Positions 1 through 64,000 of a DNA stretch of 64,000 bases are shown in pieces. The notes under the pieces were generated by a model. It searched no databases, was not told where the DNA came from, and saw only the letters and a list, made by a program, of their open reading frames with translations. The position numbers and the translations under genes are program-made. This DNA comes from Acidobacteriota bacterium. Lineage in GTDB: Bacteria > Acidobacteriota > Thermoanaerobaculia > Gp7-AA8. Location: the NCBI GenBank assembly GCA_016184115.1, contig JACPDH010000019.1, positions 1 to 64,000 of the forward strand. Direction: 5' to 3'. Positions within the stretch are counted from its first letter, which is position 1, and the number at the start of each line of letters is the position of its first letter.

Positions 1-87
1 CTTGACGATTCTCCGGACCTCGCGAAGGGCCTCGTCCTGGGCGTCGATGTCGACACCTGCATCGCGGTAGGAAAGCTTGTCGCTCAT
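1..87 (-). CDS. purM: Phosphoribosylformylglycinamidine cyclo-ligase, N-terminal fragment
   Basis: Reading the minus strand from 87 gives a protein beginning MSDKLSYRDAGVDIDAQDEA, which matches the highly conserved start of PurM (AIR synthetase, fifth step of de novo purine synthesis, cytoplasmic). Only the first 29 residues are in the window, so the ATP-binding and catalytic parts cannot be seen. The ATG at 87-85 is the natural family start. It is preceded on the minus strand by a long imperfect hairpin at 149-252 and then by the fabH stop, so it may have its own promoter. The identification rests on the YRDAGVDI signature. Confidence 0.85.
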   Translation of the reverse strand, partial: MSDKLSYRDAGVDIDAQDEALREVRRIVK

Positions 88-148
88 AGGGGGGCGAGTC
101 TATCCGAGGGGCATGTTCGGATCAATGAAACGAGGGAAACCATGAATT

Positions 149-252
149 CAGAACGGAGAGCGTTGAATGCTGAATCCAAAGAAGGATGGTACGCCGTCGT
201 TCGCGACCGGCTTCCCTTTCTCAATTCATCATTCATCGTTCTCCGTTCTCAC
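149..252. repeat. Inverted pair of degenerate heptad repeats
   Basis: The left arm (about 149-187) and the right arm (about 214-252) are imperfect reverse complements of roughly 38 bases. Each arm is built of 7-nt units of the form NNGAANN. It lies in the 187-bp gap between the fabH stop and the purM start, and nothing else is recognisable there. It belongs to the heptad family also seen at 2433, 2656, 9704, 23321, 28898 and 38917. Confidence 0.75.
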
Positions 253-274
253 TTCCGCCTCTCGGTCCCCCTCT

Positions 275-1345
275 TCACATCCTGTACAACGCCGCGCCCC
301 AGTGCAGTCCCGAGCCGAGCGCGGTAAACGCGATGAGCGCACCCGGCCCGGCCAGCCCGTTCTGCCGGCATTCATGGAAGAGGAGTGGCAGCGTTGCCGC
401 CGTCGTGTTGCCGTAGCGTTCGATGTTGTGCGGCACTTTGCCCGCCGGAAGGCCGAGTTGCTTCTGAACCCCCTCGATGATCCGGAGGTTCGCCTGATGA
501 ACCAGCACCAGGTCGAGCTCCTCGATTGTCACGCCCTCGTCGGCACAGACGTCTCGCACCGCCTGCGGCATCAGAGTCACGGCGGTCTTGAAAACCTCGC
601 GACCGTTCATCACCGGGATCGTCTCGCCCGCCGCGATCTGCTCCTTCGTCACGAATGGACGCTGTTTGAAGCTCGCGCCACGCATCGTCAGCGCGTCCGC
701 TACACCGCCGTCGCTGTAAAGGCGCGTGCGGAGCAGCCCCGCCGCCCCCTGCTCTCGTCGTTCGACAACGACCGCCCCAGCGGCATCGCCGAAAAGCACC
801 GTGCGGTCGCGCGATTGCGTGTTCCAAGACTTTTCCGCTTCGTCCGGCTCGTCGTCGCTGAGCCCCAGCACGACCCGCCACCCCTGATCCCACGGCATGA
901 AACCGCTGTGGGTTTCTGCGCCAACGAGGAGCACCCTCTCAAACTTGCCGCTCTTGATCAGTGAGTCTCCAAGGTCGAGACCGTAGAGAAACCCACTGCA
1001 CTGCTGGCGGATGTCGAAGGTCGGAACGTTTCGAAGCCCGATCCGCTTCTGCAGCAGTGGCCCGTTCCCCGGCAGCACATGATCGGGGGTCATCGTCGCG
1101 AAGATCACGACGTCGATGTCTTCGGGCTTCAGTCCCGCATCTCTGATGGCCGCCTCCGCGGCCATCGACCCTAGCTCGGCTGATCCCAACCCGGGCCCGG
1201 CGAAGTAACGCTGCTCGATGCCGCTCCGCGTACGGATCCACTCGTCCGATGTATCCATGATGCGCGCAAGCCGGTCGTTGGTGACGAGGTGCTGCGGGAG
1301 CGCGATGCCGGAGCCTGTGATTACGCTTCGCATCGGGAGGGCCAT
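275..1345 (-). CDS. fabH: Beta-ketoacyl-ACP synthase III
   Basis: KAS III condenses acetyl-CoA (or a branched acyl-CoA) with malonyl-ACP to start fatty acid synthesis in the cytoplasm. The 356-residue product has the Cys-His-Asn triad: C116 in DIRQQCSGF, H283 in LVHQANLRII and N313 in ERYGNTTAA. It is about 40 residues longer than E. coli FabH, mainly through an acidic insertion at about 163-180 (SDDEPDEAEKSWNTQSRD) just before the FGDAAGA motif. The start could be codon 1 or the ATG at 1333, and neither has a strong Shine-Dalgarno. A 7-nt-periodic stretch (about 1349-1375) and a perfect 15-bp palindrome (1403-1417) lie upstream, between it and hslO. Confidence 0.93.
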   Translation of the reverse strand: MALPMRSVITGSGIALPQHLVTNDRLARIMDTSDEWIRTRSGIEQRYFAGPGLGSAELGSMAAEAAIRDAGLKPEDIDVVIFATMTPDHVLPGNGPLLQKRIGLRNVPTFDIRQQCSGFLYGLDLGDSLIKSGKFERVLLVGAETHSGFMPWDQGWRVVLGLSDDEPDEAEKSWNTQSRDRTVLFGDAAGAVVVERREQGAAGLLRTRLYSDGGVADALTMRGASFKQRPFVTKEQIAAGETIPVMNGREVFKTAVTLMPQAVRDVCADEGVTIEELDLVLVHQANLRIIEGVQKQLGLPAGKVPHNIERYGNTTAATLPLLFHECRQNGLAGPGALIAFTALGSGLHWGAALYRM

Positions 1346-1400
1346 TCAGGATTGCAGACTGAACGTTGAATATCGGAGCCGGTCATGGGAGTCCTCGTAA

Positions 1401-1418
1401 GTTTTCCTTGAAGGAAAC
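1401..1418. promoter_or_regulatory. Palindrome upstream of fabH, possible operator
   Basis: TTTCCTT and AAGGAAA are perfect 7-bp half sites around a single central base (1403-1417). The loop is too small for an RNA hairpin, so a dimeric repressor site is more likely than a terminator. It lies about 60 bp upstream of the fabH start on the minus strand, where a fatty acid regulator could act. No regulator gene is nearby, so the role is inferred. Confidence 0.35.
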
Positions 1419-1463
1419 ATCGGCCGCCCGTGTACGCACGATTTCACCCAGGCCGCCTCCTTC

Positions 1464-2363
1464 TCAGTTTTCCGTTCCGAGCTCCAGACCCAAAAGATCG
1501 TCTGGCGTGAAGATGTAGCGCATGCCACAGAAGTGGCAGACGGCCTCAGTGTCTGTGCCTCCGCCGATCATCTCACCCAGCTCCTGCGGCGGGAAGTAGC
1601 GGTACATCTGGAGGGCCTTCTCGCGCGAGCAGCGGCAGTGATACTCGATCGGAATGTCGAAGGACGGGTCGAGCTGCTTGTAGCCGACGCTTCCAAGGAC
1701 GCGAGCGACAGCGTGGTGAATCGGCAGCTCGGCGAGGAGGGACGAGAGGGGAGGGGCATCGAGGATCGCCTTCTCCACCGCCTCGATCGTCTTCGTCGTC
1801 GTGTGCGGAAACGACTGAATCACGATTCCACCGCACGCTGCGACGCCGGTCGGGCGGTTGAGCACTCCGAGCAGCAAGGCCGTGGGAATCTGTTCGCTCG
1901 TCGCGAGGTAGTGTGCAACGTCCTTCGCGACCTCACCGGAGACGAGTCGCACCTGCGAGGTGTACGGCTTCATGAGCGGCGGCGATTTGCGGACGACGGT
2001 CAGATTGCCATCGGTGCCGATCGCAAGGCCGACATCGCAATCCGTATCCTCGTACTGCGGGTTTCCGACGCAGCCGCGGACCCTCCCGTCGATCGTCGCC
2101 TCGGCGATGACGGGCCCCAGCGGCCCTCCCCCTTCGAGGCGAAGCGAGACATGCTGCTCCGGCACCTGTTTGTCGAGAAGCCGCGCGAGCAGCACAGCGC
2201 TCGTGAGCGCTCGGCCGAGCGCAGCCGCTGCGACAGGCGAGAGATCGCAGCGGAGTCGCGCGAGCTCGATCGAGTCTGCGGTCTGCGCCGCAATGACCCG
2301 AAAGTCGCCTCCGCCCGCCATTCCGAGCACGAGACGGTCGCCAGTGGTTCCCGTGGGCAGCAT
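1464..2363 (-). CDS. hslO: Redox-regulated chaperone Hsp33
   Basis: Hsp33 is a cytoplasmic holdase chaperone activated by oxidative unfolding. The 299-residue product has the family length, an N-terminal substrate-binding fold (GDFRVIAAQT, LLARLLDKQVPEQHVSLRLEG) and the C-terminal redox zinc centre: CRCSREKA followed about 30 residues later by CHFCGM, which supply the four zinc-binding cysteines (CXC and CXXC). It lies upstream of fabH on the same strand with a 118-bp gap. The nearby selenoprotein-type peroxiredoxin (2842) is another peroxide-defence gene, but it is on the opposite strand, so no operon is implied. Confidence 0.95.
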   Translation of the reverse strand: MLPTGTTGDRLVLGMAGGGDFRVIAAQTADSIELARLRCDLSPVAAAALGRALTSAVLLARLLDKQVPEQHVSLRLEGGGPLGPVIAEATIDGRVRGCVGNPQYEDTDCDVGLAIGTDGNLTVVRKSPPLMKPYTSQVRLVSGEVAKDVAHYLATSEQIPTALLLGVLNRPTGVAACGGIVIQSFPHTTTKTIEAVEKAILDAPPLSSLLAELPIHHAVARVLGSVGYKQLDPSFDIPIEYHCRCSREKALQMYRYFPPQELGEMIGGGTDTEAVCHFCGMRYIFTPDDLLGLELGTEN

Positions 2364-2432
2364 CGTGTCGATGCGATGATTTTACTCCCTGGGGGGCGAT
2401 CTGCGTCGAAAGCGCAGCAGCGCGGTCAGGAG

Positions 2433-2529
2433 ACCCTGAAGTGAGAAGTTAGAACGCTGAACGTTGAATCCAGGAAAGTCTCCATTTCTGGACTCAACGT
2501 TCAGCGTTCTAACTTCTCACTTCAGGGTT
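2433..2529. repeat. Near-perfect 43-bp hairpin of heptad units
   Basis: Arms 2433-2477 and 2485-2529 are almost perfect reverse complements around a short loop. Within each arm, GAA recurs every 7 bases. It lies in the 478-bp gap between hslO and the peroxiredoxin gene. A second, larger hairpin follows at 2656-2810. The sequence between them (2530-2655) is pyrimidine-rich, and I see no gene in it. Confidence 0.85.
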
Positions 2530-2655
2530 TCTTCCCTCCAAAGCCCTCTCCACTTTGGGCTTTCCTCCCTCCCCTTCCCGCCCTGCTATAGAATTCACCC
2601 CGGCGAGCGGTTGCTCCCGCGATGCACGTGGACATCGCACTCATTGATCTGACCC

Positions 2656-2810
2656 CAATGGCCTTAAGTTAAGGAGAGGACCCCTGAAGTGAGAACGTTG
2701 AACGATGAATTTTGAACCCGGAAATAGCTCCTGGGAGGGGGTTTCTGGGTTCGAAATTCAGCGTTCAACGTTCTCACTTCGGTCTTCTTTTCTTAACTTA
2801 AGGTCATTGG
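2656..2810. mobile_element. MITE-like inverted repeat enclosing heptad arrays
   Basis: The arms (about 2656-2727 and 2740-2810) are about 70 bases long and nearly complementary. The outer end is CCAATGRCCTTAAGTTAAG and the inner part is a heptad array of the same type as at 2433. A short near-direct repeat containing GATCTGAC flanks both sides (2646-2653 and 2810-2817). This resembles a target duplication, although the right copy partly overlaps the inverted repeat. It has no coding capacity. It ends about 30 bases before the peroxiredoxin start, so it may also shape that gene's promoter. Confidence 0.55.
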
Positions 2811-2841
2811 ATCTGACGCAATCCAACCAAGGAGGACCTCC

Positions 2842-3354
2842 ATGAGTGTCAAAGTAGGCCGGACCTCCGTTGCCTCGAAGACGAGCACGCTCAATGTCGG
2901 CGATGTTGCGCCCGACTTCGAGCTGGCGGGTCATCGCGGTGGCGAGAAGGTCAAACTCAGCGATTACCGCGGGAAGAAGAACGTGGTCATCGCGTTCTAT
3001 CCTCTCGACTGGACCCCTGTCTGAACGGTCCAAATGCCCTCGTACGAGGCGGAGCACGCCGACTTCGAGCGGTATGATGCCGAGGTCTTCGGCATTTCGG
3101 TCGATAGCACTCCCAGTCACGTTGCATTCGCGAAGTCTCTCGGTGGCATCAACTCGTATCCGCTCCTTGCAGACTTTCACCCCAAGGGCCAGGTAGCGAA
3201 GCTCTTCGGCGTCTGGATGGACGACAAGGGGATCAACGAGCGCGCCATCTTCATCATCGACAAACAGGGCAAGGTCGCCTACATCGACGTCCACGACATC
3301 GGTGAGCAGCCCGAAAACGCGCAGATCATCGAAGCGCTGCGCGAGCTCGCCTAA
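2842..3354 (+). CDS. Peroxiredoxin with probable selenocysteine (in-frame TGA)
   Basis: A thioredoxin-fold peroxiredoxin of the AhpC/Bcp type, which reduces peroxides in the cytoplasm. Translation from 2842 gives [17 protein letters not shown], then FYPLDWTPV, a TGA at 3022-3024, and continues in the same frame with [14 protein letters not shown] through [20 protein letters not shown] to a TAA at 3354. The family's active site is FYPxDWTPVCT, so TGA falls exactly at the peroxidatic cysteine, residue 61 of about 170. Both halves are otherwise intact with no frame change, and the AAGGAGG site before the ATG is strong. Selenocysteine peroxiredoxins are known (for example PrxU of Eubacterium acidaminophilum). 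A TGC/TGT-to-TGA nonsense mutation is the alternative. The selABCD genes needed for insertion are not in this window. Confidence 0.82.
3039..3069 (+). promoter_or_regulatory. Candidate bacterial SECIS element
   Basis: Downstream of the in-frame TGA, the mRNA can fold as a lower stem CTCG (3039-3042) with CGAG (3066-3069), a 5x5 internal loop, an upper stem GGCG (3048-3051) with CGCC (3057-3060), and a 5-base apical loop GAGCA (3052-3056). The loop starts 27 nt after the UGA and begins with G, which fits the loose consensus for bacterial SECIS elements that bind SelB. It was folded by eye, and short stems arise easily in GC-rich DNA. Confidence 0.5.
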
Positions 3355-3400
3355 CAAACGTGCCGCGGCGTTCCACGCGCCGGGCCTCTTCATCACCCAC

Positions 3401-3426
3401 GGGGCGGACCCTCACGGGTCCGCCCC
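3401..3426 (+). terminator. Strong hairpin after the peroxiredoxin gene
   Basis: GGGGCGGACCC pairs perfectly with GGGTCCGCCCC around the loop TCAC: 11 bp, all but one G-C. It lies 47 bases after the stop and before the GrdB-like gene. There is no U-tract, so it may terminate poorly or stabilise the 3' end. It argues that the two genes are not simply one operon. Confidence 0.6.
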
Positions 3427-3452
3427 GCAATCGATCCTGAAAGCGAGCTCCG

Positions 3453-4130
3453 ATGCTCAACATCTCCCGGCGCTGCATTCCCTTTACTCCTTACGACAAA
3501 GACCTCGCCTCAGCGACGGTGACGCTCGTCTGCGCGACCGGCGTCTACGCTCCGGGACAGGAAGCGTTCCCGACCGAGGATCCGGGCGACATCTCGTACC
3601 GCATCATCGCGGGCGACGCAGACGTCGCCGCCCTGAAGATCGCGCATCACCACTACGACCATACCGAAGCGGATGGCGATCCAAATATCGTCTTCCCTCT
3701 CGAGACGCTGCGCGAGCTCGCCGCAAAAGGAGTCATCGGAGCCGTCAACGACAAACACTACTCGTACGGCTTTACCACGCGTCTCAAGGAGCTCTACGAG
3801 GCGACGTTCCCGGAGATCGCCGACAACGTCGAAAAGTCGAAGACGAAGCTCGTCGTCTTGATGGCGGGCTGCCCCGAGACGTGTCATCGCTCGATCTCGA
3901 ACCTGGCACGGGAGATCGAATCGCGCGGCGTTCCGACGATCGTGATCAGCGCGAGTCCGGCGGCAACCGAGTCGACGCGCCCTCCGCGAGGGATGACGTG
4001 GGAAGGCTGCACAGTCGGTCACATTGCCGGCGCCGCGGGCGACCGCGCACACCACGCTAGGGTTGTGACGACCGCGCTCCAGATGTTTCTGGAAAACACG
4101 CCGCCGGGAAAGGTCGTGTCGAAGTTCTGA
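3453..4130 (+). CDS. GrdB/PrdB-like reductase family protein, Cys form
   Basis: It resembles the selenoprotein B family of glycine/sarcosine/betaine and D-proline reductases, but in the short stand-alone form. Diagnostic stretches are DISYRIIAGDADVAALKIAHHHYDH, split here as DISYRIIAGDAD then HHHYDH, followed by DPNIVFPLETLRELAAKGVIGAVNDKHYS (FPLETLRELA core) and REIESRGVPTIVIS. The active-site selenocysteine of the classical enzymes aligns with the first Cys of AGCPETCHRS (about 139-148), so this is a Cys homologue with a nearby second Cys and His. The length (225 aa) is much less than GrdB. The substrate is unknown, and short homologues occur in aerobes without glycine reductase. It follows the Sec-type peroxiredoxin by 98 bp. 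Confidence 0.7.
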   Translation: MLNISRRCIPFTPYDKDLASATVTLVCATGVYAPGQEAFPTEDPGDISYRIIAGDADVAALKIAHHHYDHTEADGDPNIVFPLETLRELAAKGVIGAVNDKHYSYGFTTRLKELYEATFPEIADNVEKSKTKLVVLMAGCPETCHRSISNLAREIESRGVPTIVISASPAATESTRPPRGMTWEGCTVGHIAGAAGDRAHHARVVTTALQMFLENTPPGKVVSKF

Positions 4131-4232
4131 TTGCGCTCCGCACGGGGGCACTCGATGCGACGACGAGGCGCTCATGCGACATCGTCGAGGAGGAGCGACA
4201 ACGCGGACGCTGCCGCCCCGCCCTCGAAGGAG

Positions 4233-4691
4233 CTAGTTCCAGTTGTCGATCTTCAGGTCGCGCGGCGACGGCCGTCCTTTCCCGGTTTCGACGTACTCGC
4301 GCAGGCTCAGAAGGAAGGTCGCCCACTTCATGCTGCAGTGCGAGGTGAACTCGATCGCCTCGCGCCAGTTCCTGTGACCGAACAGGAGAATGGTCTGACC
4401 ATCCTGCTCGCTCAGTTGGAATGTGACGTCCGTCCCGATCCATTCGTCGAGTCCTCCGACACATCGCCAACGAACATCGCCCGGAACCTCGGGCTCCCGC
4501 ACTTCCATGACGATCGTGCCTTTCAGCTCTCCCGTCTCGGATCGAAAGCGGAACTCGATCGAGCCCCCGATTCCGACGTTCCCCTGGACCTCCTCGGTCC
4601 ACCAATTCGCGAGGCCCTGCAGTGAAGACAACGCCGCGTGGACCTCGGTCGCAGGCGCCTTGATGCCAATCCGATGGATGATGTCGACCAT
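4233..4691 (-). CDS. SRPBCC (AHSA1-like) family protein
   Basis: A 152-residue START/Bet v 1-type fold of the Aha1-like (AHSA1) group, which binds hydrophobic ligands. The start MVDIIHRIGIKAPATEVHAALS is typical, followed by LANWWTEEVQGNVGIGGSIEF and a C-terminal helix MKWATFLLSLREYVETGKG. I chose the ATG at 4691 because GGAGGG lies 5 bases upstream. An earlier in-frame ATG at 4739 would add 16 atypical residues. It is divergent from an HxlR regulator across a 140-bp gap with two inverted repeats. The ligand or reaction is not predictable. Confidence 0.85.
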   Translation of the reverse strand: MVDIIHRIGIKAPATEVHAALSSLQGLANWWTEEVQGNVGIGGSIEFRFRSETGELKGTIVMEVREPEVPGDVRWRCVGGLDEWIGTDVTFQLSEQDGQTILLFGHRNWREAIEFTSHCSMKWATFLLSLREYVETGKGRPSPRDLKIDNWN

Positions 4692-4758
4692 CTGCCCTCC
4701 AGTCGTCTCTCGATGTCCTCGTTCACTTGCATCATGCAAGCAATACTACGCTAACAAA

Positions 4759-4811
4759 TTACTTGCAAATAGCAAGTAACAAACCTGTATCGCTTGCGAT
4801 GGACAAGCGAT
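4759..4811. promoter_or_regulatory. Two inverted repeats between divergent SRPBCC and HxlR genes
   Basis: TTACTTGC (4759-4766) pairs with GCAAGTAA (4772-4779) and ATCGCTTG (4789-4796) pairs with CAAGCGAT (4804-4811). Both share a CTTG-N5/7-CAAG core in a locally AT-rich gap. That spacing suits a winged-helix dimer, so they are good candidates for HxlR operators controlling both genes. Confidence 0.55.
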
Positions 4812-4831
4812 CGCAGTAGGGTGAATACGCT

Positions 4832-5281
4832 ATGGGAGCGAGAAACAGTGGGCTACGGTCGCACTGCCCTGTCAACTACGCGCTCGAGATCGTGGGTGAC
4901 CGCTGGGCGCTCTTGATCGTTCGGGACATCGTCTTCCGCGGGAAGCGGACGTATGGCGAGTTCCTGAGCTCAGAGGAAGGGTTTGCGACAAACATCCTGG
5001 CGTCGCGGCTGACGGCTCTCGTCGAGGCGGAAATCCTCCGACACGACGCGGATGCAGCAGATGGACGCAAAGGCGTATACGTCCTCACCGAGAAGGGACT
5101 CGACCTGATCCCTTTGCTATTCGAGATGGTGCTGTGGAGTGCGAAATACGACTCCCGCTCGGAGGCGCGACGGATTCCGCGGCTCGTCGATCTCATTCGG
5201 AAAGACAACCGAAAGATCAGTCGAAAGTCGATGGAAAAGGTCGTACGCGGCGACGCGATCGTGCCCGAGTATCTGTCGTGA
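4832..5281 (+). CDS. HxlR-family winged-helix transcriptional regulator
   Basis: The 149-residue product begins with the family signature CPVNYALEIVGDRWALLIVRDIVFRG (conserved core GDRWALLIVRD), followed by the winged helix (TYGEFLSSEEGFATNILASRLTALVEAEIL) and a wing (GRKGVYVLTEKGLDLIPLL). HxlR proteins are small dimeric regulators of stress or aldehyde-metabolism genes. It is divergent from the SRPBCC gene, which is the likely target, with paired CTTG/CAAG repeats between them. The C-terminal basic tail (about 120-140, rich in K and R) is longer than in many HxlR proteins. No effector can be predicted. Confidence 0.9.
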   Translation: MGARNSGLRSHCPVNYALEIVGDRWALLIVRDIVFRGKRTYGEFLSSEEGFATNILASRLTALVEAEILRHDADAADGRKGVYVLTEKGLDLIPLLFEMVLWSAKYDSRSEARRIPRLVDLIRKDNRKISRKSMEKVVRGDAIVPEYLS

Positions 5282-5317
5282 CCCGGTTTCACCCGACTTG
5301 CGCGACAATCTCCGTTC

Positions 5318-5641
5318 ATGAATCGCACTCGCCGTGACTTCGCGAAACTCGCCGCGACCGCAATCGCGGCGGCACCGCTGATCGCTTCCGACGCCGCCGC
5401 GCAGGCGGGCGCCACCGCACCCGCGCCCCCTGCCCCCGGATCCGACGCCCTTCGCGCCTCCGAAGCGCAGACGTCGATTCTCCGCGCCCGCTACGGCAAG
5501 CACCTGACTCCTGATGACGCGCGCACGATCGAGAAAGATCTCGACGACACCGCGGGCTACATGAAGTCGATGCACGCAGTCGCGCTGACGAACGCCGACG
5601 AGCCCGACTCGATCTTCTTCGCAGACGGAGGTTCGCGATGA
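5318..5641 (+). CDS. Small Tat-exported protein preceding an amidase
   Basis: A 107-residue protein starting MNRTRRDFAKLAATAIAAAP, a twin-arginine signal (RRDFAK) followed by a hydrophobic region and an AxA cleavage site near residue 29. The mature part is an Ala/Pro-rich linker and one predicted helical segment (LRARYGKHLTPDDARTIEKDL), which resembles small proteins found beside amidases. Its stop overlaps the amidase ATG by 4 bases (5638-5641), indicating translational coupling. It probably works with the amidase, but the amidase lacks an export signal of its own. No enzymatic motif is seen. Confidence 0.75.
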   Translation: MNRTRRDFAKLAATAIAAAPLIASDAAAQAGATAPAPPAPGSDALRASEAQTSILRARYGKHLTPDDARTIEKDLDDTAGYMKSMHAVALTNADEPDSIFFADGGSR

Positions 5642-7041
5642 GCGTGAGCCCCTACGCGACGATCGGAGAGCTCGGTGCGCTCCTACGGAGGAAATCGGTC
5701 TCCTCACTCGAGCTGACCCGCCTCTATCTCGACCGACTCGAGAAGCACGGTATGGCGCTCGGCGCGGTCGTGACGATCACGCGCGAACGCGCGGAGGCGG
5801 AAGCGAAACGCGCCGACGCCGAGATCGCCAAAGGCAAGTGGCGTGGACCGCTGCACGGGATTCCTTACGGAGTCAAGGATCTGCTCGCGACGAAGGGAAT
5901 CGCGACGACGTGGGGCGCCGAACCATACCGGGGCCAGATCTTCGATTTTGACGGAGAGGTCGTTCGACGACTCGGAGAGGCGGGCGCAGTTCTCTGCGCC
6001 AAACTCGCGATGGTCGAGCTTGCGGGTGGCTTCGGCTATGACACGGCCGACGCATCGTTCACCGGGCCTGGTCGCTCCCCCTGGAACACTGCGCACTGGT
6101 CGGGCGGATCGTCGAGCGGCCCGGGGGCCGCCGTCTCCGCAGCGCTCGTACCGTTCGCGATCGGCAGCGAAACTTCCGGCTCGATCATTACGCCGTGCGC
6201 CTTTAGCGGCGTCACCGGATTCCGACCGACCTACGGCGTGGTTTCCCGGCATGGTGCAATGGCCCTGTCATGGACTCTCGATAAGCTCGGCCCGATCACG
6301 CGCTCCGCAGCCGACGCCGCGCTCGTGATGCGGGTCATCGCAGGGTATGACCCGAAAGACGAGAGCTCACTCAGATCGAAGATCGCGTGGGAAGCGAAGG
6401 GGGCAAGAGCGCGCCACCGAATCGGCATCGTCAAGGCCTCCTACGAGGGCGTTCAGGCGGAGGTTCGCGCGAACTTCGAGGGGTCGATGACGATGCTCGA
6501 GCAGCTCGGGCACGAGCTCGTCGAGATCGAGCTCCCCGCGCTTCCTTACGGTCCGGTCGTCTCGACGATCGTCGACGCCGAGGGTGCAAGCGCGTTCGAG
6601 GATCTCCTCGTCTCGGGCAAAGCGAAACAGCTTCGCTGCGCGGCCGACCACATTGGCGGTTACGAGGGAGCGGCGACGCTCGCCGTCGACTACCTCCGCG
6701 CGATGCGCGTAAGGAAGAAGATCCGCGTGGCGCTCGCGGAGATGTTCGAATCCAGAATCTCGATGCTCGCCGCGCCTTCGCGCGCTACGGTCGCCCCACC
6801 GGTCGATGTGAAGTTTCGCGATGCCTACCCCGGAGTGAAGAGTGGCCCCTCGATCATCGGCGGAACGAATGTCGCGGGTCTGCCCGCGATCGCGCTCCCT
6901 AACGGCTCGGGACTCCACGGCCTCCCGACGTCGATTCAGATCGTAGGAGCCGCGCTCGGCGACCGCACCGTACTCGCCGTCGGCGAGCAACTCCAATCGG
7001 CAACTACGTTCCATCGACGCGTGCCTCCCGGATTCGAGTGA
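5638..7041 (+). CDS. Amidase signature family hydrolase
   Basis: A 467-residue enzyme of the GatA/amidase family, hydrolysing carboxamide bonds through a Ser-cisSer-Lys triad. K80 is in HGIPYGVKDLLA, the cis-Ser is S158 in WSGGSSSG, and the nucleophile S182 is in GSETSGSII. The 24-residue spacing of the two serines is standard. The C-terminal GGTNVAGLPAIALPNG stretch is also typical. No gatB or gatC is nearby, so a tRNA amidotransferase role is unlikely and a small amide substrate is more probable. It overlaps the Tat-signal gene by 4 bases. Confidence 0.92.
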   Translation: MSVSPYATIGELGALLRRKSVSSLELTRLYLDRLEKHGMALGAVVTITRERAEAEAKRADAEIAKGKWRGPLHGIPYGVKDLLATKGIATTWGAEPYRGQIFDFDGEVVRRLGEAGAVLCAKLAMVELAGGFGYDTADASFTGPGRSPWNTAHWSGGSSSGPGAAVSAALVPFAIGSETSGSIITPCAFSGVTGFRPTYGVVSRHGAMALSWTLDKLGPITRSAADAALVMRVIAGYDPKDESSLRSKIAWEAKGARARHRIGIVKASYEGVQAEVRANFEGSMTMLEQLGHELVEIELPALPYGPVVSTIVDAEGASAFEDLLVSGKAKQLRCAADHIGGYEGAATLAVDYLRAMRVRKKIRVALAEMFESRISMLAAPSRATVAPPVDVKFRDAYPGVKSGPSIIGGTNVAGLPAIALPNGSGLHGLPTSIQIVGAALGDRTVLAVGEQLQSATTFHRRVPPGFE

Positions 7042-7104
7042 CGAGAAGCTGAAACGATTCACCTCGCGTTGCGGTTACGTCTGAGGCAAGCTGGATGACC
7101 ACCC

Positions 7105-7974
7105 ATGCGAACCACTGTGCTTAGCACCACAGGCATCGCGATTCCGGTCCACGGATTCGGCGCGATGCCCCTTTCCATCCAGGGGCGCCCTGACGACGCA
7201 ACGGGAAGGCGCGTTCTCCATGCTGCCCTCGACGCAGGGATGACGCTCATCGACACGGCGAACGTCTACTGCCTGGATGACAACGATATTGGGCACAACG
7301 AGCGACTCATCGCCTCGGTGCTCGCCGAGCGCGACGACCGTGACCGGATCATCGTCGCCACGAAAGGGGGGCTCCGCCGCCCGCGCGGCGCGTGGACCTG
7401 CGACGGCGACCCGAAAAGGCTCCGCGGCGCATGTGAGGCGAGCCTCCGCGCACTCGGCGTCGACCGGATCACGCTCTACCAGTTCCACGCTCCAGATCCC
7501 GACGTCGTGTTCGAGAAGAGCGTCGAAGAGCTCGCGCGCCTTCGGGACGACGGAAAGATCGAGCACGTCGGCCTGAGCAACGTCTCCGCTGCGCAAATCC
7601 AGTCGGCCCGGACGATCGTTCCGCTCGTTTCGGTGCAGAACCGGTTCAGCCCCTGGTTTCGCGAGGCCGAAGAGAACGGCGTCATCGCCGAGTGTGCGCG
7701 TGAGGCGCTGACGTTCCTCGCATACAGTCCCCTCGGTGGCAAGCGGCTCTCAGCGCGAATCGGCTCGATTCCGACGCTGGTCGCGATCGGCCGCGAGCTC
7801 CGCGTCACCCCTGAGGCCGTGGCGCTCGCCTGGGCACGAGCGAAAGGACCGTGTGTCGTGCCGATCCCTGGCGCCAGCCGGGTCGAGCATGCTCTCGACA
7901 GCGCGCGCGCAATGCACATCGATCTGACGGCCGAGCAGGTAGCGAGAATCGATGCGGCAGAGTTCACAGCCTGA
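7105..7974 (+). CDS. Aldo/keto reductase
   Basis: An NADPH-dependent (beta/alpha)8-barrel oxidoreductase of 289 residues. The catalytic tetrad is complete: D50 and Y55 in LIDTANVYC, K87 in VATKGG and H128 in LYQFHAPD. The cofactor-binding C-terminal part has VPIPGASRVEHALDSA. It lies between the amidase and mogA, all on the plus strand with short gaps. The substrate is not predictable. An unrelated aldo/keto reductase at 23698 lacks the tetrad histidine. Confidence 0.92.
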   Translation: MRTTVLSTTGIAIPVHGFGAMPLSIQGRPDDATGRRVLHAALDAGMTLIDTANVYCLDDNDIGHNERLIASVLAERDDRDRIIVATKGGLRRPRGAWTCDGDPKRLRGACEASLRALGVDRITLYQFHAPDPDVVFEKSVEELARLRDDGKIEHVGLSNVSAAQIQSARTIVPLVSVQNRFSPWFREAEENGVIAECAREALTFLAYSPLGGKRLSARIGSIPTLVAIGRELRVTPEAVALAWARAKGPCVVPIPGASRVEHALDSARAMHIDLTAEQVARIDAAEFTA

Positions 7975-7987
7975 GGGACGTGCCAGA

Positions 7988-8509
7988 ATGTCCCAAATGA
8001 AATCCCCTCCTGTCCGTGCTCGTGTGATTACGTGCAGCGATTCGGCGGTTCGCGGAGAGCGCGCCGACGCTTCGGGGCCCGCGGTGCGCGACATTCTCGA
8101 GCGAAGCGGCTACCTCGTCGACCGCGTCGAGGTCGTTCCCGACTCGGTTCAGGAGATTTCTGACGCGATCGCCTCCGCAACCGATCTCGGAGGTTGCCTT
8201 CTCGTCGTGACGACCGGCGGAACCGGAATCGCACCACGCGACGTCACCCCTGAGGCGACGATGCGTATCGCCGATCGGCGGATCGACGGATTCGGCGAGC
8301 TGATGCGGTTGCGCTCACTCGAGAAGACGCCGCTCGCGCCCCTCTCCCGTGCTCAAGCCGCGACGCGCGGCCATGCGCTCATCGTCAACGTGCCGGGCAG
8401 CCCGAAAGGTGCCGTCGAGAATCTCGAGGCGATCCTTCATCTCGTGCCTCACACGCTCAGACTTCTTGCGGGCGGGCGCGTCGACGAGCATCCAGGTGCA
8501 TCGAAATGA
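7988..8509 (+). CDS. mogA: Molybdopterin adenylyltransferase (MogA/MoaB family)
   Basis: It adenylylates molybdopterin before molybdenum insertion in molybdenum cofactor synthesis (cytoplasm). The family signature TTGGTGIAPRDVTPEA is present at about 75-90, with the conserved SDSAVRGERADASGP near the N-terminus and NVPGSPKGAVENLEAIL near the C-terminus. The length (173 aa) fits single-domain MogA. I chose the ATG at 7988, with GAGGGA upstream; an earlier ATG at 7952 overlaps the previous gene. The 3' end overlaps the NamZ-like gene by 4 bases (ATGA). No other molybdenum genes are in view. Confidence 0.9.
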   Translation: MSQMKSPPVRARVITCSDSAVRGERADASGPAVRDILERSGYLVDRVEVVPDSVQEISDAIASATDLGGCLLVVTTGGTGIAPRDVTPEATMRIADRRIDGFGELMRLRSLEKTPLAPLSRAQAATRGHALIVNVPGSPKGAVENLEAILHLVPHTLRLLAGGRVDEHPGASK

Positions 8510-9690
8510 GTCCGCGGAGAGTCAAGACAGGACTCGAGGCACTTCTCGAAGACCCGACCCTCATCGTCGGCCGGCACTTAGGCCTCGTCACGAACCATGC
8601 CGCGATCGACTCCGAGTTTCGTCATGCCGTGCCACTGCTCGCTGATGACACGCGGTGGACTCTCCTTCGCCTTTTTGGACCCGAGCATGGGATCTGGGGC
8701 GAGGCGCAGGACATGGCGAGAGTCGGTCACGCGACCGACCCGGCAAGCGGGCTCTCGGTTCGCTCCCTCTACGGCCACACCTTCGATGAGCTCTCGCCCA
8801 GGGATAGCGATCTCGACGGCCTCGACACGCTCGTCATCGACCTGCAGGACGTCGGCTCGCGCTACTACACTTTCGTCTACACGATGGCCCTCTGCATGCG
8901 GGTCGCGGCACGCGCCGGAGTCCGCGTCGTGGTGCTCGACCGCCCAAATCCTCTCGGGGGCCTCGCTGTCGAAGGCAACCTCCTCGCCCTCGAATACGCG
9001 AGTTTCGTCGGCATGTATCCCCTTCCCGTACGCCACGGCATGACTGCAGGCGAGCTCGCCTCCTGGTTCGCAAGCTACGACGAGCTCGATCTCGACCTCC
9101 AGGTCGTGCCGATGCGCGGCTGGACCCGTTCGATGTGGTGGAACGACACGGCCCTTCCCTGGGTGCTCCCCTCGCCTAACATGCCGACGCTCGACACCGC
9201 GATGGTCTACCCCGGCATGTGCCTCATCGAGGGAACGAACCTCTCCGAGGGACGCGGGACGACGCGGCCGTTCGAGATCTGCGGCGCGCCGTGGCTCGAT
9301 CCTTTCGCGCTCGCCGCCGACCTCAACGCACTCGAGCTTCCCGGTGTCGCCTTCCGTCCGCATTTCTTCCTGCCAACGTTTCAGAAACACGCCGGCGTCA
9401 CGTGCGGCGGCGTGCAGATTCACGTCACCGACCGTGACCGCTTCGAGCCGTACCGCACCGGGCTCTGGTGCATCAAGGTTGCCCGCGACCATGATCCCGA
9501 CGCCTTCGCCTGGCGTCGGGAGGCGTACGAGTTCGTCACCGAGCACCCCGCGATCGACCTCCTCACTGGTGACCCCACCTTCCGCGTGATCGTCGACGAA
9601 GAAGGCGATCTCGAGGCATGGATCCGCGAAGGGCGCGAAGACGCGAAGGCGTTCGCCGAGCGGAGGCGGGAGTGGCTGTTGTATGAGTGA
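8506..9690 (+). CDS. DUF1343/NamZ-type exo-beta-N-acetylmuramidase
   Basis: A 394-residue member of the DUF1343 family (CAZy GH171), whose characterised member NamZ removes terminal MurNAc from peptidoglycan fragments. Recognisable stretches are VTNHAAID, LFGPEHGIWGEAQ, LVIDLQDVGSRYYTFVYTM, VVLDRPNPLGG and EGTNLSEGRGTTRPFE. NamZ homologues are often exported, but this one starts MSPRRVKTGLEALL with no signal peptide, so a cytoplasmic muropeptide-recycling role is more likely. It overlaps mogA by 4 bases. No other amino-sugar recycling genes are adjacent. Confidence 0.9.
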   Translation: MSPRRVKTGLEALLEDPTLIVGRHLGLVTNHAAIDSEFRHAVPLLADDTRWTLLRLFGPEHGIWGEAQDMARVGHATDPASGLSVRSLYGHTFDELSPRDSDLDGLDTLVIDLQDVGSRYYTFVYTMALCMRVAARAGVRVVVLDRPNPLGGLAVEGNLLALEYASFVGMYPLPVRHGMTAGELASWFASYDELDLDLQVVPMRGWTRSMWWNDTALPWVLPSPNMPTLDTAMVYPGMCLIEGTNLSEGRGTTRPFEICGAPWLDPFALAADLNALELPGVAFRPHFFLPTFQKHAGVTCGGVQIHVTDRDRFEPYRTGLWCIKVARDHDPDAFAWRREAYEFVTEHPAIDLLTGDPTFRVIVDEEGDLEAWIREGREDAKAFAERRREWLLYE

Positions 9691-9703
9691 GGCAGGCTAG
9701 AGA

Positions 9704-9890
9704 TCAAAGGTCAGAGATCAGAGCAGCAAAGCGGGTTTGTTCGTTGTTGGTCGTTGGATGTTGCGTGTTAGATCACGGTCGTTCGCGGCTCGATCAAGTG
9801 GCTTGGAGTTAGAAGTTGGAACGATGAACGTCGAATCCAGAAACAATCCACTTCTGGATTCGACGTTCATCGTTCTAACTTCCAACTTCA
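9704..9890. repeat. Cluster of heptad arrays including a 39-bp hairpin
   Basis: Three different 7-nt arrays follow the muramidase stop: an AGAGATC/AAAGGTC type (about 9704-9725), a GTTNNNN type (about 9736-9770), and an NNGAANN type forming near-perfect inverted arms at 9804-9843 and 9851-9890. Only the period is shared. The hairpin ends 28 bases before the RluA-type gene. The 227-bp gap otherwise shows nothing. Confidence 0.8.
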
Positions 9891-9917
9891 GCCTTCCCTG
9901 AAGACTGACAGCCTCCC

Positions 9918-10556
9918 ATGCTCCTCCCACGCATCCTCTACGAGGACGAGTTCCTTCTCTTCGTCGACAAGCCCGCCGGGCTCGTCGTGCAGCGCGGCTA
10001 TGATCAGGACGAGCCGGTGCTTCTCGACCTCGTGAGGGACTACCTCGCTGCGAAGGGCGAAGAGACGTTTCTGCTGCAACGCCTCGACCGAGGAACGACC
10101 GGAGTGATCTTCTTCTCCAAATCTTCGAAGATGAACGCGCGCCTCACGCGGCAGTTCGAGGCGAAGCGGATTCGCAAGCTCTACGTCGCCTTCTGCATCG
10201 GGTTTCTCGCCGAGCCACAACTCGTCGACGCACCGATCGCCCGGATCGGCGCGATCAATTTCGGAGTTCGCGATGACGGCAAGCGCGCCTTGACCCGCGT
10301 CGTCCCACTCGAGCCTGGCTCCGAGCGCTCGCTCGTCGAGGTCCATCTACTCACCGGGCGCACGCACCAGATCCGCGTCCACCTCTCAGCCATCGGCCAC
10401 CCTCTCGTCGGCGACTGGCTTTACGGCGATCGCGACCGCGGCCGGCCGATGCTTCACGCCCGCCATCTCGAGATGATCCATCCCGCCACCGGCCAGTCGC
10501 TCCTCGTCGAATCTCCATTGCCGGAAGACTTCGAGGCGATGCGACGAGGAGAGTAA
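9918..10556 (+). CDS. RluA-family pseudouridine synthase
   Basis: It isomerises uridine to pseudouridine in rRNA or tRNA. The catalytic motif QRLDRGTTGV carries the aspartate at residue 57, and the conserved VHLLTGRTHQIRVHL and HPLVGDWLYG motifs follow. At 212 residues it is a short form with no S4 RNA-binding domain, as in RluA or TruC, so the exact target cannot be assigned. The start at 9918 fits the alignment (ILYEDEFLLFVDKPAGL). A heptad-repeat hairpin lies immediately upstream. Confidence 0.92.
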   Translation: MLLPRILYEDEFLLFVDKPAGLVVQRGYDQDEPVLLDLVRDYLAAKGEETFLLQRLDRGTTGVIFFSKSSKMNARLTRQFEAKRIRKLYVAFCIGFLAEPQLVDAPIARIGAINFGVRDDGKRALTRVVPLEPGSERSLVEVHLLTGRTHQIRVHLSAIGHPLVGDWLYGDRDRGRPMLHARHLEMIHPATGQSLLVESPLPEDFEAMRRGE

Positions 10557-10687
10557 AGGCCCTGCATCTGGCGTTTTGCGCATCGGCCTCTCCCTCCGTT
10601 CCACCGCACGCTCGCAGGCATCGCCTTCATCCACCGCCCGCGAAACATTCCCGCGCGGGGCGGAGTTATGATGCTCGGGAGAATCCC

Positions 10688-11122
10688 ATGAAGAAGGTAG
10701 CCATCCTTACGTTCGCCTTGCTGCTCGTCCCGGCCGTCGCGTTCGCCGGTGGGTATGGCGACCTCGATAACGCGCTGACCGCGATTGGTTCAGCACTCGA
10801 AAAGGGTGACAGCGGGCCGCTGGTTGCCGGCATCGGCGACGGCGACAAGATTGAGCTTCAGTTTCCCGGCCTTGCCGAGCGTTCAGGTTTTTTCGGTCCC
10901 GACCAGGCGGCTCTCGTACTCAACGACGTCTTCCGCAAGGCGGCGCCAACGGGCTTCGAGCAGAACAGCGCGCGCAAGGTGAGTGCCGAGAAGCAGTACC
11001 ACATCAAGGGAAGCTGGACGATCAACCCGGGCGGCTCACCTGAGGACCGTGACGTCTACGTGATTCTTCAGGAGAAGGGCGCGCGCTGGTCGATCATCTC
11101 GATCCGGGCGGCGGGACGCTAA
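10688..11122 (+). CDS. Secreted DUF4783-like protein
   Basis: A 144-residue protein with a clear Sec signal peptide (MKKVAILTFALLLVPAVAFA, cleavage after AFA at 20). The mature domain starts GGYGDLDNALTAIGSALEKGD, and YHIKGSWTINPGGSPEDRDVYVILQEKGARW resembles the NTF2-like DUF4783 fold found in periplasmic proteins of unknown function. GGGAGA precedes the ATG. It stands alone, 65 bp before the large sensor kinase. No catalytic residues are evident. Confidence 0.75.
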   Translation: MKKVAILTFALLLVPAVAFAGGYGDLDNALTAIGSALEKGDSGPLVAGIGDGDKIELQFPGLAERSGFFGPDQAALVLNDVFRKAAPTGFEQNSARKVSAEKQYHIKGSWTINPGGSPEDRDVYVILQEKGARWSIISIRAAGR

Positions 11123-11187
11123 ATTTAGGCCTGTAAGGCGGTTGCAATCTCGCGGCCCGCTCGGCGCCGCGCATCGCGAGTGAGGAC

Positions 11188-14100
11188 GTGAGCGAGAGGG
11201 ACAAGGGGCGCACGCCGCGCGAGAACGCGTCGCTGGCCGTCGCGGTCGCGGCGGCGGGGCTTGTGCTTGCCGCGCTTGCACTTCCCTCGCCCTCAGTCGC
11301 GTTCTCCGCCGGTGCGTGTGCGTTTTCAATCTTTGCGGCGTTACTCGCTTCGTCGTGGGCTCCGCGACTCGCGTCGATCGGCATCGCCGCGGCCTCCGCG
11401 ACGCTCCTCGTCACCGCGGGCGTTGCCGATCGGATCGACCGCGATTTCGAAGCGATGTCGACGCTCCGCCTCACGGAGCGGGCGCGCGCGGTCGTCACGC
11501 GGATCGCCGCCATCGAGACTGCGCTCGGTGACGACGCCGATCGAATCGCCGCAGGACTCGAGGCAATCGCCCCTTCGAATCGTGTCGCGATGTTCGACCT
11601 GCTCGCGCGCGAGCTGATGCAGCCGCGACGCGGTGCACGGATCTCCGCGAATGGCGTTCCGGTCGCGTGGTGGGGCGACGAACCGCGCCGCATCGGAGCC
11701 CGCTCGCCTTCGTTCTCGGTCACCGGCGTTCAGATCTTCAAGACGCGCGTCGTCGCCTCCTCCTCTGGCGACTTCGAGGTTCTCGTCTTCCGACGCCTCA
11801 AGAACGGCGGGAGCGACCCGGCAACGACACTCCTCGGAGCATCGAGCGAGTGGATCTCAGCCTCGGCGTTCAACGACGGCACGCCGCCGCTCCCCCGAGG
11901 ATCGCGACGCTTCAGGCTTGGCAACGAACGCGCGCTCTACATCGACCTTACGCCCGAGCTCACGCAAAGCGTCGTCGAGCGGGTGCGCGCCCAAGGACGC
12001 GCAATCGCCGCGGCGCTTGCGGCGATCGTCTTCGTGACGCTCGCGCTCGCCGGCGCAAGGCGGCTCGGTCAAGGACGGCTTCGCGACGCAGCCTTCGTGG
12101 CAGCCACGACCGTTGCCGCGCGCGTCGCGCTACTCGGCGTTCGAGGGCGCAGCTCCGACGATGCGGCCTTCAGGTATGAAGCGTTCGGCTCGCGCTTCGC
12201 AGGCCCCTTCACGGCGTCGCCGTTCGATCTCGTCGCGACCGCGCTCACGCTCTTCACACTCGCGTTCGTCGTGTCGCGCATCGCGCGAATGAGCAGCCGG
12301 CGCGGCATTGCCGCAATCCCACCACTGCTCGCACTTCCCGCCGCTCTCGCCTTCCAGCGACTCGTCGCGAACATCACGGCGAACGCGCGAATCTCTCCGT
12401 TACCCGATTCGATCGCGCCGTCGGGCTCGGCTCAGCTGCTGCTCTTTCTCTCGATGCTCCTCTTCGGGTGGACGCTCGTCCAGCTGACGAAGACCGGCCT
12501 TCGGGGGAGCGGGCTCGCCGCCGCAACATCGCTCCCTGTGATTGCCGCCGTCGCGTCGCTCGCACTCGCGGAAGCTGACTGCGGTCCCGCCCTCGCATTC
12601 ATCTTCGCCACCCTCGCAGTCGCCACCCTCGTCTCGAGCGGAGCCGTTCCCTCGAACGCCGGGCGCGTCATGCGCGCGCTGCTCGTCGCTCCTTTGGTCT
12701 ATTGCCCTCTCGCGATCGACGAGGACGCCGGTGCGCGCCGTTTCGTGAGCGACTCGTACGCACCACTCGTCATTGGCGAAAGCGGTCAGACGCGCGCGCG
12801 CGTTCGCGATCTCCTCGACCGCGAGTTCGGCGTCGTCGACCTCGATTCCGTGCTCCCCGCGTCGCTCGCCGAGACCGACCTCTCGGATCTCGCCGTCGCC
12901 CTCTGGCTTCGTTCGGATCTATCGCGCGTCGCCATACCATCGGTGATCACGATCAGTGCCGCCGATGGAACGCAGTTGAGTCAGTTCGGGGTCGGGCTGC
13001 CGCAGCTTCCGAAGCGGGAAGGAACGAGCGGCAGCGAGACGCTCACGATCGGCAGCGCGGCCCACGAGCTGCTCACCTTCGATTTCGGTCTCGACGCACG
13101 CGGCGCCCGCTTCGCGCGCGGGAGCATTCACGTGCTCAACCCGACCGATCCCGCTGCCGCGACCGTGAGCGATACCTATCGCGACCTCTCCGTCGCCCCG
13201 GCTCTCGCCACGCGTTCGGTTCCCCGCCCAGTCGAGCTCTCGCGCGCATTCCGCACATCGTCGCCTCCCGTCATCTACCTCGCAAATGGCGAAGTTTCCG
13301 GCACCCCATCGTTCGAACTGCCGCAGACCGCTGCCGCGCTATGCCAGCGCCTGGGCCCGTCCGGGGAGCGCTGGGTCACCTCGCGCGACGGGAAGAACGA
13401 TCTCTATCTCCGGCGCGTCGGCGAGAAGCTGTATGCATTCGCGATCGAACGGCAGTCGACCGACGAGCATCTGCGGCGCGCGGGTGCCGTCGCCGTCTGG
13501 TCGCTCGTGATCGCTCTGCTCGTGATCGCGTTCGGCGAGCTGCGCCAGCAGCTCCGGAGCGGCTCGCTTCGCGATGGGCTCGGTTTCCAGGCGCGCACTT
13601 CGCTCTGGGTGGCTGCGATGGTCGCCCTTCCACTTCTCGCGTTCGTGCTCTTCGTCCGGACGTACCTCGGCACGAGCCTCGAGCGGCAGTACCTCGATCG
13701 AGGGCAGGCTGCGCTCAACACGGCGCAGCGCGTCGTCGAGGACTACCTCGAGTCGGAGCAGGCGACACCGGAGCAGCTACTCGACGACTCCATTCTCGTC
13801 TGGTTAGGCCGCGTCGTCGGGCACGACCTTCACCTCTTCCGCGACGACCAGGTCATCGCGTCGAGCCGGCGCGACCTCTTCACCGCCATGGTCGAGTCGC
13901 CCCGCCTCCCAGGCGACGTCTATCGCCGGATCGCGCTCGACGAGTCGTCCGCCGTCCTCGCGAACAGGAGCGCCGGGAGCGTCCGTTTCGTGGAGATCTA
14001 CAGCCCGATCCGGCTCCGCGGCGAAGGGCGCTATACGCTCGCGCTCCCCTTCCTCGTCCAGGCTCGCGAGATCGAGCGGAAGGTCGACAACCTTGCGACG

Positions 14101-15354
14101 TCGATCTACCTCCTGCTGATCTTCATTGCGCTCGGCGCGTTCGGTGTAGCGCGCCGCGCGGCCCTCTCGGTGACCCGACCGGTACACGCCCTCGTCGGCG
14201 GCGCGCGCGCCGTTGCCCGAGGTAACTTCAATCCCGAGATCGACGTCCCGTACGACCCCGACCTCCGTCTTCTCGTCACCACGTTTCGCGACATGGCACA
14301 GTCGATCAAGCGCCAGCAGGACGACCTCCGCGTCGAGCGCGATCGCCTCGGCACGCTCATCGAGCGACTCGCCGCGGCGGTACTCGTCATCGACCGTGAG
14401 CGACGCGTCGTCGCGTCGAACACGGCGGCAGCAACGATTTTCGGAAGCGACCGCATCCGCGGCGACGCACCGTTCCGGGCCGGCTCCGACGCGGTCGATC
14501 TGCTCCTCTCCTCGGGGCTCGAGCAGGGAATCGTCGAACGCGAGGTCGACCTCGTCGTTGGCGACACCGAGCGATCGTTTCGCGTGACGGTCGTCGACCT
14601 TCCCGAAGCGGGCGAGCGGATGCTCGTCGCCGAAGACGTGACCGAGATTCTCGCGTCGAACAGGTTGCGCGCGTGGGCGGAGATGTCGCGCCAGGTCGCA
14701 CACGAGATCAAGAATCCTCTGACCCCGATCCAGCTGACCGCCGAGCACCTCCGCGCCCTCGCTCTGCGCGGCGATGAGCGGCTTGCCGATGCCGTCACGA
14801 GCGGCGTCGCGAACATCATCCGGCAGGTCGCGACACTTCAAGAGACGGCGCGGGGTTTCAGCGACTATGCATCGGTTCGCACGGCAGCACCGCGCGTGGT
14901 CAATATCCGGGAACTGATCAGCGAGATCGCGTCGGCGTATCGCGACGGCGGCGCGCGTGGCGTCACGCTCGACGCCCGCGTCGACGATGCGGTCCCCGAG
15001 ACGGTCATCGCCGACCGCCGTATGCTCGCCGGAGCCATCGTCAACCTCGTCGAAAACGCGCGTCACGCCTCGCCCGACGGCGGTGTCGTTACGCTTCGCT
15101 GTGAGGCGCGCGACGCGATGCTCGCGATCGTCGTCGCCGATGACGGTCCGGGAGTCGATCCCGCCCTGCTTCCGAGGATCTTCGAACCCTACTTCTCGAC
15201 GAAATCGACGGGGACGGGGCTTGGACTCGCGATCGCAAAGAAGTCGATCGAGGAACAACGGGGCGCAATTCATGCCGAGAACCGCGATCGGGGATTCGCC
15301 GTGACGATCGAGTTGCCACTCCGCGCAGAGAGTGCCCCGGAAGAGGCGCGATGA
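11188..15354 (+). CDS. NtrY-like membrane sensor histidine kinase (very large)
   Basis: A 1388-residue kinase starting at GTG (GAGGAC just upstream). It has many membrane segments in the N-terminal 450 residues, an extracytoplasmic region at about 510-760, further membrane segments near 780 and 820, a sensor-like segment at about 835-950, another membrane segment near 980, then a HAMP domain ([20 protein letters not shown]) and a PAS domain ([20 protein letters not shown]). The kinase core has the phospho-accepting H1172 in [20 protein letters not shown], an N-box [14 protein letters not shown] and the glycine boxes DDGPGVDP and [12 protein letters not shown]. The H-box wording is typical of NtrY. 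It is about twice the usual NtrY length. No response regulator is adjacent, and its stop overlaps a CAP-domain gene by 4 bases. Confidence 0.9.
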
Positions 15355-16295
15355 TTCGGGCGTTGCGCTCGCTCGTGAAGCCGAGACTCTTCTCCGCCCT
15401 CGTCGTTGCCGCGGTACTCGCAGCCCGCGTCGCCCACGCCGCGCCGGTCACCGCCTCACCGGAGCTCGCCGCCTCGATCAAGGCAAAGATGCTCGCGATC
15501 ATCAACGACGAGCGCAGGGAATTCGGGTTCGGCGCGGTACGCCTCGACCCTCTCGCGTCGAGTGTTGCCGACGCGCTCTGCAAACGGCAGGTTTACGACC
15601 GCTCCGTTGGCCACTACTCGACCGATGGCCTCGCTCCCTATCACCGTTATTCGTTTGCGGGAGGCCTGCACGGAATCACGGAGAACACAGCGGCCTGGTC
15701 GCGGGAGACGCCCTACACCGCAAGCGAGATTGAGAGGCTCGTCGAGGAGTCGATGCGCGCGATGCTCCGAGAAGCGCCTCCCGACGATGGCCATCGACGC
15801 GCGATCCTCGATCCGCATGCGACACACGTCGGCCTCGGCTTTGCCTGGCGCGACGGAGAGGTCCGCATCGCACAGGAATTCGTACGCCGCTACCTGAAGT
15901 GGACGTCGCCGCCACCTCGCGAGCTTCGCGCCGGAGAACGCGCCGTGTGCGCCGCAAAACCCGGCGATGGATGGTCCGTGGCGGCGATGGTCGTTCATTA
16001 CGAGCCTGCGCCCAGGCCGCTGAGCCGCACGGCGGCGAGCCGCATCGTCAGCTACGAGCTTCCTGCGACTCGAACCGACTTCAAGCCGCTGAATCTCGAA
16101 CAACAGAGCCGCATTGCCCGCATCGCGCGATCCAGCGCCGCCTCACCCGGCAACCTCGTCGTCGCCGATGATGGCGCGTTCACCTTCACGATCCCGTTCG
16201 AGCACGGCCCAGGCATCTACACCCTCGTCGTCTGGCTCCGAAAAGGCGACGCGGTCGTGACGGCATCGAATGTGTCGGTTAGGGTGATGGAGTAG
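15351..16295 (+). CDS. Secreted CAP-domain (SCP/PR1-like) protein
   Basis: A 314-residue protein with a signal peptide ([17 protein letters not shown]) and a CAP/SCP domain: [34 protein letters not shown], with the conserved segments [23 protein letters not shown] and [16 protein letters not shown]. Bacterial CAP proteins are extracytoplasmic and of mostly unknown function. The C-terminal 100 residues form a beta-rich domain. The ATG lies inside the kinase stop (ATGA), so the two are co-translated, which suggests the kinase senses or controls a cell-surface process. Confidence 0.85.
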
Positions 16296-16317
16296 TCCTT
16301 AGTCCTAAGCACTCGCC

Positions 16318-17697
16318 TCAAACCCCGCGCCCCGACAAGACGGTGATCAACGCCCTCACGAGGATCGCGATGTCGAGTCCAGGGGTCCACGAGCAGAGAT
16401 ACTGCAGGTCGTAGGTCAGCTTCACGGATGACGGCTGATCGTACTCTGCCGAAATCTGCGCGAGCCCTGCAATCCCTGGGCGGACGAAGTGTCGCAGGCC
16501 GAAGTGAGGGAGCTGTCGTGTGATCGCGTCGATCCGCTCCGGCATCTCCGGCCTCGGCCCGACCAGGCTCATCGTCCCGTTCACGACGTTGATCATCTGC
16601 GGCAACTCATCGAGTCGATAGCGACGCAACCATCTCCCCACGCGCGTCACGCGCACGTCGTCATCGGTCGCGAGCGCGCCGCTCGTGTTGTGCGCGAACA
16701 TCGTCCGGAACTTCCACATCGAGAACGTCGCGCCACCGAGCCCGGTTCGCGTTTGCCGGAGCAGCACAGGGCCTCGACTGTCGATCGCGATCAGCGCCGC
16801 GATCAGCATCATGAAAGGAAATGCCAGCGTCACGGCGAGCCCCCCGAGGAGCATGTCGACAAAGCGTTTGACCGCGGCCCCGACACCGTATGCGCCGGGC
16901 ATACTCACCTGGATCAGCAGGTGCTCGCCGACGTTTCCGAATGCTGAATCGACGACGAGCGCGTCGGCCGTCAGCGGTTTGCAGAGGAAACCACGAGGCC
17001 CGCGCCGCTCCATCAGCGTAAGGCGGCGCTCGGTTGCGTCCCCTCCGCCTAAATCGATGACCTCTTCGGCAGCCGCGATTTCCGCCATCGCGCGCGAGTC
17101 TTCGATCGTGCCGAGATAGAGCGGATGATCGATTGGCTCATCGAGCGACACGAAACCGGCGAGCTCCACCGACGGGTGAAGCTGCTCCGGGAGTGCGCTT
17201 AGCGTCTCCGCTTCGCCGATCACGATCGTGCTTCGCCCCGAGCGTCTCCAGAGACGTGCCGAGAGCAGCCTCCAGCCCATGAGCCCGAACGCCTCGAGCA
17301 CCGGAACCAGGATGAACACGGTTCTCGGCCAGTTGATCTCGAGCAACGTTCCGAGGATCGCAACGAGCGCCATTTGAAGCGGAAGTGCAACGAAGAGCGT
17401 TGGCCGGTGCCGGTGCGATACGCGGAAGTCATAGAAGCCGCTCAGCAGCAGTGCCAGAACCGCAGCAACCGAGAAGATCGCCAGGTTCGCAGCACTCAGC
17501 GGGAACTTCCCCGGCGGCAGGATCTCGCGGGTGAGCGGCATGTCGACGTGCGTCCGCAGCGTCACGATCGCGATCATTGCGGCACAAACGATCAGCACGT
17601 CGCCCGTAAGGGTGACGACGACGCGAATCACGTTCGAGAGCGATTGCGGTCTCAGCATCGGCAGCGCATTGCCGGCGGCGGTACCAGGACGGTCCAC
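16318..17697 (-). CDS. Polyprenyl-phosphate sugar-1-phosphate transferase (WbaP/PssY type)
   Basis: It transfers a sugar-1-phosphate to undecaprenyl phosphate to start exopolysaccharide or O-antigen synthesis at the inner membrane. The 459 residues include four N-terminal membrane helices, a CoA-binding-like middle domain (STIVIGEAETLSAL) and the bacterial sugar transferase domain with KRFVDMLLGG, MWKFRTM, VGRWLRRYRLDELPQ, SLVGPRPEMP and the usual C-terminal VLSGRGV. I chose GTG 17697 because GGGAG lies 4 bases upstream; ATG 17658 is the alternative. No glycosyltransferase cluster adjoins it, so it is an isolated initiator gene. It converges with the CAP gene. Confidence 0.9.
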   Translation of the reverse strand: MDRPGTAAGNALPMLRPQSLSNVIRVVVTLTGDVLIVCAAMIAIVTLRTHVDMPLTREILPPGKFPLSAANLAIFSVAAVLALLLSGFYDFRVSHRHRPTLFVALPLQMALVAILGTLLEINWPRTVFILVPVLEAFGLMGWRLLSARLWRRSGRSTIVIGEAETLSALPEQLHPSVELAGFVSLDEPIDHPLYLGTIEDSRAMAEIAAAEEVIDLGGGDATERRLTLMERRGPRGFLCKPLTADALVVDSAFGNVGEHLLIQVSMPGAYGVGAAVKRFVDMLLGGLAVTLAFPFMMLIAALIAIDSRGPVLLRQTRTGLGGATFSMWKFRTMFAHNTSGALATDDDVRVTRVGRWLRRYRLDELPQMINVVNGTMSLVGPRPEMPERIDAITRQLPHFGLRHFVRPGIAGLAQISAEYDQPSSVKLTYDLQYLCSWTPGLDIAILVRALITVLSGRGV

Positions 17698-17821
17698 GGG
17701 ACTCCCGCATCCATCCTGCCCGTTCGAGGCGGGCTAAATGTAGCAGAGTCGGACCCTGCACGAATCGCGCACGGCGTCGCGGGAGCCGGTTATAATTCGC
17801 CGCGCCACCGAGGCCCCGAGG

Positions 17822-18217
17822 ATGTCGAGAGACCGCCGCAAGTCGATTCGCTACCAGACCGCGTCGATTCCGGTTCAGCTCGCAGAGCTGAACGGCGAGT
17901 GCATCGACCTGAGTCTCCACGGCGCCGCCGTCGTCCATCGCTCGCCAATTAAATCGGGCGTGCCGATCACGATGATCTTTCCTTCCTACGGCGGCATCTA
18001 CGTTCCATGCGAAGTACTCCGCTCGATCGTCCAGGTGAGGCGCGGTAAGGCGGGCCCGGAGTACATGTTCCGCTCCGCAATCACGTTCCTCCCGATGGAA
18101 GCCACGGAAGAGGGGCCGTTGATCGAGTTCCTCAACCTGCAGATCGTGAAGCTCGAGGAGCTGCGGGAACAGGCGCGCCTCGCCGGTGAAGAGCCCGAGA
18201 TCGACGAAGAGGAGTGA
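17822..18217 (+). CDS. PilZ-domain protein
   Basis: A 131-residue protein with the c-di-GMP-binding PilZ signature: RRKSIRYQT near the N-terminus (RxxxR) and DLSLHGAAV (D/NxSxxG) about 25 residues later. The rest is a beta-barrel stretch and an acidic C-terminal helix ending EEPEIDEEE. It is divergent from the sugar transferase gene by 125 bp, a pairing consistent with c-di-GMP control of polysaccharide production. That link is an inference from proximity. Confidence 0.88.
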   Translation: MSRDRRKSIRYQTASIPVQLAELNGECIDLSLHGAAVVHRSPIKSGVPITMIFPSYGGIYVPCEVLRSIVQVRRGKAGPEYMFRSAITFLPMEATEEGPLIEFLNLQIVKLEELREQARLAGEEPEIDEEE

Positions 18218-18329
18218 GGGGTCGGGTCTCGAATTCCGGCGCTCGAGTCTCAAACTTGGCTCGCCGCTCCACGTTCTCGCTCTCGGGCATCTCTACCGCG
18301 CAGACTCCTGGGCCGAACTTCGCGAATCT

Positions 18330-19118
18330 CTACACCCTCTTCGCCGCCTTCACCCGATCGAGCAGCTTCAGCCGAAGCCGCTCCGCCGCACTCGCTCCTG
18401 CAATCGAGATCTCGATCGTTCCGCGGGATCCGACGATCAGGAAAGGTTCGTTCGAGCCCGTCATCTCCGCGTAGCAATTCGCGCTCGCCTCGATGGTGAC
18501 GCCAGCAACCTCGAGCGTCACGCTATCGATGTCACCGAGTCTTGATGGGTCGAGATCGGTCGATACGTTGCCGTAGCGGTCGATCGCCGTGACCGAACCG
18601 TGCGCGCTCCGCTCGGCATACTCCGGAGCGTCGTACGGCAGCTTCACGATCGAGCCGCGCTCGACGCGTGCGCCGAGCTCCTCGATCCTCGTCCCCATCG
18701 CGAGCGCGGCGGCAACCGGCGCGAGCCGGTCGCGACCGTGAAACGTATGTACCCCGGTCTGAAGAAAGATCGTGTCGTTCGTGATCTCGCGCACGATGGC
18801 TCCGTCCGTGAGCGCGAGCGTGAGGAGTCCGTTGTCGGGACCGAGCAACGTGACGTTGTCGTCGACCGCGGCGAGCAGCCGGCGTGATGAACCGACCCCC
18901 GGGTCGACGACCGCGACGACGATGACCTGCCGCGCTCCTCGCAAGGAGCTAATGGCATCGCGGAGGAAGAAAGCCCCCTCGACGACGTCGAACGGCACGA
19001 TCTCATGCGTGAGGTCGAGCAGCTCCGCGTCGCACCGCGAGGCAATCACTCCCTTCACCTGCGCGACATATGGGTCACGAGTGCCGAAATCGCTCAGGAA
19101 GGCAATCAGCGCACGCAT
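18330..19118 (-). CDS. SAM hydroxide adenosyltransferase (DUF62) family protein
   Basis: A member of the SAM-dependent halogenase/hydroxide adenosyltransferase fold that usually hydrolyses S-adenosylmethionine to adenosine and methionine. The start MRALIAFLSDFGTRDPYVAQ contains the family FLSDFGxxDxYV motif. VDPGVGSSRR, GPDNGLL and TFHGRDRLAPVAA follow, and a C-terminal beta domain has AIDRYGNVSTDL. An ATG at 19301 would add 61 unrelated residues, whereas 19118 has GAGGGGG upstream and fits the family (262 aa). It is divergent from the DUF2064 gene. Confidence 0.9.
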   Translation of the reverse strand: MRALIAFLSDFGTRDPYVAQVKGVIASRCDAELLDLTHEIVPFDVVEGAFFLRDAISSLRGARQVIVVAVVDPGVGSSRRLLAAVDDNVTLLGPDNGLLTLALTDGAIVREITNDTIFLQTGVHTFHGRDRLAPVAAALAMGTRIEELGARVERGSIVKLPYDAPEYAERSAHGSVTAIDRYGNVSTDLDPSRLGDIDSVTLEVAGVTIEASANCYAEMTGSNEPFLIVGSRGTIEISIAGASAAERLRLKLLDRVKAAKRV

Positions 19119-19285
19119 CGGGCCCCCTCGGATTGGTGGACTGATCCTCGGAACGAGAGTATCGCGCGCAGCAAGCACGCATCTCGATCCGGCGGCCGAC
19201 GGGGCACCGCCTCGGAGGGCCAACGCGACGACGAGCCGTTCGAGTCTCGAATCATCACATGTCCCAACGCTCGGATGTGCGGTCT

Positions 19286-19320
19286 CATTTTCATTTTTCA
19301 ATTTTCAATCTTCAATTCGC
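19286..19320. repeat. AT-rich heptad array before the DUF2064 gene
   Basis: Five consecutive 7-nt units of the type ATTTTCA with TTC recurring every 7 bases, strikingly AT-rich for this genome. It ends 18 bases before the start at 19339. It may double as promoter DNA. It lies in the 220-bp divergent gap 19119-19338, where nothing else is recognisable. Confidence 0.6.
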
Positions 19321-19338
19321 CCATAGAATCAGACTGCG

Positions 19339-20025
19339 ATGTTCCCCACGACAACCCGCGGCCGCCAGAAGCTCCTCGTCTTCGCTCGTTATCCTGAGCT
19401 CGGGCGCGTCAAGACCCGCCTCGCGTCGGAGCTCGGCTGTGAACGGACGCTCGCCGCATACCGAGCGATGCTGGCCGACCTGCTCGACGCGATCGGCGAG
19501 TCGGACGCGGCAACCGAGGTCGAAGTGATGTGGACTGCGAGTCGCGAGGTCACGGGAGACCTGCTCCGCACCTGCTTCGGATCCCGACAGCTCGCAATGC
19601 AGGCAGGCTCGTCTCTCGGCGACCGCCTTTCGATCTCCTTCGCCGAACGAATCTTCTTTCACGAAGCGTCGAAGGTGATCGCGGTCGGTACCGACGAGCC
19701 GTTGCTCGATCGCACGCTCGTCGATCACGCCTTTGCGCTACTCGACTCGTGCGAGTGGACGGTCGGCCCGGCAACCGACGGCGGTTACTACATGTTAGGC
19801 TGCCGCGCCGCGTCGTTCTTCCCCGAAGTATTTAGCGACATCGACTGGGGTACATCGCGCGTTTTTGCGCAGACGTGCGCAAAGATCCACGAACGGAAGC
19901 TCTCGCTCGCGACCCTTCCCGCGCGGCGTGACATCGACTTTGCCGACGATCTCCGAAGTCACGGCCCTCATGCCGTACCTGGAAGACTGAAGGGACTCCT
20001 CGAGCAATGGGGGTGGATCGAATGA
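19339..20025 (+). CDS. DUF2064 family glycosyltransferase-like protein
   Basis: A 228-residue GT-A-like protein of the DUF2064 family (some members annotated in arsenosugar synthesis, TIGR04282). The start region FARYPELGRVKTRLASELG carries the nucleotide-binding FAR-P-GxVKTRL motif. VGTDEPLLDRTLVDHAF (variant of GTDCP) and VGPATDGGYYMLG are conserved, and DIDWGTSRVFAQT follows. Its stop overlaps the Nnr gene ATG (20022), so they form an operon with tsaE. The in vivo substrate is unknown. Confidence 0.87.
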   Translation: MFPTTTRGRQKLLVFARYPELGRVKTRLASELGCERTLAAYRAMLADLLDAIGESDAATEVEVMWTASREVTGDLLRTCFGSRQLAMQAGSSLGDRLSISFAERIFFHEASKVIAVGTDEPLLDRTLVDHAFALLDSCEWTVGPATDGGYYMLGCRAASFFPEVFSDIDWGTSRVFAQTCAKIHERKLSLATLPARRDIDFADDLRSHGPHAVPGRLKGLLEQWGWIE

Positions 20026-21557
20026 AGATCCTTACGTCCGAACAGATGGGGAACATCGACCGGCGCGCTTCGCAGCAGTATGGAATCCCGTCGGTCGTGC
20101 TGATGGAAAATGCAGCGCTCGCACTCGTTGAAGCGCTCGTCGATCACTACCCTGACGCAGGGAACGTCGCGATCTTCTGTGGCCCCGGCCAGAACGGCGG
20201 CGACGGACTCGCGCTCGCGCGCCATCTGGAAAACCGGCGCATCACTCCGCTCGTCTTCGTCCTCGGCGTCCGCAAAGCGTATCGGGGTGACGCGGCGACG
20301 AACCTCGACATCTGCGAGCGTTTGGGGCTTCCGATGTGGGATGTCGAAGACTCCGAGGCACTCGATCGCGCGCTCGCCCGCGCTACGGAGGCCGATCTCG
20401 TCGTCGATGCGATCTTCGGAACCGGGCTCAACCGGCCGCCCGACGGGTTGTTCGCCGAAGCGATCCGAGGCCTCATGGCGATCCGGCTGCCAATCCTCGC
20501 GGTCGACATCCCGAGTGGCCTCTCAGGCTCGTCGTCTCAGACCTCCGAGCCGTGCGTCCGCGCCGACCTCACCGTGACGTTTGCGCAACCGAAGATCCCG
20601 CACGTCTTCGACCCCGCGGCATCGCACTGCGGGGAGATCGTCGTCGCGGACATCACCATCCCCGAGGCCGCGGTCGACGCCGAAGGCGTATTCCTCTCGC
20701 TCACGACACCGGACGAGGTGCGCATTCTGCTTCCGGCGCGCGCGGCCGACAGTCACAAGGGGACGTACGGGCATTGCGCAATCGTCGCGGGATCAGCCGG
20801 CAAGAGTGGTGCGGCAATCCTGGCAGCACGCGGCGCGATCCGTGCCGGAGCCGGGCTCGTTACGGTCATCACCGACCGCCACACTGCGGCCATCGTTGAC
20901 GCCGCCACGCTCGAGTCGATGACGTACCACGTGACAGTCGAGTCAGACTCGATCCAGGCGATCCTCGACTTCGTCGCGACGAAAGACGCGGCGGTTGTCG
21001 GGCCGGGGCTCCCCGACGAGGAGGCCGCCTACGCCGCGATCCGCGAGCTCGTCGCGCGGATCGACATCCCCTGCGTTCTCGACGCCACCGCGGTCAACGC
21101 GTTCCAGGGACGTGCAACAGAGATGAATCGCGATGGAAAGCCGCGGCTCATCACCCCTCATCCCGGCGAGCTCGCCCGGCTTCTTGGAACGACGACCGCC
21201 GCAATCCAGAGTGATCGCGTCTCCGCGGTGCGGGGCGCCTCACAGACAACGAACTGCGTCGTCGTTCTCAAGGGGCACCAGACGGTCGTCGCGAATCCCG
21301 ACGGCATCGTTACGGTCAATCCAACAGGGAATCCGGGAATGGCGTCAGGCGGCATGGGCGACGTGTTGTCGGGCGCCATCGCCGCACTGCTCGCGCACGG
21401 ACTCGATCCGTTCGAGGCGGCGCGCGCCGGCGTCTTTCTCCACGGTCTTGCCGGCGATCTCGCGCGCGAGGCAAAGTCGGATGTCGGCCTCGCCGCAAAC
21501 GACGTCGCCGAAGCGCTTCCCCTCGCGGTCGAGGAGCTCCGGAGGCGCGTTCCGTGA
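20022..21557 (+). CDS. nnr: Bifunctional NAD(P)HX epimerase / ADP-dependent NAD(P)HX dehydratase
   Basis: It repairs hydrated nicotinamide cofactors. The N-terminal YjeF-N epimerase domain (about 1-210) has CGPGQNGGDGLALARHL and AIFGTGLNRP. The C-terminal kinase-like dehydratase domain (about 225-505) has SHKGTYGHCAIVAGSAGKSGAA, ITPHPGELARLLG and the signature NPGMASGGMGDVLSGAIAALL. The 511-residue length matches the fused form. The ATG at 20022 overlaps the previous stop, and a 5-residue-longer start (20007) would overlap more. It is followed directly by tsaE, a common arrangement. Confidence 0.95.
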   Translation: MKILTSEQMGNIDRRASQQYGIPSVVLMENAALALVEALVDHYPDAGNVAIFCGPGQNGGDGLALARHLENRRITPLVFVLGVRKAYRGDAATNLDICERLGLPMWDVEDSEALDRALARATEADLVVDAIFGTGLNRPPDGLFAEAIRGLMAIRLPILAVDIPSGLSGSSSQTSEPCVRADLTVTFAQPKIPHVFDPAASHCGEIVVADITIPEAAVDAEGVFLSLTTPDEVRILLPARAADSHKGTYGHCAIVAGSAGKSGAAILAARGAIRAGAGLVTVITDRHTAAIVDAATLESMTYHVTVESDSIQAILDFVATKDAAVVGPGLPDEEAAYAAIRELVARIDIPCVLDATAVNAFQGRATEMNRDGKPRLITPHPGELARLLGTTTAAIQSDRVSAVRGASQTTNCVVVLKGHQTVVANPDGIVTVNPTGNPGMASGGMGDVLSGAIAALLAHGLDPFEAARAGVFLHGLAGDLAREAKSDVGLAANDVAEALPLAVEELRRRVP

Positions 21558-21985
21558 TGCAACGCTGGATCTGCGAGACCGAAGACGACTCGGAGGCGGC
21601 GGGACGTGCCATCGCAGCGTTGCTTCCCCGCGATGCCGTCGTTCACCTCATAGGCGACCTCGGCGCAGGCAAGACCTTTCTCGCTCGCGCGATTGCGGAA
21701 ACGCGGGGAGCATCGCGCTACGAGGTCGCGTCGCCCACCTTTGCAATCATCCATGAGTATCCCGTGCCCGATGGGCCACCGGTGATCCACATCGACGGCT
21801 ACCGGCTCTCGGAATCGCAGCGTGAGTGGCTCGAGATCGGGCTCGACGAAATCCTCGCGTCGCCCGGACTCAAATTGATCGAGTGGCCGAAGGCGAGCTT
21901 CGCCGCATTCGAAACGGGGCACTGGGACCTCCGTATCGACATGCGCGACGATGGCGCGCGCATCGTTGCGCTCTCACGCGCCTAA
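21557..21985 (+). CDS. tsaE: tRNA threonylcarbamoyladenosine biosynthesis ATPase TsaE
   Basis: A P-loop ATPase that works with TsaB and TsaD in making t6A in tRNAs that read ANN codons. The 142-residue product has the Walker A motif GDLGAGKTFLARAIA, the SPTFAIIHEY stretch and IHIDGYRL. LIEWPKASFAAF near the C-terminus is the family IEWPE-like motif. The ATG at 21557 overlaps the last base of the nnr stop, and a GTG one codon earlier is possible. tsaB and tsaD are not in the window. Confidence 0.93.
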   Translation: MQRWICETEDDSEAAGRAIAALLPRDAVVHLIGDLGAGKTFLARAIAETRGASRYEVASPTFAIIHEYPVPDGPPVIHIDGYRLSESQREWLEIGLDEILASPGLKLIEWPKASFAAFETGHWDLRIDMRDDGARIVALSRA

Positions 21986-22060
21986 TCCTCCGCTCGACGT
22001 CAGGCGTGCCGCGCTGATAGGCTTCGTCGTGCAACCCTGACAAGCCAGACGGAGGTAGTC

Positions 22061-23155
22061 ATGCGTCACCCAATCACATTGACGAGCGTCCTCGTCATTG
22101 CCCTGCTTTCCATTGCCGCGTTCGGCCTGCTCGCGCAGGAGACACCCGCACCGGCCGCGCCATCCATGACGACGGCACTGACTCCGGAAGAAACGGCCAA
22201 AGCCGAAGAAGCGTCGGCGCTCGAGGAGAAGAAGATGTCGGACGTCGCCGTCGATTTCAAGGCGATTTTCCGCATGGCCGAGTTTTGCGACAACCTCGAG
22301 CCGTGCGCGCCGGTCATCCGCAAAGTCGTCGAACAGAACCTCGACATGCTCCGCGAACCGAGGAGCGACGGTAGCTATCGCTGGGCGAGCTTCCAGCGCG
22401 TTGAAGCGGGTCGGATCTCCGACGAGAAGGAGATCCTCAAAGTCAGTACCGAGGCGACGCTCGACACCATCGAGCTGGCCGGGAAGCACTCGTTCAGCGT
22501 GGTCGTGACTGCGCCGAGAAAGCGCTCCCTCATTTCGGCGAACAACAAGATCTTCGTCCGCGACGTCATCGCCGAGATCACGAGTGGAGACGGCAAGATT
22601 CGCACAGCCGAGATCCCCGTCGGTGTCTGGGTGAATCCGGGTGATTCGCACAGCGTGCCGCTCGACGAGATCGCAGCGTCCGCGAGAGTCAAGGTCAACA
22701 TCGGTGTCGAGTCAGGCACGAAGAAGGCGGTCGCGTCGGTGGCGCTGCTCCAGGCCGGCCTCGTCGACGACCCGCTCAATCCGCACCATCCGGCAGTCAA
22801 GCGGCTCAACGTCCTCAACTCGATCGTCAAGGAAAAGCCTGTCAACCGCGGCCAGCTCAAGGCGACGGCGGAAGAGGCGGTTCTCGAGCTCCCGGGCGAA
22901 ATGGAAAAGCTGATGAAGCTCCGCGAGATCGAGGTCAAGCGGATGCGGGAGCTCGCCGAGGGGGGTGAGGCGACGGGAGTCGTGGCCATCGGCGACGCGA
23001 CACCCGATGTCGTTCACGAGCTGGGAAAGGCCGCGAAGCTCCTCAGCGGCACGCTCACCGAGCAGGAGGAAGGGCGGAAGATGCTCGATTCGCTGATCCA
23101 GCAGCTTTCACCGCCCCCGCCGCCCGCGCCACCGGTGGGGGCGCCGAAATCGTAA
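22061..23155 (+). CDS. Secreted protein of unknown function
   Basis: A 364-residue protein with a signal peptide (SVLVIALLSIAAFGLLAQE) and a strong GGAGG site. The mature protein starts with a low-complexity Ala/Pro/Glu region, then a domain with one CxxxxxC pair (EFCDNLEPCAPVIRK) and a beta-rich middle. The C-terminal part is helical (EMEKLMKLREIEVKRMRELAEGG, charged coiled-coil-like) and the tail is proline-rich (PPPPPAPPVG). I do not recognise a family. A strong hairpin follows at 23241. The two cysteines could form a disulfide in the periplasm. Confidence 0.7.
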   Translation: MRHPITLTSVLVIALLSIAAFGLLAQETPAPAAPSMTTALTPEETAKAEEASALEEKKMSDVAVDFKAIFRMAEFCDNLEPCAPVIRKVVEQNLDMLREPRSDGSYRWASFQRVEAGRISDEKEILKVSTEATLDTIELAGKHSFSVVVTAPRKRSLISANNKIFVRDVIAEITSGDGKIRTAEIPVGVWVNPGDSHSVPLDEIAASARVKVNIGVESGTKKAVASVALLQAGLVDDPLNPHHPAVKRLNVLNSIVKEKPVNRGQLKATAEEAVLELPGEMEKLMKLREIEVKRMRELAEGGEATGVVAIGDATPDVVHELGKAAKLLSGTLTEQEEGRKMLDSLIQQLSPPPPPAPPVGAPKS

Positions 23156-23240
23156 CTAGAGGACGTCTCGGTTCCGAGGTTTCAGGTTTCGAGCCGACTG
23201 CTCGTTAGGCTACTTGAAGGAACCAGCATCCCGCGTGAGA

Positions 23241-23266
23241 CGACCCCGCCCGAAAGGGCGGGGTCG
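23241..23266 (+). terminator. GC-rich terminator hairpin with GAAA loop
   Basis: CGACCCCGCCC pairs with GGGCGGGGTCG around a GAAA tetraloop: 11 bp, 86 bases after the secreted-protein stop. No U-tract follows. Three units of a 7-nt repeat of the type GGTTTCA precede it at about 23170-23191. Confidence 0.65.
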
Positions 23267-23290
23267 CTCATTGAGCGTGAGGGCTAAGCG

Positions 23291-23697
23291 AAATGGCCTG
23301 AACCCAGGGACGAACGTCTCGAAGTTAGAATTTAGAACCGCGAATGTTGAACCCTGAAACCCCCGCCCTGGGTCCTTTTCTGCTGTGAAAGGCGCTGCCA
23401 GTTTGTCACGCCGGGACCTGATGTCGTCCCGACGAGCAGCGCGAGGAGGGACCTCTCAGGTTGCGACTCGGTCGCCACTGGCGAAGTGGTACGCTGCACG
23501 AGGGCACCAACCTGCGAGATCCCTCCTCGCGGAGCCTGCCCTGAGCGAGCGAAGCGAGTCGACTGGGCTCGTCGGGATGACAATTCGCGCACGCATTGGT
23601 CATCGGTGGTCAGCGAGCACCGCTGCGACCGGGGCTCAAACTTCATCGTTCATCGCTCTAACCTCACCCTCCCCCTCTCAGGTTCGGGCCATTGGGA
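23291..23697. mobile_element. Composite non-coding element with nested inverted repeats
   Basis: The outer ends are AATGGCCTGAACC (about 23292) and its imperfect complement GGTTCGGGCCATT (23681-23693). Next come heptad arrays in opposite orientation (23321-23360 and 23643-23667). In the centre is a long palindromic repeat: GTCGTCCCGACGAG and CGCGAGGAGGGACC arms (23423-23463) against a complementary half (23509-23582). The outer ends share the AATGGCC core with the element at 2656. The element stops exactly at the TAG of the aldo/keto reductase. There is no open frame of its own, so it may be a non-autonomous mobile element. Confidence 0.55.
23423..23582. repeat. Palindromic REP-like repeat, copy 1
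   Basis: The half-arms contain GTCGTCCCGACGAG and GAGGAGGGACCTCTCAGG, with their complements in the second half. The second half also carries a GAGCGAGCGAAGCGAG insert. The same family recurs at 52146-52291 inside the tolC-like reading frame. The repeat type (GTCRTCCCGA...GAGGGACCT) has the look of a dispersed intergenic palindrome. Confidence 0.7.
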
Positions 23698-24579
23698 CTA
23701 AACCTCTCCGCGCCACGCGGCACCGTGCGCATGGTACGACTCGCGAATTGCGCCGACAGTCTCGTCGTCGAGCGGACCCTTCGAGACCGCCTCCACCGCG
23801 TCCGAGAGCCGCTCCGACATCGCCGTGCCAAACACCGAGCAGGCGACTCCGGGAGCCCACGCGGCGAAGCGGAGCGCAACCTCGAACCAGCGATCGCCGA
23901 GCTCGAGTCCCATCGCCCGCATGCGGAGCCAGTACTCTTCCGCGTAATCGCCGGTAGGCCGCGCTGCGAAGCGCCACGGCGCATTTCCGACCGGACGCTT
24001 CGCCACGATGCCGACTCCGCGCTCCGCCGCAACAGGCGTGACGTGCTCGAGAGCGGCTTGATCGAAGATGTTCACCGAGACCATCAGGGCACCGAAGCGA
24101 TTCGACTCGAGCGCGGCATCGAGCGGCTCGTTGTCACCCGAATAGCCGGCAACGCCAACCTTCCCCGACGCGACGGCGTCGGCGAGTGCCGCGGCGATGT
24201 CGTCCCGGCGCAATGTCTCGACGGGGCACGATTGCAGAAACGCGACATCGATCCTGTCGGTGCGCAACAGCACGAGCGCCCGGTCGATCCCGCGTGCGAT
24301 CGCTTCCCCCGTCCAGTCGGGTACGCCTTCAACACCGTAGCCAAGCTTCGTCGACAGCACGATCTCGTGCCTGCGGTGTGCGAGATGGCGCCCGATCCGC
24401 TCCTCGGCGACTCCGTAGCTCGGTGCCGCATCGATGAGCGTCAAACCAAGGTCGAGCGCTTCATTCAAGATCCGTCCTGCGACTGCGTCGTCGAGTGACG
24501 GGTCGCCGATGCGCCCCGCGCCGAGCCCGAGGATCGGAACATCGAGCCCGGTCGATCCGAGAGGTCGCGGATAGAGCAT
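23698..24579 (-). CDS. Aldo/keto reductase family protein lacking the tetrad histidine
   Basis: A 293-residue AKR barrel starting MLYPRPLGSTGLDVPILGLG. D50 and Y55 (LIDAAPSYG) and K78 (LSTKLG) are in place, but the position of the catalytic His is serine (VAFLQSCPVE, S117, followed by C118). The C-terminal cofactor region has WAPGVACSVFGTAMSERL. Loss of the His is known in some AKR subgroups with altered reactions. The stop codon is the end point of the composite repeat element at 23291-23697. It is the 3'-most of five minus-strand genes to 28863, but wide gaps separate it from the next. Confidence 0.88.
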   Translation of the reverse strand: MLYPRPLGSTGLDVPILGLGAGRIGDPSLDDAVAGRILNEALDLGLTLIDAAPSYGVAEERIGRHLAHRRHEIVLSTKLGYGVEGVPDWTGEAIARGIDRALVLLRTDRIDVAFLQSCPVETLRRDDIAAALADAVASGKVGVAGYSGDNEPLDAALESNRFGALMVSVNIFDQAALEHVTPVAAERGVGIVAKRPVGNAPWRFAARPTGDYAEEYWLRMRAMGLELGDRWFEVALRFAAWAPGVACSVFGTAMSERLSDAVEAVSKGPLDDETVGAIRESYHAHGAAWRGEV

Positions 24580-24711
24580 GCCTCAGTGTAAGGGCAATGC
24601 GGAATCGGGAGTTAGCTCGACAGAGCGCACCAGCCCGAATTGGTGACGAGCTCAGGCACCTGCCCTTCCATCCGCCTCACGGCCTCACGCCTTACGCAGC
24701 ACGTCGGACAC

Positions 24712-25254
24712 TCACTTCACACGACGCTCCATGCGCCTCACGACCTCGTACTCGCTTTGCACGAGCCCACCTGGAAACGATCGCGTCGACACGTGGCGCA
24801 GCTCGACATCGCCATCGACCGCGCCAAAGAGCGGGATTCCTTTCCCGATCAACACGGGAACGCGCGTAACGATGATCCGGTCGATCAGGCCCGCACGAAC
24901 GAAACTCTGAATCGTCACGCCGCCGTCGACGTACGCGTGCTTGACTCCGCGTTGCGCAAGCTCCGCCGCGATCGCCGGCGGCTCGCCCGTCATTCGCTCC
25001 ACAACGGCGCCGGCAGGCAGGGGCGGGAGGGGTCTCCCGCTCAGCACGATGACCGGGGTCGCACCATACGGCCAGGCGTCAAAGGTCATCACGGTATCGA
25101 ACGTGTTGCGCCCAACGACGACCGCGTCGACTGACGCATAGAACTCGTCGTAGCCGTGAGGTTCCCCTCCTCCCTCAGGAAGGAAGTCGAGGCTTCCATC
25201 CTCGCGAGCGATGAAGCCGTCCAGACTCGTCCCGACGAACACCGATGCTCTCAT
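24712..25254 (-). CDS. RibD C-terminal/dihydrofolate-reductase-like protein
   Basis: A 180-residue stand-alone RibD-C/DHFR fold, probably an NADPH-dependent reductase of unknown substrate. Family features are SVFVGTSLDGFIAREDGSLDFL (SLDGFIA core), VVVGRNTFDTVMTFDAWPY, AYVDGGVTIQSFVRAGLIDR and PVLIGKGIPLFG. GGAGG lies 5 bases before the ATG at 25254, so I prefer it to the ATG 5 codons upstream. It is flanked by a 132-bp gap on the 3' side and by a small inverted repeat (25370-25427) on the 5' side. Confidence 0.88.
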   Translation of the reverse strand: MRASVFVGTSLDGFIAREDGSLDFLPEGGGEPHGYDEFYASVDAVVVGRNTFDTVMTFDAWPYGATPVIVLSGRPLPPLPAGAVVERMTGEPPAIAAELAQRGVKHAYVDGGVTIQSFVRAGLIDRIIVTRVPVLIGKGIPLFGAVDGDVELRHVSTRSFPGGLVQSEYEVVRRMERRVK

Positions 25255-25369
25255 GTTTGCCTCCGACATGCTCAGCTGCCGGCTCGGGCTCGGTCTCGCG
25301 TCGCCCCTTTGCCGAGAGAATCACGAGCGGCGCCGTCTTCCGCCGCAATCAGTACTCCCGATCCGAACG

Positions 25370-25427
25370 CTAGTGTTCTGTCCGTGAAATCGACGAAACT
25401 GCGCCCAATTCACGGACGGAACACTAG
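25370..25427. mobile_element. Tiny inverted-repeat element (MITE-like)
   Basis: CTAGTGTTCYGTCCGTGAA is present at 25370-25388 and, with one mismatch, in inverted orientation at about 25409-25427. About 20 bases separate the two. The arms are too long and specific for an ordinary terminator. It lies between the RibD-C-like and VOC genes. A TAG duplication-like end suggests a non-autonomous element, but no transposase is present. Confidence 0.45.
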
Positions 25428-25435
25428 GCGCTCGT

Positions 25436-25825
25436 TTACTTCTTCTTGCGCGCATAGCTGACGGTGAGCAACTCCCAGTAGTGCCCGTCGGGAGCATCCC
25501 AGTAGACGGTACTTCCGCCGTGATGCGTGTTCACTTGCATGTCGACAGGTCCGTTGGGCGTGCTTCGGTACGGGAGGCCCGCCGCGCGGATGCGCGCGAG
25601 GATCGCGTCGAAGGCCGCCTGCTCCACGCGAAATGCGCAGTGATGAACCGGAAACGGATGCGGCGTCTCGTCGAAGTCGATCGTTAGACCGTCGTTCACG
25701 AAGACGGAGCAGAAAGGTCCTGCGTTCGCCTCAGCCCATGGCACGCCAAGAAGCTCTGCGAGCATCCTCGCCGCCGCCGCCTTGTCACGCGCCGGCACCA
25801 TGAAGTGGTCGAGTTGGATCGTCAT
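25436..25825 (-). CDS. VOC (glyoxalase/bleomycin resistance) family protein
   Basis: A 129-residue vicinal-oxygen-chelate domain starting MTIQLDHFMVPARDKAAAARML. Metal-ligand candidates are the N-terminal H7, the central H62 or H63 (PVHHCAFRV) and the C-terminal E119 (HYWELLTV). The spacing of the paired beta-alpha-beta-beta-beta modules is normal. The ATG at 25825 is preceded by GAGGAG; the longer frame upstream is not family-like. The substrate is unknown, with a dioxygenase, fosfomycin-type or glyoxalase role all possible. Confidence 0.85.
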   Translation of the reverse strand: MTIQLDHFMVPARDKAAAARMLAELLGVPWAEANAGPFCSVFVNDGLTIDFDETPHPFPVHHCAFRVEQAAFDAILARIRAAGLPYRSTPNGPVDMQVNTHHGGSTVYWDAPDGHYWELLTVSYARKKK

Positions 25826-25892
25826 CCGAGCTCCTCCTCTCGCCGCGCGGAGATCAGGCAACAACAGGAGGTCGCGGCTCCCTCGAGGAAGC

Positions 25893-26336
25893 TCACGAAC
25901 CCTCGGGCGAATCCGCGAGCGCGTGCGAATCCGCGGACACGCGCAGCCGGCCGCGATCGATGAGATAACAGACGAGCAGACCGGAGGCATAGGCGACGAG
26001 ATCGAGCGGATCGAATACGCCGCGAAAAGGTCCGTTCGGCCAATAGATCTGACTCACCTCGGTTAGGCTGCTCCCAACGAAAAGACTGAGCGCAGATCGT
26101 TCCGGCGATCTCCCGAGCCAGCGCAACAGAGAAATTCGCGATGCGGTCGGGTCCGCGAGGCGACGAATCACGATGTAGAGCCATGGCGGGAGGAACAGAT
26201 CCGCTGCATGGCTAGTAAAGAAGCCGGCCCTGACGTAAGCCATATTGAGCGCGGCGGTCACGAGGAAGATGGCGAACAGACACCAGTACGCAATTCGCCA
26301 TCGCGTCCGGCTCCTGGCTGAGAGCGCTCTACTCAT
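25893..26336 (-). CDS. VanZ-like membrane protein
   Basis: A 147-residue protein with three to four hydrophobic segments: WRIAYWCLFAIFLVTAALNM, DLFLPPWLYIVIRRL, SLFVGSSLTEVSQIYW and DPLDLVAYASGLLVCYLI. The E-x-x-Q and FDPLDLVAYASG pattern is that of VanZ-like proteins, which are small integral membrane proteins of uncertain role. The ATG at 26336 overlaps the M14 peptidase stop by 8 bases (ATGAGTAG), so the two are translationally coupled. Confidence 0.75.
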   Translation of the reverse strand: MSRALSARSRTRWRIAYWCLFAIFLVTAALNMAYVRAGFFTSHAADLFLPPWLYIVIRRLADPTASRISLLRWLGRSPERSALSLFVGSSLTEVSQIYWPNGPFRGVFDPLDLVAYASGLLVCYLIDRGRLRVSADSHALADSPEGS

Positions 26337-28863
26337 CGAATGATGGCGAGTAGAGTAGCGCATTCATCAGCAGCGGGTACGTCGAGCGCCAAAAGAGGCG
26401 GAAGTGCGGCTCATCCGCGAAGGTGACGATCTTGCCGCGCCCCTCGCTCTCGAGCGTGAGGTAGGGAGCCCCGAGCAGCCGCTCCATCGATTCGGGCCAG
26501 GCGACGCCCGAAAGCAGCGGTTCCTTCGACTTGATCCGGACGACGTTGCCCGCCTTTCGACGGAGCGGCGCGAAGGCGAGACTCCCCTCGATCAGCACCG
26601 CGGGCGGCTCGGTGAGCCCGAACGTGAGGTAGCTTCGCCCGTTCATCTCGGTCGCGAACGCGGCACCAGGCACGCGGATCTTCGTTCCGCGCTCGTCCTC
26701 GTCCTTCTTCTCGTCGTCCGCTTTCCACTCTTCCAGCTTCGAGAGCTCAATCTCCTTCGATCGCAGTGCCTCGCTCGCTCCTTTGATCGCGACAATGGTT
26801 CCGCCATCGCTCACCCACGCCTTGAGGCGCGCCGCGGTCTTCTCATCGAACGAGTAGTTGCCATCGGGAAGTACGAGCACGTGGTACTTCGCGAGGTCGA
26901 GCGTGCCGATCCCCTCGACCGCGACGAGCGTGTGGGGCACGTCGTCCGCGACGTCGAGCTGGTACCAGACCGGTCCAAGGGAGAACCGATTGACTTCGGC
27001 TCCCACGGCGATCGCGATCTTCGGATCGCGGACTTCGATCACGCGCGTCGAACCGATCGCGAGCCCTTCTGTCCAGAACGAGTCGATTGGAATTGCCTCG
27101 ACGCCGGCATCTGCGACGATGGCACGGAACTCCTCCTCAAAGTCCTCAGCGGGGTTGAGGCCGCGATGAACGAAGAGCGAGCCGCGCGGCAGCATCACCT
27201 TTCCGACTCTCACCTCGGCGGCACTGACCGCGAAGCGAATCTCTCGCTGCAGCATCATCCCCACGACACGGTAGACGTGCGGCTCGAGACCGCTTACCGC
27301 CCAGCCGAGTCGCGACGTTGGAGGCGCCGCGTTTCCCTTCTCGCGCCAGGGCTCGGTGGCCGGTTTTTTCGCTCCCGCGAGCTCCCACGCGGGAACACCA
27401 GCGGCGAGCGGCAACGACCAGGCTGTGATGTCGTAGAACTGGTCGCGCTCGTCAGCCTCGACGAGCGCGCGCTGTCCTTCGAGAAACTTTGCATCGATCG
27501 CCGACGTCCGCTCGAGCAATGTCCTTGCGAGCCGGCCTAACGGCTGAGCTGTCGAGACGACGATCGTGCCCGCGGGAAACCGGCGCGTCTCTTCGCCTCC
27601 GCGATCGACGCGCGTGACCTTCGCCGAGATCTCCGCGGTGAGCCGTTCGACCTCGATCGCCTGGCGCGCGAGCACCTCCACGGCGAATCGCGCAGCAGGC
27701 GCGCTCGCATCGAGCAGAAAATACGTCGCGGGCGCCGCGAGTGGCTCCGCCAATGTTCCATATGTATGAAGCAGTAGCCGCTCGCTGTTCGCCGATGCCG
27801 TGCGCAGCGTCGTCGTCGCCGACACGAAGTGCCGGTCAATCCGGTCGGCAAGCGTGAGCTCACGCCCGTCGCCCAGATCGACACGAGTTCCCGCCACGCG
27901 CCCCCCGGCAGCTTCGTACGTCATGCCGACCGCGCCACGCAACGTTGGCCATGCGTCGCCATACCCGGGATAGAAAAGGTCAAAGTGCTCACCGACGAAG
28001 AAGAGCCAGCTCCGCGAGGAGAACGCCTCCGCGTTCGCACGACCAAATATTTCGAGCCACGTCCGCACACCAGGCGGGATATTGGTGTTCACCGGGTCGG
28101 CAACCGGTGGAAAGAAATAGTCGGTTCCGCGCGCGTTCATCTCATGAAAGTCGACGACGACCTGCGGATTCCATTGCCGATAGAGAGCGATGCGGTCGCG
28201 AGTCTCCGACTGCGTTCCCCAGACCCAATCGCGATTCATGTCGATGTGATAGTGATTCGTCCGTCCCGGTTGCCACGGAGCCTTGTGCTCGATCGCTTCG
28301 GGGTCGGAGCTTGCGGCACTCCCCGAAGCCCGCGTGAACCAGTCGACATAGTGGTCGCGGCCGTCTGGATTCTGCGCAGGGTCGATGACGACGACGAGTC
28401 GCTCGAGGACCGCGGTCGCCTCGGGACTCGTGAGCAACCAGTGGGCGACCTTCATCGCACACTCCGTCGATGACGTCTCGTCGCCATGAACACCGAAAGC
28501 GAGGAGCACCACGGCCGGCGTCGACGCCGCGATTCTCTCTGCCTCCGCGCGCGCGGTTCGCCGAGGATCCTGAAGCGCGGAGACGCGACCGCGAATCGCG
28601 TCGAGCTGCTCGCGATTCCTCGCCGATGCAAAAACCGCGCGAATGAGCGGCCTTCCTTCCGGGGTCGTTCCGTAGTTCTCGACGTCGACAAGCGGTGAGG
28701 CCCTCTCGAGTGCTTCGAAGTAGCTGACGACGCGGTGATGCCACGTGACCTTCGAGCCGAACGGATAGCCGAGGAATGCGTCGGGTGATGGGACGTCAAC
28801 TGCCGAGAGGGAGGACGCTACGACGAGAACGCTGAGGGCGAGAAGCGAACGCTGTCGGTGCAT
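26329..28863 (-). CDS. Secreted M14-family zinc carboxypeptidase
   Basis: An 844-residue exported peptidase (signal peptide MHRQRSLLALSVLVVASSLS). The M14 zinc ligands are H126 and E129 (HGDETSSTE) and H240 (VVVDFHEMN), with the catalytic glutamate E317 in GMTYEAAGGR. Substrate-binding NPDGRDHY and DMNRDW are present. A C-terminal half of about 400 residues includes a glutamine-amidotransferase-like segment (KYHVLVLPDGNYSF) and an acidic insert (EEWKADDEKKDEDERG). The ATG at 28863 has GGAGGT upstream; the frame could start at 28896. It probably degrades peptides in the periplasm or outside the cell. Confidence 0.92.
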   Translation of the reverse strand: MHRQRSLLALSVLVVASSLSAVDVPSPDAFLGYPFGSKVTWHHRVVSYFEALERASPLVDVENYGTTPEGRPLIRAVFASARNREQLDAIRGRVSALQDPRRTARAEAERIAASTPAVVLLAFGVHGDETSSTECAMKVAHWLLTSPEATAVLERLVVVIDPAQNPDGRDHYVDWFTRASGSAASSDPEAIEHKAPWQPGRTNHYHIDMNRDWVWGTQSETRDRIALYRQWNPQVVVDFHEMNARGTDYFFPPVADPVNTNIPPGVRTWLEIFGRANAEAFSSRSWLFFVGEHFDLFYPGYGDAWPTLRGAVGMTYEAAGGRVAGTRVDLGDGRELTLADRIDRHFVSATTTLRTASANSERLLLHTYGTLAEPLAAPATYFLLDASAPAARFAVEVLARQAIEVERLTAEISAKVTRVDRGGEETRRFPAGTIVVSTAQPLGRLARTLLERTSAIDAKFLEGQRALVEADERDQFYDITAWSLPLAAGVPAWELAGAKKPATEPWREKGNAAPPTSRLGWAVSGLEPHVYRVVGMMLQREIRFAVSAAEVRVGKVMLPRGSLFVHRGLNPAEDFEEEFRAIVADAGVEAIPIDSFWTEGLAIGSTRVIEVRDPKIAIAVGAEVNRFSLGPVWYQLDVADDVPHTLVAVEGIGTLDLAKYHVLVLPDGNYSFDEKTAARLKAWVSDGGTIVAIKGASEALRSKEIELSKLEEWKADDEKKDEDERGTKIRVPGAAFATEMNGRSYLTFGLTEPPAVLIEGSLAFAPLRRKAGNVVRIKSKEPLLSGVAWPESMERLLGAPYLTLESEGRGKIVTFADEPHFRLFWRSTYPLLMNALLYSPSFDE

Positions 28864-28897
28864 CGAGGGAACGACCTCCGGGCGAGGATTGTACATG

Positions 28898-29060
28898 GCG
28901 GGAAACGCGGAACGCGAAACGCGAAATGCGAAACGTGCAACGTGAAGTGCGGAACGCGGAACGTGAAACGCGGAACGTGAAGAGGCAACTGCGCGTCCGC
29001 TACCGCTCCGATATGGCGAAGCCGGAGAGGCGCGATTCTGCGGTTCCGCGTTCCGCGTTT

Positions 29061-29063
<3 letters not shown>
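28898..29063. repeat. Twelve-unit heptad array with inverted partner
   Basis: From 28898 twelve uninterrupted 7-nt units follow, consensus ACGCGRA (units vary at 1-3 positions). After a 50-base spacer, the complementary pattern (GCGTTCC units, about 29039-29063) runs into the stop codon of the response-regulator gene at 29061. The array fills the gap between this gene and the M14 peptidase start. It has the same unit sequence as the large array at 38917. Confidence 0.85.
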
Positions 29064-30456
<1,393 letters not shown>

Positions 30457-30479
<23 letters not shown>

Positions 30480-33327
30480 CGTCGGTGTTCCCTTGCTGAA
30501 CGGCTGTCGTCACCAACAGCGGAAGACGAACACGGAATTCTGCCCCCCGCCCAGGCTCGCTCGCGACCGAGATCGTCCCACCGAGTCCGCGTACGATGCG
30601 ATCGCTCACGGCGAGACCGAGCCCCGTTCCTCCCTGGCCGCGTCGTCCGGTCACGAGCGGCTTGAAGATCTGCTTCTGCATCTCGATCGGGATTCCGCGT
30701 CCGTCGTCGCGGACACGAAGCAACGCCTCGCTCCCCGACACCTCGAGCTCGATCCAGATGTTTCCACCAGGGCGCACCGCATCGCGCGCGTTGAGCAGCA
30801 GGTTCGTCACGACCTGCTGCAACTCGTAGGTGTCCCCTTCGACCATCGCTTCGGGAAGCTCGGCGACATGCAGCTGGATTCCTCGACCGCGCAATAAAAC
30901 CTCGTGGAGCTCGACTGTGGTCGTGATCGCCTCACCGAGTGACGCGCGACTCTGCGCCTTCTTTCGGTCGGCTGCGAAGTCGAGGAGGTTGTTCACGATG
31001 TGTGAGGCGCGGAAGGTCTGTTGCTCCATCTTCTTCAGCAACTCGTGCCGCGGATCGTCGGGAGGCGTCTCCGCGATCAGCATCTGCGCATACGAAGAAA
31101 TCCCCGTGAGCGGCGTATTGACCTCGTGGGCAACACCCGCGGCGAGCAGCCCGAGCGAGGCCAGCCTGTCCTTTTCCTGCAACTGGCGCTCGAGCCTGAC
31201 TCTCTCAGTCACTTCGGTGATGACGAGAACCGAAGTACCGGCCGGAACATCGGGCGCGCGGAATGGACTCACGGTCGCATTCACATACTTTTCGTCGCCG
31301 CGACGGTTGACGTAGTGAAGCGGCGCCGCGCTCCGCTCGGTCGACGCGACGATCTCGCGCCACGGCGGAAAGACTGCGTCGATGCCGAGCTCCTCGCTCG
31401 GCTCCCTCCCCACGAGATCCCAAAAGGCGTGGTTGGCGGTGAGAAGCGTTCCGTCGGCCGCGACGACGACGATCGACGACGACGACGACTCGATGATGTT
31501 CTCACTGTATTCCTTGAGCGACGCGATCTCGGCGATCTGGCGTCGCAACCTTCCGTAAAGGCGCGCATTCTCGATTGCGAGCGCGACCGGTGCGGTCAGC
31601 GAACTGATCAGTGCGAGGTCGTCACTCGAAAGCTGCCACTCTCCTCGCTTTGCGCCACAGATCAGGACCCCTTCGATCCGGCTGCGGAACCGAAGCGGGA
31701 AGAGGTAACGGTAGCCGGCAGCGACGAGCGGATCGACGACGTCCGACGATTCGTCGGGAAGGCGCGGCTGATCGAGCGCGACGGGCGCCGTCGTCAAGCG
31801 AGGGCCGAGATCCTCTTCGCGAATCTGGCGCGGAAGCTCCGCTTCGTCGGCGTAGATCACGAAGCCGGCGCCTTCACGAATGTAAAGGTTCGTCTGCTCG
31901 ATCTCGAGTGCCGCGCGGAGACGCTGCCGCAGGCTCTCGATCAGCTCGGCAAAGTCGTGGAACGTCGCGAGCTCATAGCCGAAGTCGGCCATTGCCCGGC
32001 GGTGCCGGTACGTGTCGCGATAGAGAACCATCTCGATCCACGACTCGATCTTCGACTTCATCGGAACGAGAACCCCCGCGATCAGGAGGCCCGACGCGAA
32101 CGCGAGGAAGTTTCGCTCGAGGACGAGCCGCTCTTCGATGACTTGAGTCAACAACAGGTTCACCGTCGAGAACGCGATCATGCCGAAGACGAACGTCAGC
32201 GTGTAGGCGAGGACCTCCTTGATGACGACTTCGACGTCCCAGAGCTTGTACTTCAGAATCGCGACCGCGAACGCGAGCGGGATGAGCGCGAGCGGCAGCA
32301 CCGCGACCGTCGTATACGCGGTTCCTTCCCCGCGCATGACGTACGGAACGAGATAGAGGGTCAGGAAGGGGATGAAACCGACGCCGACGCCGAGGTAAAT
32401 CCACTGGATCTGACGCCGATGCGGCTCTGCGCCGGTCGAGCGATAGGCCCAGACCAGTGCGACGAAGCCCGCTGTCAGGTATACGGCGAAGTGAAGCATC
32501 TCCCAGCGGTCGATCAGCCGCATCGACAGCTCGGCCGGCGCAAGCGCCAACGCGTTGCCGAAAAGCATGACGTCGGCCGACCAGAGCGCCAAGAGTGCCG
32601 GCGGCACGTAGATCAACGCCGTCGCCGCGCGGCTCTTCACTAGCAGCTTCGGGAAACGGAGGAAGAAGTGAAGCGTGAGCGGCGGGAGCAGCACACGCGC
32701 AAGTTCGTCCGCGAGAAAGATCGCCTTCCACGTCTCGTCGAGCTGCCCCGAGGGTGAGTAGATGTAGACGACGAACGTGACGAGCGTCAGGAGGAAGAAG
32801 AGTGTGCTCTCACCTCCAGGCCCGCGAATGTAGGTAAAGAGACCGATCGCGAGGTAGAGAAATCCGATGAAACAAAGGAAGAGGTAGTGGTAGTCGACAC
32901 GCAGGCCAGGAGCGGTGTAGCGGAGCACGACCGTGTCGGCGCCTCGGAGAACGAGAAGGTCGACGGGACCGACACGGCGCAGCGTTCGCTTCAGGCCGTC
33001 CACCTCGCTGGTTGGCACGCCGCCAACCATGAGGATCTCGTCACCGACACGCAGGCCGGAACGAAGTGCGCCGCCTCCCTCCTCGATCCCGTCGACGATG
33101 ATTCGACCCGAGCTCCAGTGGAACTGGAAATCGAGCCGCTCGAACGAGGAGCGCTTTCTCTGAAACGAGGTGAAACCGCCGCCGACGAGCAGAAGCGTCA
33201 GCAGGGCCATCAGCGCGCTTCGTAGAATCCGCCCTCTCATGAGCAGAGATCGGTGATTCAATGCCGGTGCCGGTGGCTTCTCGCCGCTAAGTGTCTGATT
33301 CGTTTGAGCCACTAACCGATTGTGCAC
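30457..33327 (-). CDS. Hybrid-input sensor histidine kinase with PDZ-like and GAF domains
   Basis: A 956-residue membrane kinase. In order: one N-terminal helix (SALMALLTLLLVGGGF), a PDZ-like domain (GGALRSGLRVGDEILMVGG, about 85-105), about eight helices (to about 410), a GAF-like domain (about 440-600), a PAS domain (SSSSIVVVAADGTLLTANHAFW), then HisKA with H734 in LAAGVAHEVNTPLTGISS and a HATPase with NLLLNARDAVRPGG and GGTGLGLAVSDRI. GTG 33327 has GGAGAAAG upstream; ATG 33240 is the alternative. It should phosphorylate the response regulator at 29061. The extracytoplasmic PDZ-like domain is unusual for a kinase. Confidence 0.92.
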
Positions 33328-33501
33328 CTTTCTCCAGCTACGGTTTCTTCAACGCTGTGAATTTCGAGCGCAGATTTCCGTATGCGCCTCGGCGGGAATC
33401 GGGTTTTCCGAACTGGGACGACGGGATTCCGTACGTCGCAAGCTGAAACAAGTCGTGTCGCGATCGAAGACCGATCGTCTCGCTCGCGAGACAGGGCTCG
33501 T

Positions 33502-35787
33502 TCACGATCCCGTGCCACCCGTCCGATAGACCGAGCGGTAGTAGAGCACCCGCTTCACGTATCCGCGCGTTTCCTGATACGGGATGCTCTCGAGAAACTC
33601 GTCTCCCGATGCGCCGCGGGAGGCGCGACGCCAGCGCTGCACGTTGCCGATCCCGGCGTTGTAGCTCGCGAGCGCGAGAATCTCGTCTCCCCGCATCAGT
33701 CCAAGCAGCTCGCGAAGGTAGCGGGTTCCAAGCTCAGCGTTGAGCTCAGGCTCCGTGAGCCGGCTCGCGTGGAACGAGATCCCGGCCTTACGGCTCACTT
33801 CCTCTGCCGTCGAGGGCATGAGCTGCATCAACCCGGTCGCGCCCGCCCTCGATCCCGCGCCTGCGTCCCCCGAGCTCTCCTGCAGCACGAGCCCCATGAC
33901 GAGCGCAGGGTCGAGACCTTGCGCCGCCGCCGACTTCTCCAGCAATGCGCGATGCGGAGTGTCGTAGTACATCGCCCGGAATCGAGCAGGGACGCGATCT
34001 TCGTCCACGGTCCCGATCTCGGGAAATCCACGCCGCAACGCATTCGCCATCAGGAGTTGCGCGCCTTCACGCGAGTGGCTCTCGGCGAGAATCGCGTAGG
34101 CCCAGCGACGGTTGCCATCGCTCAGGGCCGCACGCACCTCGGTCCGCGCCTCTCCGCTGAGGCCAATTTGCGCGAGCTCCCATGCGAGCGAAAGGTCGGG
34201 AGGTGGAGCGTCGTCGGGCATTGCGCTCTCCTCCATCGACTGCGTCGCGGCATTCGTTACCGCAGTTCCTCCCCGGGCGCGTGCGAAGATGGCGTAAACA
34301 TCGTCGCGGCGCACCGACGCAAGCTCGTCGTAAATCCGTCTCGCTTCGTTAGGCTCGCCTTCGCGCTCGAGGCAGCGTGCGTACCAGTAACGCGCCTGTC
34401 GCCTCGCGGCGGGAAGTGCCCACGCGCGCTGGATCATCCCGAAGCGCTCCCGCGCCGACGGGAGCTTTCTCGTGCGCCAGGCCGTCCACGCGTCGTTCCA
34501 CTCTTCCTGGAGGAGATGGTCCTCGCGCGGGTCGATCGCGGCGAGGGCGGCGATCCTCGCCTCGAGCGCGTCGCGATCGCCGGCGTCGCGGGCGATCGTC
34601 GCGAGTTGCCGCAGCGTCGTCTTCCGTCCGGCGGCATCCTCCTGCGCCTCGAGCAGCCGTTCGAGCGCGACTCTCGCCTCCGCGCGCGCCGCGGCGAGCT
34701 GCCGCCTCGTCTTCGCGTCGGTCTTCTTCGCCTTCTTCGGCACGCTTCGGTAGATCGTCCGTGTCGTCCAGCGTCCCTTCACCCGAACGCGGCGCGTGCC
34801 GACCTTTTCCTTCGCGGTCCAGGAGCGCCACGAGGCCGCTTCGGCGGCCTCGAGCATTGCGGAGGCATTGTCGGCATCGAGCTCGAGAACGCGCGCCTCG
34901 AGCTCGTCGTCATCCAATGGAAGCGCACGAAGGATTCGACGCGAGTCAGCGTGCCTTCCCGCTCTGCGCATCGCGAATGCGCGCGCGAGCCCGAGCTTTG
35001 CGCGCAGTCGCGGCGAGAGCTCCCCCGCCGCGATCGAGTCGAGCTCGGCGACGGCGCGCGGCGTGTCACCCGCTGCGACGAGCTGCCACACACGCTCGAT
35101 CCGCTCCTCGGGCGCAAGCGCCTTGAGCGTAGTCGAAGCGCCGGTAAGCGAGGCGGCGAGCGCGAGTGCCTCGGCGGCGTGCTCATCCGCGGGGAAACGC
35201 GCCGCAAGACCGCGCGCACGCGCGAGAAGCGCCCCCGGATCTCCCAGCGCCAATCGCACGGTCATTTCGTTTCGCATCGCGACCCGCGCGTCGGCCGGCA
35301 CTCGAGCTCCATCGCGGATCTCGGCTAGCACCTCGGCGGCCTCGCTCCAATACCCTCCGTCACGGTAGAGCGTGGCGAGTTTGTCGAAGGCGTCGTCGCG
35401 CGCTGCGAGCGCAGCGCCGCGAGCGCGCAGCGTTGCCAGCGAATGCCTCGCCGCCGTCGTCTCATGGTTCATGTCCTGCGCGCGCGCGAGCCACCAGAGC
35501 CGCACCTGCTCGATGGACCGCCCGCCGTATGAGAACGACGAGAGCTTCCGCTGCGCGGTGACGCCGTCGCCTACAGTCAGGGCGGCGAAGCCGTCACGCA
35601 TCGCCTCGGCATGCCGTTCGAGGGCTGGCAACGGCCGGACAACGGGCGTCGGAGGGGAGAGCCTTACAGGGGGAGCAGTTCCCGCAGCGGCCGGGAGGAC
35701 ATGCGTCAGCGCGATCGCGATGACGATCGCCGGGCCGCGACGGCGCGGCCGATCAGAGCCCGAGCGCGCCGGCGTCTCCATCGGCAA
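33502..35787 (-). CDS. Soluble lytic transglycosylase-like protein
   Basis: It cleaves peptidoglycan glycan strands non-hydrolytically in the periplasm. The 761-residue product has a basic signal sequence (PAIVIAIALTHVLPAAAG), a long alpha-superhelical region rich in TPR-like Ala/Arg repeats and a C-terminal SLT domain: the catalytic glutamate is in MGLVLQESSGDAGAGS, followed by GATGLMQLMPSTAEEV, LGTRYLRELL and ALASYNAGIGNV. The start overlaps the upstream gene by 35 bases, implying coupling. The distal part is more basic and repetitive than E. coli Slt70. Confidence 0.9.
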   Translation of the reverse strand: MPMETPARSGSDRPRRRGPAIVIAIALTHVLPAAAGTAPPVRLSPPTPVVRPLPALERHAEAMRDGFAALTVGDGVTAQRKLSSFSYGGRSIEQVRLWWLARAQDMNHETTAARHSLATLRARGAALAARDDAFDKLATLYRDGGYWSEAAEVLAEIRDGARVPADARVAMRNEMTVRLALGDPGALLARARGLAARFPADEHAAEALALAASLTGASTTLKALAPEERIERVWQLVAAGDTPRAVAELDSIAAGELSPRLRAKLGLARAFAMRRAGRHADSRRILRALPLDDDELEARVLELDADNASAMLEAAEAASWRSWTAKEKVGTRRVRVKGRWTTRTIYRSVPKKAKKTDAKTRRQLAAARAEARVALERLLEAQEDAAGRKTTLRQLATIARDAGDRDALEARIAALAAIDPREDHLLQEEWNDAWTAWRTRKLPSARERFGMIQRAWALPAARRQARYWYARCLEREGEPNEARRIYDELASVRRDDVYAIFARARGGTAVTNAATQSMEESAMPDDAPPPDLSLAWELAQIGLSGEARTEVRAALSDGNRRWAYAILAESHSREGAQLLMANALRRGFPEIGTVDEDRVPARFRAMYYDTPHRALLEKSAAAQGLDPALVMGLVLQESSGDAGAGSRAGATGLMQLMPSTAEEVSRKAGISFHASRLTEPELNAELGTRYLRELLGLMRGDEILALASYNAGIGNVQRWRRASRGASGDEFLESIPYQETRGYVKRVLYYRSVYRTGGTGS

Positions 35788-37171
35788 GGATGCGGACGAG
35801 CTCCTCGTAGAAGTAATTCGAAGCCTTGCGCACTTCGTCGGGGATCCGCTCGTCGTACATCTGTCGGCTTCGGTCGATGTCTTCCTTCAGCCGTTCGTAG
35901 AGATCCTTGTTCTTGCGCCCCTGCTCGACCTTCGCCTCGTTGTACAGCTTGATCTCCGAGACGAGGAGGCGGGCGAACCGGCGCGCCTCGTCGTGCTTGC
36001 GGGCCGCTTCGTTCTGCGCCCCAACGACGCTCGCGGCGCCACCGCGGAGTCCGGGAGGCGGCACGAACTGAGTGCTCGGGCGCCCTTCGTCCTCGCCTGC
36101 CGGGGGAGCGGGTCGCGGTGGCGCGACGGCCGCAGGAGGCGGTGGCGCGGGTACCGGTTCCCGCATCGCCGGGATTGCAGTCGTCTGGAGCGACTGTGCC
36201 GGCGCCGCAGGCTTGGCGGCCGGTGGGGCAACGGGAACCTGATTCAATGAGAAACTCGGCGCCGCCTTCGTCGCAGGAGGAGGAGCCGGCGCCGCGGGCG
36301 GCGGTGCTGGCGCCGCAGGCCGCGCGACCGGCGCGGGCGCCTGCGCGGCCGGCGCTGGTGCCGGTGCGGCGGGACGCGGGGCTGGAGTTGGAGCGGCGGC
36401 CACCGCCTGCGCGGTCGGCCGAGCCTCCCCGGTTAGGCTAGGGGAGGGGATCTTCTTGCGCACGGCGAGCGTATCGATCAGGAGCCCCGTCGTGAAGACG
36501 AGCGCCTCGATCGCGGCCTGATCGAAGTTCGCTTCCTCGCCGGCGACGACATCGACATACATTGCCGCCGACACCTTGTCCTTGATGACCATTGGAACGA
36601 CGACCGCGCTCACCGGCGCGCTCGCTCCGAGCTTCGATGCGAGGCTTGCGCCGTCCCATGCGACGACCCGCTCTTCGCGGAGCACGCTGTCGAGCTCTGC
36701 GACGGTTCCAGCTGGCGCGGTGAAACGTTTGACCAGCTCGTCGTTGCCCCCCATTCGAGTGAAGCCCGACCCCTTCCATCCGGCGAAGAAGTCACCCTTG
36801 AGAATCAATAGGGCAGCGCGCGATCCGAACATGACGCTCTGTTCGAGCAGTGCATTGAGAACCTCGACCTGAGAACGGCCCTGTTCGATTGCACGGATTG
36901 CGTCGCGCACTTTCGACGCGTCCGCTCGAGCAACGGCAGGCGCCGCTGGCGCGGGGGGTGGCTCCACGGCGGCAAGAGTGGCCGCGAGCATCGCTTTCAT
37001 CGAGACTGCATTCGCATCAGCCTGAACGCTCTGCATCGCGGCGTCGAGCTGCTGGTCGATCACCTCGCGAATGTCGGTAATCGTCGACCGGACGTCGACG
37101 ACCATCCGCTCGATCTGCTCACGGACTTTTTGGTCGAGCTGCTGCGCTACGTCGTCTCCCCACACGGCCAT
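35753..37171 (-). CDS. GAF-like protein with Pro/Ala linker and conserved C-terminal helix domain
   Basis: A 472-residue protein starting MAVWGDDVAQQLDQKVREQIE, a helical N-terminal region. A GAF-like domain follows (about 90-250; LLEQSVMFGSRAALLILKGD, VVVPMVIKDKVSAAMYVDV), then a roughly 140-residue linker almost entirely Pro and Ala, and a conserved-looking C-terminal helical module (LLVSEIKLYNEAKVEQGRK, LYERLKEDIDRSRQMYDER). No catalytic residues are seen. GAF domains bind small molecules or proteins. The linker suggests a scaffold that spans a distance. It is coupled to the lytic transglycosylase downstream. Confidence 0.7.
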   Translation of the reverse strand: MAVWGDDVAQQLDQKVREQIERMVVDVRSTITDIREVIDQQLDAAMQSVQADANAVSMKAMLAATLAAVEPPPAPAAPAVARADASKVRDAIRAIEQGRSQVEVLNALLEQSVMFGSRAALLILKGDFFAGWKGSGFTRMGGNDELVKRFTAPAGTVAELDSVLREERVVAWDGASLASKLGASAPVSAVVVPMVIKDKVSAAMYVDVVAGEEANFDQAAIEALVFTTGLLIDTLAVRKKIPSPSLTGEARPTAQAVAAAPTPAPRPAAPAPAPAAQAPAPVARPAAPAPPPAAPAPPPATKAAPSFSLNQVPVAPPAAKPAAPAQSLQTTAIPAMREPVPAPPPPAAVAPPRPAPPAGEDEGRPSTQFVPPPGLRGGAASVVGAQNEAARKHDEARRFARLLVSEIKLYNEAKVEQGRKNKDLYERLKEDIDRSRQMYDERIPDEVRKASNYFYEELVRILADGDAGALGL

Positions 37172-37311
37172 CGCGAACCCCCAGGCGACACGCTGTCCAC
37201 GCGGTCGCGAAGACACACCGCCTTCGGGCGATTATCAGTCCCGCAAGATTCAGGTGTCAAGGAAGGGCGATTGCATCGAAACTCATGCACCCACATAATT
37301 TGCCGTTCGAA

Positions 37312-37905
37312 ATGCGCGTCGCCTCTACCCTCTCGCTCGCCCTCCTGCTGCTTGTCTCCGCGTGTGTCAAACGCTCACCCGCGCAGCTCGTCCTCTGGCG
37401 CGATGTCCGGGAGCTCCAGCAGAAGGCCACCGCCGACCCATCGTCGCTCGAGGCAAAGCAACGCTATGTCGATGCTCTTGCGAACTTCGTGCGCGCGTAC
37501 CCCGACGACGAGGAGGCAACCGCGCTCTACGGTCGCGAGGAGCTGGCGTACGCACGCGATCTCGTTCGCCGAGGACGCCACGCAGCCGCGATTCCTTACT
37601 ATGAGAATCTGCTGGCGCGGGAACCGGGAAACGCCGCGGCCGTCGAGGAGTTGCAGCAGGCGCGCGCCCAGGCAGTCGTGCCACGCGAACGCTTCGATGA
37701 TCTCCGCAGAGGAATGTCGCACGACGAGGTTGCCGATCTGCTCGGTCAGCCGCGTCCCGGCTGGACGCACACCCTTCAGAAGGGAGAATCGTCCTACGAG
37801 ACCTGGTACTACCGGAAGAGCGACGGAGGTACGGCAAGCGTCGGTTTCGCCGATGGCAAGGCCTGGGTCGCGGAGTACGACGGCGTCATTCGATTGGAGC
37901 CATAG
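37312..37905 (+). CDS. Lipoprotein with TPR-like and BamE/SmpA-like segments
   Basis: A 197-residue lipoprotein: the signal sequence STLSLALLLLVSAC ends at a lipobox LVSAC, so the Cys should be lipidated. A helical TPR-like region (ARDLVRRGRHAAAIPYYENLLAREPGN) is followed by a short BamE/SmpA-like fold (FDDLRRGMSHDEVADLLGQPR, ETWYYRK, VGFADGKAWV). That suggests an envelope-assembly or periplasmic adaptor role. I start it at the ATG at 37312, since a start at 37285 only adds a hydrophilic leader. It is divergent from the GAF-like gene. Confidence 0.78.
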   Translation: MRVASTLSLALLLLVSACVKRSPAQLVLWRDVRELQQKATADPSSLEAKQRYVDALANFVRAYPDDEEATALYGREELAYARDLVRRGRHAAAIPYYENLLAREPGNAAAVEELQQARAQAVVPRERFDDLRRGMSHDEVADLLGQPRPGWTHTLQKGESSYETWYYRKSDGGTASVGFADGKAWVAEYDGVIRLEP

Positions 37906-38099
37906 TTACGGCCCGCCCTACCATTCAGGCAGGGGCGGACGGAATCGTTGCTCTCGGGTCGTACTAGGAGTCTGGTGAAACGCAGCCCCGAGTGCGTGCG
38001 CGACCCGGCGCCTCGCATCTCTCTTCCAGGAATCGACCGGGGCGGGGCGCTGTTTGCAGACACCACCCGAGCACCAAAGCTCTTGCGGGACGAGACGTC

Positions 38100-38369
38100 A
38101 TGCCACTGTACGAATACCAGTGCCAGGAATGCGGCGAGAAGACTGAGGTCGTCCAACGATTCGACGACGCTCCGCTCTCGATCTGCGCGAGTTGCGGCGG
38201 AGCTCTGAAGAAGCTGATCAGCGCCCCGGCGATCCAGTTCAAAGGTTCGGGTTTCTACCTGACCGACTATGGCAGGTCGGGGAGCTCGGCCGCAACGAAG
38301 AGCTCGACGAGCGAGACGCCGACTGCTTCCGAGCCTTCGAAGCCGTCGGCGCCCCCGAAGGCCGATTAA
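38100..38369 (+). CDS. FmdB-family zinc ribbon protein
   Basis: An 89-residue protein starting MPLYEYQCQECGEKTEVVQ, the family hallmark, with two CxxC zinc knuckles (CQECG and CASCGG). A Ser/Pro/Ala-rich disordered tail follows (SSTSETPTASEPSKPSAPP). FmdB-like proteins are putative regulators of unknown mechanism. The upstream part of the frame (from 37992) is not conserved in composition. A GGGACGAG sequence precedes the ATG. Confidence 0.88.
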   Translation: MPLYEYQCQECGEKTEVVQRFDDAPLSICASCGGALKKLISAPAIQFKGSGFYLTDYGRSGSSAATKSSTSETPTASEPSKPSAPPKAD

Positions 38370-38496
38370 AAATTCCCTTGCGGCAAACTCGATGACCTGA
38401 CCCCGCCGGAGGTTTCTCCGCGCGTTGCGATCGGTTGCCCCGGAAGTCGCGAGAACGCGGAATGCCCGATCGGTCGCTCGCGTTTTGCCCCGCCAG

Positions 38497-38787
38497 ATGG
38501 AACCACAACAGGAAGGCGTCGAGTCGCGGTTCATGAGCAGGCGGCGTTATCGCCGTGCGCGCATGATCGTGGAGCTCACCACGCACCTGATCCGTCACGA
38601 TGGGTCGCTGACGCACCGCGAGGCACACTGCCTCATCGAGTGCGCCCACAAAGCGATGAGCTCGATCTCTCCCGAGATGAGCCGCGACTTCGCCACGCGA
38701 GTCGCGCCATCGCTCGAACGCATCATCTTCGAACGCTGGCCCGCCGAAGAGGCCGTCTTCGTGAGCGCGCGGGAGATGGTGAATTAG
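38497..38787 (+). CDS. Hypothetical small helical protein
   Basis: A 96-residue reading frame of unknown family: a basic N-terminal part (SRRRYRRARM) followed by helical segments (MIVELTTHLIRHDGSLTHREAH, IIFERWPAEEAVFVSAREMVN). The start is uncertain, with ATG at 38497 or 38533, or TTG at 38425. None has a good Shine-Dalgarno. It ends directly at the GTGCTGA heptad array. Composition is gene-like, so I include it with reservations. Confidence 0.45.
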   Translation: MEPQQEGVESRFMSRRRYRRARMIVELTTHLIRHDGSLTHREAHCLIECAHKAMSSISPEMSRDFATRVAPSLERIIFERWPAEEAVFVSAREMVN

Positions 38788-38790
38788 AAC

Positions 38791-38842
38791 CAGTGCTGAG
38801 TGCTGAGTGCTGAGTGCTGAGTGCTGAGTGCTGAGTGCTGAG
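38791..38842. repeat. Perfect heptad microsatellite (AGTGCTG)
   Basis: After the unit CAGTGCT, six identical GAGTGCT units follow (38798-38839) and a seventh decays. Unlike the other heptad arrays, it is essentially perfect, so it is recent or under active slippage. It lies 3 bases after the hypothetical gene's stop and 75 bases before the next heptad array. Confidence 0.9.
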
Positions 38843-38916
38843 AAGATCGGATCACACGACGCATCATCTGTCAGTGATCACGGCCTGATCGAACGTTTCT
38901 CGATTCACAATCCTGC

Positions 38917-39049
38917 GCGTTTCGCGTTCCGCGTTACGCATTCCGCATTCCGCATTCCGCGTTTCGCATTTCGCGCTCCGCATTCCGCGTTTCGCATTTC
39001 GCGTTCCGCATTCCGCATTCCGCGTTTCGCATTTCGAGTTCAGCGTTCT
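38917..39049. repeat. Seventeen-unit degenerate heptad array ending in a stop codon
   Basis: Seventeen consecutive 7-nt units of the type GCRTTYC (38917-39035) followed by two decayed units. It runs into the stop codon (39040-39042) of the membrane-protein gene on the minus strand. The unit is the complement of that at 28898, so the two loci share one repeat sequence. A 6-frame reading gives a low-complexity Phe-Arg-Ile peptide that is not a real protein. Confidence 0.88.
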
Positions 39050-40650
39050 CCCAGCCCTCTTGCGATCCGCTCGATCGCTTCGTGGCGGCCGAGCTGCGCG
39101 CGCGCACGCGCGACTTCCCGTCTCGCCTGCGCAATCGTTTCCGGCCTCTCGTCGATCAACGGAATCGCGGCATCGGGAACCAGCGCGCGGTACTCTTCGC
39201 GCGCGATGAGCTCCGCGTCGTATGCATCGCGCCGCGCGAAGACGAGTCCCACGTCGTCGAACGCCACGAGCGCCCATTTGTCGCGCGGAAAGTAGACGAG
39301 CGACGCCGGTATCCGCTTCCGCATTCCGGTCGTCGCGTCAATCACTTCCATCGACTCTCGCTTGTACTCCTCCACCGCGAGCGTCAGACGGTACTTCTCC
39401 ACGATCGCGTTCCATTTGCGCGAGTCGAGCCGAGCCTCGCCGTACTCGCGAATCCACCCGACATGGAGCTCGTTCCTGCCGTCAGTCACAGCGCGTCGCT
39501 CGGGATAGAAGCGCCAATGAAGGTAGCCACCGAGCTGGTCGGGATTGTAGACGTTCCCCTTCAGCCCAAGCAGCTCCAGCCGCGACACCGACGCGACGGG
39601 AAACTGCGCCGGATCCGCTCCGACGCCAATCCCTCCCTGCGTTACCACGACGATCGCCAGTATCGCCGCGGCCACGAGCGCGGCAGCCTTCCCCGGAAGC
39701 CATCGCGGCACGGCGGGCGCAACGAGCAGCGGCATCGCCGCGAAGAAGAAGCCGTGATTGCGCACATAGCGAAATGCCAGAAACGCGAGAAGCACATAGA
39801 CGACCGTCCTCGGCAGCAGCACACGCCTCTCCTTCACCATGAGCATGAGCGCGAGTCCGAGCGGCGCCACGACAAAGATCAAGGGGAAGTCGGCGAAGCG
39901 CGTCGGGCTCCACTCGATGTTCAGGAAGAGCCCCGAAGTGACGAGCTTTGCGAGCCGCAGCGGCGCGACGATCCCTTCGAGGCCCCACGGGTTCGCGAGG
40001 AGCGCGATTGCCCCAGCCGCTGCGAGCCCGCATCGCTCCAGGCACGCTTTCCGCGCGCCTTCGTTTCCCGCGACGAACCATGCGGCGCCGGACAGGGCTG
40101 CGACGAGCGGCGCGAGAAGCGCCGAAGGATGGACGTTGATCCAGATCACGACGATCGCGAGAAAGAGGAGCACGGAGGCACGCGTCAGCGGCCGAAGCAA
40201 GACGGCCAGCACGAGAAGCAGTAAGAGCGTCGCCAACGTTTCGGGACGCGCAGTGAGGCGATGATTCGCTCCCAGGAGCCCGATCGCTGCGAGCAGCAGC
40301 GCCACCCCACTCCCTGCCTCCTTCGCGGCGACGATAACACCGGCCATCACGATCGCCGCGACGACGACTCCGCGCGCGACCGAGATTCCCGTCTCGCCGC
40401 CGACGGCCTCGACCGCGATCGCACCGAGCTGAAACAGCCACTCTCCATCGACCCACGGCACGTCGTCGCTCGACACGCTGAAGGGATCGGTTGCCGGGAG
40501 CGCGCGGTGCTCGGCGATCCAACGTCCAGCCGCGAGGTGCCAGAAGAAATCGTAACTGCGAATCGGCGTGATCGACGCGAACGCGACAAGCGCAAAGAGC
40601 GCGAACGCCCGCCATCGCGTCAGCGTCGTCGTTGGCACCTCTCCATCCAT
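39040..40650 (-). CDS. Polytopic membrane protein (GT-C-like hypothetical)
   Basis: A 536-residue protein with about ten hydrophobic segments in the first 360 residues, then a soluble C-terminal part. Conserved-looking motif YDFFWHLAAGRWIAEHRALP, with TDPF and DGEWLFQ, suggests the GT-C-like membrane proteins known from many genomes without assigned function. The C-terminal part (NVYNPDQLGGYLHWRFYPERRAVTDGRNEL) is shared by this group. I take the ATG at 40650 because upstream residues are not family-like. The gene ends within the heptad array at 38917. Confidence 0.72.
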   Translation of the reverse strand: MDGEVPTTTLTRWRAFALFALVAFASITPIRSYDFFWHLAAGRWIAEHRALPATDPFSVSSDDVPWVDGEWLFQLGAIAVEAVGGETGISVARGVVVAAIVMAGVIVAAKEAGSGVALLLAAIGLLGANHRLTARPETLATLLLLLVLAVLLRPLTRASVLLFLAIVVIWINVHPSALLAPLVAALSGAAWFVAGNEGARKACLERCGLAAAGAIALLANPWGLEGIVAPLRLAKLVTSGLFLNIEWSPTRFADFPLIFVVAPLGLALMLMVKERRVLLPRTVVYVLLAFLAFRYVRNHGFFFAAMPLLVAPAVPRWLPGKAAALVAAAILAIVVVTQGGIGVGADPAQFPVASVSRLELLGLKGNVYNPDQLGGYLHWRFYPERRAVTDGRNELHVGWIREYGEARLDSRKWNAIVEKYRLTLAVEEYKRESMEVIDATTGMRKRIPASLVYFPRDKWALVAFDDVGLVFARRDAYDAELIAREEYRALVPDAAIPLIDERPETIAQARREVARARAQLGRHEAIERIARGLGER

Positions 40651-40736
40651 CGCGGCGAGTATAGCGGGGACTTGCCGAGCGGTACGGACACTTCGATCGC
40701 TCACGAGAGCCGCGCCGGCCTTCACTCTGAGACCGC

Positions 40737-40760
40737 GATGCCCGCGTTTCCGCGGGCATC
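40737..40760 (-). terminator. 10-bp hairpin after the DUF4097 gene
   Basis: GATGCCCGCG pairs perfectly with CGCGGGCATC around the loop TTTC. It lies 24 bases after the stop of the DUF4097 gene in the direction of transcription and before the start of the membrane-protein gene. There is no strong U-tract. It is probably an intrinsic terminator or a 3' stabiliser. Confidence 0.6.
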
Positions 40761-40783
40761 GTTCGTGGTCGTTCGTGTCGCGC

Positions 40784-41620
40784 TCAGAGCGCGATCGCGG
40801 CCGGGGGAGCAGGCGGGGCAGGTGCCACTGGCGCGGCGGGAAGCTCGGTCGCTTCGGGAGTCGCAGGCACCTCGGGGAGCTCGGGAATGTCGAGCCCGTT
40901 CAGCTCCGATAGCGTCACGCTGCCATTCACCGTCGTCACTTCGAGGCTCTCCTCATCCATCCCACCACTGTTGATCGTCACCGGGATGTCGGAGCGGAAG
41001 CTCCCGTTCACTTGATGGATCTCGGGGTTGACCCGGCAATCGCGCGGCACGCGGACCTTGACCGAACCGTTGACGGTCTTGAGCCGTGCACCGGGGAATC
41101 GCTCGAGGAAGTCGGCGCGGACCGAACCATTGACCGTGCGAGCGACGAGCTCACCGCTCGGTGTCGTCACTTCGATCGGGCCATTGACCGTCGTCAGTTC
41201 CATCTTCGCGTCGACACCGTCGACCTCGATCCGGCCGTTCACGTTGTCGATCCGAAGCTTGATCCCTTCGGGAACGCGGAACTCGTAGTCGATCTTCGTC
41301 TCACGACCAAAAAGGAAGCGGCGGTTCTTTCGCTCCTTCTCGGCGATCGCCAGCGTCGTGCCCTTGACGTCCATCGTCAGAATGTCGTCGGCGTCTTCCG
41401 TCTTGCCGACGCGGCACTGCGCCACCATCGTGATCTCGGTCGCCTTCGGGTCGGCAGTGACATCGACGCGCCCGTTCGTGCCGGTGACTTTCAGCGTCTC
41501 CAGTCCAGCGGCCGGCCAGTTCTTGCGAACCTCGACCTCATGCCGGCTCGGAGTGATTCCGCAACCGGTCCCCAGGGTGAGGGCGGTCACGGCGGCGAGT
41601 CCGACAATTCTGGCGTTCAT
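40784..41620 (-). CDS. DUF4097-type beta-helix lipoprotein
   Basis: A 278-residue lipoprotein (lipobox TLGTGC) of the DUF4097/adhesin-like beta-helix type. It contains repeated short turns of the form TVNGSV: TGTNGRVDV, DNVNGRIEV, TTVNGPIEV, RTVNGSVRA, KTVNGSVKV, HQVNGSFRS and TTVNGSVTL. GGAGGT lies 7 bases before the ATG. A Pro/Ala-rich C-terminal tail follows. DUF4097 proteins are surface or periplasmic and their role is unknown; a cell-surface sensing or binding function is plausible. Confidence 0.88.
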   Translation of the reverse strand: MNARIVGLAAVTALTLGTGCGITPSRHEVEVRKNWPAAGLETLKVTGTNGRVDVTADPKATEITMVAQCRVGKTEDADDILTMDVKGTTLAIAEKERKNRRFLFGRETKIDYEFRVPEGIKLRIDNVNGRIEVDGVDAKMELTTVNGPIEVTTPSGELVARTVNGSVRADFLERFPGARLKTVNGSVKVRVPRDCRVNPEIHQVNGSFRSDIPVTINSGGMDEESLEVTTVNGSVTLSELNGLDIPELPEVPATPEATELPAAPVAPAPPAPPAAIAL

Positions 41621-41712
41621 GGCGACCTCCAACTGAGGGCATAAACGTAAACGGGAGCGAAAGGTTTTCGCCAGCCTCGTAATTCTGGAGTTTTGGTCAA
41701 TTTCGTGCTGTC

Positions 41713-42147
41713 ATGCGCCCCGTCCCGACCGCCATGGCCCGCGAGCTCTCTCAGACCACCGTACTCCGCATCGTCGCCTTTCTCGTCGACTCGGTTTCGA
41801 TCCTCGCTCTCCTGATTGCGCCGGCGACCGGTCTGAGCTATCTGGCCGTCTGGCTCTGGGACTCGACCTGGGGGATCGCGAGGATTTGGCACTCGACGAT
41901 TCTGATCGTCGTGGTCTCGATCCTTCTTCGCGACGCCTACCATGGCCGCTCACCCGGCAAACGCCTCATGGGACTCCGCGTCGACACACCCGACGACAAG
42001 CCCTGCTCCTGGCTCCGATCCATCGCGCGCAATCTGCCGCTCGTAGTTCCCGGATGGAACGTCGTCGAGATCTGGCTCCTGCTGTTTGCGCGCGATTCCC
42101 GGCGCAGTGGCGATCGGATCGCGGGAACGAGGGTCCGCGAAGAGTGA
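41713..42147 (+). CDS. RDD-family membrane protein
   Basis: A 144-residue protein of the RDD family, with the three conserved pieces: VLRIVAFLVDSVSILALLIA, SILLRDAYHGRSPGKRLMGLRV and a final PGWNVVEIWLLLFARDSRRSGDRIAGTRV. RDD proteins are small integral membrane proteins of unknown transport or stress role. It could start at the ATG at 41713 or 41734. The stop overlaps the GTG of adenosine deaminase by 4 bases (GTGA). Confidence 0.85.
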   Translation: MRPVPTAMARELSQTTVLRIVAFLVDSVSILALLIAPATGLSYLAVWLWDSTWGIARIWHSTILIVVVSILLRDAYHGRSPGKRLMGLRVDTPDDKPCSWLRSIARNLPLVVPGWNVVEIWLLLFARDSRRSGDRIAGTRVREE

Positions 42148-43136
42148 GCGCGCCTCGCCTCGCCCCTTCGGTCTCCGAGCTGCATCTGCATCTCGAGGGC
42201 TCGCTCCGGGTCGAGAGCGCGGTCGAGATTGCGAGGGAGCGCGGGCTTCCCTGGGGCGAACTGACGGCGCACGAGCTTCGTCGCAAGTTCCGCTACCCCA
42301 CCTTCACCGATTTCCTCATGACCGTTCGGGAGATGGCGCGAGTGCTCTCGGCCTATGACGTTCTGGAGCGCGCCGCGCGAGAACTGTCCGCCTCACTCGC
42401 ATCGGCCGGCGTGATATACGCCGAGGTGTATGTGTCGCCTAACATCTATGCGCACTTCGGGCTCGATGGTGCCGCTGCGCTCTCTGCGGCCGACCGAGGA
42501 TTCAGCACGGGCGAGCGCGAGGGAGGGGCGCGCTGCGCGATCGTGCTCGACTCGGTGCGACAGTGGGGAACGGAGGCGGCAGCCGCAGTCCTCGACGCAT
42601 TCGAGCGTTCGGGCTGCGCACGGGCGATCGGCTTCGGCCTCGGAGGGGACGAAGAGTTACCGCTTGCGCTCTTCGAGGATACGTTTCACCGCGCGCGCAC
42701 TCTCGGCCTGCACACCGTCGTACACGCCGGAGAAGTGAGCAACGCTGCCGATGTTCGCGCAGCCATCGAGACGTTGAAGGTGGAGCGCGTCGCGCACGGG
42801 ATTCGCGCCGTCGACGATCCGAGGCTGGTCGCCGAGATTCGCGATCGCGGCATCGCGCTCGACGTATGCCTGACGAGCAACTACCGGACAGGCGCCGTGC
42901 GCGGCGACCATCCCGTGAGGGCGCTCATCGATGCGGGGATCGCGGTGACTCTGAGCACGGACGACCCGTCTCTGTTCCGCACCGATCTTTCGCACGAGTT
43001 CCGCCTCGCACGGCGTCTGGGGCTCTCACGGCGGGAGCTCGCGACGATCGCATCGAATGCGGTTACGCACTCGTTTGCGCGCGATGACGAAAAGCGCCGG
43101 CTGCGCAACAGGCTCCGGCAACGCCTCCTCGGATAG
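42144..43136 (+). CDS. Adenosine deaminase family protein
   Basis: A 330-residue metal-dependent deaminase. The zinc ligands are H14 and H16 in SELHLHLEGS, H194 in VVHAGE with catalytic E197, H218 in VERVAHGIRA, and D273 in TLSTDDPSLF. The family is adenosine/AMP deaminase-like, converting adenosine to inosine, or an adenine deaminase relative. The GTG at 42144 overlaps the RDD stop. I do not give a symbol since add and related subgroups differ only in the substrate pocket. Confidence 0.9.
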   Translation: MSAPRLAPSVSELHLHLEGSLRVESAVEIARERGLPWGELTAHELRRKFRYPTFTDFLMTVREMARVLSAYDVLERAARELSASLASAGVIYAEVYVSPNIYAHFGLDGAAALSAADRGFSTGEREGGARCAIVLDSVRQWGTEAAAAVLDAFERSGCARAIGFGLGGDEELPLALFEDTFHRARTLGLHTVVHAGEVSNAADVRAAIETLKVERVAHGIRAVDDPRLVAEIRDRGIALDVCLTSNYRTGAVRGDHPVRALIDAGIAVTLSTDDPSLFRTDLSHEFRLARRLGLSRRELATIASNAVTHSFARDDEKRRLRNRLRQRLLG

Positions 43137-43148
43137 ACTCTCGCTGAC

Positions 43149-43757
43149 GTGATCGACTTCGACGAGTACGAGCTCGTGCCGGGCGAGACGCGGGCGACAA
43201 TCAAGATCCAGCGCTCGGAATTCATCGGTGTCGCGTTTCCCAGCCCGACGCAGGGCGACTTCGACGCCGCCCTTGCCCGAATCTCACGCGAACATTTCGA
43301 CGCGACTCACCACTGCTGGGCGTGGCGGCGTGTCGAAGATGGGGAGCTTCGAGCGCACAGCTCCGACGCCGGCGAGCCGAGCGGTACCGCAGGGAGGCCG
43401 ATTCTCCAGGCGATCGAGTCGGCAGCTCTGCTCGACACGGGCGTGATCGTCGTTCGCTACTACGGCGGCGTGAAGCTCGGTACGGGGGGACTCGCACGCG
43501 CCTACCGCGACGCCGCACGCGAGGTCCTGGAGAACGCACCGCGAGCGCGGAAGATCCTCTACGACCGAATCGTCGTCGAGGTGCCGTTCAGCGCGATGAG
43601 CGCCGTCTACCGTCTCGTTGCCCCTCCAGATGTCACACTCGCCTCTGAGACGTTCGGCGAACCCAACGTGTTCGTACTCGACGTTCGCAGATCGCGGGTG
43701 GATCGGCTTCTCGCGCAACTCGAGGAGAAGCGAATCAGCGCGAAGCGGTGCTCGTAA
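43149..43757 (+). CDS. YigZ/IMPACT family protein
   Basis: A 202-residue IMPACT-family protein starting at GTG. Conserved features are KIQRSEFIGVAFP, THHCWAWR, HSSDAGEPSGTAGRPILQAIE and VVRYYGGVKLGTGGLARAYRDAA. The C-terminal 60 residues form the second domain. The family is associated with translation or stalled ribosomes in some organisms and has no firm enzymatic role. It follows the deaminase with a 12-bp gap. Confidence 0.9.
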   Translation: MIDFDEYELVPGETRATIKIQRSEFIGVAFPSPTQGDFDAALARISREHFDATHHCWAWRRVEDGELRAHSSDAGEPSGTAGRPILQAIESAALLDTGVIVVRYYGGVKLGTGGLARAYRDAAREVLENAPRARKILYDRIVVEVPFSAMSAVYRLVAPPDVTLASETFGEPNVFVLDVRRSRVDRLLAQLEEKRISAKRCS

Positions 43758-43853
43758 CCGCCTGTGAGGGTGGAATCGGCACCACCACGTGTGCGACTCG
43801 ATCCGTCTCGCGAAATCTTGTTCAGCGCCCCTCTCGTTCAGGATTGCGACCAC

Positions 43854-46800
43854 ATGGATACCGTCACGCGATTTCTCGTCTCGCTCATTGCACTCTCGGC
43901 GCTCGCGCTCAACGCCGCAGCGCAGCGGGATCCGAGTCCTCGCCATCGCGACGCCTGGAGCGTGCCCATACCTGCCTCCTCGTCTCCGCGCGAGGCCGCG
44001 ACGCGGTTGCTTTCCCACTCTTCGAAAAGCCTCGCCGCTGGCAGCGCGATCGAGCTTGGAGAACCGGCCGAGCGCAGATCGCTCACCGCCTCCCACTTCT
44101 TCTTCCCTCAAACGATCGGCGGAGCGCGCGTCCTCAACGGAGGAGTCGCGATCAGCGTTCACTCCGACGGCACGGCGTCGATGCACGATCGAACCGGCCG
44201 AGCGCCGGCCGACGCTCCGCACGTCGAAAAACGCGTGGCGATCATCGCTGCGAGCGAGGCGGCACGCAGCCTAGGTCCGAGCGAGCTCGAAGGCGTCGAG
44301 CTCGTCGCGTGGATCGATGACGTTGGAGTTGCACGCATCTACCACCGCGTGACTCTCCAAGTTGGCCTTCGTGGCTACGCCATCTTCGTTTCGGCCGAAT
44401 CGGGCCGCGTTGCCTGGATCGACCCGCTCTTCGCGACCGCGCGAGCCCGTGTCTTCGACGCTAACCCTGTGACGTCGACGAATGACGCCACACTCCTCGA
44501 CGGCGACGACGCGGCAACCTCGGTCCCCGACCGCGCCTATTCCACCGTCGATCTCGCCGGACTCAGTGGTTCCGGCCCGCTCTCCGGGCCGCACGCCACG
44601 ATCGTTGACCTCGAGATCCCCGCCACCGCGCCTGCTGACCAGGGCTCATCACTCGAGCTCACCCGCGACCGCGACGAGTTTGAAGAGGTAAACGCCTACT
44701 TCCAGGTTGATCGCGCTCAGACTTATCTCCGAGAGCTCGGATTCGACGGCGAGAAGGAGATCATCCCGTACTCGATCGAGATCGACCCGCACGCGTCGGC
44801 TGGCTTCGACGAGTCGTCGTACCGATACACGACGGCGGGACGCGGGCGTCTCTTCTTCGGCGATGGCGGCGTCGACGACGCAGAGGACGCCGACATCATC
44901 CTTCACGAGCTCGCACACGCGATTCAGGATTCCATCGTGCCATCGGGCTTTACCGGCCCATCCGCCGGCGAAGCCCGCGCCCTGGGAGAGGGATTCGCCG
45001 ACTACTGGGCGTTTTCCGCATCGTGGGCTGCGTCTCGCACGTCGGGCCGCGACCCGTACTGCATCGGCGACTGGGACGCGCGCTGCGCTCCTGGACCATC
45101 CGCACAGTGCGGCTATGAACCTGGTACGAACTGCCTTCGCCGCGTCGACGGAACGAAAACGATGGCGGACTATCTTCGCGGCGGCAGTTCCGGAACCGAA
45201 CACCGCAACGGTGAGATCTGGTCGTCGGCGCTGCGCGAAGTATTCGTGAGCACGGTTGCGCGGCTCGGCGATGACGCCGGGCGCCGGATCGCCGACCGGA
45301 CGATCCTCGAGAGCCACTTCGGCCTCCCTCCGAATCCGACCTTTCGAACGGCGGCGTTGCGCCTGATCGATGCAGACCGGCGCCTCAACGACGGCGCGCT
45401 CACGCCGGCAATTTGCTCCGCCGCAACCGCACGCGGCATCGTCGCCGCTTCGGAATGCGACCTCGGTATGCGCGGCGACCTAACACTCATCGGGTCACCG
45501 GCGCGCGGTGTTCCGATTCCCGATTTCGATCCGAATGGGATCAGGGCGACGCTGCACGTCAGCGACACGCGCATCGCGGAAGCCGTATTCGTGCGCGTCG
45601 ACGTGGTGCATGCGAATCGGGGCGATCTTCGCCTAACGCTTATCGCTCCCGACGGCACGAGCGTCGTGCTCCAGGTCGAGAACGGAGAGCTCGGCAACGA
45701 CATCCGCGCGGTCTACGGGCTCGACGCCGAGCCCGCACAATCTCTGGCGCCTCTCACCGGGAAACCGGCGGCAGGCACGTGGACGCTCCAGATCGTCGAT
45801 ACGTTCGGTGCCGACGTCGGACGACTCGTCAGCTGGGGAATGATGTTCCGCTTCGCCGGCGACGAGCCGATCGTCGCGCGCGGCGAGAGCGATCTATCCT
45901 CGGTCGTCATTCCAGTTGCCGGCAGCGTCGAAGGAGCGTTCGGTACGCGCTTCGTCTCCGACGCTCGCATCGCAAACACCGGATCGTCCACCGCAAACGC
46001 CACGATGTTCTTCACTCCGAGCGGCGCGGACGGGCTCGCAACGTTCGCCGCGGTGAGGATCGAGCTGGCTCCCCAGGAAACCATCGCGCTCGACGACTTC
46101 GTCCGCTCGCTTTTTCGCGAAAGTGGCACGGGCTGGGTGGAAATCCGAGGCGATACCGCAAGCCTCGCGGTCACGACCCGCATCTACAACGAGACCGGCC
46201 AGGGAACGTACGGCCAACTCGTGCGGCCAGGAGGAAGTCCGGCAACCCTCGATGGGAGTGACGTGCTCCATCTCGTTCATCTCTCGAATGACGCAACGCA
46301 TCGCTCGAATCTGGGAATCACCGAAACTCGAGGACGATCGGGAACCGTCGAGTTGAGGATTCTCGATACAAACGGTGCACTGCTCGCTTCGGAGACCTTC
46401 GGAGTCGCGCCCTTCAATCACGTTCAAATGCCGCTTCTCGGTGGACCTTCGGGAGCGCAGGTGGGCGCGTTTCGAGCCGAGCTGCGAGTGATTGCCGGAG
46501 AGGCGCTCGTGGTCGCCTACGCGTCGGTCGTCGACAACGTCTCGGGCGACGCGATCTTCGTGCCAGGCTGGATGTTTGATCGTGCGGCCGAGCCGCCGAA
46601 CGATCAGTACTTCGTGATCCCCGCGGTGATTCGCGGCGACGGGGCGAATGGATCTCGGTGGCGGTCGGACGTTCGGATCCTGAACCGCTCCGCCACCGGA
46701 GAGGTCGGGATCCGGTTCCGTCCAGCGAATGGCGCCTCGCCCAGGTTCGAATCGATAAGACTCGAGTCGGGACAGTTGGCTAGTATCGACGACGTGTTAG

Positions 46801-47285
46801 GGACCCTCTTCGGTCAGACAGAAGGGCGCGGATCGCTCGAGATCATGCACTCGGCCAGCGCGGACTCAGTTCAGGATCTCGTGGTCACGAGCAGGACGTG
46901 GACGCCTGGAGCCGCGGGTTCGTACGGGCAGTTCATCCCGGGCGTCGCGAAGAGCGACGCGATCGGTCGTAGTTCCGGCCCGGCGCACCTGATCCACATC
47001 GACTCGAATGCGGCGTTCCGCTGCAACGTCGGGCTCACCGAGCTGTACGGAGAACCTGCCGTCGCCCGTGTCCGGCTACTCGACGCGTCGGGGGCGCTGC
47101 GATTCGCGACGGAAGTCGACGTACCTGCGCTCGGAAACGTCCAGTTCAACCTGACCGCGGCCGGCGCGCCCATCGTGTCGAATGGCCGCCTAACGATTGA
47201 GGTGATCGACGGGTCGGGCCTCGTCATCCCCTATGCCTCGGTGGTCGACAACGCCACCGGTGACCCGATCTACGTCGGCCCGTAG
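43854..47285 (+). CDS. Secreted M36-like metalloprotease with P-domain and duplicated C-terminal module
   Basis: A 1143-residue exported protease (signal peptide VTRFLVSLIALSALALNAAA). The pro-region (about 30-260) precedes a zinc metalloprotease: HELAH gives H351 and H355, and E379 in LGEGFADYW is the third ligand, as in fungalysin (M36). A P-domain-like segment (RVDVVHANRGDLRLTLIAPDG, GTWTLQIVDTFG) follows. The last about 460 residues are two tandem modules (45891-46570 and 46608-47285), each ending in YASVVDNxxGDxIxV. I chose the ATG at 43854 for the signal peptide; an earlier start at 43764 is hydrophilic. Confidence 0.9.
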   Translation: MDTVTRFLVSLIALSALALNAAAQRDPSPRHRDAWSVPIPASSSPREAATRLLSHSSKSLAAGSAIELGEPAERRSLTASHFFFPQTIGGARVLNGGVAISVHSDGTASMHDRTGRAPADAPHVEKRVAIIAASEAARSLGPSELEGVELVAWIDDVGVARIYHRVTLQVGLRGYAIFVSAESGRVAWIDPLFATARARVFDANPVTSTNDATLLDGDDAATSVPDRAYSTVDLAGLSGSGPLSGPHATIVDLEIPATAPADQGSSLELTRDRDEFEEVNAYFQVDRAQTYLRELGFDGEKEIIPYSIEIDPHASAGFDESSYRYTTAGRGRLFFGDGGVDDAEDADIILHELAHAIQDSIVPSGFTGPSAGEARALGEGFADYWAFSASWAASRTSGRDPYCIGDWDARCAPGPSAQCGYEPGTNCLRRVDGTKTMADYLRGGSSGTEHRNGEIWSSALREVFVSTVARLGDDAGRRIADRTILESHFGLPPNPTFRTAALRLIDADRRLNDGALTPAICSAATARGIVAASECDLGMRGDLTLIGSPARGVPIPDFDPNGIRATLHVSDTRIAEAVFVRVDVVHANRGDLRLTLIAPDGTSVVLQVENGELGNDIRAVYGLDAEPAQSLAPLTGKPAAGTWTLQIVDTFGADVGRLVSWGMMFRFAGDEPIVARGESDLSSVVIPVAGSVEGAFGTRFVSDARIANTGSSTANATMFFTPSGADGLATFAAVRIELAPQETIALDDFVRSLFRESGTGWVEIRGDTASLAVTTRIYNETGQGTYGQLVRPGGSPATLDGSDVLHLVHLSNDATHRSNLGITETRGRSGTVELRILDTNGALLASETFGVAPFNHVQMPLLGGPSGAQVGAFRAELRVIAGEALVVAYASVVDNVSGDAIFVPGWMFDRAAEPPNDQYFVIPAVIRGDGANGSRWRSDVRILNRSATGEVGIRFRPANGASPRFESIRLESGQLASIDDVLGTLFGQTEGRGSLEIMHSASADSVQDLVVTSRTWTPGAAGSYGQFIPGVAKSDAIGRSSGPAHLIHIDSNAAFRCNVGLTELYGEPAVARVRLLDASGALRFATEVDVPALGNVQFNLTAAGAPIVSNGRLTIEVIDGSGLVIPYASVVDNATGDPIYVGP

Positions 47286-47382
47286 GAATCGAACGATACT
47301 CGCGCGCGCCGAGCTGGAGAATGGTCCTGCAGGTCTTCGTGGCATGAATCACTCCGCGATACGCGGTTAGCGACATCCGTTT

Positions 47383-49269
47383 CTACGCGTCGGGAGGATC
47401 TTCGAACCCGAGGCGTTTCATCTTGAGTGCGAGGCCGTTGCGCGTGATCCCGAGGAGACGCGCGGCCGCGGTCTTGTTGCCGCTCGTCGACTCGAGGGCG
47501 CGCCTGATCTCCTCGCGCTCCACCGCGTCGAGTCGCTCCTGAAGGGCTACGTGCGGCCGGGGAAGTACCTCGGGGGGAATCGGCTCGGTGATCGAGGCTC
47601 TCGGCGGGACCGCCGGCGCGAGCGAAGCTGCCTTTCCGATCGTCGCCTCCACCGCCGCGACCTCCCCGCTTCTCGAGTGACCCGCCTGCAACGCGCGAAG
47701 CACCGAAGGAAAGTGCTCCGTACGAAGGATGCCGGCCTCGTGGCAATGGAGCACCGCGCGCGCGATCTCGTTCTGCAGTTCGCGCACGTTGCCGGGCCAG
47801 TCGTGTGCGAGCAACAGCTCGAGCGCGCGACGGCTGATGCCGCGGATCGTCTTCTCCTGCTCGTGCGCGAATCGCTCGAGAAAGGCGAGCGCAAGCGCGG
47901 GGATGTCATCGGGCCTCTCGCGCAGCGGCGGGATCCGGAACTCGAGGCCGGCAAGACGGTAGTAGAGGTCGCGACGGAAGCGTCCCTGGTCGACGAGACT
48001 GAGAAGGTCGCGATTCGACGCCGCGATCACGCGCAGATCGATGTGCCTCGGTTCGCTCGCGCCTAACGGAAGGACTTCCCGCTCCTGCAGCACGCGGAGC
48101 ATCTTCGCCTGGAGAGGCTCCGCGAGCTCGCCGATCTCGTCGAGGAAGATCGAGCCTCCGTCCGCACGGACGAAACGTCCCGTGCGCGCGTCGACGCCGG
48201 TGGCGTAGCGCGCCTCAACGCCGAAGAGCTCCGCTTCCAGAAGGTCGGTCGGGATCGCCGCGCAGTTGATCGCGACGAACGGTCCGCTCGCCGTCGCCCC
48301 CGACGAGTGGATCATCCTCGCGAAGAACTCCTTGCCGGTACCCGTCTCTCCGAGGAGCAGCACGTCCATCTTCGACGCCACGGCGCCTTCGATCCGCGAC
48401 ATCAGGTCGCGGAAGGCGGTCGATTCGCCGACGACCATGCCCTGCGGAATGAGCAGCGCGCGTCGCTCCCGCGCTTTCTGCGGTTTCGGCTCGGGCGGCC
48501 GAGCCGCGCCGCCGGGCAACTTCGTGACGAGGAACTGCAGCAGCTCTTCTTCCCAATGTTCGACGGTTGGGCGCCTAACCAATGCCGCGACGCCGCGCGA
48601 GCCTCGGATTCCGAACAGCACGCAGAGAAGCGAGTTCGCCTCTCCGACGCGCGTCGTCGTGGGGACGACTTCCTTCATCGCGCAGCGATGCTCGAGACTC
48701 GCGAGCATCAACCCGTCAGTCACGTCGCCCGCGAGCGCATCGATCGCGACCTCTCCCTCTTCGCTGACGGAAAAGAGCGCGATCGATTGCGCACCGAGCA
48801 GCTTCGAGGTGCCCGCGAGCGATTCCGACGGAGAGCCGGTCGATTCGATCGAACGAAGAAGGCGAAGAATCTCCGTCGGCGAGCCGCGTCCCGTAACGCC
48901 GAGCCCATCCGACTCGGCGGTTGCGTCGCCAGGGCGCCTTCGAGGCTCGCAGCTTGCCCGAAGTGCAAGGTCGAATTCGCCCGTCGGCACTTCTTCGAGC
49001 GAAAGAACCGCGCGGCCGACCTGTACCGCATCGCCCGGATGCATCGTGACTTCGTCGAGCCGTCTGCCGTTGACGATCAGCCGGTTCCGCGATCCGGCGT
49101 CCTCGAGGCGGATTCCTCCCTCCGCCGGCTCCACCCAGGCGTGCGCCCGCGACACCCCCGGAACCGGAAGCGGAAGATCGGCACTCGACGAGGCACCAAG
49201 CTGCGCGCGCTCCCGCGGGATCGGGAACTTGAACTCACGTCCTTCGAATCGTGCGACCAGGCAGAGCAT
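47383..49269 (-). CDS. FHA-domain enhancer-binding-protein-like regulator without GAFTGA
   Basis: A 628-residue regulator: N-terminal FHA domain (phosphothreonine binding; ADLPLPVPGVSRAHAWVEP, GSRNRLIVNG), a GAF-like middle (about 130-260), an AAA+ domain (Walker A GETGTGKEFF, Walker B GSIFLDEIGE) and a Fis-type HTH (SGNKTAAARLLGITRNGLALKMKRLG). The sigma54-contact loop normally GAFTGA reads RYATGVDAR here, so sigma54 activation is doubtful. It is convergent with the M36 protease gene. A serine/threonine kinase could control it through the FHA domain, but none is in the window. Confidence 0.9.
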   Translation of the reverse strand: MLCLVARFEGREFKFPIPRERAQLGASSSADLPLPVPGVSRAHAWVEPAEGGIRLEDAGSRNRLIVNGRRLDEVTMHPGDAVQVGRAVLSLEEVPTGEFDLALRASCEPRRRPGDATAESDGLGVTGRGSPTEILRLLRSIESTGSPSESLAGTSKLLGAQSIALFSVSEEGEVAIDALAGDVTDGLMLASLEHRCAMKEVVPTTTRVGEANSLLCVLFGIRGSRGVAALVRRPTVEHWEEELLQFLVTKLPGGAARPPEPKPQKARERRALLIPQGMVVGESTAFRDLMSRIEGAVASKMDVLLLGETGTGKEFFARMIHSSGATASGPFVAINCAAIPTDLLEAELFGVEARYATGVDARTGRFVRADGGSIFLDEIGELAEPLQAKMLRVLQEREVLPLGASEPRHIDLRVIAASNRDLLSLVDQGRFRRDLYYRLAGLEFRIPPLRERPDDIPALALAFLERFAHEQEKTIRGISRRALELLLAHDWPGNVRELQNEIARAVLHCHEAGILRTEHFPSVLRALQAGHSRSGEVAAVEATIGKAASLAPAVPPRASITEPIPPEVLPRPHVALQERLDAVEREEIRRALESTSGNKTAAARLLGITRNGLALKMKRLGFEDPPDA

Positions 49270-49357
49270 TCAGGCCTCGCCCAGCACCCGCCGGGGCGCG
49301 GGACCTGACGATTGTAGCGGCGAGGCGCGGACACTGCGAGATTTCGTCCGCAGGGGG

Positions 49358-49404
49358 TTGACAGTCTCCTGAATTGAACGTATGTTTTAAATGATTGTTT
49401 CAAT
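49358..49404 (+). promoter_or_regulatory. Sigma70-like promoter overlapped by a TetR operator
   Basis: TTGACA (49358-49363), a 17-base spacer and TATGTT (49381-49386) make a near-consensus promoter. A 32-bp imperfect palindrome (49373-49404), with ATTGAA and TTTCAAT ends, covers the -10 region and start site, just 4 bases before the TetR ATG. Binding would block transcription, so autorepression of the regulator and the efflux operon is a strong prediction. Confidence 0.75.
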
Positions 49405-49408
49405 AACC

Positions 49409-50101
49409 ATGCGAAAGCGAACCGCAACGTCTCTCCCTGCCAGGCACTCCCGCGACGCTCGCCGCGCGCACGACCCTGTGGCAACGCGCAAGGCACTCAT
49501 GCTCGCCGCAACCGACCTCTTCGCTTCGCGCGGCTTCGATGGTGCGAGCGTCGACGAGATCGCCACCGCGTCCGGCGTCAACAAGGCGCTGATCAACTAC
49601 CACTTCGGCGGTAAAGCGGGTCTCTACGCCGCGATCCTGCGCCAGGTTTTCGAGGGAGTGAGCGGCGACCTGCAGTCGATCCGCGAAAGCGACGCAGCCG
49701 CCGACGTGCGACTCCGTGCCGTAATCCGGTTGATCGGAGAAGGAATCGACTCACACCCAGGACTGCCGCAGATGGTCCTGCGTGAAGTGCTTTCCGGCGG
49801 GGAGCACCTCGACGATGCGACACTTCCGCACTTCCTCGCGATCTTCGGAGTCGTCCGGTCGATCGTGGAGGAAGGGATGAAGAGCGGCGTCTTCCGCAAG
49901 GTCAACCCATTCGCCACCCATCTCGGACTGATTGGAAGCTTGATGTTCTTCTTCTCGACCGAGAAATTCCGCCGCAATCGAATCGCGAGCCTTCCCATCG
50001 GCTTCGAGCAGCCGCTCCCCGCCGACTACCTGTCCCACATCGAAGAACTGATGGTGCGCGGTCTCGCGGCGGAGCCGCGGCGAGCGCGCACCCGGAGGTG
50101 A
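49409..50101 (+). CDS. TetR-family regulator of an efflux operon (CecR-like)
   Basis: A 230-residue TetR protein with an N-terminal HTH (MLAATDLFASRGFDGASVDEIA, then GVNKALINYHFGGKAGL) and a C-terminal ligand domain containing LRAVIRLIGEGIDSHPGLPQMVLREVLSG. It resembles CecR/YbiH, the repressor next to E. coli ybhGFSR. I chose the ATG at 49409, as the palindrome and promoter lie right before it. It is the first gene of a seven-gene run with gaps or overlaps of at most a few bases to 56894. Confidence 0.92.
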   Translation: MRKRTATSLPARHSRDARRAHDPVATRKALMLAATDLFASRGFDGASVDEIATASGVNKALINYHFGGKAGLYAAILRQVFEGVSGDLQSIRESDAAADVRLRAVIRLIGEGIDSHPGLPQMVLREVLSGGEHLDDATLPHFLAIFGVVRSIVEEGMKSGVFRKVNPFATHLGLIGSLMFFFSTEKFRRNRIASLPIGFEQPLPADYLSHIEELMVRGLAAEPRRARTRR

Positions 50102-50102
50102 C

Positions 50103-51074
50103 ATGCGCCGTCCTTTCCTTCTCACTCTCGCTCTCATCGTGCTCGCATCGTGCCGAGGAGAGAGCGACCCGAACGTGATCACCGCGTCGGGCTACGTCGA
50201 GGCAACCGACGTCCGTCTCGCGACCAAAGTCGCAGGCCGCCTCGCTTCGGTGAACGTCGCCGAAGGCAACCGCGTTGCGAAAGGCGCGGTGGTCGCCACG
50301 ATCGAGACCGTTGATCTCGAGCTCGCCCTGCGCCAGGCGCAGGCAGAGCGCGAAGCCGCCGAAGCCGAGCTCCAGCTTCGTCTGAACGGCCCGCGCCCCG
50401 AGGACATCCGTGAAGCGGAAGCACAGCTCCGTTCGGCGGAGGCGGAGCTTGCGGGCGCCCAGCGCGATTTCGAGCGATTCGAGGCGCTCTTCGAGCGAGG
50501 CTCGGGTACGACGAAATCACGCGACGATGCGAAAACTCGCCGCGACACGCTCAAAGCGCGCGCCGACGCCATCTCGCAGTCGCTCGCACGCCTTCGTTCC
50601 GGCTTTCGAGCGGAGGAAATAGACGCCGCGAAGGGGCGACTCGCGTCGGTCGATGCCCGCATCACGCAACTAGAACAGCAGATTGCCGACGCGACGATCG
50701 TCTCCCCAGTCGATGGCATCGTGACTGAGAAGCTCGTCGAGGCAGGGGAGCTTCTTGCGCAGGGTGGCCCGATCGCCATCGTCACCGACGTCGGCGACGC
50801 GTGGCTCAACATTTACATCTCGGAGCCCGACCTGCCGCGCGTGAAACTCGGCATGCCCGCGGCCGTCGTCACCGACGACGGACAGACGCGCAATGGAACG
50901 CTCACCTACATCTCCTCGAAGGCGGAGTTCACGCCGAAGAACGTCCAGACGCGCGACGAGCGCGCAAAGCTCGTCTTCCGTCTCAAGGTCGGGCTCGAGA
51001 ACGCCGACATGCTCTTCAAGCCCGGCATGCCTGCCGAGGCGCGCATTACCGCGCCGCTCGGAGAAGGAAAGTGA
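50103..51074 (+). CDS. HlyD-family periplasmic adaptor lipoprotein (YbhG-like)
   Basis: A 323-residue membrane fusion protein linking an inner-membrane ABC exporter to TolC. The signal sequence TLALIVLASC ends in a lipobox, so it is probably a lipoprotein. A lipoyl-like half (SGYVEATDVRLATKVAGRLA) precedes a long coiled coil (about 75-195: AEREAAEAELQLRL and later AISQSLARLRSG), and the second half has ATIVSPVDGIVTEKLVEAGELL. One base separates it from the TetR stop, and its own stop overlaps the ATPase GTG. Confidence 0.92.
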   Translation: MRRPFLLTLALIVLASCRGESDPNVITASGYVEATDVRLATKVAGRLASVNVAEGNRVAKGAVVATIETVDLELALRQAQAEREAAEAELQLRLNGPRPEDIREAEAQLRSAEAELAGAQRDFERFEALFERGSGTTKSRDDAKTRRDTLKARADAISQSLARLRSGFRAEEIDAAKGRLASVDARITQLEQQIADATIVSPVDGIVTEKLVEAGELLAQGGPIAIVTDVGDAWLNIYISEPDLPRVKLGMPAAVVTDDGQTRNGTLTYISSKAEFTPKNVQTRDERAKLVFRLKVGLENADMLFKPGMPAEARITAPLGEGK

Positions 51075-52102
51075 GCGACCTGCCAGACAGGCCCGGAGCG
51101 CAGGCATCCTTGCCCAGAGGAGCAGAGGCTCCCAGCCGGCCGTCCCCCGGCGACTCCGTCGTGACGATCCGCGCCCTCGTCCGCCGCTTCGGCTCACTCA
51201 CGGCCGTCGACTCGATCGACGTCGACGTCCGTCGCGGCGAGATGTTCGGCCTCATCGGGCCCGATGGCGCCGGCAAGACGACGACGCTCCGCTGTGTGTT
51301 AGGCCTACTCCGTCCGGATGCGGGCGAAGTCCGCACGACAGGGCTCGACCCGGTCCGTCAGTCAGCCGAACTGTCGCGGCACGTCGGCTACCTCTCGCAG
51401 CGCTTCTCGCTCTACGGCGATCTTTCGGTCGACGAGAACATCGCGTTCTTCGCCGACGTGCACGGCGTGCGCGAATGGAAGCGCCGGCGAGATGGCTTGC
51501 TCGATCTCCTTCGGATGACACCGTTCCGCGACCGCCTCGCGGAACGCCTCTCCGGAGGAATGAAGCAAAAGCTCGCGCTCGCCTGCACGCTGATCCATAC
51601 CCCCGAGCTGCTCGTGCTCGACGAGCCGACGACCGGCGTCGACCCGGTCTCGCGCCGCGATTTCTGGAAGATCCTCGCGCAGCTGCAGCGCGAAGGGCTC
51701 ACGCTCCTTCTCACGACGCCTTACCTCGACGAAGCGGAACGGTGCGGTCGCGTCGCGCTGATGGATCACGGGCGCCTGCTCACGGTCGACGAGCCTGACG
51801 CGATTCGCGCCTCGGCTCCCGGCCTGCTACTCGAGGTCATCGCGTGGCCGAAGCGAACCGCCGCCGACTGGCTCCTCGCGGCGCCGCGCGTCGCTGGTGT
51901 TCAGACGTTCGGCGAGCGCCTTCACGTTTCCGTGCCCGACGCAGCGCCCGCCGGCGGCGCGGCGATTGCGGCCGAGCTTCACGACGGGCTCGCCTCCGCG
52001 GGGCTGACCGTTACGTCCGTCCGTCCGATCGTTCCAACGCTCGAGGACGTCTTCATCGCGCGCGTGCAGTCGGGCGCCAGCGCGAACAGGGAGGTTGCAT
52101 GA
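51071..52102 (+). CDS. ABC transporter ATPase 1 (YbhF N-half-like)
   Basis: A 343-residue nucleotide-binding subunit starting at GTG inside the previous stop (GTGA). A 33-residue hydrophilic leader precedes VVTIRALVRRFGSL. Walker A is GPDGAGKTTTL, the signature is LSGGMKQKLALA, and Walker B is LLVLDEPTTGVDP, followed by the switch region TTPYLDEAERC. In E. coli the YbhF ATPase is a tandem fusion; here the two ATPases are separate genes with the tolC-like gene between. It powers drug or metabolite export with the permeases at 54632 and 55761. Confidence 0.93.
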   Translation: MSDLPDRPGAQASLPRGAEAPSRPSPGDSVVTIRALVRRFGSLTAVDSIDVDVRRGEMFGLIGPDGAGKTTTLRCVLGLLRPDAGEVRTTGLDPVRQSAELSRHVGYLSQRFSLYGDLSVDENIAFFADVHGVREWKRRRDGLLDLLRMTPFRDRLAERLSGGMKQKLALACTLIHTPELLVLDEPTTGVDPVSRRDFWKILAQLQREGLTLLLTTPYLDEAERCGRVALMDHGRLLTVDEPDAIRASAPGLLLEVIAWPKRTAADWLLAAPRVAGVQTFGERLHVSVPDAAPAGGAAIAAELHDGLASAGLTVTSVRPIVPTLEDVFIARVQSGASANREVA

Positions 52103-53691
52103 CACCGAACAACACCGTTTCGACTCACGGCGAATGCTCGAGCGTGTCGTCCCGAGCGCAGCGAGGGACCTCGCAGGTTGGTATGAGCGAGGTTCAGCGC
52201 CTGGGCGATTCGCGCATGTTGCTCGCGGGTCCCTGCCTGAGAGGTCCTTCCTCCCTCGCGGCGCTTCGCCCGGCTCGGTCGTCAGGACGACGACACGCCG
52301 AACCTCTGAAGCCCACCGCACCACCCTCGCACCCCGCGCCTCCTCTGGCCTTTGGCCCCTCGCCTCTGGTCCGCCTTTCGCCATTCGCCTCTCGCCTCGC
52401 TGGCCTCGTGCTCCTCGCGTTCTTCGCCTTGCCGTCCGGCGCCGAGGAGCGCACGATGACGCTTGGCGAAGTCGTCGAGCGCGCGCGCAGCGTCTCGCCG
52501 CACGTCGCTCGCCTTCGCCTGCTCGAGGAGGCGGCCCGCGAAGGGGAGCAGATCGCCGCCTCTGGCCGCATGCCGCAGATCGAGATCTCCGCGGCGTACT
52601 CGCGCAACTCAGACGTTCCCGAGTTCGCCACCGGAATCGGGCCGGCGCGGACGGTCATCTTCCCCAACATCCCCGACAACTACCGCGCGCGCGCCGCAGC
52701 GAGCCTGCCGCTCTACACGGGAGGGCGCCTTTCGTCGCAGATTGACGTTGCGCGCTACGGCACCGCCGCCGCGACTGACGACGCGGTCGCGGGGGAGCGT
52801 GATCTCGTGCTGGAAGCGTCCACCGCCTACTGGAGTCTCGTTACGGCGCGAGAGAACGAGCGCGTACTCACCGCCGCGCTCGACGCATTCGAACAACACC
52901 TCGTCGATGCGCGGAATCGCTTCGATCTCGGCCTCGCCGCGCGCAACGAGTTGCTCGCCGTACAGGCAGAGCGCGATCGGGCCGAGTTGCAGCGCGTCCG
53001 GGCAGAGAACAACGCCGCGGTCGCGCACGCAAACCTTCTTCGCATTCTCGATCTCGGACCTGACCTCTTCATCGTCACCGCCGACGGCCTCGCTGCTGCG
53101 GCTGTTCCCATCGGCGACCTCGAGGCACTCGTTGATGAGGCAGAGGCGTCGCGCGCCGAGCTTCGGTCGCTCTCCGCGCGCGTCGACGCGGCCGATGCGT
53201 ACGCCCGGGCTGCGCGCGCCTCGCGCCTGCCGCAGGCATCGCTGAGCGCAGCGTACGACTATGCGAGTCCGAACCAGAAGATCCTGCCACTCACCGATTC
53301 GTGGGAGGACACCTGGAGCGTTGGAGTCGGCGTGAGCTGGACTCTCTTCGACGGTGGCCGAACGGCGGCGTCAGAAGCGAAGGCGCGCGCCGAAGCCGAG
53401 TCGCTTCGCCGGCTCGCCGACGACGCGCGGCAGCGCGTTCGGCTCGAGGTGACAGGCCGCGCTCTCGAGCTCGACGCGGCGATCGCCGCCGTCGCGGTGT
53501 CGAAGCGTGGACTCGAGGCTGCCGCGGAGAACGAGCGCGTCTCGCGCGACCGCTATCGCGAAGGCGTCGCCTCGTCATCCGACCTGCTCGACGCGGAGAC
53601 GCAGACGCTTCGCGCGGGACTCGACCTCGTAGCCGCGCAGAGCTCCCTGCGTACCGCCGAAGCGCAACTGGCGAGGGCGCTCGGGCGATGA
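52099..53691 (+). CDS. TolC-like outer membrane efflux protein with aberrant N-terminus
   Basis: A 530-residue frame, coupled at ATGA to the ATPase. The mature part begins near EERTMTLGEVVERARS and contains the two TolC-type halves (LVTARENERVLTAALDAFEQ, NRFDLGLAARNELL, RASRLPQASLSAAYDYAS, YREGVASSSDLLDAE). The signal sequence RLAGLVLLAFFALPSGAEE starts only about 97 residues into the frame. The first 96 residues are encoded by a palindromic REP-like repeat (52146-52291) and a 7-nt array (52342-52400). It opens outward through the outer membrane for this exporter. The start codon used in vivo is uncertain. Confidence 0.85.
   Translation: MTPNNTVSTHGECSSVSSRAQRGTSQVGMSEVQRLGDSRMLLAGPCLRGPSSLAALRPARSSGRRHAEPLKPTAPPSHPAPPLAFGPSPLVRLSPFASRLAGLVLLAFFALPSGAEERTMTLGEVVERARSVSPHVARLRLLEEAAREGEQIAASGRMPQIEISAAYSRNSDVPEFATGIGPARTVIFPNIPDNYRARAAASLPLYTGGRLSSQIDVARYGTAAATDDAVAGERDLVLEASTAYWSLVTARENERVLTAALDAFEQHLVDARNRFDLGLAARNELLAVQAERDRAELQRVRAENNAAVAHANLLRILDLGPDLFIVTADGLAAAAVPIGDLEALVDEAEASRAELRSLSARVDAADAYARAARASRLPQASLSAAYDYASPNQKILPLTDSWEDTWSVGVGVSWTLFDGGRTAASEAKARAEAESLRRLADDARQRVRLEVTGRALELDAAIAAVAVSKRGLEAAAENERVSRDRYREGVASSSDLLDAETQTLRAGLDLVAAQSSLRTAEAQLARALGR
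52146..52291. repeat. Palindromic REP-like repeat, copy 2, inside the tolC-like frame
   Basis: The arms GTCGTCCCGAG and CGCAGCGAGGGACCTCGCAGG are matched in part by a complementary half ending GGCTCGGTCGTCAGGACGAC. The same family as 23423-23582. The insertion does not break the reading frame, so it lengthens the protein by about 50 residues ahead of the signal sequence. Its presence between coupled genes is unexpected. Confidence 0.72.
52342..52400. repeat. Heptad array coding just before the signal sequence
   Basis: About eight 7-nt units of the CCTCTGG/TTCGCCT type, reading through all three frames of the tolC-like gene. It ends within the signal sequence. This is the only heptad array in the window that is clearly within a reading frame. 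Confidence 0.6.
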
Positions 53692-54635
53692 ACGAGTCAG
53701 TGATCGTAGTGCAAGGTCTCGTCAAGCGTTTCGGCGAGTTCATCTCGGTCGATGACGTCAGTTTCGACGTTCGCGAAGGCGAGGTGTTCGGACTGTTAGG
53801 CAGTAATGGAGCCGGAAAGACGACGACGATCCGCATGCTCTGCGGCCTACTCCGGCCGACGAGCGGAAGCGCGCAGATCCTCGGCATCGACGCCGCGCGC
53901 GAACCCGAACGCCTCAAACGAAGCATCGGTTACATGACGCAGCGATTCAGCCTCTACGACGACCTCACCGTCGGACAGAACCTGCGCTTCTTCGGCGGCG
54001 TCTACGGCCTGCGGGGCCGCGCCTTCGACGAGCGTCGCGCATGGGCGCTCGAGACCGCGGGGCTCGAGGGGAAAGAGAATCTGTTGACCTCGTCGCTTCC
54101 CGGTGGCTGGAAGCAGCGACTCGCGCTCGCCTGCGCGCTGCTGCACGAGCCGCGCGTCGTCTTCCTCGACGAACCGACCGGGGGAGTCGACCCCGTCTCG
54201 CGCCGCGCGTTCTGGCAACTCATCGATTCGCTCGCCGCGGCCGGCGTCACGCTCATCGTCACGACGCACTATCTCGACGAAGCGGAGCGTTGCGACCGCA
54301 TCGCCCTGATGCACGGAGGACGCATCGTCGCGATGGGGAACGTCGCGGAGCTGAAGGAGGTCTTCTCGGGACGAGCGATGCTCGAGGTGAGCTGTCCTCG
54401 CGTTCTCGACGCACAGACGCGCCTCGAAGACGAACAGGGCATCCTCGAGGTCTCGGCCTTCGGCACGACTCTTCATGTCGTCGTGGAGGACGCTGGCGCG
54501 GGGAGTGCGACGATCGCGCGCAGCCTCTCGGCCAACGGCTTCGACCCGCACCAGATCGAGCGAATCGTGCCATCCCTCGAGGACGTCTTCATCCATTGCA
54601 TCGAGTCGGAGGAAGCGCAGAGGAGCGCGTCATGA
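53688..54635 (+). CDS. ABC transporter ATPase 2 (YbhF C-half-like)
   Basis: A 315-residue ATPase with Walker A GSNGAGKTTTI, a signature that reads LPGGWKQRLALA (normally LSGGQ), Walker B VVFLDEPTGGVDP and switch THYLDEAERC. The ATG overlaps the TolC stop by 4 bases. It pairs with ATPase 1 (51071), most likely forming a heterodimeric NBD. The Pro-Gly-Gly-Trp signature may reduce or tune one of the two ATP sites. Confidence 0.93.
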   Translation: MNESVIVVQGLVKRFGEFISVDDVSFDVREGEVFGLLGSNGAGKTTTIRMLCGLLRPTSGSAQILGIDAAREPERLKRSIGYMTQRFSLYDDLTVGQNLRFFGGVYGLRGRAFDERRAWALETAGLEGKENLLTSSLPGGWKQRLALACALLHEPRVVFLDEPTGGVDPVSRRAFWQLIDSLAAAGVTLIVTTHYLDEAERCDRIALMHGGRIVAMGNVAELKEVFSGRAMLEVSCPRVLDAQTRLEDEQGILEVSAFGTTLHVVVEDAGAGSATIARSLSANGFDPHQIERIVPSLEDVFIHCIESEEAQRSAS

Positions 54636-55759
54636 GGTTGCGCCAGACATTGGCGATCGCGAAAAAGGAGATCCGGCAGGCGTTCCGCGATCCGCTCAGC
54701 CTAGGCATGCTCCTTGCCCTTCCCGCCTTCATGCTCGTCCTCTACGGATACGCCATCAACTTCGATGTGCGGCACGTTCCGCTCGCCGTTCAGGACCGCG
54801 ACATGACCGCGGAAAGTCGCGCGCTCGTCTCGTCATTCGTCAACTCGACCTACTTCGATCTAAAGACCTCGATTCTCCCGGGTGCCGACGTGGAGAGGGT
54901 CTTTCACCGGCGTATCGCGAAGGTTGCGCTCGTCATCCCGGAGAACTATGCCGCAGACCGCCATGCAGGCCGTCGCCCGAGCGTGCAGCTTCTCGTCGAT
55001 GGCGCCGACGCGAATACGGCGACGAACGTCCTCGGCTATGCGTCCGCGCTCGTCGCCCAGGCTAACGCGGAGCTCGTGCGGGGCACGCGTGCCGCGCAGC
55101 TCGCCCAGCAGGTCGCGATCGACTACCAGCCGCGCGTCTTCTACAACCCCGACCTCCGATCGACGCAGTTTCTCGTCCCGGGCCTCATCGGCTTCATTCT
55201 CATGCTCACCGCAGTCCTCTCGACGGCGCTCAGCGTCGTTCGCGAGAAGGAGCGCGGAACGATGGAGCAGCTCCGCGTGACCTCGCTTCGTCCCTCCGAG
55301 CTGATCGTCGGGAAGACGCTTCCGTACCTCGGAATCTCCCTCATCGCAACGGCCATCATTCTCGTCGCGGCGCGCGTGCTCTTCGGCGTGGTCGTCGCAG
55401 GCTCGTATCTCGATCTCTTCGTCGCGACCCTCATCTTCCTCGTCGGGGCGCTCGGCTGGGGACTGCTCGTTTCGAGCCTGGCCCAGACGCAGGCCATGGC
55501 CTTTCAGATCGGGCTGGTGACGTCGCTGCTTCCGACGATCTTCTTCTCCGGGTTCATCTTCCCGATCCGATCGATGCCCGTGGTCATTCAGGCAATCAGC
55601 TACATCGTGCCGGCGCGCTACTTTCTCGTCGTCCTGCGCGGCGTCGTGCTGAAAGGCGCGGGGCTCGTGCCTTACTGGAAGGATCTCGCCTTCCTCGTAC
55701 TCTACGCGGCGCTCGTCCTCGGCATCGCGACAGCGCGCCTGGCGCGACGGGAGGTATGA
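54632..55759 (+). CDS. ABC-2 type permease 1 (YbhS-like)
   Basis: A 375-residue permease: one N-terminal helix (MLLALPAFMLVLYGYAINF), a large periplasmic loop (about 45-170, with QLLVDGADANTATNVL) and a C-terminal five-helix bundle starting FLVPGLIGFILMLTAVLSTAL and containing the charged VVREKERGTMEQL motif. It ends with the FIFPIRSMPVVIQAISY motif typical of ABC-2 permeases. It overlaps ATPase 2 by 4 bases and is 1 base before the second permease. Confidence 0.92.
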   Translation: MRLRQTLAIAKKEIRQAFRDPLSLGMLLALPAFMLVLYGYAINFDVRHVPLAVQDRDMTAESRALVSSFVNSTYFDLKTSILPGADVERVFHRRIAKVALVIPENYAADRHAGRRPSVQLLVDGADANTATNVLGYASALVAQANAELVRGTRAAQLAQQVAIDYQPRVFYNPDLRSTQFLVPGLIGFILMLTAVLSTALSVVREKERGTMEQLRVTSLRPSELIVGKTLPYLGISLIATAIILVAARVLFGVVVAGSYLDLFVATLIFLVGALGWGLLVSSLAQTQAMAFQIGLVTSLLPTIFFSGFIFPIRSMPVVIQAISYIVPARYFLVVLRGVVLKGAGLVPYWKDLAFLVLYAALVLGIATARLARREV

Positions 55760-55760
55760 C

Positions 55761-56894
55761 GTGTTTGCGTTGCTTCAGGTGATCATCAAGGAGCTCCTTC
55801 AACTGAGGCACGACCGGAAGATGATTCCGGTACTCGTCGTCGGCCCGCTCGTGCAGCTGATCGCGCTCGGCTTCGCGGCGAACCTCGACGTGAATCTGAT
55901 TCCGATGCTCGTCGTCGATCGCGACCGAACACCGGAGAGTGCCCGCCTCGTCGAGCGGTTCACCGGCTCACGCTATTTCAATCTCGTAGGAACGGAGGAG
56001 ACTGCCGAGGCGATCGAGCCGTGGCTCGTCGAAAACCGGGCTCAGGTCGCGCTCGTCGTCGGCGACGGGTACGGCGAAGCGGTCGCGGCGGGGCGGCGCC
56101 CGACGGTGCAGCTCATCGCCGACGGCACCGACTCGAACTCAGCGGTCGTCGGCATGGCCTACGCGTCACGGATCGTGACGACGGAGAGCGCACGACTCGC
56201 CGCTGCGGCGATCGCGCGCGGTGATGGTGCAACGGGCGGCATCGGCGGCGCTGTCGAGCTCGTTCCGCGCGTCTTCTACAATCCCGACCTGCTCAGTCGC
56301 TGGTTCTATGTCCCCGCGGTGCTCGCGATGGTACTGCTGTTGGTCACGATGATCCTGCCGTCGATGGCGGTCGTACGCGAAAAGGAGATCGGCACACTCG
56401 AGCAGATCAGCGTCACCCCGCTGCGTCCGTGGCAACTCGTCGTCGGCAAGCTCGTGCCATTCGCAATCATCGGGATCTTCGACACGCTGCTGATCACCGC
56501 CGCGGCACGAGCAATCTTCGGCGTACCGCTCCGCGGCTCGTTACTGCTTCTGGTCGGCCTCACGACGCTCTATCTCCTCAACACGCTCGGCCTGGGGCTT
56601 CTCATGTCGACGATCGTGCGAACGCAACAGCAGGCAATGATGGGCTCATCGTTCGCGCTGATGGTGCCGATGATCTATCTGTCGGGCCTCATCTTTCCGA
56701 TCGAGAACATGCCGCGCCTCTTTCAGTTGATCAGCTACGCGATCCCCGTGACCTACTACGCGAACATCCTGCGCGCCGTCTTCCTTCGCGGCTCCGGGTT
56801 CGATGCGCTCTGGTTCGATGCCTTGATGCTCGCAGCGCTCGGGATGCTGACGCTCACCCTCGCATCCATGAGGTTTCGGAAGAGCCTGGACTAG
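55761..56894 (+). CDS. ABC-2 type permease 2 (YbhR-like)
   Basis: A 377-residue permease beginning with GTG. It has the same plan as permease 1: helix VVGPLVQLIALGFAANL, a periplasmic loop (QLIADGTDSNSAVVGMAYAS) and a C-terminal bundle with VVREKEIGTLEQISVTPLRP and IYLSGLIFPIENMPRLFQLISY. It forms a heterodimer with 54632 and is the last gene of the operon, which a repeated GC-rich palindrome (56911-56942) follows. Confidence 0.92.
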   Translation: MFALLQVIIKELLQLRHDRKMIPVLVVGPLVQLIALGFAANLDVNLIPMLVVDRDRTPESARLVERFTGSRYFNLVGTEETAEAIEPWLVENRAQVALVVGDGYGEAVAAGRRPTVQLIADGTDSNSAVVGMAYASRIVTTESARLAAAAIARGDGATGGIGGAVELVPRVFYNPDLLSRWFYVPAVLAMVLLLVTMILPSMAVVREKEIGTLEQISVTPLRPWQLVVGKLVPFAIIGIFDTLLITAAARAIFGVPLRGSLLLLVGLTTLYLLNTLGLGLLMSTIVRTQQQAMMGSSFALMVPMIYLSGLIFPIENMPRLFQLISYAIPVTYYANILRAVFLRGSGFDALWFDALMLAALGMLTLTLASMRFRKSLD

Positions 56895-56910
56895 TGGCAA
56901 ACGCCGCCGG

Positions 56911-56942
56911 CCGTTTCGCGAAGGCCGGAGGCCTCCGCCACC
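56911..56942. repeat. GC-rich palindromic repeat after the efflux operon
   Basis: The sequence GCGAAGGCCGGAGGCCTCCG and its surroundings recur with one change at 60705-60728. Both can fold into GGCC-rich hairpins. The first copy is directly after the permease stop and the second is just before the rubrerythrin stop, so both sit at 3' ends of genes and could act as terminators. Confidence 0.55.
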
Positions 56943-57051
56943 AACGGTAATTGCCGCCGCACCCGCAACGTTTCGTGATCTGATCGCGTCTACTCGTGTG
57001 AGGCGGTGTGCGCTGCACGAAGACGATCCGCCGTAAGGAGAAACCTGCTCG

Positions 57052-58761
57052 ATGAAGCGAACATTGGTTGCCGCCCTGCTCGCCGGCACACTCACTCCCC
57101 TCTCCGCTCAGCAACTCGACAACTTCGGCGAAGCGATGGAGGTCCGGATCGTGAACGTCGACGTCGTCGTTCGCGACAAAGCCGGTAACCTCGTCACTGG
57201 ACTCACATCGGATGATTTCGTGATCCTCGAAAAGGGGAAGCCGCAAGCGATCACGAACTTCGCCGAGTACCGTGAATCGGCTGCGCCCGAGGCTGCTCCA
57301 GGCACCGAGCCGACGTCCCGACCCTCCGGCGTGACAGTGCGCCCTCCCCAGAAGCGCTACATTGCCTTCTTCGTCGACCAGCTCAAGCTCCGCGACACGC
57401 AGAACCGCGAGAGCTTTTTTCGCGGGTTGCGCGCCTTCGCCGAAGATTCGATGCGCGAAGGAGACGAAGCCGCCGTGTTCGTCTGGCAGACTCGCGTCAA
57501 GACGAGACTCCCGATGACCGCCGACCGCGCCACCCTTTTCGCCACGATCAAATCGCTCGAGGAGGAGTCGAAGCTTCAGCTCGACTACACCGACATCGAG
57601 CAGGCTGAGCTCGACTTCCGCGAGCGTGCCTGGGCGGGCGACGAATCGGCAGCCACAATGATCGAGACCGATCGACGCGTGGCCGCACAACGGGCGTTCG
57701 ACCTGCAGCAGCGCAAGACCCATGCGATCAACTCGGTGCTCCAGTCGCTCTCCGGTCTTGACGGTCGCAAGGTGATGATCCTCGCAACCGAGCGCCTCTC
57801 GAAGCTCCCCGGACTCGAGTATGGTTACAGTTCGACCGAGTTCAACGCGCGGAGGATGATTGACAGTGTCGTCGACGAGGCGAACGCTTCGGCGGTCACG
57901 ATTTACGGGTTCTTTCCACGCGGGCTCGATCGCGATCCGTTCGCCGACACCGCCGGATCCTACGAGGCGGCGAGCGGAACCGCGGCGGGCGGGCCCCCTG
58001 CCAGCAGCTACGAGCTGCTGATGAACCAGAGTGAAACGATCGACAGCATCGCTACGCGTACGGGTGGGCTGGCTGCAGTCGGTGGGAAGATTTCGGAAGC
58101 GGCGCTCGGAAATGTAGCGCGACAGCTCGACAACTACTACTCGCTCGCGTACCGCGCCTCAGGCGACGACCGCTCGCGCTCGATCAAAGTCAAGGTGAAC
58201 CAGCCCGGGCTCGAGGTGCTCGCTCGCAATTCCGTCGTCGACAAGAGTGACGCCGAAGTCGCGCGCGATCGAATGATCTCCGGAATCCTCTTCGGAACCG
58301 GTACGTCTGCGATTCCCATCAGCGTCGCGCAGGGCGCGGTACGAAAGAAGGGGCTAACGACTTATGCGGTGCCGGTCGAGATCACGATTCCGATCGCGCA
58401 CCTCACGGCCTTGCCCGGGGCAAAGGGACACGACGGGAAGTTCAGGGTGCTCGCCGTCGCCGCGAATGCCGACGGCGACGTTGCGGACGTCGCAGAAAAG
58501 ACGCAGACATTCCATATCCCGGAGAAGGAGCTCGAGAAGGCGCGCTCCGGAGCCTTCACATATTCGTTGGAGATCGTCGTTCGCGACACGAGCAACCGCG
58601 CCCTCGTATGCGTCATCGACGACCTCGACCACGATTCGGGCTACGCCGAGGTGACTCTGGACCTAACGAAGCTGGCGAAGAACACGCCCGCGAAATCGAA
58701 CAAGCCGGCGTGGGAACAGCGGCCGGGACGCGGCGGTATGGGGGGCGGACGCTGGCCGTAA
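57052..58761 (+). CDS. Secreted VWFA-related protein (acidobacterial type)
   Basis: A 569-residue exported protein (signal peptide MKRTLVAALLAGTLTPLSA). It starts with the domain VRIVNVDVVVRDKAGNLVTGLTSDDFVILEKGKPQAI (key core VVVRDKAGNLVTGL) typical of TIGR03436-like VWFA-related acidobacterial proteins. A degenerate VWFA fold follows (YIAFFVDQL, SLSGLDGRKVMILATE, GGLAAVGGKI), so the MIDAS is partly conserved. The C-terminal 170 residues are a beta-domain, ending in a Gly-rich tail (PGRGGMGGGRWP). Its function is unknown; surface interaction is plausible. Confidence 0.87.
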   Translation: MKRTLVAALLAGTLTPLSAQQLDNFGEAMEVRIVNVDVVVRDKAGNLVTGLTSDDFVILEKGKPQAITNFAEYRESAAPEAAPGTEPTSRPSGVTVRPPQKRYIAFFVDQLKLRDTQNRESFFRGLRAFAEDSMREGDEAAVFVWQTRVKTRLPMTADRATLFATIKSLEEESKLQLDYTDIEQAELDFRERAWAGDESAATMIETDRRVAAQRAFDLQQRKTHAINSVLQSLSGLDGRKVMILATERLSKLPGLEYGYSSTEFNARRMIDSVVDEANASAVTIYGFFPRGLDRDPFADTAGSYEAASGTAAGGPPASSYELLMNQSETIDSIATRTGGLAAVGGKISEAALGNVARQLDNYYSLAYRASGDDRSRSIKVKVNQPGLEVLARNSVVDKSDAEVARDRMISGILFGTGTSAIPISVAQGAVRKKGLTTYAVPVEITIPIAHLTALPGAKGHDGKFRVLAVAANADGDVADVAEKTQTFHIPEKELEKARSGAFTYSLEIVVRDTSNRALVCVIDDLDHDSGYAEVTLDLTKLAKNTPAKSNKPAWEQRPGRGGMGGGRWP

Positions 58762-58900
58762 GACAAGCGTTGGCCGTTCTTGGGGTCGCGGATGGATTCA
58801 TAACGGCGAGAGTCACGGCGCGGATGTCGGTGACAGGCCACGATTGCGAAGACAGTGGCTCGCGAGAAACTCGCATACCATCGTTGTACACTCGGCCCGC

Positions 58901-59344
58901 TTGAAACGAGTGCTCCTTTACGGCTCCCTCGGCGGCGTACTAATCGCGCTACTGAAGTACATCGAGTACCAGCACTTCGTCCGTGCATACCCGGCGGAGA
59001 TCTACGGCGGCGCGCTCGCGCTGATCTTTGCAGCGCTCGGCCTTTGGTTCGGGCTCCGGTCCGCGAAGGCGAAAGAGGTCGTGGTGCTCAAAGAGGTTCG
59101 TGTCCGTCACGATGAGCCGTTCGTCGTCGACGTCGCCAAGCTCGAGGAGCTTGCGATCACCCCGCGCGAGCTCGAAATTCTCGGCCTCATCGCCGAGGGC
59201 CTCAGCAATCGCGAGATCGGCGAGAGGCTCTTCGTCTCCGAAAACACGGTCAAGACGCACTCCTCGCGCCTCTTCCAGAAACTCGGCGCCAGCCGGAGGA
59301 CCCAGGCAGTCCAGCGAGGTAAGGAGCTAGAACTGATTCCGTGA
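58901..59344 (+). CDS. Membrane-anchored LuxR-type HTH protein
   Basis: About 148 residues: two membrane helices (RVLLYGSLGGVLIALLKYI and YGGALALIFAALGLWFGL), a short linker (KEVVVLKEVRVRHDEPF) and a C-terminal LuxR/GerE HTH (LTPRELEILGLIAEGLSNRE-type, here ITPRELEILGLIAEGLSNRE). No receiver domain is present, so the membrane part or a partner must supply the signal. The start is uncertain: TTG 58901 gives this size and TTG 58844 adds 19 residues. The arrangement is known in Bacteroidetes and Acidobacteria. Confidence 0.82.
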   Translation: MKRVLLYGSLGGVLIALLKYIEYQHFVRAYPAEIYGGALALIFAALGLWFGLRSAKAKEVVVLKEVRVRHDEPFVVDVAKLEELAITPRELEILGLIAEGLSNREIGERLFVSENTVKTHSSRLFQKLGASRRTQAVQRGKELELIP

Positions 59345-59546
59345 ACGACGCGGCCGACACGTAGTGAGCGACGATGGGCGGGTTGGGCGCAAGGGGCGGA
59401 AGTCGCAGCGGTTTCGGCCGGTGACGCTGGACATGATGGTCATCGAACGTGTGAAATCACTTTCCGAGCACGAAAATCACCCATTCGTATGACGACTTGC
59501 GACGACCCAAAGCGCTACGTTGACGCGCTGAAAGGGAGAACTCGAC

Positions 59547-60104
59547 ATGAAAAACACCGTCATCAAGTTCGGACTCATCTCCGGGGCGATCCTCGTCGGA
59601 CTCTTCGCCATCACACTTCCACTCTGCCTCAACGGTACGATCGATTTCGACAACCAGGAGATCCTCGGTTACAGCTCGATGGTTCTCTCGTTCATGATGG
59701 TCTTCTTCGGCATCCGGTCGTTCCGAGAGCAGCACGGCGGAGGTGCGATCAGCTTCGGCCGGGCATTCAAAGTGGGAATTCTCATCACCCTGGTTACCTG
59801 CGCCGTCTACGTCATCTCGTGGGAGATCGTCTACTACAACTTCCTGCCAGATTTTTTTGAGACGTACAGCAGTCACACGCTCGAAAAGATGCGAGCAAAA
59901 GGCGAGAGCGCGGAAGCGATCGCCGCGATGCGGGCGCAACTCGCAACCTGGGGCGAGCTCTACAAGAACCCGTTCATCAACGTCGCCATGACCTTCATGG
60001 AGGTCTTCCCCGTGGGACTCATCGTGACGCTCGTTTCCGCTGCCATTCTACGAAGGAAGCCCGAACGGGGCGGCGGCCCCGAAGTGGCGACGGCGGGCGC
60101 GTAA
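59547..60104 (+). CDS. DUF4199-family membrane protein
   Basis: A 185-residue protein with four membrane helices: KFGLISGAILVGLFAITLPL, SMVLSFMMVFFGIRSF, FKVGILITLVTCAVYVISW and PVGLIVTLVSAAILRR. The EQHGGGAISFGRAFKVG motif before helix three is the DUF4199 hallmark. GGGAGAA precedes the ATG. The function is unknown. It stands alone in a 200-bp to 630-bp gap context and is not coupled to neighbours. Confidence 0.87.
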   Translation: MKNTVIKFGLISGAILVGLFAITLPLCLNGTIDFDNQEILGYSSMVLSFMMVFFGIRSFREQHGGGAISFGRAFKVGILITLVTCAVYVISWEIVYYNFLPDFFETYSSHTLEKMRAKGESAEAIAAMRAQLATWGELYKNPFINVAMTFMEVFPVGLIVTLVSAAILRRKPERGGGPEVATAGA

Positions 60105-60733
60105 CCTCTCGCGACACGACGCGAGGCTCATCGTCGCACGGACCGAGCAACTGTGTGGAGTGCGCAAGCGCCAGCTTGCGCGCTTCCGCGCCGAAGCGAA
60201 GCTTCGGCGCGTCGGAGCTTGGACATTTTCGGATCATGTGAAGGCATAGGCGATGAGGTTTTCCTCCGTCCCTAACGGAGAGAATCGCGAACCGTGTGCG
60301 ACGACGCACGTCGCGTAGCGACGGCCGATCTTAGTGCCCCGTTCGCTAAATTCGGCTCCACAGGCCGTGAGTGCCGAGGCGTCGGATGCGAGGCGTCGCG
60401 ACGCAGGCGATGCAGGGACATCGCTGAGGAGCGACAACGAAACAGACGGCGTCGCGGCGCCACGGCAGCGGCCGTTTCTGGTGCGCGGCACGCCTCGTGA
60501 GCGCCGACGCTGCGATCGGTGGCCCTTGAGCGACGTCGGCCGCGGCAGCGGCCGTTTCTGGCTAGCCCCGCCCGTAAGGGCGGGGAGAGATGAAGAGAGA
60601 ACCGATTCGCGCCGCGGTAGCGGCGCCGTGTGAATCGCGCGGTGCGTGAGCGCCGCGCTGGCGCCGCCCTGCGGGCGATCCAGACATCGCCGCTTCCGGC
60701 CTCGGCGAAGGCCGGAGGCCTTCGCCACGCGAC
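60105..60733. repeat. Repeat-rich 629-bp intergenic region
   Basis: No gene is recognisable. Several palindromes are present: GCGCAAGC/GCTTGCGC (about 60159-60178), GCGCCGAAGC/GCTTCGGCGC (about 60189-60211), and CCCCGCCC/GGGCGGGG around GTAA (60566-60585), a terminator-like hairpin. CGGCAGCGGCCGTTTCTGG occurs twice exactly, at 60463-60481 and 60543-60561, 80 bp apart. The end carries the second copy of the repeat seen at 56911. A structured RNA is possible but not shown. Confidence 0.6.
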
Positions 60734-61252
60734 TTACTGTCCGACGGGCTCGTCGGCGTAGTCTTCGATGTCGGCCTTGTCCCGCGGAGGGAGCTTCTTC
60801 ATCTCGCTCTTGACCATTTCCTGATGCTCGATCTCTTCCTGGCGGAGCTCCTGGAAGAGCTTCAAGACATCCGCATTCTCAACGTGCTCGATCGCGCTGA
60901 CGAAGAAGTTGTACGCCTTCTTCTCCGCCTCGAGGGCGACGTTGAGCGCATCCTCGATGCTCATGAAGACGCGGACCTTCTCGTACTCGGGGGCTTCGAT
61001 CTCCGACATCATCGCGCCGTCGACCCGGCTCGGTCCATCGCCGAAGAGTTGCTTGCGCCTCGCGGCGAGCTCGTTACCGTGCTTCAACTCGTTCACCACC
61101 ATGACGCGGAAGAACTTCGCCGCCTCGTCGGTGTGGTGCGTCGACATCTGGTCGGCAAGCTCTTCGTAGCGCTCGGCCGCTTCCTTCTCGATCAGAATCG
61201 CGAGATCGAGAGCATCCTGCAGGTTCAGTGTGGCGAACTCGATGTCTTTCAT
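60734..61252 (-). CDS. Rubrerythrin-like ferritin-fold protein
   Basis: A 172-residue di-iron four-helix protein, likely reducing peroxide in the cytoplasm. Metal-ligand helices are ILIEKEAAERYEEL, VVNELKHGNELAA, ALEAEKKAYNFFVS and LRQEEIEHQEMV, giving the paired ExxxxxxY/ExxH pattern. The C-terminal rubredoxin domain (CxxC) of classical rubrerythrin is absent. GGAGGG is 7 bases before the ATG. It lies beside oxygen-sensitive PFOR genes, which suits a protective role. Confidence 0.88.
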   Translation of the reverse strand: MKDIEFATLNLQDALDLAILIEKEAAERYEELADQMSTHHTDEAAKFFRVMVVNELKHGNELAARRKQLFGDGPSRVDGAMMSEIEAPEYEKVRVFMSIEDALNVALEAEKKAYNFFVSAIEHVENADVLKLFQELRQEEIEHQEMVKSEMKKLPPRDKADIEDYADEPVGQ

Positions 61253-61312
61253 GGCGTTCCCTCCGATGGCACGTCCCGTCGCCGGGCGGCCATCCCTCTC
61301 GTATTCAGCGGT

Positions 61313-62308
61313 TCAGCCTTCCCACGTCTGCAGGATCTTGAGGTAGTTGGCGCGCTCATACTCGCGCGGGTTAGGCGAGCGGAGGATGTTCATGCTCCCT
61401 CGCATCTGGCCAATCGAGTCGTACCCCTTTTCGTCCATCCAGGAGACCATCTCGCGACAGATCGTACCGACGTGTGTCGGCCCGTTCTTGAAGATCGCTG
61501 CGACCATCTGGATCGCCGACGCGCCCGCCATGACCGCCTTGATCGCGTCGATCGACGTGTGGACGCCACCGCTCACCGCCAGGTTCGTCGAGTGAAGCCT
61601 TCCCGAAAGAATCGCGAGCCAGCGGAGTCTGAGCAGCAGTTCCGACGAGGTCGACAGGTGCATCTGCGAGATGACCGCCAGCTGTTCGATGTCGATGTCG
61701 GCCTCGAAGAGGCGATTGAAGAGCACGAGCCCATCGGCGCCTGCCACCTCGAGCCTTCGCGCGAAATTTGGCAGCGCCGTATAGAACGCCGAGAGCTTCA
61801 CCGCGACAGGTATCCGGATCGCCTTCTTCATGTCGCCGACCATGGCGACCGTGCGCGTCTCGATCTCGTCGCCCGACTCGCGCTCCTCGGTTGGAACGTA
61901 GTAGACGTTCAACTCGAGCGCGTCCGCGCCGGCCTCCTCGATCTTCATCGCGTATTCGAGCCAGCCTCCCGTCGAGTAGCCGTTGAGCGAGGCGATGACC
62001 GGGATGCGCAATGTCTCCTTGAGCCTGCGCACGTTCTCGAGGTATTCGTCGGGGCCGACGACGAACTCGATCGGCTCGACGAAGTAGCTTCGCGCTTCCG
62101 CGTACGATTCGGCGTGATTGTCGATCGCCTTGTGCGTCGCCATCGCCTCGCTATCGATCTGCTCCTCGAACAGCGAACGCATCACGATCGCCGAGGCGCC
62201 ACCGTCTTCGATCCGCTTCGCGTTGTCGATCGAGTCAGCGAACGGGCCCGCGCCGGCGATGAACGGATGGGGAAGTGTCAGTCCCAGATACGTCGTCTTC
62301 GTGTCCAT
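61313..62308 (-). CDS. Dihydroorotate-dehydrogenase-like flavoprotein
   Basis: A 331-residue TIM barrel of the class seen next to pyruvate:ferredoxin oxidoreductase: MDTKTTYLGLTLPHPFIAGAGP, VIASLNGYSTGGWLEYA, GADALELNVYY, VAVKLSAFYT and the FMN-phosphate-binding LAVSGGVHTSIDAIKAVMAGASAIQ (core SGGVHTS). It lacks evident pyrimidine-pathway neighbours, so orotate synthesis is less likely than a redox role with PFOR, 10 bp upstream on the same strand. The electron acceptor is unknown. Confidence 0.9.
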   Translation of the reverse strand: MDTKTTYLGLTLPHPFIAGAGPFADSIDNAKRIEDGGASAIVMRSLFEEQIDSEAMATHKAIDNHAESYAEARSYFVEPIEFVVGPDEYLENVRRLKETLRIPVIASLNGYSTGGWLEYAMKIEEAGADALELNVYYVPTEERESGDEIETRTVAMVGDMKKAIRIPVAVKLSAFYTALPNFARRLEVAGADGLVLFNRLFEADIDIEQLAVISQMHLSTSSELLLRLRWLAILSGRLHSTNLAVSGGVHTSIDAIKAVMAGASAIQMVAAIFKNGPTHVGTICREMVSWMDEKGYDSIGQMRGSMNILRSPNPREYERANYLKILQTWEG

Positions 62309-62318
62309 CGTTCTCCCC

Positions 62319-64000
62319 CTACTCTTCGCTCTTCCCGGACTTCGCGGCGACGGCGGCCACGGCCATCTGAGCTTCCTTTGGAAGCTTCAACTGGGCGATG
62401 TGCTGATACGTGGCCATTCGGCGCTCGGCGTTCAACTGCGCCTGCTTCGCGAACTCCTTGAAGCGATTCGGATCGATCTTCTCGATCATCCGGAAGCGCG
62501 TCTCGTTCTTCATGTACTCCTGGACCGGGAGCTTTCCTCCAGCCATGTCGACGACGAGCGGCGCTTCGCCCTGTTCGATTCTCCGCGGGTCGTAGCGATA
62601 GATGGGCCAGATCCCACTCTCGACCGCCTTCTTCTGCTGATCGGCGCCGTACATCATGTCGTAGCCATGTGCGATGCAGTGGCTGTATGCGATGACGAGT
62701 GAAGGTCCATCGTAGGAATCCGCCGCCATCATCGCGCTCACGGTCTGTCCGTCGCGCGCCCCGAACGCGATCGACGCCACATAGACGTGTCCATACTGCA
62801 TCGCCATCAGGCCGAGATCCTTCTTGTCGACTGCCTTGCCCTTTGCCGCGAACTTCGCCGTGGCGCCGAGAGGCGTCGCCTTCGACGCCTGGCCACCCGT
62901 GTTCGAGTAGACCTCGGTGTCGAGGACGAGAAGATTCACGTCGTACTTCATCGACAGCACGTGGTCGAGGCCGCCGTAGCCGATGTCGTACGCCCAGCCG
63001 TCGCCACCGATCACCCAAACGCTCTTGCGAACGAAGTAGTCTGCGATCGCTTCGAGGCGCCGCGCCTCTGGCTCGCCTCGCGTCGCAAGGCGCTTCTTCA
63101 GCTCGGCGACGCGGGCGCGTTGCGCAGCGATTCCCGCCTCACTCATCTGATCGGCTGACAGGAGCTCACTGACCAGCTCGTCGCCGACCTTCGAGGCGAG
63201 CGTCTTCGCGATCGAGTGCGCGGTGGCGATCTGTGCGTCGATCGCAAGCCGGAAACCGAGGCCGAACTCCGCGTTGTCCTCGAAGAGCGAGTTCGCCCAG
63301 GCCGGCCCGCGCCCGTTCGGATCGACCGCGTAGGGCGTCGTCGGCAGATTGCCACCGTAGATGGAGGAGCAACCCGTCGCGTTCGCGATCAGCAGCCGGT
63401 CGCCATAGAGCTGGGTGAGCAGCTTGATGTAAGGCGTCTCACCGCAACCGGCGCACGCACCCGAATACTCGAAGAGCGGCTGGTAGAACTGCGTCGTCTT
63501 GACGTCGAAACGCTGAACCTTCGTGCGGTCGAGCTCGGGGATCGAGAGGAAGAAGTCGTAGTTGACCTTCTCGCGCTCCGTGTGCTCGGCGTGCGGAAGC
63601 ATGTTGATTGCTTTGTGTTTCGGATTCGCCTTGTCCTTGCCTGGGCAAATCTGGACGCAGAGGTTGCAGCCCGTGCAGTCTTCAGGGGCGACCTGGATCG
63701 TGTAGTTGAGCCCCTTGAATTCCGAGCCCTTGAACGGCTGCGTCTCAAAGGTCGCGGGAGCGTCTTTCAGATCACCCGGCTCGTAGACCTTTGCGCGAAT
63801 CGCCGCGTGCGGGCAGACCATCGTGCACTTGTTGCACTGGATACAGAAGTCCTTCGACCAGATCGGGATGTCGAGCGCGATGTTGCGCTTCTCCCACTGC
63901 GTCGTCGCGGTCGGCCATGTGCCGTCGACGGGGAAGGCGCTGACCGGAAGCAGGTCGCCTTTGCCCGCGAGCATCACGGCGGAGACCTTCTTGACGAAGT
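62319..64000 (-). CDS. nifJ: Pyruvate:ferredoxin oxidoreductase, C-terminal part
   Basis: The C-terminal 560 residues of the large homodimeric enzyme that oxidises pyruvate to acetyl-CoA and CO2, reducing ferredoxin or flavodoxin. The frame stays open through the window end, so the N-terminal half (pyrimidine and pyrophosphate-binding domains I and II) is missing. Two 4Fe-4S motifs are present (CIQCNKCTMVCPH and CTGCNLCVQICPG). The TPP-binding part has CAGCGETPYI, ATGCSSIYGGNLPTTPY and GDGWAYDIGYGGLDH, then NTGGQASKATPLG. It is followed by the DHOD-like gene. It implies an anaerobic or facultative lifestyle. Confidence 0.95.
   Translation of the reverse strand, partial: FVKKVSAVMLAGKGDLLPVSAFPVDGTWPTATTQWEKRNIALDIPIWSKDFCIQCNKCTMVCPHAAIRAKVYEPGDLKDAPATFETQPFKGSEFKGLNYTIQVAPEDCTGCNLCVQICPGKDKANPKHKAINMLPHAEHTEREKVNYDFFLSIPELDRTKVQRFDVKTTQFYQPLFEYSGACAGCGETPYIKLLTQLYGDRLLIANATGCSSIYGGNLPTTPYAVDPNGRGPAWANSLFEDNAEFGLGFRLAIDAQIATAHSIAKTLASKVGDELVSELLSADQMSEAGIAAQRARVAELKKRLATRGEPEARRLEAIADYFVRKSVWVIGGDGWAYDIGYGGLDHVLSMKYDVNLLVLDTEVYSNTGGQASKATPLGATAKFAAKGKAVDKKDLGLMAMQYGHVYVASIAFGARDGQTVSAMMAADSYDGPSLVIAYSHCIAHGYDMMYGADQQKKAVESGIWPIYRYDPRRIEQGEAPLVVDMAGGKLPVQEYMKNETRFRMIEKIDPNRFKEFAKQAQLNAERRMATYQHIAQLKLPKEAQMAVAAVAAKSGKSEE

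Follow-up and report, generated by a model that had tools for sequence, protein, structure and literature searches.

In the 64,000-nucleotide stretch of Acidobacteriota DNA analysed here (the window; contig 83 of a 4.4-Mb metagenome-assembled genome labelled G000), a dispersed palindromic repeat and a heptamer array appear to lie in frame in the signal-peptide n-region of a coupled OEP/TolC gene, the translation of which would still begin at its coupled start, ATG 52099. We give this reading, which is drawn from the sequence, a probability of about 0.72. The gene is the fourth in an operon ordered TetR, HlyD, ABC ATPase, OEP/TolC, ABC ATPase and two ABC-2 permeases, and the features around its start are as follows.

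51071 to 52102, plus strand: upstream ABC ATPase gene (PF00005), with a GTGA-coupled start at 51071.
52088 to 52094, plus strand: Shine-Dalgarno (SD) sequence AGGGAGG serving the coupled start, with a stronger duplex (-11.5 kcal/mol) than at any other in-frame start.
52099 to 52102, plus strand: ATGA overlap of the TolC/OEP start with the ABC ATPase stop, read from the sequence.
52099 to 52145, plus strand: residual original N-terminus (MTPN...), its first codons common to the MTPN...THA of a sibling genome.
52146 to 52291, plus strand: dispersed palindromic (REP/MITE-like) repeat with the in-frame reading SSRAQRGTSQ..., recognized from genomic matches, its DNA fold and the use of the same frame in a P-type ATPase.
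52342 to 52398 (about), plus strand: degenerate heptamer array of the CCTCTGG/CCTTTCG type, coding for the end of the n-region (SPLVRLSPFASR) and found by TRF and lag-7 score.
52396 to 52443, plus strand: signal-peptide h/c-region LAGLVLLAFFALPSGA, with predicted cleavage before EERTMTL; it is the top hydrophobicity window and matches the sibling's LIGIGMLSVLAFPAAA followed by QE.
52444 to 53691, plus strand: mature OEP/TolC-family outer membrane channel protein (PF02321, E = 1.8e-60), 69-70% identical to that of the sibling.
53688 to 54635, plus strand: downstream ABC ATPase gene, ATGA-coupled.

The original prediction held that ATG 52099 overlaps the previous stop, and it does so in an ATGA whose TGA occupies 52100-52102, with a GGAGG at 52090-52094, four bases 5' of the ATG. 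The accompanying statement that the other genes of the operon are joined in the same way stands for the TolC/ABC2 (53688) and ABC2/permease (54632) junctions but not for HlyD/ABC1, which is GTGA (51071), or for the last two genes, which are one base apart. As a separate observation, ~28 extra residues rich in Pro and Ala extend the N-terminus of the upstream ABC ATPase (51071-51160), with a palindrome-like GCGCAGGCATCCTTGCC among them; the corresponding extension in the sibling can be aligned to this one yet is different. Repeat incorporation may have taken place here too, at an earlier date.

From 52099 the frame is open to 53691, 530 amino acids without a stop, through both the palindrome and the heptamer array. 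Taken alone this counts for little: a stop is likewise absent from 29% of dinucleotide-shuffled leaders. The protein is most strongly hydrophobic at residues 100-113, in agreement with the claim that the signal sequence of a TolC homologue begins nearly 100 codons after the start, and the assignment to that family is equally well founded in the PF02321 match. The ~99 residues ahead of the core are arginine-rich, with 12 R/K versus 4 D/E, and the pattern is that of a Sec signal peptide, with a basic n-region, a hydrophobic core from residue 100 and, before EE, a predicted cleavage site assigned from the S-G-A motif alone. What departs from the pattern is length, as the predicted signal peptide counted from ATG 52099 would be ~115 residues long and the usual range is ~20-40.

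The palindrome claimed at 52146-52291 is indeed there and in frame: it is an imperfect palindrome of 146 nt, GTCGTCCCGAG...TCAGGACGAC, with a DNA fold more stable than that of any of 200 shuffles (z = -3.5). It is also dispersed, with 19 matches to the whole or parts of it in the G000 genome, its own copy counted; genome-wide statistics for G000 are based on extracted stretches. Two-armed copies of 111-159 nt share GTC(A/G)TCCCGA...GGGANCTC(T/G)CAGG(C/T)TGGTA... and its mirror image, and the copies inspected are mostly intergenic, some with flanking heptamer arrays resembling that of the window. An exact-seed repeat finder run on the window did not report the palindrome, because its arms are imperfect, and an Rfam search of the window gave no matches. 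By size and sequence the family is not that of the tagged REPs, which are palindromes of 20-40 bp with an unpaired GTAG/CGTC: here the units begin GTC(A/G)TCCCGA, and a CGTC string near the end of many copies does not define a 20-40 bp tagged unit. Nor did we find an association with RAYTs, as no repeat copy lay beside a Y1 transposase gene at the eight loci inspected in G000 and the sibling genome, each of which has eight Y1_Tnp matches. The properties are instead those of the palindromic elements of Rickettsia (RPE), namely a multicopy palindrome of ~100-150 bp with in-frame, stop-free insertions in known gene families (the TolC leader and a P-type ATPase).

The 7-nt array placed by the original prediction between palindrome and signal is real, if degenerate: TRF gives it a score of 37 with 67% matches, and its lag-7 self-match score of 18 (shuffle mean 5) is higher than in all 1000 dinucleotide shuffles. 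It is STRR-like by unit length and tandem layout alone. Similar arrays occur elsewhere within the window. Between predicted genes, a perfect AGTGCTG array of 7.3 units (38792-38842) is followed by a 133-nt degenerate CGCATTC-type array (38916-39048), and a single gap between two minus-strand genes holds a GAAACGC array (28902-28981) and one of the reverse-complement type, GTTCCGC (29043-29059). The length of perfect 7-nt arrays is prone to change and could differ among strains.

Comparison of the ABC/TolC junction in 20 orthologous operons, from metagenome and draft assemblies, argues for an insertion. The ATGA is present in 19 of the 20 and a GGAGG or close purine-rich site in nearly all. A short, ordinary n-region stands right behind the coupled ATG in 11, so that this is probably the ancestral form, and the other nine n-regions are extended. 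The long leader is not conserved as such, since the orthologues have either the short n-region or a different extension, several with a different repeat, and the proposal that repeats were inserted between the coupled start and the signal is thereby supported. Four of the nine extensions match dispersed repeats of their own genome: those of G000, the sibling G001, G135 (heptads and a second dispersed repeat) and G020 (a palindrome core with 11 other matches in its genome). A 38-residue leader in G046 looks heptad-like; it has no other match in its genome, and we rejected it as repeat-derived. Repeat matching covered these five genomes; the other extended n-regions are those of G028, G058 and the related pair G137/G138.

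The closest comparison is with G001, a sibling from the same genus (contig JAMPYE010000293.1) in which the ABC protein is 85% and TolC 69% identical. Its TolC begins with the same MTPN codons and has, at the same place and in frame, a palindrome of a different family (fold z -8.2). Within three mismatches this palindrome has 245 matches in G001 and a single, three-mismatch match in G000; the reversed control gave 0. Thus the two sibling species have repeats of different families at positions only a few codons apart, and each is in frame. For the G001 leader 49% of shuffles are stop-free, and with 29% for G000 and a one-in-three chance of frame the probability of both being in frame is ~0.016 if they are independent, a figure judged post hoc. 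A pattern search for SD, ATG and palindrome in 148 genomes of the class returned two matches only, both in G001, and in neither does the frame opened by that ATG continue into a gene. Contigs of G001 (e.g. C15, C30, C146 and C458) often end less than 100 bases from the GGCGCAGGCACTCC palindrome, which probably breaks assemblies, its own copy number then being underestimated.

The same incorporation is seen in other, unrelated genes. With a simple gene caller based on codon bias we examined the stretches around 86 distinct palindrome sites in G001, skipping sites close to contig ends, and by these heuristic calls nearly all are intergenic and five are in frame in genes, four of the five in signal n-regions. 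Besides TolC these are C45, an ATGA-coupled F5/8 type C protein with the palindrome between start and signal core and then LLFIALLCCVAPLRA; C488 (L157, contig 488), a periplasmic binding protein (PF01497) with a cobalamin riboswitch (RF00174) directly upstream, an AGGAGG before its ATG (SD -11.0) and an n-region made of palindrome and TTCTCAA heptads, then ALLLTLALLAVPAAAA; and C612 (SD -11.5), in which a lipoprotein-like LFAVSC signal follows the palindrome. The fifth, C462 (L152, contig 462), codes for a protein with ferredoxin-type domains and has a complete two-armed palindrome in frame at mid-gene. The chance of at least four n-regions in five is ~0.016 if a quarter of genes are exported, or ~0.05 for at least three in four when TolC is left out, and this excess, assessed post hoc, is suggestive only. 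In G000 the window's own family is found in frame within a P-type ATPase (L007; contig 95, about 18700-18850; PF00122/PF00702), where it reads SSRAQRGTSHAR... in the same frame as in the TolC leader; alignments with two family-level homologues, from two other genomes, skip 73-86 query residues at the repeat versus ~19-23 in the homologues. Seven other in-gene motif matches in G000 and G001 (L003, L005, L071, L095, L097, L099 and L180) were regarded as coincidental or called on the wrong strand and left out of the count, L143 and L140 were rejected as in-frame cases for having usable downstream starts, and L172 was kept out of the in-gene count. The presence of similar leaders in genes for other exported proteins and in TolC orthologues speaks against the suggestion that a repeat-derived leader would block a normal signal peptide.

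It might be argued that the repeat is functionally extragenic and the upstream frame an accident, with TolC starting either within the repeat (ATG 52183 or 52216) or beyond it, at GTG 52408 or at some non-canonical codon of the heptad array. Di Nocera et al. 2013 (PMC3733652) judge that, across several species, most annotated N-terminal REPs probably do not code, and G+C-rich repeats are often stop-free. When the in-frame ATG, GTG and TTG codons ahead of the signal are scored against the anti-SD, ATG 52099 stands at -11.5 kcal/mol and every other one at -3.5 or weaker. GTG 52408, the only in-frame start after the repeat and before a usable part of the signal, sits in the hydrophobic core, leaves no n-region and has an SD of -1.5 kcal/mol; starts at ATG 52183 or 52216, within the repeat, would still leave a leader of 60-70 residues. 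ATG 52456 has a fair SD (-7.9), but a start there would yield a protein without any signal, and in the orthologues the matching position is an ordinary residue (RLTL, RLTP). The combination of a strong SD at the upstream ATG with no good start after the repeat recurs in the TolC of G001, C488, C612, G135 and G020; C45 is a weaker case, with -7.1 versus -6.4 at an internal TTG. As no internal start gives a proper signal peptide, the coupled ATG is most likely the start in use. The non-coupled internal start that had been offered as one possibility finds no support, and we regard an extragenic repeat as unlikely.

In the model we favour, the repeat with its adjoining heptamer array would have been incorporated in frame between the coupled start and the hydrophobic core, with translation still beginning at ATG 52099. 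The ~99-residue leader would serve as an unusually long n-region, remaining cytoplasmic as the hydrophobic segment engages Sec; cleavage by signal peptidase after A115 would then remove leader and signal together. The start-to-core stretch is the one place for extra sequence because there is no intergenic space at the overlap, and an insert there would spare the SD spacing and coupling, the export signal and the mature protein. We infer translation from 52099, export, cleavage and fitness neutrality from sequence features. The palindromic elements of G001 have no stop in ~77% of frames, whereas shuffled copies have none in 47%; the net charge of an open frame is ~+5 to +8, versus +4.5 in shuffled open frames. 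Because they are mostly stop-free and positively charged, an insert usually reads through and is basic in any frame. The charged residues adjacent to the core come from the repeat in the G001 TolC, C45 and C612 and from the heptamer array in the window.

It is tempting to go further and propose that in compact operons the signal n-region offers small palindromic repeats a recurrent safe site, at which different families have landed repeatedly and produced leaders of up to ~100 residues, a generalization for which we would put the odds at about even. The n-region would be little constrained, and G+C-rich palindromes, usually stop-free and arginine-rich in every frame, would supply the positive charge that it needs.

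A hairpin might instead have been kept as a regulator, an mRNA structure near the TolC start that tunes TolC translation or affects how stable the upstream mRNA is, a role suggested for intercistronic REPs. The strength of the palindrome would fit such a role, as would the occurrence of repeats in the leaders of four different lineages at this junction. However, as RNA, 52080-52330 folds no more stably than shuffled sequence does (z -0.57), on which ground a conserved RNA-level structure was rejected as the signal, and with unrelated repeats in the relatives and none in 11 of the 20 orthologues no specific structure is conserved; regulation is, in our estimate, quite improbable. That the insertion is a recent lesion, leaving TolC mis-targeted or poorly exported and on its way to a pseudogene, is the least probable of all. 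The great length of the leader would fit it, and other TolC-family homologues in the genome (seven matches) could compensate, but the downstream 411 residues are intact at 69-70% identity to the sibling, the signal core and cleavage motif are kept, the downstream coupled genes are intact and four lineages retain such leaders in frame.

If the leader is translated as we propose, the n-region would be a predictable, low-cost place for mobile repeats to enter coding sequence, and some oddly long signal peptides would have an explanation. Automatic start calls in repeat-rich Acidobacteriota may then wrongly trim or extend exported proteins, and such genes would provide natural material for testing the maximal length of a bacterial n-region.

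The in-frame incorporation of palindromic repeats is itself already established, for RPE in Rickettsia, intragenic REPs, ERIC and YPAL (PMC2229807, PMC3733652, PMC2759123, PMC10969869); a limited search of the open-access literature found no account in which n-regions at start-stop overlaps are described as receiving repeats recurrently. The Rickettsia and Wolbachia palindromic elements are dispersed, ~105-150 bp long, and both intergenic and in frame in protein genes (Delihas 2008, PMC2229807; review PMC10969869), and N-termini decorated with RPE-1 are cited as expressed in R. conorii (PMC3733652). The repeats described here resemble them in palindrome size, in dispersal and in having intergenic and in-frame copies, a likeness in mode of insertion and not a claim of membership in the RPE family. 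The host is unrelated, the sibling's palindrome has no fixed reading frame from gene to gene and so gives no single conserved peptide, and four of its five coding cases are signal-peptide n-regions. REPs are mainly intergenic palindromes, some of them in ORFs and many of those N-terminal, and parallel insertion has a precedent in recB, where different REPs occupy nearly the same site in two Xanthomonas species (PMC3733652); with 111-159 nt against 20-40 bp and a tag, and no copies beside the Y1 loci inspected, the window's repeat is of another kind. Closer in position is YPAL (RU-2), which contributes to the signal peptide predicted for YPO1552 (Delihas 2007, PMC2759123) and, like ERIC (RU-1), is a small MITE-like mobile repeat. 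RU-2 has been proposed to help create a new exported protein, whereas in the window the signal core appears ancestral and the repeat would lengthen the n-region only; insertion of the window's type is, moreover, at a start-stop overlap and is repeated across orthologues. Finally, the ESPR-type signal peptides of autotransporters also place a positively charged N-terminal extension before an ordinary signal (PMC2805444), but theirs is conserved and ~25 residues long, and the window's leader is repeat-derived, 99 residues long and unconserved.
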